39,454 nt of DNA, from assembly GCA_002279795.1 (NCBI GenBank), contig NCCT01000046.1, forward strand, positions 1 to 39,454, in the 5' to 3' direction. Origin of the DNA: Hydrogenophilales bacterium 12-61-10 (GTDB taxonomy: Bacteria; Pseudomonadota; Gammaproteobacteria; Burkholderiales; Thiobacillaceae). Positions 1-39,454 of the stretch are shown piece after piece (the first letter of the stretch is position 1; each line of letters opens with the position of its first letter). A model generated the notes under the pieces. It saw only the letters and a program-made list of their open reading frames with translations, was not told the DNA's origin and ran no database searches. The translations under genes were made by a program, and so were the position numbers.

Positions 1-403
1 GTCTTTATTCAATATTTTCAACGTCGCCGGTTCGGCCATGAACGCGCAGTCGCAACGGCTCAACGTCGTCGCCAGCAATCTGGCCAACGCCGACAGCGCG
101 GTGGGCGCCAACGGCGAGGCCTACAAGGCCAAGCAGGTGGTGTTTGCGGCCACCCCGATGGGCAAGGACGGCGCAACCGGGGTCAACGTGGCGGCGGTGA
201 TCGAAGACCCCTCGCCGATGAAGCTGGTGTACGACCCGAAAAACCCGCTTGCCGACGACAAGGGCTACGTCAGCATGCCCAACGTCAATGTGGTGGAAGA
301 AATGGTCAACATGATTTCCGCCTCGCGCTCGTACCAGTCCAACGCGGACATGATGAGCACCGCCAAATCGCTGATGCTCAAGACTTTGAACATCGGACAG
401 TAA
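1..403 (+). CDS. flgC: Flagellar proximal rod protein FlgC (5' end cut by two bases)
   Basis: FlgC is one of the proximal rod proteins that join the MS ring to the distal rod in the periplasm. Base 1 appears to be the third base of the ATG; the frame then reads [16 protein letters not shown], a typical FlgC N-terminus, and gives about 134 residues, the normal family length. Seen in the protein: the rod/hook family N-terminal motif [12 protein letters not shown] and the C-terminal heptad-like [20 protein letters not shown] shared by axial proteins. An internal ATG at base 38 would give a shorter protein lacking the start of the conserved helix and is not the true start. flgD follows after 23 bases, so it is part of a flgB(off window)-flgC-flgD operon. 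Confidence in identity is high. Confidence 0.96.
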
Positions 404-426
404 TCAAGGGTAACCAAGGAGCCGCA

Positions 427-1092
427 ATGAATACCGTACAAGACGCAAGCAGTGTCAAAAGCCTGTTTGGGGCGGGCGCAGCCACCCAGACCAAGAGCAA
501 TTCCGAGGCAACGACCGACCGCTTTCTGAGCCTGCTGGTGGCGCAGATGAAAAACCAGGATCCGTTGAATCCCATGGACAACGCCCAGGTAACCAGCCAG
601 ATGGCCCAGCTATCCACCGTCGAAGGCATCGAAAGCATGAACGCCACGCTGAAGGCGCTCGCGTCGAGCATGGGCGCCAATCAGATGTCGCAGGCAGCCA
701 GTCTGATCGGTCGTGGCGTGCTGGTTCCGGGCAACACGCTCAACCCGTCGCTGCAACAGGATGCGCTCGGGTTTGAGCTGTCGCGCCCGGCCGAACAGGT
801 CAGCGTCAGTATTCTCGATGCAGCGGGTAACGAGGTCCGCAAGCTCGACCTCGGGTCGCGCGGCGAGGGCGTCAATCTGGTGGCGTGGGACGGCTTGACC
901 AGCAACGGCACGGCCGCGGCAGCGGGCAAATACACCTTCCTGGTCGATGCCACCCAGGATGGCCAGAAAGTCAGCAACACGGCGCTTTTTCTGGGTTCGG
1001 TGAACAGCGTGTCGCAGGGCAGCGACGGCGTGAAACTGAATCTGGCGGGCAATGAAAGCGTGAGTTATGCCGATATCCGGCAGATTTTTTAA
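427..1092 (+). CDS. flgD: Hook cap / basal-body rod modification protein FlgD
   Basis: FlgD is the scaffold cap on which hook subunits (FlgE) polymerise; it is exported and later replaced by FlgK. The 221-residue protein has the family signature near the N-terminus (TDRFLSLLVAQMKNQDPLNP, then QMAQLSTVEGIESMN) and a C-terminal FlgD Ig-like/TUDOR-type half with the GxNxVAWDG-like stretch around residues 150-157 and a GKYTF strand. The start is fixed by an AAGGAG Shine-Dalgarno 7 bases before the ATG. It sits between flgC and flgE, as in most flagellar operons. Nothing unusual seen. Confidence 0.97.
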   Translation: MNTVQDASSVKSLFGAGAATQTKSNSEATTDRFLSLLVAQMKNQDPLNPMDNAQVTSQMAQLSTVEGIESMNATLKALASSMGANQMSQAASLIGRGVLVPGNTLNPSLQQDALGFELSRPAEQVSVSILDAAGNEVRKLDLGSRGEGVNLVAWDGLTSNGTAAAAGKYTFLVDATQDGQKVSNTALFLGSVNSVSQGSDGVKLNLAGNESVSYADIRQIF

Positions 1093-1164
1093 GCCGCACA
1101 GGGTTGCAGGTACGCAGGTGAGCAAGACGAATCAACCGGTCGACACAATCAAAAGGAGCAAGTC

Positions 1165-2385
1165 ATGAGTTTTCAGCAAGGTTTGAGCGGTCTTAACGCC
1201 GCATCCAAGAATCTGGACGTCATCGGCAACAACGTCGCGAACGCCAGCACGGTCGGCTTCAAGCAGGGCCAGGCCCAGTTTGCCGACCTGTACGCCAATT
1301 CCCTGTCGGGTTCGGGCGGTTCGCAGGTGGGCATCGGCGTGAAGGTGGCGCAGGTGACCCAGCAGTTTACCCAGGGCAACATCTCGACCACCAATAATCC
1401 GCTCGATATCGCGATCAACGGCGGCGGGTTTTTCCGCATGGACAACGGTGGCGAAGTCACCTATCAGCGCAACGGCCAGTTCCAGCTCGACAAGTTCGGC
1501 TTCATCGTCAACCCCACCGGCTCCAAACTGACCGGCTACACCGCCAATTCCAGCGGCGTGCTGTCGACCGGGGCGGCGGCGCCGTTGAGCATCAATACCG
1601 CCGACTTGCCGCCGCAGATCACCAGCGAAGTGAATGCGCTGCTCAATCTGGACTCGGGCAGCCCGGACATTCCCGCGCTTCCCGCATTCAGCGTGGCCGA
1701 CCCGACCACCTATACCAATTCCACAGCGGTCACGGTCTATGACAGCCTGGGCAACGACCAGACCCTGCAGATGTTTTACGTCAAGCAGCCGGGCAGCCTC
1801 TGGAACGTCTATGCCGCAAACGACGGCACGGTGATCAATGGTGGCGCGCCGATCACCAGTCTGAGCTTTGATAGCAGCGGCGTGCTGACGACCGGCATGC
1901 CGGTTGCCGCCAGCGTGCCTGCCACGGCGGTGGGCGCGACCTCGCCTTTCCCGGTTGCGATCGACTTCACCGGCACCACCCAGTTCGGCGCCAATTTCAG
2001 CGTCAACACGCTGAATCAGGACGGCTACACCTCAGGCCGGCTGGCCGGGTTCGACCTCGCGGCCGACGGCATCGTGCTGGGACGCTACACCAACGGCCAG
2101 ACCGCCGTGCTGGGGCAAGTGGTGCTGGCCGGCTTTGCCAACCCCAACGGCCTGCAGCCACTGGGCAACAACCAGTGGGTTGAGACCTCGACGTCCGGCG
2201 TGCCGCTGGTGGGTGCGCCCGATTCGGGCAGCCTGGGCGTGCTGCAGTCGCGCGCGGTGGAAGATTCCAACGTCGACCTCACTGCCGAGCTGGTCAACAT
2301 GATCACCGCCCAGCGCATGTACCAGGCCAATGCGCAGACCATCAAGGCGCAGGACGAAGTGCTGCAGACCCTGGTCAATCTCTAA
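1165..2385 (+). CDS. flgE: Flagellar hook protein FlgE
   Basis: FlgE builds the hook, the universal joint between rod and filament. The 406-residue protein has the N-terminal axial motif (GLNAASKNLDVIGNNVANAST), the D1/D2 body with the FlgE-type TVYDSLGN segment near residue 190, and the C-terminal coiled-coil SNVDLTAELVNMITAQRMYQAN. Length is normal for FlgE. AAAAGGAG lies 6 bases before the ATG. It follows flgD after 72 bases, a gap in which I see no convincing promoter, so co-transcription with flgCD is assumed. Confidence 0.97.
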   Translation: MSFQQGLSGLNAASKNLDVIGNNVANASTVGFKQGQAQFADLYANSLSGSGGSQVGIGVKVAQVTQQFTQGNISTTNNPLDIAINGGGFFRMDNGGEVTYQRNGQFQLDKFGFIVNPTGSKLTGYTANSSGVLSTGAAAPLSINTADLPPQITSEVNALLNLDSGSPDIPALPAFSVADPTTYTNSTAVTVYDSLGNDQTLQMFYVKQPGSLWNVYAANDGTVINGGAPITSLSFDSSGVLTTGMPVAASVPATAVGATSPFPVAIDFTGTTQFGANFSVNTLNQDGYTSGRLAGFDLAADGIVLGRYTNGQTAVLGQVVLAGFANPNGLQPLGNNQWVETSTSGVPLVGAPDSGSLGVLQSRAVEDSNVDLTAELVNMITAQRMYQANAQTIKAQDEVLQTLVNL

Positions 2386-2425
2386 ACCCGGTTGAACTGA
2401 GCCGCTGAGGCACTGAGGAGGCAGC

Positions 2426-3166
2426 ATGGATCGTCTTATCTACACCGCGATGACGGGCGCGAAACACACGCTCGAACAGCAGGCGACGACGTCGCACAAT
2501 CTGGCGAACGCGACCACCACTGGTTTTCGCGAGCAGATCAACCAGTTTCGTGCGGTGCCGGTGCAGGGGGCGATCCTGCCCACGCGCGCCTTCGTGGTGG
2601 ATTCCACCACCGGCAGCAATTTTGCCTCGGGGGCAATCCAGCACACCGGGCGCGAGCTCGATGTGGCGATCCAGGGCGAAGGCTGGCTGGCGGTGCAGGC
2701 GGCCGACGGCAGCGAGGCCTACACCCGCAACGGCAGCCTGAAAATGGATGAAAACGGCCTGCTGCTGACGCGCGACGGTCTCTCGGTGCAAAGCGATAGC
2801 GGCCCGCTGTCGATTCCGCCCGGGCGCAATCTGGCCGTGGCGGCCGACGGCACGATTTCCCAGTTGCCCGACGGCTCGCAACCTACCGGCCTGACCACGA
2901 TCGGCCGCCTCAAACTGGTGAATCCGCCCGCAGCCGATCTGGTGCGCGGCGACGATGGCCTGTTCCGCCTCAAAAGCGGCGAGCCGGCTGCGGCGGATCC
3001 GGCGGTGTCGCTCATCAGCGGGGCGCTGGAAACCAGCAACGTCAATGTCGTCGATGCCATGGTCAACATGATTTCGCTGGCGCGCCAGTTCGACATGCAG
3101 ATCAAGCTGCTGGAACGCGCTGAAAGCAATGACAGCAAGGCCAGCCAGCTGATGGCGGCCAATTGA
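2426..3166 (+). CDS. flgF: Flagellar proximal rod protein FlgF
   Basis: FlgF is a proximal rod subunit. The 246-residue protein begins MDRLIYTAMTGAKHTLEQQ, carries the axial motif TSHNLANATTTGF at about residues 23-35, and ends with SNVNVVDAMVNMISLARQFDMQIK, the C-terminal helix typical of rod proteins. The start is supported by GAGGAGG 4 bases upstream of the ATG. It lies between flgE and flgG with short gaps, the standard order. FlgF and FlgG are homologous; this copy is assigned by its start MDRLIYTAM and its position. Confidence 0.96.
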   Translation: MDRLIYTAMTGAKHTLEQQATTSHNLANATTTGFREQINQFRAVPVQGAILPTRAFVVDSTTGSNFASGAIQHTGRELDVAIQGEGWLAVQAADGSEAYTRNGSLKMDENGLLLTRDGLSVQSDSGPLSIPPGRNLAVAADGTISQLPDGSQPTGLTTIGRLKLVNPPAADLVRGDDGLFRLKSGEPAAADPAVSLISGALETSNVNVVDAMVNMISLARQFDMQIKLLERAESNDSKASQLMAAN

Positions 3167-3193
3167 ACATTTTGACTGATTGAAGGAGACGAC

Positions 3194-3976
3194 ATGATTC
3201 GCTCGCTATGGATTGCCAAGACCGGTCTGGAAGCCCAGCAGACCCAGATGGACGTGATTTCCAACAACCTCGCCAACGTCTCGACGACCGGCTTCAAGCG
3301 CGCCCGCGCCGTGTTCGAGGATTTGCTGTATCAGACCATCCGCCAGCCCGGCGCGCAGTCGTCCGAGCAGACCCAGCTGCCGTCCGGCCTGCAACTCGGT
3401 ACCGGGGTGAAGCCGGTGGCGACCGAGCGCATCTTCACCCAGGGCAACCTGCAGCTGACCGGCAATTCCAAGGATGTCGCGATCCAGGGGCAGGGCTTTT
3501 TCCAGGTGCTGATGCCGGATGGCACGACGTCCTATACGCGCGACGGCTCGTTCCAGATCGATGCCAATGGCCAGCTGGTGACGTCCAGCGGCTATGCGGT
3601 GCAGCCCGCCATCACGCTGCCGGCCGACACGCAGAGCCTGACCATTGCGATGGATGGCACCGTATCGGTGACGCAGGCAGGGTCGGCCACGCCGGTGACG
3701 GTCGGTACCCTGCAGCTGGCCACCTTTATTAATCCGGCCGGCCTGCAAAGCCTGGGCCAGAACCTGTATGCCGAAACCGGCGCATCGGGCACGCCGGGCA
3801 CCAACGCGCCAGGCAGCAACGGCGCCGGCACGCTGAACCAGAACTACATCGAAACCTCGAACGTCAACGTAGTCGAAGAGCTGGTCAACATGATCCAGAC
3901 CCAGCGCGCCTACGAAATCAACAGCAAGGCGATCTCGACCTCGGACGAGATGTTGCAGCGACTGACCCAGTTGTGA
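3194..3976 (+). CDS. flgG: Flagellar distal rod protein FlgG
   Basis: FlgG forms the distal rod that passes through the P and L rings. The 260-residue length equals the family norm. It starts [20 protein letters not shown], has the [16 protein letters not shown] motif at about residues 24-39 and ends with [20 protein letters not shown] followed by [10 protein letters not shown], near-invariant features of FlgG. AAGGAG lies 6 bases before the ATG. The flgH gene begins 8 bases after the stop codon. No anomaly seen. Confidence 0.98.
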
Positions 3977-3984
3977 GGCTTGCC

Positions 3985-4665
3985 ATGAACCCACTGCACG
4001 GAATTCGTTTGATGACTGGCGTGGCGGGCGTCCTGCTCGGGCTGGCAGGATGCGGCACCACGCCGTCGACGATCGTGCAGCAACCGACCACGGCGCGGCC
4101 GCAGCCGGTCGTCGTCCAGGCGCCCGCCAACGGCGCGATTCTGCAGACATCGGCGTTCCGTCCGCTGTTCGAGGACCGCAGCGCGCGGCTGGTCGGTGAC
4201 ACGCTGACGATCGTGATCAGCGAAAAAACCCAGGCCGGCAAGAAAGGCTCGTCCAGCGGCTCGAAAACCGGCGCGCTGCAGTCGTCGATCGGCAACATCG
4301 TCGGCCTGCCGCTCAAGATGTTTCAGGGACTGGGCGTGACGGCCGATTCGTCGAGCGAATACGACGACGATTCCGCGATCAATTCCAGCAACACCTTCAA
4401 TGGCAGCGTGACCGTGACCGTGGTCGAGGTGTTGCCCAACGGCAACCTGGTGGTGGCGGGCGAAAAGCAGATCGCGCTCGACAAGGGCACCGAATACATC
4501 CGCCTGTCCGGCGTGGTGCAGCCCGACACGATCCAGTCGGGCAATACGGTGCCGTCGACCAAGGTCGCCGACGCGCGCATCGAATACCGCACCAGCGCCA
4601 ATTTCGACAAGGCCGAAGTGATGGGCTGGATGGCGCGCTTCTTCCTCAGTTTCGTCCCGCTATAA
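3985..4665 (+). CDS. flgH: Flagellar L-ring lipoprotein FlgH
   Basis: FlgH forms the outer-membrane L ring. I choose the ATG at 3985 (226 residues), which has GAGG 6 bases upstream, over an in-frame GTG at 3973 that overlaps the flgG stop and would place charged residues before the signal peptide. The product has a lipoprotein signal sequence with lipobox LAGC and lipidated Cys23, then the conserved FlgH features: LFEDRSARLVGDTLTIVISE at about residues 53-72, a low-complexity GSSSGSKTG region, NGNLVVAGEKQI and a C-terminal Phe/Leu-rich end. flgI follows after 12 bases. Confidence 0.96.
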   Translation: MNPLHGIRLMTGVAGVLLGLAGCGTTPSTIVQQPTTARPQPVVVQAPANGAILQTSAFRPLFEDRSARLVGDTLTIVISEKTQAGKKGSSSGSKTGALQSSIGNIVGLPLKMFQGLGVTADSSSEYDDDSAINSSNTFNGSVTVTVVEVLPNGNLVVAGEKQIALDKGTEYIRLSGVVQPDTIQSGNTVPSTKVADARIEYRTSANFDKAEVMGWMARFFLSFVPL

Positions 4666-4677
4666 AGGGTGGCCCAC

Positions 4678-5784
4678 ATGACCTTTCCGCACCTGATCCT
4701 GCTCGCCGCGCTTGCCGCGCTTGCCCTTGCCGGCCCCGCGCAGGCCGAACGCATCAAGGACATCGCCTCCATGCAGGGCGTGCGCAACAACCAGCTGGTG
4801 GGCTACGGACTGGTGGTGGGACTCGACGGCACGGGCGACCAGACCACGCAAACGCCGTTCACCACCCAAAGCATCAAGAACATGCTGACCAACCTGGGCG
4901 TCAATCTGCCCGCCGGCACCAACATGCAGCTCAAAAACGTGGCGGCCGTGATGGTGACGGCCGATTTGCCGGCGTTTGCCCAGGCCGGACAGGGCATCGA
5001 CATCACGGTGTCGTCGATCGGCAATGCCAAAAGCCTGCGCGGCGGCACCCTGGTGATGACGCCGCTCAAGGGCGCGGACGGCAAGGTCTATGCGATGGCG
5101 CAGGGCAGTCTGGCCGTGAGTGGCGCCGGCGCCGCGGCGGGCGGCAGCAAGGCGCAGATCAATCATCTGAGCGTGGGGCGCATTCCGTCCGGCGCAACGG
5201 TCGAACGCACGGTTGCAACCGCGCTGGGAGAATCGGGCAGCATCAATCTGGAGCTGCGACAGAGCGACTTCACCACCGCCAGCCGGGTGGTCGATGCCGT
5301 GAACGCGCGCTTTGGCAAGGACGTCGCGCGCGCCGTCAACGGCCGGGTGATCGCGGTGCGCACGCCGGTCGGCGAAAGCGAGCGGGTCGCCTTTCTCGGC
5401 GCGGTCGAAAGCCTCGACGTCAGCCCGGCGCAGGCGATGGCCAAGGTCATCATCAACGCGCGCACCGGTTCGGTGGTGATGAACCAGTCGGTGACGCTCG
5501 ATCGCAGCGCGGTTTCCCACGGCAACCTCTCGGTGGTGGTTCGCACCACCTCCAACGTCAGCCAGCCGGAGCCGCTTTCGCGCGGGCAAACGGTGGTCAC
5601 CCAGGATTCCGAGATCGAGATCACCGCCAAGGAAGGCGAGGTCATGCTACTCAAGCCCAGCGCATCGCTGGCGGATGTGGTGAAGGCGCTGAATTCGATC
5701 GGCGCGACGCCGCAGGACCTGCTGGCGATCCTGCAGGCGCTCAAAGCGTCGGGCGCGCTGCACGCCGAACTGGAAGTCATCTAA
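4678..5784 (+). CDS. flgI: Flagellar P-ring protein FlgI
   Basis: FlgI forms the periplasmic P ring around the distal rod. The 368-residue protein has a Sec signal peptide (hydrophobic Leu/Ala run ending in AQA before ERIKDIASMQGVR), the usual mature N-terminus of FlgI, and the conserved NQLVGYGLVVGLDGTGDQT segment. It ends with ALKASGALHAELEVI, the typical FlgI C-terminus. The ATG at 4678 is preferred over GTG at 4669 because AGGG sits 8 bases before it and the signal peptide is then of normal length. It sits between flgH and flgJ, spaced by 12 and 13 bases. Confidence 0.97.
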   Translation: MTFPHLILLAALAALALAGPAQAERIKDIASMQGVRNNQLVGYGLVVGLDGTGDQTTQTPFTTQSIKNMLTNLGVNLPAGTNMQLKNVAAVMVTADLPAFAQAGQGIDITVSSIGNAKSLRGGTLVMTPLKGADGKVYAMAQGSLAVSGAGAAAGGSKAQINHLSVGRIPSGATVERTVATALGESGSINLELRQSDFTTASRVVDAVNARFGKDVARAVNGRVIAVRTPVGESERVAFLGAVESLDVSPAQAMAKVIINARTGSVVMNQSVTLDRSAVSHGNLSVVVRTTSNVSQPEPLSRGQTVVTQDSEIEITAKEGEVMLLKPSASLADVVKALNSIGATPQDLLAILQALKASGALHAELEVI

Positions 5785-5797
5785 GCGGAGTTCAACC

Positions 5798-6796
5798 ATG
5801 GCGATCAACACGGACATGTCTGCCGGGCTGGCGATCGACGCCAGCAGCCTTAATCAGCTCAAGCTCGGCGCGGCGCAATCCTCGCCCGAGGCGCTGAAAG
5901 CCGCCGCACAGCAGTTCGAGGCGGTGTTCATGAACATGCTGATGAAAAGCATGCGCGACGCCACGCCCAAAGAGGGCATGTTCGACAACGATCAGACCCG
6001 CATGTACACCTCGATGCTCGACCAGCAATTGAGCCAGCGCCTCGCCAGTCGCGGCATTGGGCTGGCCGATGTCATGGTGCGCCAGCTTTCGCGCGGCATG
6101 GAGTTATCTGGCGCTGACGCAGCTGCGCCGGCTTCGCTAAATGCGCCGGGCGTGCCGTTCGACATGAAGCCTGCGCCAGGCATGCAGCCGCCGGCCGTGA
6201 CAGATTTGCCTGCCGCAGCCGCGCCGCGCCAGACACCCGCAGCGCTTCAGGCTTATGCCAACACTGCCCCGGCCCAGCCGGCCAGCGCCCCAGCACCCGC
6301 AGCACCCGCAGCACCGGCACGCAAGGGGGATGCCCCGGCCCACGTTGAATCCTTCGTGCAGCGGCTGCTGCCGCATGCCCAGGCCGCCAGCGCCGACAGC
6401 GGCATTCCTGCCCACTTCATGATGGGCCAGGCCGCGCTCGAAACCGGCTGGGGCAGGGCGGAGATACGCGGCGCCGACGGCCAGAACAGCCACAATCTGT
6501 TCGGCATCAAGGCCGGCGGCAGCTGGACCGGGCGCACGGTCGATATCGTCACCACCGAATACGTCAACGGCAAGCCGCAAAAACAGATCGATACCTTCCG
6601 CGCCTACGACTCCTACGCCGATTCGTTCCGTGACTATGGCAAGCTGCTGAGCGGCAACGCGCGTTACCAGAATGTGCTGGCAGCAGGGCACAACGCGGCC
6701 GGGTTTGCCCAGGGACTGCAACAGGCCGGCTATGCCACCGACCCGAACTACGCCCAGAAGCTGATGAGCGTGATTCGCCTGGTCGAAACCGGCTGA
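5798..6796 (+). CDS. flgJ: Rod cap and peptidoglycan hydrolase FlgJ
   Basis: FlgJ is a bifunctional protein: its N-terminal half caps the growing rod and its C-terminal half is a beta-N-acetylglucosaminidase that opens the peptidoglycan for the rod. In this 332-residue protein residues 25-100 form the rod-binding domain (AAQQFEAVFMNMLMKSMRDA, later GIGLADVMVRQLSRGM). Residues about 110-185 are a Pro/Ala-rich linker. The glucosaminidase domain follows with QAALETGWG (putative catalytic Glu) and NLFGIKAGGSWTG. The linker is rich in APAAPA repeats, which is common in this family. A GGAG lies 8 bases before the ATG. It probably ends the flgB-flgJ transcription unit, as a FliA-type promoter follows. 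Confidence 0.96.
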   Translation: MAINTDMSAGLAIDASSLNQLKLGAAQSSPEALKAAAQQFEAVFMNMLMKSMRDATPKEGMFDNDQTRMYTSMLDQQLSQRLASRGIGLADVMVRQLSRGMELSGADAAAPASLNAPGVPFDMKPAPGMQPPAVTDLPAAAAPRQTPAALQAYANTAPAQPASAPAPAAPAAPARKGDAPAHVESFVQRLLPHAQAASADSGIPAHFMMGQAALETGWGRAEIRGADGQNSHNLFGIKAGGSWTGRTVDIVTTEYVNGKPQKQIDTFRAYDSYADSFRDYGKLLSGNARYQNVLAAGHNAAGFAQGLQQAGYATDPNYAQKLMSVIRLVETG

Positions 6797-6818
6797 TTAA
6801 AAAATGTGCTTTCAGCAT

Positions 6819-6845
6819 TCAAGTTATCGCCTGACCGGCCGATTC
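6819..6845 (+). promoter_or_regulatory. FliA (sigma-28) type promoter before flgKL
   Basis: TCAAGTTA at 6819-6826, 11 bases, then GCCGATTC at 6838-6845. Compared with the enteric consensus TAAAGTTT-N11-GCCGATAA this is 6/8 and 6/8 with the exact spacer. It lies in the 99-base gap between flgJ and flgK, 50 bases before the flgK start, as expected for late hook-filament junction genes. Call is by eye, with no score computed. Confidence 0.7.
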
Positions 6846-6895
6846 CTCAATTGAGCGGTAATCCGCCGCCGTCGCAATTCTTCCGGGCCCCGTAA

Positions 6896-8539
6896 ATGGC
6901 ATCCAGCATTCTCAGTATTGGTCAAAGTGCACTTGCCGCCGCGCAGGTCGGGATCAATACGACTGGCCATAACATCGCGAATGCCGCCACCCCGGGCTAC
7001 AACCGGCAGGTCATCGTGCAGGGCGCGGCGCAGGCGCAGAACTTTGGCTTCGGCTTTCTGGGCCAGGGCGTCGAGGTGTCCACGGTCAAGCGCGTTTACA
7101 ACGAATATCTGGGCAACCAGGTGCAGTCGGCGCAGACCACCAAGAGCGGTCTCGACAGCTACTACGCCCAGATGCGGCAGATCGACAACCTGCTGGCCGA
7201 CCCCACCACTGGCCTGTCGCCGGCGATGCAGGATTTTTTCGCCGGCCTGCAGGACATGACGTCGAATCCGACCTCGATCCCGGCACGACAGACCGTGTTG
7301 TCGAACGCCGAATCGCTGGCCACGCGCTTTCAAAGCCTGAGCGGGCGTCTCGACGAGATTGAGCGCAGCCTCAACGGCCAGATCCAATCCAGCATTTCCG
7401 ACATCAACGCCTACGGCCAGCAAATCGCCCAGCTCAACGATGCGATCGGCAAGGCCGAGCGGGCAAGCGGGCAACCGCCCAACGACCTGCTCGACCAGCG
7501 CGACCAGCTGTTGATGGAACTGAACAAGCAGATCAAGGTCACGGTCGTCGGCCAGGGCAGCGATTACAACGTGTTCATCGGCAACGGCCAGCCGCTGGTC
7601 GTGGGCGTGTCGACCTATTCGCTGACCAGCGTGGCGTCGCAGACCAACCCTGAAAAAATCGAAGTCGCGTACCGTGCCAGCAATGGCGCCCTGGTGTCGC
7701 TGGCGGAATCGGCGCTGTCGGGTGGCCAGCTCGGTGGCTTGCTGTCTTTCCGCAGCCAGTCCCTGGAGCCGGCGCAAAACGCCCTGGGCCGGGTCGCCAT
7801 CGGTCTGGCCAGCAGCTTCAACGAATTGCACGCGACGGGATATGGCCTGGATGGCTCGACCGCCACGCCGTTCTTCAGCATCGGGTCGCCTGTCGTCGGC
7901 GCGCATGGCCAAAATGCCGGCACCGCCGTACTCACTGCCGCTATCAACAGCGCCAACGATACCAAGGCGCTGACCACCAGCGATTACAAGTTGCAGTTCA
8001 ATGGCGGCACCAGCTACACGCTGACCCGCTTGTCCGACAACACGGCCACCACGTTCAACAGCTTTCCGCAGACAATCGACGGCGTCACCCTGAACCTGAC
8101 GCCGGGCGCGGTCGCAGGCGACAGCTTTTTGATCCGCCCCACCGTCAATGGCGCGTCGTCATTTGGTGTTGCGCTGACCGATCCCGCCAAGCTGGCTGCC
8201 GCAACCCAGCCCGGTGCCGTCGGCGACAACAGCAATGCGCTGTTGCTGGTGGCGCTGCAAACAGCCAATACGCTGGGTAACGGCACGACCACTTTCCAGG
8301 GCGCCTATTCCCAGCTGGTGAGCCAGGTCGGCAATAAAACGCGTGAACTCGACGTGACCAGTAGCGCCGCCGCGAAGCTGTTGACCGAAGCGACGATGTC
8401 GCTGCAGAACGAGTCGGGCGTCAATCTGGACGAAGAGGCGGCCAATTTGCTGCGTTACCAGCAGGCCTATCAGGCTGCCGGCAAGGTCATGCAGATCGCC
8501 AGCGAACTGTTCGACGTGTTGCTTTCGATCGGCCGATAA
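6896..8539 (+). CDS. flgK: Hook-filament junction protein 1 FlgK (HAP1)
   Basis: FlgK is the first of two junction proteins between hook and filament. The 547-residue product starts MASSILSIGQSALAAAQVG with the axial motif TGHNIANAATPGYNRQ and ends with VNLDEEAANLLRYQQAYQAA, both diagnostic for FlgK. The central residues about 300-450 are the variable domain. The ATG at 6896 gives the expected N-terminus, but only a poor Shine-Dalgarno (GGGCC) precedes it, unlike the strong sites of its neighbours. flgL follows 12 bases downstream. Likely transcribed as flgKL from the FliA-type site upstream. Confidence 0.96.
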   Translation: MASSILSIGQSALAAAQVGINTTGHNIANAATPGYNRQVIVQGAAQAQNFGFGFLGQGVEVSTVKRVYNEYLGNQVQSAQTTKSGLDSYYAQMRQIDNLLADPTTGLSPAMQDFFAGLQDMTSNPTSIPARQTVLSNAESLATRFQSLSGRLDEIERSLNGQIQSSISDINAYGQQIAQLNDAIGKAERASGQPPNDLLDQRDQLLMELNKQIKVTVVGQGSDYNVFIGNGQPLVVGVSTYSLTSVASQTNPEKIEVAYRASNGALVSLAESALSGGQLGGLLSFRSQSLEPAQNALGRVAIGLASSFNELHATGYGLDGSTATPFFSIGSPVVGAHGQNAGTAVLTAAINSANDTKALTTSDYKLQFNGGTSYTLTRLSDNTATTFNSFPQTIDGVTLNLTPGAVAGDSFLIRPTVNGASSFGVALTDPAKLAAATQPGAVGDNSNALLLVALQTANTLGNGTTTFQGAYSQLVSQVGNKTRELDVTSSAAAKLLTEATMSLQNESGVNLDEEAANLLRYQQAYQAAGKVMQIASELFDVLLSIGR

Positions 8540-8551
8540 GGAGTCCACCTC

Positions 8552-9466
8552 ATGCGCATCAGCACCCAACTCATGTTCGAAACCGGCGCCAACCGGCTTG
8601 GCGAGCTGCAAACCAAGCTGCAACATACCCAGGAGCAGATTTCGAGCGGCCGCCGCATTCTGCGCCCGTCCGACGACCCGGTGGCGGCCACGCGTGCGCT
8701 CGACATCACGCAGTCGCAATCGATCAATACGCAGTACGGCGTCAACCGCACGTATGCGAAAAACACGATGGCGCAGGTCGAAGGCACCCTGGCCGGGGTG
8801 ACCGAGCTGATGCAGGATGTCAAAACCAGCATTATTTCAGCCGGCAACGGCTCGCTGGGCGACGCCGAGCGCAGCTTTCTGGCGACCGAACTGAACGGCC
8901 GGCTGGAGCAACTGCTGGGCTACGCCAATAGCCGCGACACGGAAGGCAACTTTGTATTTGCAGGCTTGAAGAGCACGACCCAGCCGTTTTTCCAGACCGC
9001 CACGGGCGCGACCTATCTGGGCGATGCCGGGCAGCAAAAGCTGCAGGTCGATGCGACCCGCCTGATGGCAACCAATACGCCGGGATCGATCGTCTTTCAG
9101 GGTGGTTTGCCCGCGGGCGGACCCTCGGATGTATTCAAGACCCTCACGGACCTCGTCAACCTGTTGAACACGCCCGGCACGGCGGGCCTCGCCAGCGGGC
9201 TGGCCAACGCCAGCGCCAATATGGACCTGGCGCTGGATAACGTGCTGACCGCGCGCGCAGCGATGGGAACGGGCCTGCAGGAACTCGACCGGCTCGACGA
9301 GGTGGGTTCTGACCGCGGCCTGCAATACAGCCAGCTGTTATCCGAACTGCAGGATCTGGATTACACCCAGGCCATCACCCAGCTTTCGCAGCAGCAAATC
9401 ACGCTCGAAGCCGCGCAAAAATCGTTCGCCAAAACCTCCAGTCTGTCGTTGTTCAACTTCCTCTAA
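8552..9466 (+). CDS. flgL: Hook-filament junction protein 3 FlgL (HAP3)
   Basis: FlgL is the flagellin-like second junction protein. The 304-residue product begins MRISTQLMFETGANRLGELQ, carries QEQISSGRRILRPSDDPVAA at about residues 30-49 (the flagellin-family D0/D1 signature) and ends with the C-terminal D0 helix (LEAAQKSFAKTSSLSLFNFL). AAGGAG lies 8 bases before the ATG. It is the last gene of the flg block; a strong hairpin terminator follows 24 bases after its stop codon. Confidence 0.97.
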   Translation: MRISTQLMFETGANRLGELQTKLQHTQEQISSGRRILRPSDDPVAATRALDITQSQSINTQYGVNRTYAKNTMAQVEGTLAGVTELMQDVKTSIISAGNGSLGDAERSFLATELNGRLEQLLGYANSRDTEGNFVFAGLKSTTQPFFQTATGATYLGDAGQQKLQVDATRLMATNTPGSIVFQGGLPAGGPSDVFKTLTDLVNLLNTPGTAGLASGLANASANMDLALDNVLTARAAMGTGLQELDRLDEVGSDRGLQYSQLLSELQDLDYTQAITQLSQQQITLEAAQKSFAKTSSLSLFNFL

Positions 9467-9490
9467 CGCACCATTTTGATGCGCTGTCCT

Positions 9491-9529
9491 GCCAGCCAGC
9501 CTTCGCTATTGCGGTGAAGGCTGGCTGGC
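9491..9529 (+). terminator. Hairpin terminator after flgL
   Basis: A 14-bp perfect inverted repeat (arms 9491-9504 and 9516-9529; core CCAGCCAGCCTTC) with an 11-base loop, followed by CTGTTTTG. GC-rich stem plus a short T run fits an intrinsic terminator closing the flgKL unit, separating it from the cheA promoter 70 bases downstream. Confidence 0.8.
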
Positions 9530-9595
9530 CTGTTTTGAATATCCGCCGCTTAAACAAAATTCGTGCCTGAGCCGTGTTTTTACTGCTTCCGGGCA

Positions 9596-9622
9596 TGAAG
9601 AATCCCTAAATCCTGCCGATAT
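9596..9622 (+). promoter_or_regulatory. FliA (sigma-28) type promoter before cheA
   Basis: TGAAGAAT at 9596-9603, 11 bases, then GCCGATAT at 9615-9622. This is 5/8 and 7/8 to TAAAGTTT-N11-GCCGATAA with the exact spacer. It lies between the flgL terminator and cheA, leaving a leader of roughly 110 bases. It would place the whole che operon in the late flagellar class. By-eye call. Confidence 0.65.
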
Positions 9623-9737
9623 AAACCCTGACTATCACGTCCGGTGTTTTTCCTGTTTCGCCTGATGGATAACCCGGACCTACGCCGATGAACAGCCGCA
9701 CCCAAACACGCAACGCGCACACAACGGAGCTTCAAAC

Positions 9738-11732
9738 ATGACGATAGACATGAGCCAGTTTTACCAGGTGTTCTTCGACGAGGCAGATGAACTGCTCGCC
9801 GAAATGGAAAAACTGTTGCTGGATATCGATGTGTCGGCGCCGGACAGCGAAGACCTCAATGCGATTTTTCGTGCCGCACATTCCATCAAGGGCGGCGCGG
9901 CCACCTTCGGCTTCAACGACATTACCGAAGTGACCCACACGCTGGAGTCGCTGCTCGACCGCATTCGCAAAGGCGAGATGGCGCTGACGCCCGAGCATGT
10001 CGATGCGTTTCTGGTGTCGAAAGACGTGCTGACCATGCTCATGGGCGGCCACCATCACGGCACGGCGGTCGATCAGGCCGCGGTTTCCAGCGTCAGCGCG
10101 CAACTCGCCGTGCTGTCGCAAGGCACGGCTGCCGCTGCTCCGGCCGCAGCGCCCGCACCGCCCGCACCGGCTGGCGCACCTGCGGCTTGCGCAGCGCCCG
10201 TGGCGGATGCCGACGGCAATTTCTGCTTTCGCATCGAACTTCCCGATGTGCCACAACGCGACGTCGACGCGCTGGCGACCGAACTGGGCCTGTTGGGCGA
10301 AATCGCGCGCGAGGTCATGGCGGACAAGCGGGTGGCGTTTACCTTGATCACCGGCGAAAGCCAGGACGATATCGTCGCGATCTGCTCGTTCGTGCTCGAC
10401 CCGGACGACCTCAAAATTACCTTCGGATCCATCGGTGAACCATCGCCCGCCCAGGCGCCCGCCACGACCGAAGCCGAGCCTGCCGCTGCGCCAGTGACAG
10501 CACCGGCTGCCCCGGTCGCACCGCCCTCAGAGGCCCGCAACCCGGGGCGTCGCGCCACCGACAAGGAAGCCGGCTCGCAGGAATCTTCCTCGATCCGGGT
10601 GGGCGTTGAAAAAGTCGATCAATTGATCAATCTGGTCGGCGAGCTGGTGATCACCCAGGCGATGATCGAGCAGCGCATCATGGCGCTCGACCCGCTGGTC
10701 CACGAGCGCCTGCTCAACAGCGCCAATCAGCTGGCGCGCAATACGCGCGACCTGCAGGAAGCGGTGATGTCGATCCGCATGATGCCGATGGACTACGTGT
10801 TCTCGCGCTTCCCGCGCATGGTGCGCGACCTGGCAACCAAGCTCGGCAAAAAGGTCGAGATCATCACGCGCGGCGCCGCTACCGAGCTCGACAAGGGCCT
10901 GATCGAACGCATCGTCGATCCGCTGACCCACCTGGTGCGCAACAGCGTGGACCATGGCATCGAAATGCCCGAGAAGCGGCGCACCGTTGGCAAGAGCGAA
11001 ACCGGCAAGCTCATCCTGTCCGCCGCGCATCAGGGCGGCAATATCGTGATCGAAGTGACCGACGACGGCGGCGGTCTGAGCCGCGAGCGGATACTTGCCA
11101 AGGCCCTGCAGCAGGGCTTGAACGTATCGGAAACCATGCCCGACATCGACGTCTGGCAACTGATCTTTGCCCCGGGGTTTTCGACGGCGGAAGTCGTCAC
11201 CGACGTATCGGGACGCGGCGTCGGCATGGACGTGGTCAAGCGCAATATTTCGGCGATGGGCGGCACCGTGGAAATCCGCTCGACGCCGGGTTCCGGCAGC
11301 ACGATTTCGATTTCCCTGCCGCTGACGCTGGCGATCCTCGACGGCATGTCGGTCAAGGTCGGCGAGGAGGTCTACATCCTGCCGCTGGGCTACGTCGTCG
11401 AATCGCTGCAACCCGAGGCGATCGACGTCAAGGAAATTGCCGGCCAGGGCAAGGTGGTCAAGGTGCGCGAAGAGTATCTGCCGCTGATCCTGCTGTTTGA
11501 GCTGTTCGATATCGAGCCGCTGCATGCCCATCCGGCGCAGGGCATCATCGTCATCCTCGAAGCCGACGGCAAGAAGGCCGCCTTGCTGGTCGACGGCCTG
11601 GTCGGCCAGCAGCAGGTCGTGGTCAAGAACCTGGAATCCAATTTCCGCAAAGTGCCGGGCATCTCGGGCGCCACCATCCTCGGCGACGGCGGCGTGTCGC
11701 TGATTCTCGATGTCTCCGCACTACTGCGCTAA
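9738..11732 (+). CDS. cheA: Chemotaxis histidine kinase CheA
   Basis: CheA autophosphorylates in response to receptor state and passes phosphate to CheY and CheB. In this 664-residue protein: P1 Hpt domain with AAHSIKGGA (phospho-acceptor His48); a Pro/Ala-rich linker at about residues 130-155; a P2-like docking domain (about 156-230); a second Pro/Ala linker; P3 dimerisation from about residue 285; the P4 kinase with N box HLVRNSVDHGIE, G1 box DDGGG and G2 box SGRGVGMD; and a C-terminal CheW-like P5 domain. All key residues are present. An ACGGAG Shine-Dalgarno precedes the ATG. It heads the che operon, 57 bases before cheW. Confidence 0.98.
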   Translation: MTIDMSQFYQVFFDEADELLAEMEKLLLDIDVSAPDSEDLNAIFRAAHSIKGGAATFGFNDITEVTHTLESLLDRIRKGEMALTPEHVDAFLVSKDVLTMLMGGHHHGTAVDQAAVSSVSAQLAVLSQGTAAAAPAAAPAPPAPAGAPAACAAPVADADGNFCFRIELPDVPQRDVDALATELGLLGEIAREVMADKRVAFTLITGESQDDIVAICSFVLDPDDLKITFGSIGEPSPAQAPATTEAEPAAAPVTAPAAPVAPPSEARNPGRRATDKEAGSQESSSIRVGVEKVDQLINLVGELVITQAMIEQRIMALDPLVHERLLNSANQLARNTRDLQEAVMSIRMMPMDYVFSRFPRMVRDLATKLGKKVEIITRGAATELDKGLIERIVDPLTHLVRNSVDHGIEMPEKRRTVGKSETGKLILSAAHQGGNIVIEVTDDGGGLSRERILAKALQQGLNVSETMPDIDVWQLIFAPGFSTAEVVTDVSGRGVGMDVVKRNISAMGGTVEIRSTPGSGSTISISLPLTLAILDGMSVKVGEEVYILPLGYVVESLQPEAIDVKEIAGQGKVVKVREEYLPLILLFELFDIEPLHAHPAQGIIVILEADGKKAALLVDGLVGQQQVVVKNLESNFRKVPGISGATILGDGGVSLILDVSALLR

Positions 11733-11789
11733 GGACGCTGCAGGCGCCCGCTTACCCGACACGATATAGATCAAACAAGGATCGACCCC

Positions 11790-12293
11790 ATGAGCTACAC
11801 CACGCAAACCCAGACCAGCCTGCATACGTCCGAAAAGGGCGGGGCGGACGAGTTTCTCGCCTTCACCCTCGGCGGCGAGGAGTACGGCATCAATATTCTG
11901 CGCGTACAGGAGATTCGCGGTTACGAACCGGTTACCCGGATCGCCAACGCACCCGCGTTCATCAAGGGCGTGGTCAACCTGCGCGGCACCATCGTGCCGA
12001 TCGTGGACATGCGCATCAAGCTGGGCCTCGGCTCGCCCACCTACGACGCGCTTACCGTCGTGATCATCCTCAACCTCGCCGGACGGGTCGTCGGCATGGT
12101 GGTCGACAGCGTTTCCGATGTCACCACGCTGACGGCCGAGCAGCTCAAGCCGGCGCCTGATATCAGCACCTCGTTCGACAGCGATTTTCTGATCGGCCTC
12201 GGCACGCTGGGCGACCGCATGCTGATTCTGGTCGATATCGACAAGCTGATGTCCAGTTCCGACATGGGCCTGTTCGATCCTTCAGCGTCATGA
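11790..12293 (+). CDS. cheW: Chemotaxis coupling protein CheW
   Basis: CheW couples receptor signalling tips to CheA in the chemoreceptor array. The 167-residue protein shows the CheW fold: [20 protein letters not shown] near residues 28-47, [18 protein letters not shown] at about 61-78 (the most conserved CheW motif), and [15 protein letters not shown] sits 9 bases before the ATG. Position right after cheA and before the receptor genes fits. No anomaly seen. Confidence 0.98.
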
Positions 12294-12345
12294 GCTGCAT
12301 TCATGCGCTGCGATTCAAACCTTCCACTCATCAAGAGAGCGAATC

Positions 12346-14058
12346 ATGCTAACTAATCTGAGTATCAAATCCCGACTGGTCTTCGTGATCGGATTTTTGT
12401 CGCTGCTGCTGGTAGGAATAGGGATCATGGGTCTGGTCAGCCTGGGTGCCACCAACACCGCGATGAAATCCGTGTACGAAGGGCGCGTCGTGCCTTTGGG
12501 CGAACTGGAGCAGATGACCATGCTGTTCAGCGAAAACCAGATTAGCGTCGCGGAATCCATCACCGGCCAGTTGTCCACCTTCCCAGAAGAAGTCTCGGTG
12601 GTCGATAAAAGCGTGGTTGAGTCCAGAAAACGGATGGAAAAAATCGCCGCCATCTGGAAAACCATTGTTGAAACTCAGACCTCCGACGAAGAAAAGAAGT
12701 GGGTGAAGGAAGCCGATGCCGCCCGGCTGGCGTACGGCAGGGATGGTTTGCTCCCGGCACTCGCCGCTCTTGGCGCACACGATTTTCAGCAGGCGAGCGA
12801 GATTTTTCAGGGTCCCATGAAAGAAACCTATCCGCGACTGCGGACGGCCCTCGATGCGCTGACCAAAGTTCAGTTGGCCATCGCCAAGCGCGAGTTTAAA
12901 GCCGCGGAATCGCGCTTTCTCACGGTCAGGATCATTTCCGTCGGGGTAATCGTGCTCGGTGTGATGCTGGCTGGCGTGATCGGCTTCTGGCTAATTCGTG
13001 CGATCTCCCGTCCGCTGAATGAAGCCGTCCGCGTTGCCGAGAGCGTGGCTGCCGGCGACTTGACCCAGACGATCGATGTCCGCAGCAACGATGAGACGGG
13101 CCGTCTGATGCAGGCCATGCAGGCCATGAACACCAGCCTGTCGCAGATCATCGGACAAGTCCGCACCGGCACCGAGACCATCTCGGTTGCATCGCGCCAG
13201 ATTGCATCGGGCAATGCCGATTTGTCCTCGCGCACCGAACAGCAGGCGAGCTCGCTGGAAGAAACGGCCTCGTCGATGGAAGAGCTGACGAGCACCGTCA
13301 AGCAGAATGCCGAGAACGCGCGCCAGGCCAATCAGCTGGTTCAGTCCACTTCCGAAGTGGCGGTCAAGGGCGGCCAGGTGGTCGGCCAGGTGGTCGAAAC
13401 CATGGCTTCGATCAAGGACAGTTCGCGCAAGATTGCCGACATCATCGGCGTCATCGACAGCATCGCGTTCCAGACCAATATTCTGGCCTTGAATGCGGCG
13501 GTGGAGGCAGCGCGGGCGGGCGAACAGGGCCGGGGCTTTGCGGTGGTAGCGAGCGAAGTGCGCAACCTGGCACAACGCAGCGCCGGTGCAGCCAAAGAAA
13601 TCAAATCCCTGATCGAAGACTCGGTCGGACAGGTTGATGCGGGCGGCAAGCTGGTTGAGGAAGCGGGCAAGACAATGGGTGAAATCGTCACCTCGGTCAA
13701 ACGCGTCACCGACATCATGGGCGAGATCGCTGCGGCGAGTTCGGAGCAGAGCGCCGGCATCGAGCAGGTCAACCAGGCCATCACCCAGATGGACGACGTC
13801 ACCCAGCAGAACGCAGCGCTGGTGGAACAGGCGGCTGCTGCGGCGATGAGTCTGCAGGAGCAGGCCCACAAGCTGTCGGAAGCCGTGAGCGTGTTCAAGC
13901 TGGACGGCGGTGGATACAGCCAGCGTGCGGTGACACCGGTATTGAATGACAGGGCTACGGCCTTGCCGAACAAATCCAGGGGCGCAACGCCCGCCACGTT
14001 CTCGAAGAAGCTTGCTGTCGCGAGTGGTAGCAACAGCGATGAGTGGGAAGAGTTTTGA
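12346..14058 (+). CDS. Methyl-accepting chemotaxis protein, four-helix sensor type
   Basis: A 570-residue transmembrane chemoreceptor. Seen in order: TM1 at about residues 10-31; a periplasmic helical sensor domain of about 160 residues (Tar/4HB-like); TM2 at about 190-212; a HAMP domain (SRPLNEAVRVAESVAAGDLTQ); methylation helices; and the hairpin tip [20 protein letters not shown]. The C-terminus ends in DEWEEF, a variant of the NWETF pentapeptide that tethers CheR/CheB. The ligand cannot be told from sequence. It is the first of three receptor genes between cheW and cheR. Its cytoplasmic half is almost the same as that of the next gene while the sensor halves differ, suggesting duplication followed by sensor exchange or gene conversion. 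Confidence 0.94.
   Translation: MLTNLSIKSRLVFVIGFLSLLLVGIGIMGLVSLGATNTAMKSVYEGRVVPLGELEQMTMLFSENQISVAESITGQLSTFPEEVSVVDKSVVESRKRMEKIAAIWKTIVETQTSDEEKKWVKEADAARLAYGRDGLLPALAALGAHDFQQASEIFQGPMKETYPRLRTALDALTKVQLAIAKREFKAAESRFLTVRIISVGVIVLGVMLAGVIGFWLIRAISRPLNEAVRVAESVAAGDLTQTIDVRSNDETGRLMQAMQAMNTSLSQIIGQVRTGTETISVASRQIASGNADLSSRTEQQASSLEETASSMEELTSTVKQNAENARQANQLVQSTSEVAVKGGQVVGQVVETMASIKDSSRKIADIIGVIDSIAFQTNILALNAAVEAARAGEQGRGFAVVASEVRNLAQRSAGAAKEIKSLIEDSVGQVDAGGKLVEEAGKTMGEIVTSVKRVTDIMGEIAAASSEQSAGIEQVNQAITQMDDVTQQNAALVEQAAAAAMSLQEQAHKLSEAVSVFKLDGGGYSQRAVTPVLNDRATALPNKSRGATPATFSKKLAVASGSNSDEWEEF
13171..13863 (+). repeat. Direct repeat copy 1 (MCP signalling domain)
   Basis: This stretch, coding for the signalling domain of the first MCP, aligns by eye without gaps to 14972-15664 in the next gene (constant offset 1801) with roughly 90% identity and several long identical runs. 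Such a pair is a potential site for homologous recombination or gene conversion. Confidence 0.8.
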
Positions 14059-14179
14059 AATAAATCCTGGCGTTGCGTCCGGCTTGCACCCGGAAAAGTC
14101 GGTCTGTGCCGCCGGAGGAGTCGGGTGAACTCTTCAGCAGCAACAGTCGTTGAAATGAACTTTAGAAAGTATTGAAAAC

Positions 14180-15859
14180 ATGAAACTCAAGTCAAAAATC
14201 ATACTGAGCATGGGGATGGTGTTCGTGCTTTTCGGCGTTGCCATTGCGGTCGCGCTAACCGGCATGCAGAGCAACAAGCATCGCTTCGAGCGTTTCCTTG
14301 AACAGGATCTGGCACTCGCCCAAGCGGCAACCAACCTCTACGCCCACGGGTTGCAAATGGGCCAGGCCCTGCGCAACATCGTCATGGATCCAGCGAACCA
14401 GGCGGCTTACAAAAATCTGGAGGTCTCATCGGCTGAGTTCAAGACAAACAGCGAGAAGGCTCTGGCGCTTGCCGCAACCACCCCTGACGACCTGAAGATT
14501 CTGCAGGAAGTGGTGGCCTTGCGCGAGCAGCAAGCGCCCATTCAGGCAAAAATCGTTTCCCTTGCAAGCACCGATCAGGTTGCTGCCATTGCGGCGATCA
14601 GCCAGGAAGAAACGCCGGTGTGGCGCAATATCCGCACGCGCCTGATGGACTTCACTGCAGCCAAGCAAGCTGCGGTTGAGCAAACCAAAGCTGAAATGGA
14701 AGCGTTTAGCCAGCGCATGCTGATGCTGGCATTGGTCCTGGTGGTTGTCGCGCTGGTCGTGGCAAGTGCCATCGTTTTCTGGCTGGTACGCCACATCATG
14801 AAGCAGCTGGGTGGCGAGCCTGCCTACGCAGTGGAGGTTGCCCGTGCGATTTCAGAGGGCGATTTCTCCAGCTCGGTTGAACTCGAAAACGGCGATACGT
14901 CGAGCCTGCTGCATGCCATCAATGCAATGCGTCAGAACCTGATCGGGACGATCGGCGATATCCGGCATGCAACCGAGACCATCTCGGTTGCCACGCGCGA
15001 GATCGCTTCCGGCAACGCCGACCTGTCGTCGCGCACCGAGCAGCAGGCAAGTTCGCTGGAAGAAACCGCAAGTTCGATGGAAGAGCTGACCAGTACCGTC
15101 AAGCAGAATGCCGAGAACGCGCGCCAGGCCAACCAGATGGTGGTTTCCACCGCCGACGTCGCGGTCAAGGGCGGCCAGGTGGTCGGCCAGGTGGTCGACA
15201 CCATGGCCTCGATCAAGGACAGCTCGCGCAAGATCGCCGACATCATTGGCGTCATCGACGGCATCGCCTTCCAGACCAACATTCTGGCCTTGAACGCGGC
15301 AGTGGAAGCGGCGCGTGCCGGCGAGCAGGGCCGTGGCTTTGCCGTGGTGGCGAGTGAAGTGCGCAATCTGGCACAACGCAGCGCCGGTGCAGCCAAGGAA
15401 ATCAAGTCCCTGATCGAAGATTCGGTGGGCAAGGTCGACGCTGGCGGCAAGCTGGTCGATGAAGCCGGCAAGACCATGAGCGAGATCGTCACCTCGGTCA
15501 AGCGCGTCACCGACATCATGGGCGAGATCGCGGCTGCGAGTCAGGAGCAGAGTGCCGGCATCGAGCAGGTCAACCAGGCCATCACCCAGATGGACGACGT
15601 CACCCAGCAGAACGCAGCGCTGGTCGAGCAGGCGGCAGCTGCGGCTGAGAGCCTGGAGGAACAGGCCAATGCACTTGCCCAGGCCGTGAGTGTTTTCAAG
15701 CTGGACAGCATGGGCTACAGCCAGCTGGCTGAACGGCCGTTAGAGATGAACAGAACCCGTTCGGTGTCGAAGAACCGGCTTGCAATGCCCGCTCCGGCGG
15801 CACGATCAAACAAGCTGGCCGCCGCTCACAGCAGCGATGGCGAGTGGGAAACGTTTTAA
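14180..15859 (+). CDS. Methyl-accepting chemotaxis protein with CheR-binding tail
   Basis: A 559-residue transmembrane chemoreceptor. TM1 is at about residues 8-29; the periplasmic helical sensor of about 145 residues includes [20 protein letters not shown], a stretch seen in 4HB_MCP-type sensors; TM2 is at about 178-202; HAMP follows with [20 protein letters not shown]. The signalling tip is identical to that of the preceding MCP. The last residues GEWETF are nearly the enteric NWETF CheR/CheB tether. The ATG at 14180 has only a weak AGAAAG-like ribosome site. The 121-base gap before it holds no clear promoter. Ligand unknown. Confidence 0.94.
14972..15664 (+). repeat. Direct repeat copy 2 (MCP signalling domain)
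   Basis: Second copy of the repeat at 13171-13863, see there. The third receptor gene at 15898-17508 has a clearly more diverged version of the same domain. Confidence 0.8.
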
Positions 15860-15897
15860 TACCCAATTGAGTTTGAGTCATTCATCAAGGACTATCC

Positions 15898-17508
15898 ATG
15901 CGATCCAATTTGCCCGTGACCAATGTTGAATACGTGCTGAACGATGATGAAACCATCGTCTCGAAGACCGATGTGCACGGCAACATCACCTACGTTAACC
16001 AGGCTTTCGTCGATGTCAGCGGATTCACTGAAGATGAGCTGGCCGAGGCGTTCGCCGACTTCTGGCACAGCCTGAAGAGCGGCAAGGCGTGGACCGGAAT
16101 GGTTAAAAACCGCTGCAAAAACGGTGATCATTATTGGGTTGAGGCCAATGCCGCGCCCATCATCGAGAACCGCCAGGTGGTCGGGTACAGTTCCATCCGG
16201 ATGAAACCTGGCCGGGCACAAATCCAGGCTGCGGATAGCGCTTACCGGGCCATCAAAGCAGGCGATACAAGATTCAAGATCCAGGATGGTCAGGCAGTGC
16301 GGCAGACCTGGTTACAGCGTACCGGCTTGGTGAAAGCCTATTCCATCAAGACGCTGTTGGTATTGGCGGTAAGCGCCATGGCTGCGTTGTTTGGAGCGAT
16401 CGGCGTGTTGGCCTGGCTAGCTACAGGCAGCGAGGGAACGTTCTACCTGAACAGCCTGATGGTGATTGCTGCCTTGGGTGTACCGATGGCGGGCGCATTT
16501 GGGTTGCTGTCATACCGCAGTGTGGTTTTGCCTTTGCAAAATGCCGGGCACGACATTGGGCGCATGAGTGCAGGTGACCTGACGGGGCGGATTTCAGCCA
16601 GTGGCGCGGCCGAGATTGCCTCGTTAATGCAAGCCTTGCGCGTGTTGCAAAACAATACCAAGTTGCTGGTGGGGCAGATCAAGGAAAGCACTCACAGTGT
16701 GAACCTGGGCGCGCAGGAAATCGCCAGGGGAAATGCGGACCTGTCCCGGCGCACCGAGTCGCAGGCCTCCAGCCTGGAAGAGACGGCCAGCTCGATGGAA
16801 GAACTGACCAGCACCGTGAAAGAAAATGCTGACAATTCCCACATGGCCAGCAAACTGGTGGCTTCGACCGCTGATATCGCCGTGCAGGGCGGCGAGGTGG
16901 TCGGCAAGGTGATCGAAACCATGGCCTCGATCAACAGCAGCTCGCGCAAGATCGCCGACATCATCGGCGTGATCGACGGTATTGCGTTTCAGACCAACAT
17001 CCTGGCCTTGAACGCTGCGGTCGAAGCCGCGCGTGCGGGCGAGCAGGGCCGTGGCTTCGCGGTGGTGGCGGCGGAAGTTCGCCATCTGGCGCAACGCAGC
17101 GCAAGTGCTGCAAAGGAAATCAAGACCCTGATCGTGGATTCGGTCTCTCAGGTCGAGTTGGGCAGGAAGCTGGTCAACGAAGCGGGTGAAGCAATTGATG
17201 ATGTGGTGACGTCGGTGCAATTGGTCGTGGAGATCATGGCTGGAAGTGCGGCAGCCAGCCTGGAGCAGAGTGCGGGCATCGCCCAAATCAACCAGGCAGT
17301 GAGCCAGATGGATGAAATGACCCAGCAGAATGCTGCGCTGGTGGAAGAGTCCGCCGCCGCAGCCGAGAGTCTGCAGAATCAGGCCACCCAGCTTGCGCAT
17401 TTGGTTGACACGTTCAAGCTGGTGCGCGAGGTGAGTGGAACCTCTCATGCCGTGAAGCCTGCGCAGGGCGGTCGAGCCGGAATGCCGGTTCCCCGACTGG
17501 CTGCGTAA
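15898..17508 (+). CDS. Aer-like PAS chemoreceptor with shortened PAS domain
   Basis: A 536-residue receptor with the Aer layout: a cytoplasmic N-terminal PAS domain (residues about 10-110, with [20 protein letters not shown] and [17 protein letters not shown]), a membrane hairpin at about 150-210, HAMP, and an MCP signalling domain with tip [20 protein letters not shown]. Enteric Aer senses redox state through FAD bound in PAS. Here, after SGFTEDEL (residue 48), the chain goes directly to AEAFADFW; compared with E. coli Aer from memory, about 14 residues containing the HNMVRHPDMP motif are absent without loss of frame. FAD binding is therefore doubtful. No WxxF-type tether is present at the C-terminus (ends VPRLAA). 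AAGGA precedes the ATG. The receptor family is sure; the signal is not. Confidence 0.9.
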
Positions 17509-17555
17509 TCCTTGCTCCATGCTGAGTTGTGAGAGCGAGGGCGGTTAGCCTGAAC

Positions 17556-18425
17556 ATGACATCCATTTTGAAAACTACGCCGGACAGCAGCAAGATTTTT
17601 TCCTTCACGCCACGCGATTTTGCCAGGGTGCGTGCGCTGATCTACCGTCAGGCCGGCATTTCACTGGCTGAAAGCAAGCAGGAAATGGTCTATAGCCGGT
17701 TGGCGCGTCGCCTGCGGGCCAAGGGACTGGACTCGTTCGAGGTCTATCTCGATGGCCTCGAAAGCGGACGCGATAGCGAGGAGTGGGAGGCCTTCACCAA
17801 TGCGCTGACGACCAATCTGACCTCGTTTTTTCGTGAAGCGCATCATTTCCCGATTCTGGCCGAGCATGCGCTCAAGGTGAAAAAACCGCTGACGATCTGG
17901 TGTTCCGCCAGCTCAACCGGCGAGGAGCCGTATTCGATCGCGATGACGCTGTGTGAAGCCTTCAATACGCTGACGCCACCGGTTAGTATCGTGGCGACAG
18001 ACATTGATACCAACGTGCTTGAGGCCGGCGCGACCGGGGTCTATGCCGCCGACCGGCTTGAGAAAATGTCGAGTGATCGGGTTCGGCGCTTTTTCCTGAA
18101 GGGGAAAGGCAGCCGCGCCGGAATGGTTCGGGTTCGACCCGAGTTGCGCCAGTTGATCACCTTCAAAACCCTGAACCTGCTGGCCAGCAACTGGCCGGTG
18201 AATGGCCAGTTCGATGTGATTTTTTGCCGCAATGTGATGATTTATTTCGACAAACCGACACAAAGCAAAATACTGTCCCGATTTGTGCCGCTGATGAAGC
18301 CGGACGGTTTGCTGTTTGCCGGCCACTCTGAAAATTTCATGTATGTGACCGATGCGCTGAAGCTGCGTGGCAAGACGGTTTATGAACTGGATCAGCGTGC
18401 GGCGCGTGCAGGGAATAGTTCGTGA
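17556..18425 (+). CDS. cheR: Chemotaxis protein methyltransferase CheR
   Basis: CheR methylates receptor glutamates using S-adenosylmethionine. The 289-residue product has the N-terminal helical domain (FARVRALIYRQAGISL), the TTNLTSFFRE segment, the SAM-binding motif WCSASSTGEEPYSIAM at about residues 114-129, ATDID, FDVIFCRNVMIYFD and GLLFAGHSE. Two starts are possible: ATG 17556 (chosen; normal length near 286, though GAGGG is 14 bases away) or GTG 17529, nine residues longer. The stop overlaps the cheD start by 4 bases, so the two are translationally coupled. The WExF tails on two upstream MCPs are plausible docking sites. Confidence 0.95.
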   Translation: MTSILKTTPDSSKIFSFTPRDFARVRALIYRQAGISLAESKQEMVYSRLARRLRAKGLDSFEVYLDGLESGRDSEEWEAFTNALTTNLTSFFREAHHFPILAEHALKVKKPLTIWCSASSTGEEPYSIAMTLCEAFNTLTPPVSIVATDIDTNVLEAGATGVYAADRLEKMSSDRVRRFFLKGKGSRAGMVRVRPELRQLITFKTLNLLASNWPVNGQFDVIFCRNVMIYFDKPTQSKILSRFVPLMKPDGLLFAGHSENFMYVTDALKLRGKTVYELDQRAARAGNSS

Positions 18426-19027
18426 ACCCGGCGATAGCAGAGCATCTGGCGACCAACCTGTATTACGACCGTGTCTTCGACTGCCAGGCAGCCAAGATAT
18501 TGCCGGGCGAGTATTACTTCACCATCAAGCCGATGCTGATCGTGACGGTGCTGGGCTCATGTGTTGCCGCCTGTATTCGCGACCGGGTGTCAGGAATCGG
18601 CGGGATGAATCATTTCATGCTGCCGGATGGCGGCGAGTCGGGCCGTGCGTCTGCATCGTCGATGCGCTATGGCAGCTACGCAATGGAGGTGTTGATCAAT
18701 CAAGTCCTCAAGGCCGGCGCGCGGCGCGAGAACCTCGAAGCCAAGGTGTTCGGCGGGGGCAATGTGCTGCAGGGGTTTACCAGCATCAACGTCGGCGAAC
18801 GTAACGCCCGATTCGTGCGTGACTATTTGCGGGACGTGAACATCCGCATCCTGGCCGAGGACCTGAACGACATTCACCCGCGCAAGGTGTATTTCTTTCC
18901 GGAAACCGGCAAGGTCCTGGTCAAGAAGTTGATCCAGCTGAATAACTACACCCTGGTCCGGCGTGAGCATGACTATGCAAGCCGGCTCCAGGCCAACCCC
19001 ATCGATGTCGAGCTCGATTTGAATTGA
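18422..19027 (+). CDS. cheD: Chemoreceptor glutamine deamidase CheD
   Basis: CheD deamidates specific receptor glutamines to glutamates. The 201-residue protein has the catalytic pair seen in the family: Cys47 in LGSCVAA and His64 in GMNHFMLP, followed by GNVLQGF and the KVYFFPETGKVLVKKL segment. It starts with GTG at 18422 inside the cheR stop (GTGA overlap). It is longer than the 160-residue minimal CheD because of extensions at both ends, which is usual in Proteobacteria. CheB follows after a 249-base gap filled by a G tract and an inverted repeat. Confidence 0.95.
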   Translation: MNPAIAEHLATNLYYDRVFDCQAAKILPGEYYFTIKPMLIVTVLGSCVAACIRDRVSGIGGMNHFMLPDGGESGRASASSMRYGSYAMEVLINQVLKAGARRENLEAKVFGGGNVLQGFTSINVGERNARFVRDYLRDVNIRILAEDLNDIHPRKVYFFPETGKVLVKKLIQLNNYTLVRREHDYASRLQANPIDVELDLN

Positions 19028-19060
19028 AGCGGGATGGCCCGGTAGGGCGGGTGAGGAGCC

Positions 19061-19070
19061 GGGGGGGGGG
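19061..19070 (+). repeat. Run of ten G
   Basis: A G10 homopolymer 33 bases after cheD. It lies outside any gene. It could be a slippage-prone tract or a sequencing weak point; nothing links it to a function. Confidence 0.9.
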
Positions 19071-19095
19071 CGGCAGTATAGGGCTTGCATAGACG

Positions 19096-19169
19096 CGTAC
19101 CGCGTGGGCTTTGCCCACCCTACGCCACGCCGTCGAAACGCGTAGGGTGGGCAAAGCCCACGCGGTACG
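19096..19169 (+). repeat. 30-bp perfect inverted repeat between cheD and cheB
   Basis: Arms at 19096-19125 and 19140-19169 are perfect reverse complements over 30 bases, with a 14-base loop. Each arm contains its own short dyad TGGGCTTTGCCCA, so the element is a nested palindrome. The core GTAGGGTGGGCAAAGCCCAC resembles an interspersed REP-like repeat that I recall from many proteobacterial genomes. A 12-base palindrome (AGGGTGCACCCT, 19200-19211) follows. It may end or attenuate the cheA-cheD transcript or may be an inserted repetitive element; it has no T run. Confidence 0.85.
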
Positions 19170-19276
19170 AATGCATCAATGATGCGGCATCGAGAATGTA
19201 GGGTGCACCCTGAAAGGCATCAAGGTACAGCCCTCGCGACAGGTTGAACAAGCGTGAAATCCGGAGAGAATTTGGC

Positions 19277-20446
19277 ATGAAAATCAAGGTTCTGATTGTG
19301 GATGACTCGGCGCTGATCCGCGGCGTGATGACGGAAATCATCAACAGCCAGCCCGACATGATCGTGGTCGGTGCGGCGCCCGATCCGCTGGTGGCGCGCG
19401 ATCTCATCAAGCAAACCAACCCGGACGTGCTTACGCTGGATGTCGAAATGCCGAAAATGGACGGTCTGGATTTTCTCGACCGCCTGATGCGCTTGCGGCC
19501 GATGCCGGTGGTGATGGTGTCGTCGCTGACCGAGCGCGGCTCGGACATCACGATGCGCGCGCTGGAACTGGGCGCGGTTGATTTCGTGACCAAGCCGAAA
19601 ATGTCCATCCATAGCGGCATGCTCGAATACACCGAACTGATCACCGACAAAATCCGCATTGCCGCACGGGCAAAAATCAAGGCGCGTGCGCTGCCGAATG
19701 CGCAAGGCGCGACGGCACTGGCCGCGGTGCGCAACCCCTTCATCAGCAGCGAAAAGCTGATCATCATCGGGGCTTCCACGGGCGGCACCGAGGCGATCAA
19801 GGATTTTCTGGTGCAGCTGCCGTCCGACTGTCCCGGCATCCTGATCACCCAGCATATGCCCGCAGGCTTTACCCGTTCGTTCGCCGATCGCCTCGACAAG
19901 CTGTGCAAGATTTCGGTCAAGGAGTCTGAAGGCAACGAGCGGGTGCTGCCCGGTCATGCCTACCTGGCACCGGGCCATTCGCACCTGACGCTGGTGCGCA
20001 GCGGCGCCAACTACATGACCAGAATCGACCAGGGCGAGCCGGTCAACCGGCACCGCCCCTCGGTCGATGTGCTGTTTCGCTCGGCTGCGGCCAACGCTGG
20101 CAAGAACGCGGTGGGGGTGATCCTCACCGGCATGGGCAAGGACGGCGCAGCCGGCATGCTTGAAATGAAAAATGCCGGCGCCTACAACCTGGCGCAAGAC
20201 GAAGCGACCTGCGTTGTGTTTGGCATGCCGCAGGAAGCGATCGCCATGGGCGGCACCCATGAAGTCGCCGGGACGGGTCATGAACTTTTTCGCCTCACAA
20301 GGAAACCGCGCAATGCGGGTATAAGATCCCAGCAGCTTTTTCGCTGGCATTGCGGCTTAAGTTTGACGCCTGCATGCCGTTTAACCCCCCACTTGACCAA
20401 AGCTTCATGGAGCCCTGTATGGCTGATCCGAATACCAAATTTCTAG
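19277..20446 (+). CDS. cheB: Chemotaxis methylesterase CheB with apparent 3' frameshift
   Basis: CheB removes receptor methyl groups when phosphorylated by CheA. Seen: receiver domain with Asp10 and phospho-acceptor Asp55 ([12 protein letters not shown]), linker, and methylesterase domain with the catalytic Ser in [10 protein letters not shown], His in [10 protein letters not shown] and Asp in [10 protein letters not shown]. All catalytic residues are intact. After AMGGTHEVA (about base 20269) the protein becomes unlike CheB and the frame runs to 20446, overlapping cheY by 28 bases. The +1 frame reads [18 protein letters not shown] and stops at 20324, a far more plausible end. A small loss of bases (not a multiple of three) near 20267-20272 is inferred. 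The start ATG 19277 (GGAGAG upstream) is preferred over an upstream in-frame codon at 19244. Confidence 0.88.
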
Positions 20447-20817
20447 TCGTTGACGACTTTTCCACCATGCGCCGCATCGTTCGCAATCTGCTCAAGGAGC
20501 TGGGATATGCCAACGTCGAAGAAGCAGAAGACGGCGTGGATGGGCTGGCCAAATTGAGGGCAGGCAACTTCGACTTTGTTGTGTCGGACTGGAACATGCC
20601 CAACATGGATGGCCTGACCATGCTGCAGACTATCCGTGCCGATCCCGCCCTGTCGAAATTGCCGGTATTGATGGTGACGGCCGAGGCCAAGAAGGAAAAC
20701 ATCATTGCAGCGGCTCAGGCTGGTGCAAACGGTTATGTCGTCAAGCCTTTTACCGCTGCCACTCTGGACGAAAAACTCAGCAAGATTTTTGAAAAACTTG
20801 AAAAAGCTGGAGGTTGA
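20419..20817 (+). CDS. cheY: Chemotaxis response regulator CheY
   Basis: Single receiver-domain protein (132 residues) that, when phosphorylated, binds FliM/FliN at the switch. All active-site residues are at the enteric positions: Asp12, Asp13, phospho-acceptor Asp57 ([12 protein letters not shown]), Thr87 (MVTAEA) and Lys109 (VVKPF). The ATG at 20419 has GGAG upstream and gives the normal N-terminus. cheZ starts one base after its stop. Confidence 0.98.
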
Positions 20818-20818
20818 C

Positions 20819-21493
20819 GTGAGTACGCAATTTCCAGACGCCAGTGCGCAGATCACACCTACTGCCGCTGTAAAACCTGACGTGTGCGAGCAGGGAGAAA
20901 TGCTGGTGCGGGTGGGACAGATGACCCGTGGATTGCACGATAGCTTGCGTGAGCTGGGCTTGGACAAGGTGCTGGAAAAAGCATCGGTGGATATGCCCGA
21001 TGTGCGTGACCGTCTGAATTACGTGGCGCGCATGACCGAGCAGGCCGCACAACGCGTATTGAACGCTACGGATGCCGCCATCCCTTTGCAGGAGCGGATT
21101 GATGCGGGTGCAAGTGAGGTTCTGAAAGGCTGGAAGAACACGTTCAATGCGCCTTTTTCCGAGGCCGGGTATCGCGACATGGCCACCTCGACCATGCAGT
21201 GCCTGGTTGATATGCAACACGACAGCAATGCCACCAAGCAGCAGTTGCTGGACATCATGATGGCGCAGGATTTTCAGGATCTGACGGGTCAGGTAATCCG
21301 CAAAGTCACGGATCTTGCACACAATCTCGAAAGCCAGCTGGTGCAGTTTTTGATCGATTACGCCCCGTCTGAAGTGAAGCGCGAAACCGATAACAGCTTG
21401 CTCAACGGCCCGCAAATCAGTCCGGAAGGCAGAAGTGACGTGGTGGCCGATCAGGGCCAGGTCGACGATTTGCTGGACAGCCTGGGGTTCTGA
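20819..21493 (+). CDS. cheZ: CheY-phosphate phosphatase CheZ
   Basis: CheZ speeds dephosphorylation of CheY-P. The product starts at GTG 20819, supported by GGAGG 5 bases upstream and by the cheY stop just before it (224 residues). It has the long helical hairpin with catalytic motif DFQDLTGQVI (Asp154, Gln158, equivalent to Asp143/Gln147 of E. coli by my count) and ends in QVDDLLDSLGF, the C-terminal CheY-binding peptide. It is the last gene of the plus-strand che block and converges on fliR with a 140-base gap that contains no strong terminator by eye. Confidence 0.97.
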   Translation: MSTQFPDASAQITPTAAVKPDVCEQGEMLVRVGQMTRGLHDSLRELGLDKVLEKASVDMPDVRDRLNYVARMTEQAAQRVLNATDAAIPLQERIDAGASEVLKGWKNTFNAPFSEAGYRDMATSTMQCLVDMQHDSNATKQQLLDIMMAQDFQDLTGQVIRKVTDLAHNLESQLVQFLIDYAPSEVKRETDNSLLNGPQISPEGRSDVVADQGQVDDLLDSLGF

Positions 21494-21633
21494 TTCCGTT
21501 CTTCTCGCTTTAACGCTCTGGGTTGGCAGACTGACTGCCCGGAGCAGCCTTTTGCCCTATCCATCGCGCGGAAGCGCCCGGTTTGGCGTGACAAGACTTC
21601 TGACGTATTTCCCTTCGCGTGCTTTAGCCCCAG

Positions 21634-22419
21634 TCAGGACCGCAAGTCGGCAATCACCGTCAGGGCCATCTTGAGCGCGTTGTAGATCAGCATCTCGAAC
21701 TGCGGGGCGAAGTAGGGCAGCATGAAATCCAGCACGACCAGCCCCACGCCCAACGTGATGGGGAAGCCGATCGCAAAGATGTTGAGCTGCGGTGCGGAGG
21801 GCGTGAGGATGCCCAGTGCAAGGTTGGTCATCAGCAGAATGGCGATCAGCGGCAGGGCCAGTTGCAGCCCTACCGACAGCACGGTCGAACCGAACGCGGC
21901 AAGCGTGAAAAAGCCCTTTGCCGCCAGCGGCTGGGGGCTGATCGGCAGGGTCTGAAAGCTGTCGACCAGCACGCCGATCAGCAGCAGGTGGCCATTGATT
22001 GCGAGGAACACCAGCATCGCCAGCAGGTTGAAAAATCGCGCCAGCACCAGCGTCTGTCCGGCGCTTTGCGGGTCGAAAAAGGAGGCGAAGCCGAGGCCTA
22101 TCTGCAGGCCGACGATTTCCCCCGCTGCCTCGATCGCAGCAAAGGCCACACGCATGACAAAGCCGATGGCGACGCCAATCAAAAATTGCTGGACCAGGAT
22201 GTGCAGGCCATGCCATGAGCCTAGCGCGACATCGGGTAACGGCGGCAGGGCAGGTGAAACGATCAGGGCAATGAATACACCCAGACCGATCTTGACCTGG
22301 GCCGGCACGGAGCGGTGGCCGAATATAGGCGCCACCATGAGCAGACCGAGAATGCGCACCAACGGCCAGATGAAGCTGACCAGCCAGGTATTGAGCTGGG
22401 CGTCGGTGAGGCTGATCAT
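21634..22419 (-). CDS. fliR: Flagellar export gate protein FliR
   Basis: FliR is part of the FliPQR core of the flagellar type III export gate in the inner membrane. The 261-residue protein is strongly hydrophobic with about six membrane segments and shows FliR features: FIWPLVRILGLLMVAPIFGH at about residues 17-36, GFVMRVAFAAIEAAGEIVGLQ at about 79-99, and LGFASFFDP. It is the last gene of the long minus-strand fliF-fliR block, 19 bases after fliQ, the usual fliPQR order. flhB is not adjacent here. Confidence 0.96.
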   Translation of the reverse strand: MISLTDAQLNTWLVSFIWPLVRILGLLMVAPIFGHRSVPAQVKIGLGVFIALIVSPALPPLPDVALGSWHGLHILVQQFLIGVAIGFVMRVAFAAIEAAGEIVGLQIGLGFASFFDPQSAGQTLVLARFFNLLAMLVFLAINGHLLLIGVLVDSFQTLPISPQPLAAKGFFTLAAFGSTVLSVGLQLALPLIAILLMTNLALGILTPSAPQLNIFAIGFPITLGVGLVVLDFMLPYFAPQFEMLIYNALKMALTVIADLRS

Positions 22420-22438
22420 GCGGGGATAAGGCCGGGCG

Positions 22439-22708
22439 CTAGCTGATGATGCCTGGCAGCCCGGTCAGCACGCGCCGCATGTAGTCGGTCATCACGGTCA
22501 GCATCCAGGGGCCGGCAATGGCGAAGGTGGCGAGCACGGCAAGCACTTTTGGAATGAACGACAGGCTGGCATCGTTGATCTGGGTGGCGGCCTGGAACAC
22601 GCTGATGATGAGGCCGGCCACCAGGGTGACGAGCAGCACCGGGGACGCAACCAGAATGGTGGTTTCCAGTGCGGTACGGCCTATGGTCATTACGCCTTCG
22701 GGTGTCAT
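22439..22708 (-). CDS. fliQ: Flagellar export gate protein FliQ
   Basis: Small inner-membrane subunit of the export gate. The 89-residue length is exactly typical. Two hydrophobic helices (about residues 17-37 and 54-73) flank the conserved ISVFQAATQINDASLSFIPK loop at about residues 35-54. GGAGAG lies upstream of the ATG. It sits between fliP and fliR with gaps of 17 and 19 bases. Confidence 0.97.
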   Translation of the reverse strand: MTPEGVMTIGRTALETTILVASPVLLVTLVAGLIISVFQAATQINDASLSFIPKVLAVLATFAIAGPWMLTVMTDYMRRVLTGLPGIIS

Positions 22709-22725
22709 GGCGGCTCTCCGTTCCG

Positions 22726-23475
22726 TTAGTAAAAGCTTTGTGCGAGCGAACCCAGCAACAGATTCCAGCCATCGACCAGCACGAACAGGATGATCTTGAA
22801 AGGCAGCGCAACGATGGCGGGCGACACCATCATCATGCCCATCGCCATCAGGATGCTGGCGACGACCATGTCGATGATGAGGAAAGGAATAAAGACCGCA
22901 AAGCCGATCTGGAATGCAGTTTTAAGTTCGCTGGTGATGTAGGCCGGGATGAGTACGCGCATCGGCACATCGGCAGCCGACTCAAGCGGTGCCGATTTGG
23001 ACATTTTGACGAACAGGGCGAGGTCGGTTTCACGCGTTTGCTTGAGCATGAATGCGCGCAGCGGGGCGGCTCCTTTGTCCAGCGCTTCGCCCATCTGGAT
23101 GCGGTTTTCGGACAGGGGCTGATAGGCTTCGACGTAGATCTTGTCGAAGGTGGGCCCCATCACGAACAGGGTCAAAAACAGCGACAGCCCGATCAGTACC
23201 TGATTCGGCGGCGACGACTGGGTGCCCATCGCCTGGCGCAGCAGCGACAGCACGATGATGATGCGGGTGAAGCTCGTCATCATCAGCAGGGCGGCCGGCA
23301 GAAACGACAGCGAGGTCAGCAGCAGCAGGGTTTGCAGGCTGAGCGTATAGGTCTGGCCACCGCCCGCGCCTGGCGTGCTGGTAAACGCCGGCAAGCCGGC
23401 GCTCTGGGCGAAGGCGAGCGTGGGCAGCGCCAGGGTCAGCGCGATCAGGCCGGTAAGAAGAGGCTTATTTTGCAC
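22726..23475 (-). CDS. fliP: Flagellar export gate protein FliP
   Basis: FliP forms most of the export-gate channel with FliQ and FliR. The 249-residue protein starts with GTG inside the end of fliO (11-base overlap), has a cleavable signal peptide (ending AFA before QSAGLP), then [20 protein letters not shown] with the family-invariant RQAxGTQ, and C-terminal segments [20 protein letters not shown] and ILMAMGMMM. These are diagnostic for FliP/SctR. Confidence 0.98.
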
Positions 23476-23917
23476 GGCGAGCCTCGATCAGTTGCTTCAG
23501 GCTGGCGGCAAAACTGGGGTGGATCGGTGCTGCGGACGCGGGTGCGAGTTCGCCTTTGGGCAGCGTCATCAAGGCATTGACGCTGCCGGGCGTGACGCCC
23601 ACCACCAGCCAGTTGTCGCCGATTTCAACCACCACCACGCGTTCGCGCGCGCCGACCGAGGCGCTGCTGATGACATGCAGCAGGCCGGATGCGCCGCCGC
23701 GTGTCACGCCGAGACGCTTGGCGAGCCATGCAGTGGCAAAAATCAGCAGCAGGACCGCGACGAGGCCGATGAAGACCTGCAGCAGACTGCCGGCACCCGA
23801 CACGGCGGGCGCGGCATCGGCCGCGCGCGCGAGCGGCGCGAGGCTCATGGCCGAGGCGGCGCCCACGGTCCATGCCAGAGGCCTCTCGCGCCAGGCAATT
23901 CGGGAAGGCAGCGTCAT
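23465..23917 (-). CDS. fliO: Flagellar export protein FliO
   Basis: FliO is an inner-membrane assembly factor for the FliP ring. The 150-residue protein has a signal-like hydrophobic N-terminus (residues about 13-33, ending ARA-ADA), one clear membrane segment ([20 protein letters not shown], about residues 45-64) and the short FliO cytoplasmic domain with [20 protein letters not shown]. The ATGA overlap with the fliN stop and the 11-base overlap with fliP show tight translational coupling. FliO is poorly conserved; position and the VGVTPG segment support the call. Confidence 0.93.
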
Positions 23918-24357
23918 TTGTTGAGTTTCCGGATGCGTTCGGCGGGGGTGATGATGTCGGTCAGGCGCACGCCGAACTTGTCGTTTACCACCACGACCTC
24001 GCCCTGCGCGATGAGGCAGCCGTTGACCAGCACATCCATCGGTTCGCCGGCCATGCCGTCGAGCTCGACCACCGAGCCTTGCGCCAGCTGCAGCAGGTTC
24101 TTGATGGTGATTTTGGTGCGCCCCAGTTCCACCGTCAGCAGCACAGGGATGTCGAGGATGAAGTCGATGTCGTGGGTGGCACCGGTGGGCGCGCTGCCCG
24201 CCAGGTCCTTGAATACCGCCGGGCTGACTTTCGCCGGCTCGGCCTGCTCGGCCATCGCCGCAGCCCAGTCGTCGACGGGCTTGTCCGGCTCGGCCTGCTC
24301 CGCCATCGCGGCGGCCCAGTCGTCTTCGGCTATCGGTTGGGTCAGTTCTTCAGACAT
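23914..24357 (-). CDS. fliN: Flagellar switch protein FliN with duplicated N-terminal motif
   Basis: FliN is a C-ring component that also helps dock the export complex. The 147-residue product has the C-terminal SpoA domain (FILDIPVLLTVELGRTKITI, NLLQLAQGSVVELDGMAGEP, NGCLIAQGEVVVVNDKFGVR). Its N-terminal tail carries DDWAAAMAEQAEP twice, at residues 12-24 and 29-41. Enteric FliN has one similar DDLWAEAL-type segment. The start at 24357 (not further upstream) overlaps the fliM end by 8 bases. Confidence 0.97.
   Translation of the reverse strand: MSEELTQPIAEDDWAAAMAEQAEPDKPVDDWAAAMAEQAEPAKVSPAVFKDLAGSAPTGATHDIDFILDIPVLLTVELGRTKITIKNLLQLAQGSVVELDGMAGEPMDVLVNGCLIAQGEVVVVNDKFGVRLTDIITPAERIRKLNK
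24235..24324 (-). repeat. Tandem duplication in fliN 5' end
   Basis: Two 39-base units (24286-24324 and 24235-24273), 51 bases apart start to start, encode the same 13 residues DDWAAAMAEQAEP and differ by only about three synonymous bases. Keeping the protein while changing third positions suggests the duplication is not very recent and is under protein-level constraint. Confidence 0.9.
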
Positions 24358-25354
24358 TTTGGTCTCCAGTTGACGGCTCGTGCTGGCTGCTGGACAGCAG
24401 CTTTTCGACACGCAAGGTGTACTGGCCGTTGAATTTTCCGTACGCGCATTCCATCACCGGCACGCCATCCACTTTGGCTTCGATGGTTTGCGGAATTTCG
24501 AGTGGAATCACATCGCCGACTTTCATGTTGACGATGTCGCGCAGGCTGATCGCGGCAGTGCCCAGATCAGCGATCAGCTCGACTTCCGCCATTTGGATCT
24601 GTTGCCGCATCAGGCGTATCCAGCGCTTGTCGACTTCCAGGTTTTCGGCCTGCAGGCTGCTGGTCAGCAAGTCCTTGATCGGCTCGATCATCGCGTAGGG
24701 CATGCACAGATGCATTTCCCCGCTGACCTGGCCCAGTTCGATGGCAAAGGTGACGGACACCACCACCTCGTTCGGCGTGGCGATGTTGGCGAACTGGGTG
24801 TTCATTTCCGAACGGACGAACTCGAACTCGACCGGATAAATCGGTTCCCAGGACTTTGAATAGGCCTCGAACACGATATTGAGCACGCGCTGGATGATGC
24901 GGTGTTCGGTCTGGGTAAAGTCCCGCCCCTCGACGCGCGTATGGAATCGCCCATCGCCGCCGAACAGGTTGTCGACCATCAGAAACACCAGGTCGGGGTT
25001 GAAGATCATCAGCGCGGTACCGCGCAGGGGCTTGATCTGGATCAGATTGAGGTTGGTCGGCACCACCAGGTTGCGGATGAATTCGCTGTATTTCGAGACC
25101 TTGACCGGGCCGACCGACACTTCGATACCGCGCCGCAAGAAGTTGTACAAACCAATTCGCAGCAGACGGGCAAAGCGCTCGTTGATGATTTCGAGCGTGG
25201 GCATGCGCCCGCGCACGATGCGTTCCTGCGTGGCCAGGTTGTAGGGCCGCGCAACCGTATGATCGATCGCATCGGCTGGGGCGTCATCGACTTCGCCGGT
25301 GACGCCTTTCAGCAGCGCATCGACTTCATCCTGCGAAAGAAAGTTGTCGGCCAT
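24350..25354 (-). CDS. fliM: Flagellar motor switch protein FliM
   Basis: FliM is the C-ring protein that binds CheY-P and sets rotation direction. In this 334-residue protein residues 5-14 are LSQDEVDALL, the CheY-P binding peptide; the middle CheC-like domain spans about residues 45-230 (with FARLLRIGLYNFLRRG and LVDNLFGGDGR-like sequence); the C-terminal SpoA domain binds FliN (AEVELIADLGTAAISLRDIV). It lies 6 bases after fliL and overlaps fliN by 8. Confidence 0.98.
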   Translation of the reverse strand: MADNFLSQDEVDALLKGVTGEVDDAPADAIDHTVARPYNLATQERIVRGRMPTLEIINERFARLLRIGLYNFLRRGIEVSVGPVKVSKYSEFIRNLVVPTNLNLIQIKPLRGTALMIFNPDLVFLMVDNLFGGDGRFHTRVEGRDFTQTEHRIIQRVLNIVFEAYSKSWEPIYPVEFEFVRSEMNTQFANIATPNEVVVSVTFAIELGQVSGEMHLCMPYAMIEPIKDLLTSSLQAENLEVDKRWIRLMRQQIQMAEVELIADLGTAAISLRDIVNMKVGDVIPLEIPQTIEAKVDGVPVMECAYGKFNGQYTLRVEKLLSSSQHEPSTGDQNV

Positions 25355-25360
25355 GGGGGC

Positions 25361-25855
25361 TTACTGGATCACGAACGTGGTGAAGAGCACGTCGGTTACG
25401 TGCTGCGGTTCGCCCTTGGGATCGAAGGGCTGGTTCACCAGCGCCTGAACATCCTTTGCCAGTTTCTTTTTGCTTTCCGCACTGGCGAGACTTTCGGCAT
25501 CCTGGCTGGAGAGCAGGGTGAGCAGGCGGCTGCGTACCCGCGGCATCTGCAGCTTGATCGCGTCCACATCGGTCTGTTCGGCGACCTGCAGCGTGATGTC
25601 GGTTTGCAGATACTGTTCGCCGCCCTGCAGGTTGACGGTAAAGGTTTCGAGCGGCAAAAAAACCGGCGGCTTTGGCGGTTCGTGCTTCGCCTCCTTGCCG
25701 TCCTGGCTGCCCTGGGTGAAGTACCACGCCGCTGCGCCGCCGCCGGCAAGCAGCAGGACGACGAAGCCAATCAGGATGAAAAGCTTTTTCTTCGACTTCT
25801 TGACGGGAACGGCTTCCGCGTCGACAGCTTCGGCAGGTTTTGCGGGTTTGGCCAT
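25361..25855 (-). CDS. fliL: Flagellar basal-body protein FliL
   Basis: FliL is a single-pass inner-membrane protein that associates with the stator. The 164-residue protein has a Lys-rich cytosolic tail (VKKSKKK, residues 18-24), a membrane helix at about 25-46, and a periplasmic stomatin-like domain with FTVNLQGGEQYLQTDITLQV and the C-terminal VLFTTFVIQ typical of FliL. AAAGGAACG lies before the ATG. A 253-base gap separates it from fliK, so it may start a second transcription unit, fliLMNOPQR. Confidence 0.96.
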   Translation of the reverse strand: MAKPAKPAEAVDAEAVPVKKSKKKLFILIGFVVLLLAGGGAAAWYFTQGSQDGKEAKHEPPKPPVFLPLETFTVNLQGGEQYLQTDITLQVAEQTDVDAIKLQMPRVRSRLLTLLSSQDAESLASAESKKKLAKDVQALVNQPFDPKGEPQHVTDVLFTTFVIQ

Positions 25856-26108
25856 GTGGAGCGTTCCTTTATGCGGGCAGGGCGAGGGACATGCTCGTCA
25901 TTATCGAAGAAAGCTCTGGATTCGATGCCGGGAAAAGAGGGTGAAAAAGCAGGTAGTTCGTCAAACCCGGACGTAGTTCCCGCGTGGCGCAGCGAAATCC
26001 ATTGCGGATCGCGCTGTTTTTTTGCGGCTGTCAGAGCAGGTTTGAGGGCTGGATGGATGCTGAGGGGCAAGCTGCCGCAGGGGCTTGCCGCCGTTGCGAC
26101 GCCTGGCC
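25856..26108. other. Gap between fliK and fliL, no gene seen
   Basis: This 253-base gap is the longest break in the fliF-fliR block. Open frames here overlap fliL or fliK and lack a ribosome site or family resemblance. A TTCGATAA stretch on the minus strand recalls the FliA -10 element but has no matching -35. A promoter for fliLMNOPQR is possible but not identified. Confidence 0.5.
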
Positions 26109-27386
26109 TCAGGCGAAGGTGTCGACGAGACCGCGACCGGCGTGACGGGTGGGCAGGGGCAGGCTCTGGATCGTCGATTCGTCCACGTTGCCTGCGCCCG
26201 GATAGGCCGGTCCGATGCGCCGCGCCTCACGGTTGGCTTCGTTCTGCTGCTGTTGCTGCTGTTCTGCGCTTACGGTCGCCTGCCCCAGCTGGATGCCGGC
26301 CTCGTTCATCATTTCGCGGAGTTTGGGCAGAGCGGCTTCGAGTGCCTGCCGGACTTCGGGCTGGGCGGCAAAGAAGCTGGCGGTGGCTTGGTCGTTGGTG
26401 ACGTTGAGCACGACCTGCAGGGGACCGAGGTTCGGCGGGTTGAGCGTCAGCGAGGCGGTCTGCAGTGCGCCCGCCGTCATCCAGACGATCTTTTCACCCA
26501 GCGCCTGGTTCCAGGCGGTGCTGCCGACCGAAGGCGCAAGCGCATTGTTCGCTGCGCTGGTTTGCGCCGTCAGCGCGTTTAGCTGCGCGTGCTGGCTGGT
26601 CGTTGGCATGAGGGGATTGCCGACACCGTCGGGACGGCCTTCATCGGGCTTCAGTGCATCCGGCGACAGCGCGGCTGCGATCTGTCCCGGCAGGGCTGCG
26701 GCGGCGGCTGTGGCCTGTGCCGAGTTGGCGGTCATGGCCGCCTGAAAATCGGCCTTGAGGGGCTGTCGTGCTGTTTGCGCGTCGGCTGCTGCATCGCGCA
26801 ACGAATCGGTCGGTGCGGCGGCCAGCGGGTTGCCCTGGGGGGCGGATGTGGCGGGCCCGGAAAGCGGCGTGGGCAAACCCGTTGCGGACGCCAGCAGCGG
26901 CGCATCGCTCGCCGGGACGCTGCTGGCAGGTGGCATCAGCAGGGCGGGTGCCGCCGCCATCGCCAGCATGGCGTCGGGCAGCGCGGCGAGGGTTGCGGCG
27001 TCGGGCTGAGCCACCGGCTGCTGCTTATTGGTTTCAGCGGCCGCAGCTTGTTGCGGGTCGCTTGCGGCGGCATTTTGCGTGGCAGCCGAGTCGGACGGGA
27101 CGGATGCGGAACCGGATTCGGCGGCTTGCCTCGCATCGCTTTGGGCCTCGCTGCGCCTGGTTTCGTTTCGGACCTCGCTGCGGCGGGCATCGCTTGCGGC
27201 ATCGCTGCGCCGGCCTTCATTGCGTTGGGCCTCATTGCGTTCGGATTGGCCGGATTCTTTCTGCGCAATTTCGTTCGACAACACGCGGCTGAACGCGCTG
27301 TCATCGACGGCCGGGCCGGGCTGCTTCTTGCCGCTCGGCTGTGCCTGCAGGGCGGCCATCGGATTGAGGTTGGCGGAAGGGGTCAT
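26109..27386 (-). CDS. fliK: Flagellar hook-length control protein FliK
   Basis: FliK measures hook length and switches export specificity by acting on FlhB. The chosen ATG at 27386 (GAGG 6 bases upstream) gives 425 residues starting MTPSANLNPMAAL. The N-terminal ruler half is Ala/Gln/Ser-rich and holds a charged degenerate repeat (SERNEAQRNEGRRSD, ARRSEVRNETRRSEAQ, residues about 40-80). The C-terminal Flg_hook domain (about 315-390) includes LTLNPPNLGPLQVVLNV and EALPKLREMM-like sequence, then a run of six Gln. An upstream GTG frame (27551) overlaps fliJ and is rejected. A second FliK-like gene exists at 35495-36544. Confidence 0.93.
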   Translation of the reverse strand: MTPSANLNPMAALQAQPSGKKQPGPAVDDSAFSRVLSNEIAQKESGQSERNEAQRNEGRRSDAASDARRSEVRNETRRSEAQSDARQAAESGSASVPSDSAATQNAAASDPQQAAAAETNKQQPVAQPDAATLAALPDAMLAMAAAPALLMPPASSVPASDAPLLASATGLPTPLSGPATSAPQGNPLAAAPTDSLRDAAADAQTARQPLKADFQAAMTANSAQATAAAAALPGQIAAALSPDALKPDEGRPDGVGNPLMPTTSQHAQLNALTAQTSAANNALAPSVGSTAWNQALGEKIVWMTAGALQTASLTLNPPNLGPLQVVLNVTNDQATASFFAAQPEVRQALEAALPKLREMMNEAGIQLGQATVSAEQQQQQQNEANREARRIGPAYPGAGNVDESTIQSLPLPTRHAGRGLVDTFA

Positions 27387-27409
27387 GGGTGGCCTCGATT
27401 CGGATGGGG

Positions 27410-27859
27410 TTAGCCTGGATCCCGCTTGTGCGATACGCAGCGGGCAGCATGTTCGTCGTTCTGTTTCTGGTCGCGCCACACTTCGCGGCGTGCGTCTTCC
27501 TTGTTCGCCCGGTCCGACAGGGTGACGAAGGACATTTTTTTCTGTTCGCACGCCTGCCAGACCCGGCGTGCCTGTTCGGCGCGCTGCTCGGCGTGGCTGA
27601 CGACCGTTTGCTGTCCGGCAATGGCGTGGTCGAGTTTTTGCATGAACACCCGGTAATTGTTGAAATGGGTGGCGCTGATGCCATTGGCCAGGCTGGTCTG
27701 GCAGCGCTGCGCATAGTCGTCCCGGTATTGCTGCAGCAGGTCGAGTTTCTGGCTGGCTTCGTCGCGGACGCGCAAACCCTCGCCCAGCCGCTTGGCAGCT
27801 TCATCGGCTTCCGTGTTGGTGAGTTCGATCAGGGTGTTGAGTGCGGAGCGCGTTGCCAT
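27410..27859 (-). CDS. fliJ: Flagellar export chaperone FliJ
   Basis: FliJ is the coiled-coil stalk of the FliH-FliI-FliJ export ATPase complex. The 149-residue protein is almost wholly alpha-helical and charged, starting ATRSALNTLIELTNTEADEA with heptad-like spacing through about residue 125, and has the FliJ-like segments QQYRDDYAQRCQ and FMQKLDHAI. It lies 26 bases after fliI and 23 before fliK, the standard order. Sequence conservation is low across the family; size, helicity and position make the call firm. Confidence 0.94.
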   Translation of the reverse strand: MATRSALNTLIELTNTEADEAAKRLGEGLRVRDEASQKLDLLQQYRDDYAQRCQTSLANGISATHFNNYRVFMQKLDHAIAGQQTVVSHAEQRAEQARRVWQACEQKKMSFVTLSDRANKEDARREVWRDQKQNDEHAARCVSHKRDPG

Positions 27860-27885
27860 TCAGTTTTCCTTTGGGGGGTCGGATT

Positions 27886-29286
27886 TCAATGCAACAGGGC
27901 CGAGAGCTCGGCCAGGCTTTCCGCGACGTCCGACCGCTCGCTGATGTTCTGCTGCAGGAAGGTCTCGATTCCGGACTGCAGCTTGATGGCTTCGTCGAGC
28001 AGGGGGTCGCTCCCCGCCACGTAAGCGCCGACGTTGATCAGGTCGCGGCTGCGCTCGTAACGCGAATAGAGTTTCTTCAACCGGCGTGCAAGCTGCTGCT
28101 GCTCCATCGTGGTGATGCTGTGCATGGCGCGGCTGATGGACTGTTCGATATTGATCGCGGGGTAGTGGCCGCTTTCGGCCAGCGAGCGATCGAGCACGAT
28201 GTGGCCGTCGAGAATGGCGCGCGCGGCATCGGCGATCGGGTCCTGCTGGTCGTCGCCTTCGGTGAGCACGGTATAAAAGGCCGTGATCGAGCCGCCACCG
28301 GGCTTGCCGTTTCCCGCACGCTCGACCAGCGCAGGCAGTTTGGCGAACACCGATGGCGGATAACCCTTGGTGGCGGGCGGCTCGCCGATGGCCAGCGCGA
28401 TCTCGCGCTGGGCCATGGCATAGCGGGTCAGCGAGTCCATGATGAGCAGGACGTTTTGTCCCTGGTCGCGGAAATATTCGGCGATCGAGGTGGCGTAGGC
28501 GGCGCCCTGCAGGCGCACCAGCGGCGGGGTGTCGGCCGGCGCCGCCACCACGACCGAGCGGGCCAGGCCTTCTTCGCCGAGAATCTGCTCGATGAATTCC
28601 TTGACTTCGCGGCCGCGTTCGCCAATCAGGCCGACGACGATGACATCTGCGCTGGTGTAGCGCGCCATCATGCCAAGCAGCACGCTTTTGCCGACGCCCG
28701 AGCCGGCGAACAAGCCCATGCGCTGGCCGCGGCCGACGGTGAGCATGCTGTTGATGGCGCGCACGCCAACATCGAGGATGTCGGTGATCGGGGCGCGCGC
28801 TAGCGGGTTGGCCGCGCGGTTGTTGAGCGGCGAGGTCGCTTCGGTGTGCAGGGGGCCGAGGCCGTCGAGCGGGCGGCCGCTGCTGTCGAGTACGCGGCCC
28901 AGCAAGGCTGCGCCCACCGGCAGGTGACGGGTGCGGTCGCTCGGCCGCCGCCGCGGGTGTTTGACCTGTCCCAGGCTGGGCAGGGTGGGGATGACTTCAA
29001 CCGGGAACACACGTGCGCCGAGCATGATGCCTTCGACATCGCTTTGCGGCATCAGGAACAGGTGATCACCGGAGAAGCCCACGACTTCGGCTTCCAGGTG
29101 CGCGCCATTGGCCAGCGCGACGGTGCAGGCGCTTCCCACCGGCAATTTGAGGCCGACCGCCTCCATCACCAGGCCGGCCACGCGCGTCACCCGCCCCGAT
29201 ACCAGCATCGGGTCGGCAATCGCCAGCAGCTCGCTGCAATCATTCAGAAAGCTGATCCAGCGGTCGCCGTGGGCGTGGGTGTTCAT
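27886..29286 (-). CDS. fliI: Flagellum-specific export ATPase FliI
   Basis: FliI is the hexameric ATPase that primes substrates for export. In this 466-residue protein residues 191-201 hold the Walker A loop [11 protein letters not shown]; Walker B is [10 protein letters not shown]; the glutamate-rich [12 protein letters not shown] segment and [15 protein letters not shown] are typical of FliI/SctN ATPases. The ATG overlaps the fliH stop (ATGA), indicating coupling with fliH, whose product is its regulator. Confidence 0.98.
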
Positions 29287-29951
29287 CAGTCGGCCAGCCA
29301 GTTCGAGTCTTTGCCCAGCGCGGCGGTGAGGCGATGCCAGCGGGTAGACAAAGAGGAATCGATTTGTGTGTCGGGGGTTTCGGCGCGGCAGCTGCCGGGT
29401 TCCAGATCGGGATCTTCGGTAAGTTGCCAGCCCATTTTCGTCAGTTCATTGCCCATCCGGGTTTGCACCAGTTCGACATCGCCCGGATTCAGGTAGAGCA
29501 GGGCAGGTTGTTGCAATGAAGGCAGATAGCGCACCGCTTCCCTGACGATGGGGAGGATGAGTTCGGGGCGGATCGCGAGCGCGGACTTCACCACGGCGCG
29601 AGCCAGATCGAGGGTCAGGTCCAGGATCTGCTGCGAAATGGTTTCGTCGGCGCGGTCGAGTTCGGCGGTAAAGCTTTCGGCCAGGCAGGAGAGCCGGGCG
29701 GCTTCGACCGCCGCCAGTTCGCGCCCTTCGGCCAGCCCCGTGGCCATCCCGGCGGCATGGCCTTCGCTGTGCCCCGAGGCATAGCCTTCCTGCCGCGCCG
29801 GCTCCTGGATGGCGCTGATGTCGTCGATCGTGGGCAACCTGAGCGCAGCAGATTCGGATTGCTTCAGTCCGTGCGGCGACGACTCGAAGCTGGCCATCTC
29901 CCAGGGCAGGCAGGCTGGCTGGTCTTCCTTGCGAATGACGCAACTAGACAT
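29286..29951 (-). CDS. fliH: Flagellar assembly protein FliH
   Basis: FliH binds FliI and links it to the C ring through FliN. The 221-residue product starts at 29951 (AGGAG upstream; 8-base overlap with the fliG end). Residues about 55-85 carry the GxxxG-type repeats typical of FliH ([22 protein letters not shown]). The C-terminal half matches the FliH/SctL fold ([30 protein letters not shown]). It stands between fliG and fliI as expected. Confidence 0.96.
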
Positions 29952-30945
29952 ACGCTTCTTCTCCTTTGCCGCCGAGGTTGATCTGGCCTTCATCGGCCAG
30001 ACGGCGCACGACCATCAGAATTTCCTTCTGCTGCGCTTCCACTTCAGACAAGCGAACCGGGCCTTTGGACTCGAGGTCTTCGCGCATCATTTCAGCGGCG
30101 CGTTGCGACATGTTCTTGAATATTTTCTCGCGCATCTCTTCCGACGCACCCTTCAAGGCGATGATCAGCGAATCGGACTGCACTTCGCGCAGCAGCAGCT
30201 GGATGCCCCGATCATCAATTTCCAGCACATTCTCGAACACAAACATTTCGTCCATGATCTTCTGCGCCATCTCGGGATCGTAGCTTTTCAGGTGCTCCAT
30301 GGCGGAGGCTTCATTGTCGCCGCCCATGAAGTTGAGAATGTCGGCGGCGGCGCGGGTGCCGCCCATCGGCTGTTTCTTGATGACTTCGCTGCCCGACAGC
30401 AGCTTGGTCAGCACATCGTTCAGTTCGCGCATGGCGGTGGGCTGCACGCCGCCCAGCGTGGCAATGCGCAGCAGTGCGTCGTTGCGCAGGCGTTCGGTGA
30501 AATGCCCCAGCACTTCGCAGGCCTGGTCGCGTTCGAGATGGACCAGGATGGTCGCAATGGTTTGCGGATGCTCGTTGTGGATGAGGTCGGCCACCGACTC
30601 GGCGTCCATCCACTTCAGGCTTTCGATGCCGCTGGCGTCGCCGCCGCCGCCGAGAATCCGGTTCAGCAGCGAAGATGCCTTGTCGTCGCCCAGCGCCTTG
30701 GTCAGGACGCTGCGAATGTAGTCGTCCGAATCCAGGCCCAGCGAGGAATTGTTGTCGGCAAAGGTGTTGAAGTCGTTCAGCACGACGACCACTTCTTCGT
30801 GCGAGATGGCTTTCATCGTGGTCATGGCTTCGCTGAGCTTCTGCACCTCGCGCGGAGTCAGGTATTTCATGACTTCGGACGCGCCTTCTTCGCCCAGCGC
30901 GAGCATCAGGATCGCGCCCTTGGTGATGCCTTGATGTTCACTCAT
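29944..30945 (-). CDS. fliG: Flagellar motor switch protein FliG
   Basis: FliG joins the MS ring to the C ring and meets the stator to produce torque. The 333-residue protein has the N-terminal FliF-binding domain (GAILMLALGEEGASEVMKYL), the middle-domain EHPQ motif (NEHPQTIATILVHL) and the C-terminal torque domain (MFVFENVLEIDDRGIQLLLR) with the charged helix that faces MotA. It overlaps fliF and fliH by 8 bases on each side. Confidence 0.98.
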   Translation of the reverse strand: MSEHQGITKGAILMLALGEEGASEVMKYLTPREVQKLSEAMTTMKAISHEEVVVVLNDFNTFADNNSSLGLDSDDYIRSVLTKALGDDKASSLLNRILGGGGDASGIESLKWMDAESVADLIHNEHPQTIATILVHLERDQACEVLGHFTERLRNDALLRIATLGGVQPTAMRELNDVLTKLLSGSEVIKKQPMGGTRAAADILNFMGGDNEASAMEHLKSYDPEMAQKIMDEMFVFENVLEIDDRGIQLLLREVQSDSLIIALKGASEEMREKIFKNMSQRAAEMMREDLESKGPVRLSEVEAQQKEILMVVRRLADEGQINLGGKGEEAYV

Positions 30946-32581
30946 TGCTGCCTACCCAGGTTTTGACGATATTGGCGACGACGCGCGGGTCTTCGCTGGC
31001 CAGTTTTTGTGCCCGGGCAAGACCTTCCTGGTAGCCGCGGCCGCCCTTGGAGCCTTCGCCCATTCCGGCTTCCATCTGCGGCGTGAGATGCACGTGCGCG
31101 TCGACTGCCGGAGGGGGCGCAGCAGGCTCGGTGATCTTTTTCAGCATCGGCTTGAGCACGCGCAGATACAGCAGCAGCAGCGCGATGCCGATCAGGAGGT
31201 ATTTGCCGATGTCCTTGGCGGTCTGGACGGTGCCGGGCTCTTTCCACAGCGGCGTTTCGGGAATGACGTCTTGTTGCGGGCTGGCAAATGCGCTGTTGAC
31301 GACGTTGAGGCTGTCGCCGCGGGTCGGGTTGAAGCCCATGGCTTCCTTGACCAGATTGGTGATCTGGGTGGTTTCCTGCGCCGTCAGCGGGACCATTTTC
31401 ACCTTGCCATCCTTGCCGGTGGTTTGCTTGAAGTTGACCACGACCGCGACCGACAGGCGCTTCAGGCCGCCCACGCCCTGCTGCACGTACTGGATGGTCT
31501 TGTCGACTTCATAGTTGGTGGTGGCGTCCTTTTGCGTGCTGGTCGGCACGGCGGCAGGCGGCGCCGGCGGCGTTTTGCCAGCGTTGCCCGGCGCGACGAT
31601 GGGCGCCGTGGCAGGGGCGGTGGGTTGATTGGTCAACGCACCCGGCACGCCGCTTGCTGCGCCCGACGCATTCAGCGATTCGCTGGTTTGCTGGCTGCGG
31701 ATCGCCATGGCGTCGGGCGTCTGGTTCGGCTTGAACGATTCGACGGCTTGTTCGCTGCGCGAGAAATCGACATCGGCGGTGGCTTCGGCGCGCACGTTTT
31801 CGGCGCCGACGATCGGGCTGATGATCGACACGATGCGCTTGACCACGTCCTGCTGCAGTTCCTGCACATACTTGATCTGGCCGGGATCCATGCCGGTGGT
31901 GCTGGGCGACTTGCTGGTGTCGGACAGCAGATTGCCGTTCTGGTCGACGATGGTCACGTTCTTGAGCGGCAGCTCGGGTACGCTGCTGGCGACCAGATGG
32001 ACGATGGCGCTGACCTGCTGCGCATCGAGCGTGCGGCCGGGATACAGGTTGAGCAGCACCGACGCGGTCGGCATTTTCTGCTCCGACACGAACACCGAAT
32101 CCTTCGGCATGGCCAGATGGACGCGTGCGGACTGCACGGCGGATACCGACTCGATCGAACGTGCCAGCTCGCCTTCCATCGCGCGCTGGAAGTTGACGCG
32201 CTCGACGAATTGCGAGGAACCGAGCTTCTGGTTTTCGAGCAGCTCGAAGCCGACATTGCCACCCTTGGGCAGGCCTTGCGCGGCGAGTTTCAGGCGCGCA
32301 TCGTGCACGCGGTCGGCCGGCACCAGCACGGCGCCGCCGCCTTCCGAATACTGGTAGGGCACATTCATTTTCTCCAGCTCGGCGACGATGGCGCCGCCAT
32401 CGCGGTCGCTGAAGTTGGAGAACAGCACGCGGTATTCCGGTTTCTGTCCCCACATCCACACCGCGACCATGACGGCCACGACCGCCGCCACGCCGATCAT
32501 CAACAGCACTTTTTGCCCATTGGGTGCGCGGGCAAAGTCCATGATGTTGGTGGGTGCCGGGATTACGCCTGCTTCAGCCAT
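30938..32581 (-). CDS. fliF: Flagellar MS-ring protein FliF
   Basis: FliF forms the MS ring in the inner membrane, the base on which the flagellum is built. The 547-residue protein has TM1 at about residues 25-43, the periplasmic ring-building motifs (YRVLFSNFSDRDGGAIVAEL, then the SctJ-like MEGELARSIESVSAVQSARV), a Pro/Ala-rich insert at about 320-350, TM2 at about 460-478, and a C-terminal cytosolic tail ending VKTWVGSNE that binds FliG. GGGAG precedes the ATG. It starts the minus-strand fli block and is divergent from fliE. Confidence 0.98.
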   Translation of the reverse strand: MAEAGVIPAPTNIMDFARAPNGQKVLLMIGVAAVVAVMVAVWMWGQKPEYRVLFSNFSDRDGGAIVAELEKMNVPYQYSEGGGAVLVPADRVHDARLKLAAQGLPKGGNVGFELLENQKLGSSQFVERVNFQRAMEGELARSIESVSAVQSARVHLAMPKDSVFVSEQKMPTASVLLNLYPGRTLDAQQVSAIVHLVASSVPELPLKNVTIVDQNGNLLSDTSKSPSTTGMDPGQIKYVQELQQDVVKRIVSIISPIVGAENVRAEATADVDFSRSEQAVESFKPNQTPDAMAIRSQQTSESLNASGAASGVPGALTNQPTAPATAPIVAPGNAGKTPPAPPAAVPTSTQKDATTNYEVDKTIQYVQQGVGGLKRLSVAVVVNFKQTTGKDGKVKMVPLTAQETTQITNLVKEAMGFNPTRGDSLNVVNSAFASPQQDVIPETPLWKEPGTVQTAKDIGKYLLIGIALLLLYLRVLKPMLKKITEPAAPPPAVDAHVHLTPQMEAGMGEGSKGGRGYQEGLARAQKLASEDPRVVANIVKTWVGSNE

Positions 32582-32737
32582 AACCGTGCTCCCACCATGT
32601 TGTATCCAGAATCCGCTTGAAGGTTGTGTGTCGTATCCACGCCGTGCTTTCTCATGAGGATGTCGCTATGAGATCGAATTATCGACAGTTGCGCGGGCGT
32701 TGATCGACTGAATAGCGCGCCGTTTCCCGGCTTTATC

Positions 32738-32752
32738 GGGCTTATGCATTGC
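32738..32752 (+). promoter_or_regulatory. Possible sigma-54 promoter before fliE
   Basis: In the 242-base fliF-fliE divergent gap, GGGCTT-N5-TTGC keeps the GG-N10-GC spacing of the RpoN consensus TGGCAC-N5-TTGC, with a full TTGC at -12 but only GGC at -24. It lies 72 bases before fliE. Weak, by-eye evidence. Confidence 0.35.
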
Positions 32753-32823
32753 GTGCAGACTGTTAAGGTGAGCACGTGGAAAACCGTCATCGGGCGGTTG
32801 GTCGATGCAGGCAGGGAGGCGCG

Positions 32824-33168
32824 ATGAGTATAGGCATGATCGATACCGGCAGGATAGAAGCGATGGTGGCGCAGCTGAAAGCCACCGCTGCACGCGCGAA
32901 CCCGGCGCTCGAAAAACCCCAGCAAGCCACGCAGCCGACCGGTGCGGTGGATTTTCAGTCGGTGCTCAAGTCTTCGCTGGACCAGGTCAACCAGACGCAA
33001 ATGCAGGCGCAAGGCATGGGCGAGCGATTCGCCCTGGGCGACACAACCGTCAGTTTATCCGACACCATGATCGCCATGCAGAAGTCGAGCATTGCCCTGC
33101 AGCAAACGGTGCAGGTGCGTAACAAGCTGGTGGCGGCCTATCAGGAAATCATGAACATGAACGTTTGA
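32824..33168 (+). CDS. fliE: Hook-basal body protein FliE
   Basis: FliE is the adaptor between the MS ring and the proximal rod and the first rod-type export substrate. The ATG at 32824 has GGGAGG 4 bases upstream and gives 114 residues. The conserved C-terminal part is clear: FQSVLKSSLDQVNQTQMQAQ, FALGDTTVSLSDTMIAMQKS, and VQVRNKLVAAYQEIMNMNV. It is unusual in being alone on the plus strand, divergent from fliF, rather than first in a fliEFGHIJ operon. It is closed by a strong hairpin 18 bases downstream. Confidence 0.97.
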   Translation: MSIGMIDTGRIEAMVAQLKATAARANPALEKPQQATQPTGAVDFQSVLKSSLDQVNQTQMQAQGMGERFALGDTTVSLSDTMIAMQKSSIALQQTVQVRNKLVAAYQEIMNMNV

Positions 33169-33186
33169 TCGTTTGCGTCCCGAACA

Positions 33187-33233
33187 CACCCCAAACAAAA
33201 CGGCAGCTTTCAGCTGCCGTTTTGTTTGGGGTG
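33187..33233. terminator. Bidirectional terminator between fliE and cheV
   Basis: A 22-bp perfect inverted repeat (arms 33187-33208 and 33212-33233) with a three-base loop TTC. The GC core CGGCAGCT is flanked by AAAA on one side and TTTT on the other, so the hairpin has a T run in both directions. It can end both the fliE transcript and the long fliC-to-cheV transcript. Confidence 0.9.
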
Positions 33234-33241
33234 CAAGGCAT

Positions 33242-33259
33242 CGTCGAGCCGGCTCGACG
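33242..33259. repeat. 18-base perfect palindrome
   Basis: CGTCGAGCCGGCTCGACG reads the same on both strands. It lies just past the bidirectional terminator, in the cheV downstream region. It could be a protein-binding site or a second hairpin; no function can be assigned. Confidence 0.75.
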
Positions 33260-33434
33260 GCTGACCTGATACCTGGTGTCGCGAATCGGAAATGTCGAAA
33301 TATAAAACGGCGTCTTTTCCCGCATGGTGGCGTTACTCCCCGTTGCCATATAGCCAGCTATGTCGCCTCCTCGCGCCCTGCCTTGCGAAAAAATCCATCT
33401 GTTTTATTTGTTCCGCTATTTCCGCTTCACGACA

Positions 33435-34394
33435 TTAGTCGTGGCCTCTGAGCGCATCGCGAAGGGCTTTTGCCAGGTCTTCCGCGACAAATTTGGCGAC
33501 GTAGCCATCGGCTCCGACCTTCTTGACGTGCGCCTCGTTGGCCGCGCCGGTAAGCGAGGAATGAATCACCACTGGAATCGAGCTGAAGCGCGGGTCCTGC
33601 TTGATGTTGCGGGTGAGCGTGAAGCCGTCCATTTCGGGCATTTCGAGGTCGGTCAGCACCAGCGCGATCTTGTCGCCGATCGCGTGGCCGTCGGCTTGCG
33701 CCTTGCTGGAAATAGCCTGCAGTTGGTCCCAGGCTTCCTTGCCGGTTTTGCACATGATGTAGGGCAGGCCCATGGCGGTCAGGCCTTCCTCGATCATGGT
33801 GCGGGCGACCAGTGAATCGTCGGCCGCCAGAATCACCGAGCCGGGCTTGAGATCGACCTTGGGGCCGATGCGTTCGGGGTCGATTTCCATCCCGGATGAC
33901 GGCATGACCTGGCGCAGGATGGTTTCGACGTCGAGCACCTGGGCCAGGCGATCGCTTTGGTCGCCATCGAGGCGAGCGATGCTGGTGACCATGCCGCCGG
34001 CCGCATTGCCTTCGGCCGACAACACCTGTTTCCAGTCCAGGCGAACGATGTCGTCCACTGACTCGACAGCGAATGCCTGGGTGCTGCGGGCATATTCGGT
34101 GATGAGCAGGATGTTCAGGCCGGTGCTGGGGGTGCAGCCGGTTACGCTGGCGAGATCGATGACCGGCAAGATCTGGCCGCGCAGATCGACCACGCCCATC
34201 ATGTGCGGCTGCGAGCCGGCGACGGCGGTGATCGTCGGCATCGGAATGATTTCGCGCACCTTGAAGACGTTGATGCCGAACAGTTCGGTGCGGTTGAGCA
34301 GGGGGTCGTTGCCCAGGCGGAACAGCAGCAATTCCAGTTTGTTGGAACTGGTCAGATTGGTGCGTTCGTCAATTTCCTGCTGAATGGTTTGCAT
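33435..34394 (-). CDS. cheV: Chemotaxis coupling/adaptation protein CheV
   Basis: CheV is a CheW-receiver fusion that couples some receptors to CheA and is itself phosphorylated. The ATG at 34394 (AAGGAAG upstream) gives 319 residues. Residues about 20-165 form the CheW domain (VFKVREIIPMP, MGVVDLRGQILPVIDL). The receiver domain (about 185-315) has Asp192/Asp193 (LAADDSL) and phospho-acceptor Asp249 (LVLTDLEMPEMDG). An upstream extension of the frame overlaps ycgR and is spurious. It is the last gene before the bidirectional terminator and lies away from the main che block, which has its own cheW. Confidence 0.96.
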   Translation of the reverse strand: MQTIQQEIDERTNLTSSNKLELLLFRLGNDPLLNRTELFGINVFKVREIIPMPTITAVAGSQPHMMGVVDLRGQILPVIDLASVTGCTPSTGLNILLITEYARSTQAFAVESVDDIVRLDWKQVLSAEGNAAGGMVTSIARLDGDQSDRLAQVLDVETILRQVMPSSGMEIDPERIGPKVDLKPGSVILAADDSLVARTMIEEGLTAMGLPYIMCKTGKEAWDQLQAISSKAQADGHAIGDKIALVLTDLEMPEMDGFTLTRNIKQDPRFSSIPVVIHSSLTGAANEAHVKKVGADGYVAKFVAEDLAKALRDALRGHD

Positions 34395-34438
34395 GGTGGG
34401 CTTCCTTGATTTTTGGGTTCCTGATGAGCAGGTGGAAA

Positions 34439-35209
34439 TTACAGACTGTCTCGCCGTTCGCGCTCGATGTTCATCACAAAGCGTTGCATTTGATTCGCCA
34501 TGGTAATCGGCAAGTCGATGAACTTGCAGCCCAATCGGGTCTGGAAGGCGCCGTTTTGCAGGCGGACCTGCGCCGAGTTGCGCACTTCGAGCGTGGTGAC
34601 GATCGGTTCGGCGTTGGGTAGCAACAAGCGGCAGCCGGTCAGGATCTGGCCGGTTTCGGAGCCGAGGCGGCCGCCGCGCTCGACGATGGCGATGCCGCCG
34701 CAGCCGATATCCACGATATGCGCCGAGATGGGCTCGCGGTCCTCGTCGGATCTCGATGGCACGATGCATTTGACCGGGTTGGCAATGGGCAGCGGGACGC
34801 GAAAATGTTCCCGGCGCTGCAGGCGAACCAGCGACTTGGGCAAGGCAATGCGCAGGGACGGCAGCTTATCGTATTCGATCAGGTGAACCGCGCCGGTCGA
34901 AAACGTGATCGAGACGCCGTCGAGATGGGTGATGAATTCCGCTGTCTTGCCGGCCATCAGTTCCTGGTTGAGTGCATCGCCCCGGGCGCTGTCGAGAATC
35001 ACCGTGTTGTTCAGAATCACCGTGTTGTTCTTTTCATTGACCGCAATCACCGAGGTGACGACGATTTGCCGCGTCCCCGGCATGTCGAGGTTGACCAGCA
35101 GGCGACGCTGCTGGATCTGGCGCATCAGATGAAGGATTTCGGTGCGTGAATGAACCGTGCAGCTGGCAAGCTGTTCGTCGCTAAGAGGGAAGGCTGCGGA
35201 TGAGGACAT
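34439..35209 (-). CDS. ycgR: YcgR-type PilZ protein (c-di-GMP flagellar brake)
   Basis: Proteins of this family bind cyclic di-GMP and slow or bias the flagellar motor. The 256-residue product has an N-terminal YcgR/PilZN domain (about residues 10-120) and a C-terminal PilZ domain with RREHFR (RxxxR, Arg133 and Arg137). The second PilZ motif [D/N]xSxxG appears as DIGCGG (167-172), with Gly for Ser. Residues 61-72 are NNTVIL twice, the product of an 18-bp tandem duplication in the PilZN domain. The start is 5 bases after the upstream gene's stop. Family is certain; ligand affinity is not. Confidence 0.92.
   Translation of the reverse strand: MSSSAAFPLSDEQLASCTVHSRTEILHLMRQIQQRRLLVNLDMPGTRQIVVTSVIAVNEKNNTVILNNTVILDSARGDALNQELMAGKTAEFITHLDGVSITFSTGAVHLIEYDKLPSLRIALPKSLVRLQRREHFRVPLPIANPVKCIVPSRSDEDREPISAHIVDIGCGGIAIVERGGRLGSETGQILTGCRLLLPNAEPIVTTLEVRNSAQVRLQNGAFQTRLGCKFIDLPITMANQMQRFVMNIERERRDSL
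34995..35030 (-). repeat. 18-bp perfect tandem duplication inside ycgR
   Basis: Units 34995-35012 and 35013-35030 are identical over all 18 bases (plus-strand unit AGAATCACCGTGTTGTTC). It adds six residues in frame. Perfect identity implies a recent slippage event or an unstable site. Confidence 0.95.
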
Positions 35210-35214
35210 TCTGC

Positions 35215-35508
35215 TTAAACGGTTGATTTGGGCGGTAAGGATTTGTCGAGTTGTTCGAGTTGGTAAAGCCAGGCCAGCAATTCGGCCACAGCGATATACA
35301 GCTGGGGAGGGATATGACTGTCGAGGTCGATCTGCATCAGCAAGGCCAGCAATTCGCGCGACTCATGCACATAGACCCCGGATGCGCGGGCCTTGTCGAT
35401 GATGGTATCGGCCAAAATGCCGCGGCCTTTAGCGACGACCCGCGGCGCGCCATCGCCGTCACGGTAGGCGATCGCGGCGGCGGCGCGTTTGGGGTCAGGC
35501 GTCGCCAT
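35215..35508 (-). CDS. Stand-alone FlhB C-terminal domain protein (FlhX/YlqH type)
   Basis: A 97-residue protein equal to the cytosolic C-terminal piece of the export switch protein FlhB. PKRAAAAIAYRDGDGAPRVV aligns by eye with the segment that starts at the Pro of FlhB's NPTH autocleavage site, followed by AKGRG, then IPPQLYIAVAELLAWLYQLE as in FlhB. The Asn and the TH of NPTH are absent and there is no membrane part, so it is born already 'cleaved'. Related small proteins are known as FlhX in Helicobacter and YlqH in Bacillus. It overlaps the preceding fliK-like gene by 14 bases, indicating translational coupling and a shared role. Whether it substitutes for FlhB-CC here is inference. Confidence 0.88.
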   Translation of the reverse strand: MATPDPKRAAAAIAYRDGDGAPRVVAKGRGILADTIIDKARASGVYVHESRELLALLMQIDLDSHIPPQLYIAVAELLAWLYQLEQLDKSLPPKSTV

Positions 35509-36544
35509 CGTTTTGCACGGTCACGCTGTGCAGGCTGCAACCCGCCGTGGCGAAGCGTTCGACCAGGCGGGACTGGTTTTGCTGCAGCAGGGCCCGGGCG
35601 CCAGCCTGCTCAGGCAGCAGCCGGATGTTGAATGCCTGCTGCGCATCGAGTTTGATGTCCACGGTTACCGTGCCGAGATTCGGCAAGGTGAGCTTGAGGC
35701 GGGATTCCCAGCCCGTTTCCGCATCGCTGGCCGCAGGCGCGGCCCGCTCCTGCGGCGTGTCGGTTTCGGTGTCCTGTTTGACCTGCCATTCCAGCATCTG
35801 CCCCGGCCACAGCTCGCCGCGCCAGACAAACTGCGGGGATTCCAGCACCTGCAGTTGTTGCGTCAGCAAGGTGTGCATCGGGTTGGCTGCCTTGGCGTCG
35901 GCGAGCTGCCCGGTGCTATTTGCATCGGGCTGGGGGGCGACTGCGGCCAGCAGGCTGGCGAGTCCGGATGCAGCCTCGGCGCGTCCCGGACCGGCGGTCA
36001 TCCGGTTCTGCGGTTCCTGCATCAGGCCGTCCAGGCTGTCCTGCCCTACGGCCCAGTTCGCCAGATGCGACTCATAAAACAGGCCGCTGCGAACCAGCGC
36101 CGTGCGCAGGGCCAACGCCAGCTCGGCGGGTGCCGTGGTGGCCCGGTCAAGCATCGGGGTGAGCGGGGTGAGGGTCGGCAGGGTGCGCTCGGGCACGCGC
36201 TGCATGATCTCGCTCAGCATGCGCGCGGTCTGGCTGAGCTGGGGCGCATTGGCCGGCGTGGCTTCCGGGGTATCGAGCAAAAACACCGGCTGCGGCATGA
36301 GGCCGGCGAAATTCAGTTTCAGAGTGTCGCCGGTCGCAACCGGGTGTGGCAGACGCATCGCCACGGTTTGCCCTTCGATCGAAACCAGGGTCACGCCCTT
36401 GGACTGGCCCTTTACCGTGCCGGTAACGGCCTGGCCAATAAGCAGGTGATCGAATGCGGCGCGCGGGGCTGCCTGGTCACGTTCGACCGCGTCCAGTACC
36501 GGCTGGACAGCCAGGATCTGGGACAGGACGCCGGGCGGCAGCAT
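35495..36544 (-). CDS. Second FliK-like hook-length control family protein
   Basis: A 349-residue protein with little similarity to the window's other FliK except in the C-terminal Flg_hook-type region (about residues 255-340: RLKLTLPNLGTVTVDIKLDA, then LLPEQAGARALLQQNQSRLV). Its N-terminal part (GQAVTGTVKGQSKGVTLVSI, EGQTVAMRLP) looks like a small beta domain found in such FliK-like proteins, not a Gln/Ala-rich ruler. It is directly followed by, and overlaps, the mini-FlhB gene. The start has no strong Shine-Dalgarno and lies 18 bases after the fliT stop. Function not known; a partner of the FlhB-like protein is likely. Confidence 0.82.
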   Translation of the reverse strand: MLPPGVLSQILAVQPVLDAVERDQAAPRAAFDHLLIGQAVTGTVKGQSKGVTLVSIEGQTVAMRLPHPVATGDTLKLNFAGLMPQPVFLLDTPEATPANAPQLSQTARMLSEIMQRVPERTLPTLTPLTPMLDRATTAPAELALALRTALVRSGLFYESHLANWAVGQDSLDGLMQEPQNRMTAGPGRAEAASGLASLLAAVAPQPDANSTGQLADAKAANPMHTLLTQQLQVLESPQFVWRGELWPGQMLEWQVKQDTETDTPQERAAPAASDAETGWESRLKLTLPNLGTVTVDIKLDAQQAFNIRLLPEQAGARALLQQNQSRLVERFATAGCSLHSVTVQNDGDA

Positions 36545-36562
36545 GAACGCAGTGAGCGGACC

Positions 36563-36892
36563 TTATGCCCGCTGCGCACCATAGGCCGCGATGCTGCGCT
36601 GGCCGGTACGCGTCATGCTCAGCCGCTGCTGCAACTCGTGCAGGCGCGGCTCGGCCAGCGCGCGGATCTTGGCGTCGTTTTGCAGGATGGCGCGGATGAT
36701 CGCCACTTTGGCGCGCTGCTCCGTCTCGGTCAGCGCAACCGGCGCCGTGTGCATCAGGCTGCCGACGTGACCCTGGCAGTGCTGCTCGAGCGTGGCCAGA
36801 TGGTCCCATTCGCCTTGTTCGGCCGCGCTCAGCATGCTGCAGGTCAAGTCGGAGAGGGTGTTATAGGTGCTGAGCATTTCGTTGCTGGTCAT
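36563..36892 (-). CDS. fliT: Flagellar chaperone FliT-like protein
   Basis: A 109-residue, mostly helical protein after fliS, where fliT (chaperone for FliD, regulator in enterics) is normally found. It starts MLSTYNTLSDLTCSMLSAAE after a short leader and has the FliT-like EWDHLATLEQHCQGHV segment around residues 28-43 and DAKIRALAEPRLHELQQRL near the end. GGAG lies 8 bases before the ATG. FliT is weakly conserved, so the name rests partly on position. Confidence 0.85.
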   Translation of the reverse strand: MTSNEMLSTYNTLSDLTCSMLSAAEQGEWDHLATLEQHCQGHVGSLMHTAPVALTETEQRAKVAIIRAILQNDAKIRALAEPRLHELQQRLSMTRTGQRSIAAYGAQRA

Positions 36893-36907
36893 GGTCTTGT
36901 CTCCGGG

Positions 36908-37339
36908 TCAGGCTGCGAGATATTGGGGGGTGGCCGCTGCGCTACGGCCCGAGGTGGCAATCTGTTTCCACGCCTCGTGCAGTTCGCGCAGCAGACCCAG
37001 CACTTCTTCCAGGGGGGCAACCTGGTTGTTCATGTGGGCGAGCATCAGCCGCTTGATCATGTAATCGTAGAGGGCATGCAGCTGGGCCGCGATTTCACCG
37101 CCCTGGTGCGGGTCGAGCGCTGCGCACAAGCCCTCCTGAATAATGTTGCTGGCCTTGGTAATGGCTGCGGATTTCCGTGCAATGTCGCCATCGCCCAGAT
37201 GCTTGATCGCCATGCGCACCGACAGTTCGGCGCCTTCGTACAGCATGATGATGAGCTGATGCGGGTTGGCTGCGACCACGCCGGTTTCCAGGCCTACGCT
37301 GGCATACGCATGAACCGCATTTCGGGAATTCGTGTACAT
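36908..37339 (-). CDS. fliS: Flagellin export chaperone FliS
   Basis: FliS binds the C-terminus of flagellin and keeps it unfolded until export. The 143-residue product has typical features: AYASVGLETGVVAANPHQLI at about residues 11-30, IMLYEGAELSVRMA, and YDYMIKRLMLAH. GGAGGAAG lies just before the ATG. It stands 14 bases after fliD, the standard fliC-fliD-fliS order. Confidence 0.97.
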   Translation of the reverse strand: MYTNSRNAVHAYASVGLETGVVAANPHQLIIMLYEGAELSVRMAIKHLGDGDIARKSAAITKASNIIQEGLCAALDPHQGGEIAAQLHALYDYMIKRLMLAHMNNQVAPLEEVLGLLRELHEAWKQIATSGRSAAATPQYLAA

Positions 37340-37353
37340 GTCTTCCTCCGGGT

Positions 37354-38790
37354 TTATTGGTCTTGGCCGCCGCCCAGCTGCTGGGTCAGAAAGGTGCTCG
37401 TGCTGTTCATCCGGCTTAGCAGGAGGTTCAGGTTGGTGTATTCCATGGTGTATTTCTTCTGCAACGCCGTCATCCGGTTTTCCAGTCGGTCGACCGCTTC
37501 ATTCTGGTCTTTGACGTATTTGCTGAGGCTTTGGGTGCGCAAATCGATCATGCCGCCGGGTTCCTGCGCCGACTTGGCCCAGGCCTCCAGTCGGGCGGTG
37601 TAGCCCGTTGCGGAGGCAAACAAATTGTTCACCTCGCTGAAGTTGGTCGACACCGCATTGTCGAGCTTGCTGCCATCCAGCTTGAGCGAACCATCTCGCT
37701 GGAAGCTTATGCCGACCTGGGACAGCGTGGTCAGCGTGCCGCCGGTTGCGGGCGTCATGAAAATGCCGCGCAACTGGTCCTGCATCAGGCGCAAGGTGCC
37801 GTCGCCCGCCAGCGAGCCGCCGGCCGAGGTGGTGCTGCCATAGGCGGAGCGCGACTTGATCTGGCTGGACAGGGCGTTATAGGCATCGACAAAACTGCTT
37901 GCTGCGGTTTTGATCGACGAGGTGTCGCGCTCGATGTTCAGGCTTGCGGGCGTGCTGGTGATGTTCTTGAGCGAGAGCGTGACGCCCTGGATGGCCTCGC
38001 TGACCGTGTTGGATGCGCTGGTGATCGCGATGCCGTTTACCGTGAGGTTGGCATTCTGCGCGGCCAGGGTCTGGGTCAGGTTTTGCGTGCCTTCAGGGTC
38101 GTAGCCCAGCAGGCTGTTGATAGAACCGTCGCCGCCGCTGGTGGTGATCTTGAAGCTGTTGCTGACGCCTGAACTGCTCGACGACAACGCCAGTCGGTAG
38201 GGGGTGCCGCTACCGTCATTGACGATGGTAGCGGTCACGCCCGCGGCTGCGGCATTGATGGCGTCCCGTATGCCTTCCAGCGTGTTGTTGCTGCTGTCGA
38301 TGGTGAGGCTCACCGTGCCGCTGCCGTTCGAGGTGAAGGTCGCGCCGCTGTAAATTCCGTTGGTCAGCGTGCCGCCGCTGAGGGTGTTGGGGTTGATCGT
38401 GCCCAGGTCGAACGTCACCGTGGTGGCCGAGCCGTCGCCAATGGCGGTGGTGCTGCTGGTCTGGCCAGCAGCCACCAGGTTTTGCGACTGCGCCAGCTGG
38501 CTGACGTTGAGGGAATAGGACCCAGGTACTGCAGTGCTGTTGGCCGTGGCGGACAGCACGCCGGCATCGGATGGCGTGGCGGTCAGTTTTTGCAGGCTGG
38601 TATTGAGGCCGGCCGATGCCGTTTGAAAGCCGGCCACCAGGCTGCTAAGGGTGCCAAAGGACGAAATCTTCGTCTCGTAGCTGGCAATCTTGGCGGTGAG
38701 CTTGTCGATAGGCTGGCGCTCGACCGCCATCAGCTGCGAGACGAGCGAAGGGACATCGAGTGCGGTGGTGCTTGAAGCCGTGATTGCCAT
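37354..38790 (-). CDS. fliD: Filament cap protein FliD (HAP2)
   Basis: FliD caps the filament tip and guides flagellin polymerisation. The 478-residue product has the N-terminal FliD domain (ALDVPSLVSQLMAVERQPID, near residues 10-29), Ser/Thr/Gly-rich central domains and a C-terminal coiled-coil region (VDRLENRMTALQKKYTMEYT) followed by the FliD end motif LLSRMNSTSTFLTQQL. GGGAGG lies before the ATG. It lies 15 bases after flaG. Confidence 0.97.
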   Translation of the reverse strand: MAITASSTTALDVPSLVSQLMAVERQPIDKLTAKIASYETKISSFGTLSSLVAGFQTASAGLNTSLQKLTATPSDAGVLSATANSTAVPGSYSLNVSQLAQSQNLVAAGQTSSTTAIGDGSATTVTFDLGTINPNTLSGGTLTNGIYSGATFTSNGSGTVSLTIDSSNNTLEGIRDAINAAAAGVTATIVNDGSGTPYRLALSSSSSGVSNSFKITTSGGDGSINSLLGYDPEGTQNLTQTLAAQNANLTVNGIAITSASNTVSEAIQGVTLSLKNITSTPASLNIERDTSSIKTAASSFVDAYNALSSQIKSRSAYGSTTSAGGSLAGDGTLRLMQDQLRGIFMTPATGGTLTTLSQVGISFQRDGSLKLDGSKLDNAVSTNFSEVNNLFASATGYTARLEAWAKSAQEPGGMIDLRTQSLSKYVKDQNEAVDRLENRMTALQKKYTMEYTNLNLLLSRMNSTSTFLTQQLGGGQDQ

Positions 38791-38805
38791 GATGTGCCTC
38801 CCGGC

Positions 38806-39153
38806 TTATGCCTTCTGAGTCAGCAGCAAACCCTGCTGGAACTCTTCGATTCCGCGCGAAATGGCCAGTACGGACTCGGATGGAAACTGGCGAATCAATT
38901 CGCCCGTGCTGGTGTCCACCATTTTGACCACGGTTCGGTTGGTGTTGCTGTCCACGCTGAATTGCAGACTCTGGTTTGACTGTTGCATGGCCTGATTGAT
39001 GGCCGCCACTGCACTGGTCAACGTTTCGGGGGAAGGTTGCTCGGGTGAGGGCTGGACCGCCGGGGCGGCGACAGCCTTGACAGGCGCGGTGCCAATGGTG
39101 CGACCCTCAAGCTGCACAGCCTGAGTGATAGGGGGGGAGTTCTGGATAATCAT
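38806..39153 (-). CDS. flaG: FlaG family protein
   Basis: FlaG proteins, located between flagellin and fliD, affect filament length; the mechanism is not settled. The ATG at 39153 (AAAGGA upstream) gives 115 residues. The N-terminal part is Pro/Ala-rich; the C-terminal FlaG domain (about residues 60-110) shows LQFSVDSNTNRTVVKMVDTS and GELIRQFPSESVL. An upstream in-frame start at 39207 lacks support and reaches into the fliC-flaG hairpin region. Confidence 0.94.
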   Translation of the reverse strand: MIIQNSPPITQAVQLEGRTIGTAPVKAVAAPAVQPSPEQPSPETLTSAVAAINQAMQQSNQSLQFSVDSNTNRTVVKMVDTSTGELIRQFPSESVLAISRGIEEFQQGLLLTQKA

Positions 39154-39175
39154 GGCGATATCCTTTTTGCTGAAT

Positions 39176-39200
39176 CCCCGACCGGATACGCCGGCCAGGG
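39176..39200 (-). terminator. Weak hairpin between fliC and flaG
   Basis: On the minus-strand transcript, 39200-39191 and 39185-39176 can form a 10-bp stem with two G-U pairs and a five-base loop. No T run follows, so it may act as a partial terminator or mRNA 3'-end stabiliser for the abundant flagellin transcript rather than a full stop. Confidence 0.35.
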
Positions 39201-39220
39201 AGGGCATTTCAATTTAACGA

Positions 39221-39454
39221 TTAACGCAGCAGGGTGAGCACGGTTTGCGGAGTCTGGTTGGCCTGCGCCAAAACCGCGGTGCCTGCCTGTTGCAGGATGT
39301 TGTTTTTGGCCTGTGCGGCTGTTTCGGCGGCGTAGTCGGTATCCATGATGCGGCTGTAGGAAGCGGACAGGTTGACCGAAGCGGTTTGCAGCGTGGCTAC
39401 TTCAGAAGCTTTTTGCGCCATGGTGGCGCCGAAGGCGGCGCGAGCAGTCATGAC
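39221..39454 (-). CDS. fliC: Flagellin, C-terminal end only (partial)
   Basis: The last 77 codons of flagellin, the filament subunit; the gene continues beyond the right edge. [20 protein letters not shown] and [20 protein letters not shown], ending TVLTLLR, are the universal flagellin C-terminal D1/D0 helices. A frame start at 39451 is internal and not the gene start. Whether there is more than one flagellin gene cannot be told from this window. Confidence 0.97.

Follow-up and report, generated by a model that had tools for sequence, protein, structure and literature searches.

The region considered here is referred to as the window and covers the opening 39,454 bases of a contig 51,374 bases long, from a genome of 3.02 Mb that is spread over 160 contigs, 99.56% complete and 5.02% contaminated. 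It contains a chemotaxis operon, of which the gene for an Aer-type receptor is the subject of this report, together with flagellar genes that, on a reading of their translations, seem to have open frames. Table 1 collects the features that bear on the receptor; G032, used there and below as the main point of comparison, is the sister genome with the nearest orthologue.

Table 1. Features of the receptor gene and its operon (operon gene names come in part from reading the translations).
Feature	Position	Strand	Basis or remark
Chemotaxis operon cheA-cheW-mcp-mcp-aer-cheR-cheD-cheB-cheY-cheZ	9738..21493	+	ORFs, tblastn orthologues
Aer-type receptor gene, 536 aa	15898..17508	+	ORF and translation
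First half of PAS, residues 17-48	15946..16041	+	Protein identical to G032
Deletion junction, 42 bases absent versus relatives	16041..16042	+	Microhomology of 1 base
Second half of PAS, residues 49-103	16042..16206	+	One amino-acid difference versus G032
HAMP domain, residues 206-253	16513..16656	+	Pfam, slightly under cut-off
MCP signalling domain	16855..17322	+	Pfam
cheB, frameshifting 17-base deletion near 20266	19271..20446	+	Comparison with relatives

The receptor consists of a short PAS domain, a hydrophobic stretch (recognised from the sequence by eye), a HAMP domain and an MCP signalling domain, and its reading frame continues uninterrupted past the junction and across the latter two domains to residue 536. 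Pfam assigns 39.4 bits to PAS_3, against 59.9 in the G032 orthologue, 24.8 bits to HAMP, for which the cut-off is 25, and 164.7 bits to MCPsignal. The best PDB sequence matches are to E. coli Aer (PAS domain, 8DIK; full-length protein, 31CJ and 31CK), which has the same order of PAS, hydrophobic stretch, HAMP and signalling domain. Thus, of the features that define an Aer protein, the receptor has the PAS homology (phmmer E of 2.1e-28 to 31cj_A and 2.9e-27 to 8dik_A), as well as the HAMP and signalling domains after a hydrophobic stretch, and lacks the FAD-binding segment with R57, H58 and D60. As judged from its sequence, this is an otherwise ordinary Aer-family energy-taxis receptor gene of the genus Thiobacillus. 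Four MCP signalling matches in the genome exceed the cut-off, and there is one fragment besides. A second full-length Aer was sought with the G032 PAS as query and rejected, the window gene being its only match in this genome at E <= 1e-20 among the matches listed; the short PAS itself has one further match here, a 695-aa ORF (E 5.4e-12) read as a PAS and GGDEF protein.

Codon 48 of the receptor (Leu) ends at base 16041 and AEAFADFW follows directly, where the G032 orthologue, at the same operon position, has LGAPQNIVRHPDMP. Exactly 42 bases, or 14 residues, are missing by this comparison, and the remaining PAS aligns with G032 free of gaps; against the E. coli Aer chains in the PDB the sole gap is likewise one of 14 residues, at the junction. 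The initial annotation had described a clean in-frame loss of 42 bases after base 16041, between flanks that align well, and both descriptions are borne out, the first to the base. The missing residues correspond to positions 49-62 of E. coli Aer and include R57, H58 and D60, whereas the equivalents of N34, in the first half of the domain, and of F66, W70, W79, N85 and R115, in the second, are retained.

As to how the bases were lost, slippage between direct repeats is unsupported, with no such repeat at the junction and a microhomology of only 1 base. No second close copy of the 20-base string across the junction occurs in the genome, and the DNA pattern of the short junction found no match in viral contigs, a result of little weight. 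Three silent changes separate the window from G032 in the 20 bases that lead up to the junction (16021-16041), against one in the preceding ~100. A patch of other sequence at the junction was considered and set aside, as no donor was found in the genome and the clustering of differences may be due to chance.

The significance of the lost segment derives from work on E. coli Aer. Arg57, His58 and Asp60 are described as needed for FAD binding (PMC2628428, citing Repik et al. 2000), so that the earlier statement that the loss takes the FAD-linked residues agrees with this source. In the crystal structure, H53 is stacked against the flavin ring, and R57, which lies on the E-F coil, forms a salt bridge with the FAD phosphate (PMC9668731). 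The same source proposes flavin-free PAS as a possible source of the kinase-on state, and AerD60N is described as unable to bind FAD and biased to clockwise rotation (PMC13059710). When 48 PAS domains are aligned with that of G032 at the head, the G032 numbering coincides with that of E. coli Aer (N34, R57, H58, P59, D60, F66, W70, W79, N85 and R115 all fall at the same positions), and the columns of G50, N54, R57, H58, P59, D60, M61 and P62 are at least 90% conserved. Position 57 is Arg in each of the 118 distinct relatives that carry the motif. Position 53 is more variable, with His in 68 of these relatives, Gln in 48 and Tyr in 2; the flavin-stacking H53 of E. coli Aer is therefore replaced by Gln in 48/118, G032 included.

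A short PAS could be the normal form of a subfamily of Aer, in which case close homologues should share it, and such homologues were looked for in several sets of sequences. Among 156 ORFs, eight scored at or below 100 bits over the whole sequence and were removed; 125 distinct ORFs scored above this value and matched across the junction, and 118 of them have the motif; the seven without it comprise the window copy plus six others, from Methylophilus-type loci, that are built differently. In the genus (56 genomes), 14 extra residues are present in 37 of the 38 strong single matches that span the junction, all but the window itself, and in 16/16 strong split matches; these counts omit weak matches, with E above about 1e-16, taken as other PAS proteins. 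At the level of the order (399 genomes), the window alone shows a deficit of 14 among the 150 matches listed, two others having a deficit of 4 and the rest differing by at most 2 either way. The class (369 genomes) gives 12-16 extra residues in 114 of the 115 junction-spanning matches listed, again with the window as exception, in a count that leaves out 14 matches to the second half alone. The genus, order and class sets overlap in part. Five sister genomes (G032, G019, G018, G025 and G067) have an orthologue in the corresponding operon, beside the same neighbours as in the window, and all five orthologues possess the 14 residues that the window receptor lacks; their identity over matched residues goes from 95% (G032) to 78%, with 76% for G067 when gaps are counted by tblastn. 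With five full-length orthologues, no second short copy among the matches counted at any of these levels and no support found in the genomes searched, a normal short-PAS subfamily is rejected on the genus, order and class comparisons, and we regard its chances as negligible.

At E <= 1e-20, 34 of the 56 genus genomes match this PAS and 22 do not, several of the latter being incomplete. From these sequence matches, aer seems to be often lost or absent within the genus, and loss of this sense is therefore plausible in it.

The effect of the deletion on the domain was approached with AlphaFold models built on the same 48 sequences. The PAS of G032 gives a model with a pLDDT of 90.9 and a pTM of 0.83, in which helix F occupies residues 63-74 and which Foldseek places 0.8 A from 8dik_A. 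For the window PAS these values are 77.3 and 0.66, with a distance of 3.2 A; the beta-sheet is retained, helix F is reduced to residues 53-57, and the core is least confident at residues 51-60 (block mean 59). The alignment behind this second model is biased to the long form because it consists otherwise of full-length relatives. The window model is consistent with a degraded PAS from which one wall is missing; unfolding is not proven by it. The proposal that the receptor might use another ligand finds no support so far, as no rebuilt pocket was found and the other flavin-contacting residues are unchanged in this degraded domain.

The PAS of the window differs from that of G032 by 15 synonymous changes and 1 non-synonymous change (dN/dS 0.015); neutral expectation is that ~79% of changes would be non-synonymous, against the 1/16 observed (P 9e-10), and among the changes assigned to the window branch the proportion is 1/8 (P 1e-4). 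Over the whole gene, non-synonymous and synonymous changes number 13 to 46 on the window branch and 5 to 28 on the G032 branch (Fisher p 0.59); the two branches are indistinguishable, and long-standing relaxed selection on the PAS is not seen. By these substitution counts, constraint has acted on the domain during most of the period after the window and G032 diverged. A PAS so nearly unchanged implies, therefore, either a recent loss, or a short domain that is still constrained, or living cells in which there is no deletion, and the selection data fit the three equally well.

The second of these readings is that of a working short PAS, with the receptor retained either as a partner that biases the kinase without ligand or as the sensor of a signal other than FAD redox. 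The open frame, the dN/dS of 0.015, the beta-sheet kept in the model and the retained operon position are what such a protein would display, and recent loss accounts for the low dN/dS just as well. Moreover, the short form is not common to any relative in the genomes searched, the remaining PAS has one amino-acid difference and no compensating changes, and its core is of low confidence at residues 51-60; we consider this reading improbable.

The third reading, namely that the deletion is absent from the cells, has to be weighed with the rest of the operon. Alignments with G032 of at least 600 bits reveal four window deletions of at least 10 bases: the 42 bases in aer, 17 in cheB, 10 near 26903 and 11 near 27067, the last two in an ORF read as fliK. 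The deletion in cheB is found against all relatives compared, has 2 bases shared at its junction, and causes the last ~24 conserved residues to be lost or replaced, the shifted frame continuing over the start of cheY. The catalytic-domain match of this CheB ends at 164 of 174, and the other CheB matches listed for the genus reach 172-174, apart from a pair of fragments in a single incomplete genome. The remaining split-frame cases are, by our own reading, antisense or ORFs without an assignable name, and a general frameshift load was set aside with cheB as the sole nameable gene among them. In addition, the second MCP gene (14180-15859) follows the second MCP of G032 for ~840 bases, is then mixed, and ends like the third MCP of G032, with its EWETF tail; the window has two MCP genes before aer, G032 three and G019 two. 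This mosaic suggests either a fusion by recombination with loss of one receptor or the collapse of repeats in assembly, and, taken with the cheB deletion, either a chemotaxis system that is losing function or local trouble with the assembly.

An artefact of assembly or consensus would mean that aer is full length in the cells and that the 42 bases were lost in a fragmented, probably metagenomic assembly. The 160 contigs and 5.02% contamination are in keeping with such an error, as are the second deletion, in cheB, within the same 12-kb operon, the mosaic MCP gene, which is of the type expected from the collapse of near-identical repeats, and the fully constrained appearance of the rest of the PAS. 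However, neither junction has a direct repeat (1 base is shared in aer, 2 in cheB), and a k-mer assembler has therefore no reason to jump there; nor does the unique 20-base junction string, or the confinement of split frames in nameable genes to cheB, point to a faulty consensus. An artefact is thus unlikely, though with a chance that deserves to be taken seriously.

The same operon context bears on a more specific proposal, in which a "blind" Aer has been selected, its flavin site deleted and the receptor serving the array as a kinase-biasing member that needs no ligand, beside a re-ended CheB. If this were true, the lineage would drive its flagella with a fixed, unsensed redox input; we give the proposal only a very slim chance.

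The explanation that we hold to be probable is a recent in-frame loss of 42 bases, confined to this lineage among the genomes searched, which removed the cofactor site and left a redox-blind, probably kinase-biased allele. The deletion is known from one assembly, and the case for it is built on sequence. The loss would be recent, and it may belong to a wider loosening of chemotaxis in which the end of cheB was also frameshifted. Mechanistically, the deletion would take one wall of the flavin site, made up of the last part of helix E, the E-F coil and the first part of helix F. Because the HAMP and signalling domains are kept, the receptor probably continues to be produced, inserted and coupled to CheA and CheW, and a role as a constitutive coupling partner, suggested at the outset, is possible. 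From sequence and model, its PAS is probably unable to hold FAD, and without FAD it would be unable to track respiratory-chain redox. Loss of redox sensing, which the initial annotation had raised, is accordingly the likely outcome in the light of the PAS models and of the FAD-binding literature (PMC2628428, PMC9668731, PMC13059710). Against this explanation, weak flavin binding could persist, since the remaining flavin contacts are retained. By analogy with the FAD-less D60N of E. coli, and hence on the strength of E. coli work, the receptor would be expected to favour the kinase-on (clockwise) state, and a weakened CheB would add a push in the same direction.

Among known systems, E. coli Aer differs from the window receptor in having positions 49-62, and its His53 differs from the Gln53 frequent among relatives of the window gene. 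The effect expected in the window receptor, by analogy, is that of D60N, with no FAD, no sensing of redox and a clockwise bias (PMC13059710); D60N is a laboratory point mutant, whereas the window receptor has a natural loss of 14 residues. MmoS (3EWK) and NifL (2GJ3) contain flavin PAS domains that share the PAS fold and came up as matches by sequence and by fold, but these proteins are not chemoreceptors and, in the sequence alignments, both have residues at the window gap. In the titles and abstract openings of the open-licence literature, we found no report of a natural Aer devoid of the FAD segment.

If the deletion is real, the window receptor would be a natural counterpart of the FAD-less Aer mutants, produced by one deletion with the rest of the PAS almost unchanged. 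With its G032 orthologue, to which it is 95% identical over matched residues, it would form a natural pair with which to address the default signal of a flavin-less Aer. It also carries a warning, as annotation would still name the protein an aerotaxis receptor.
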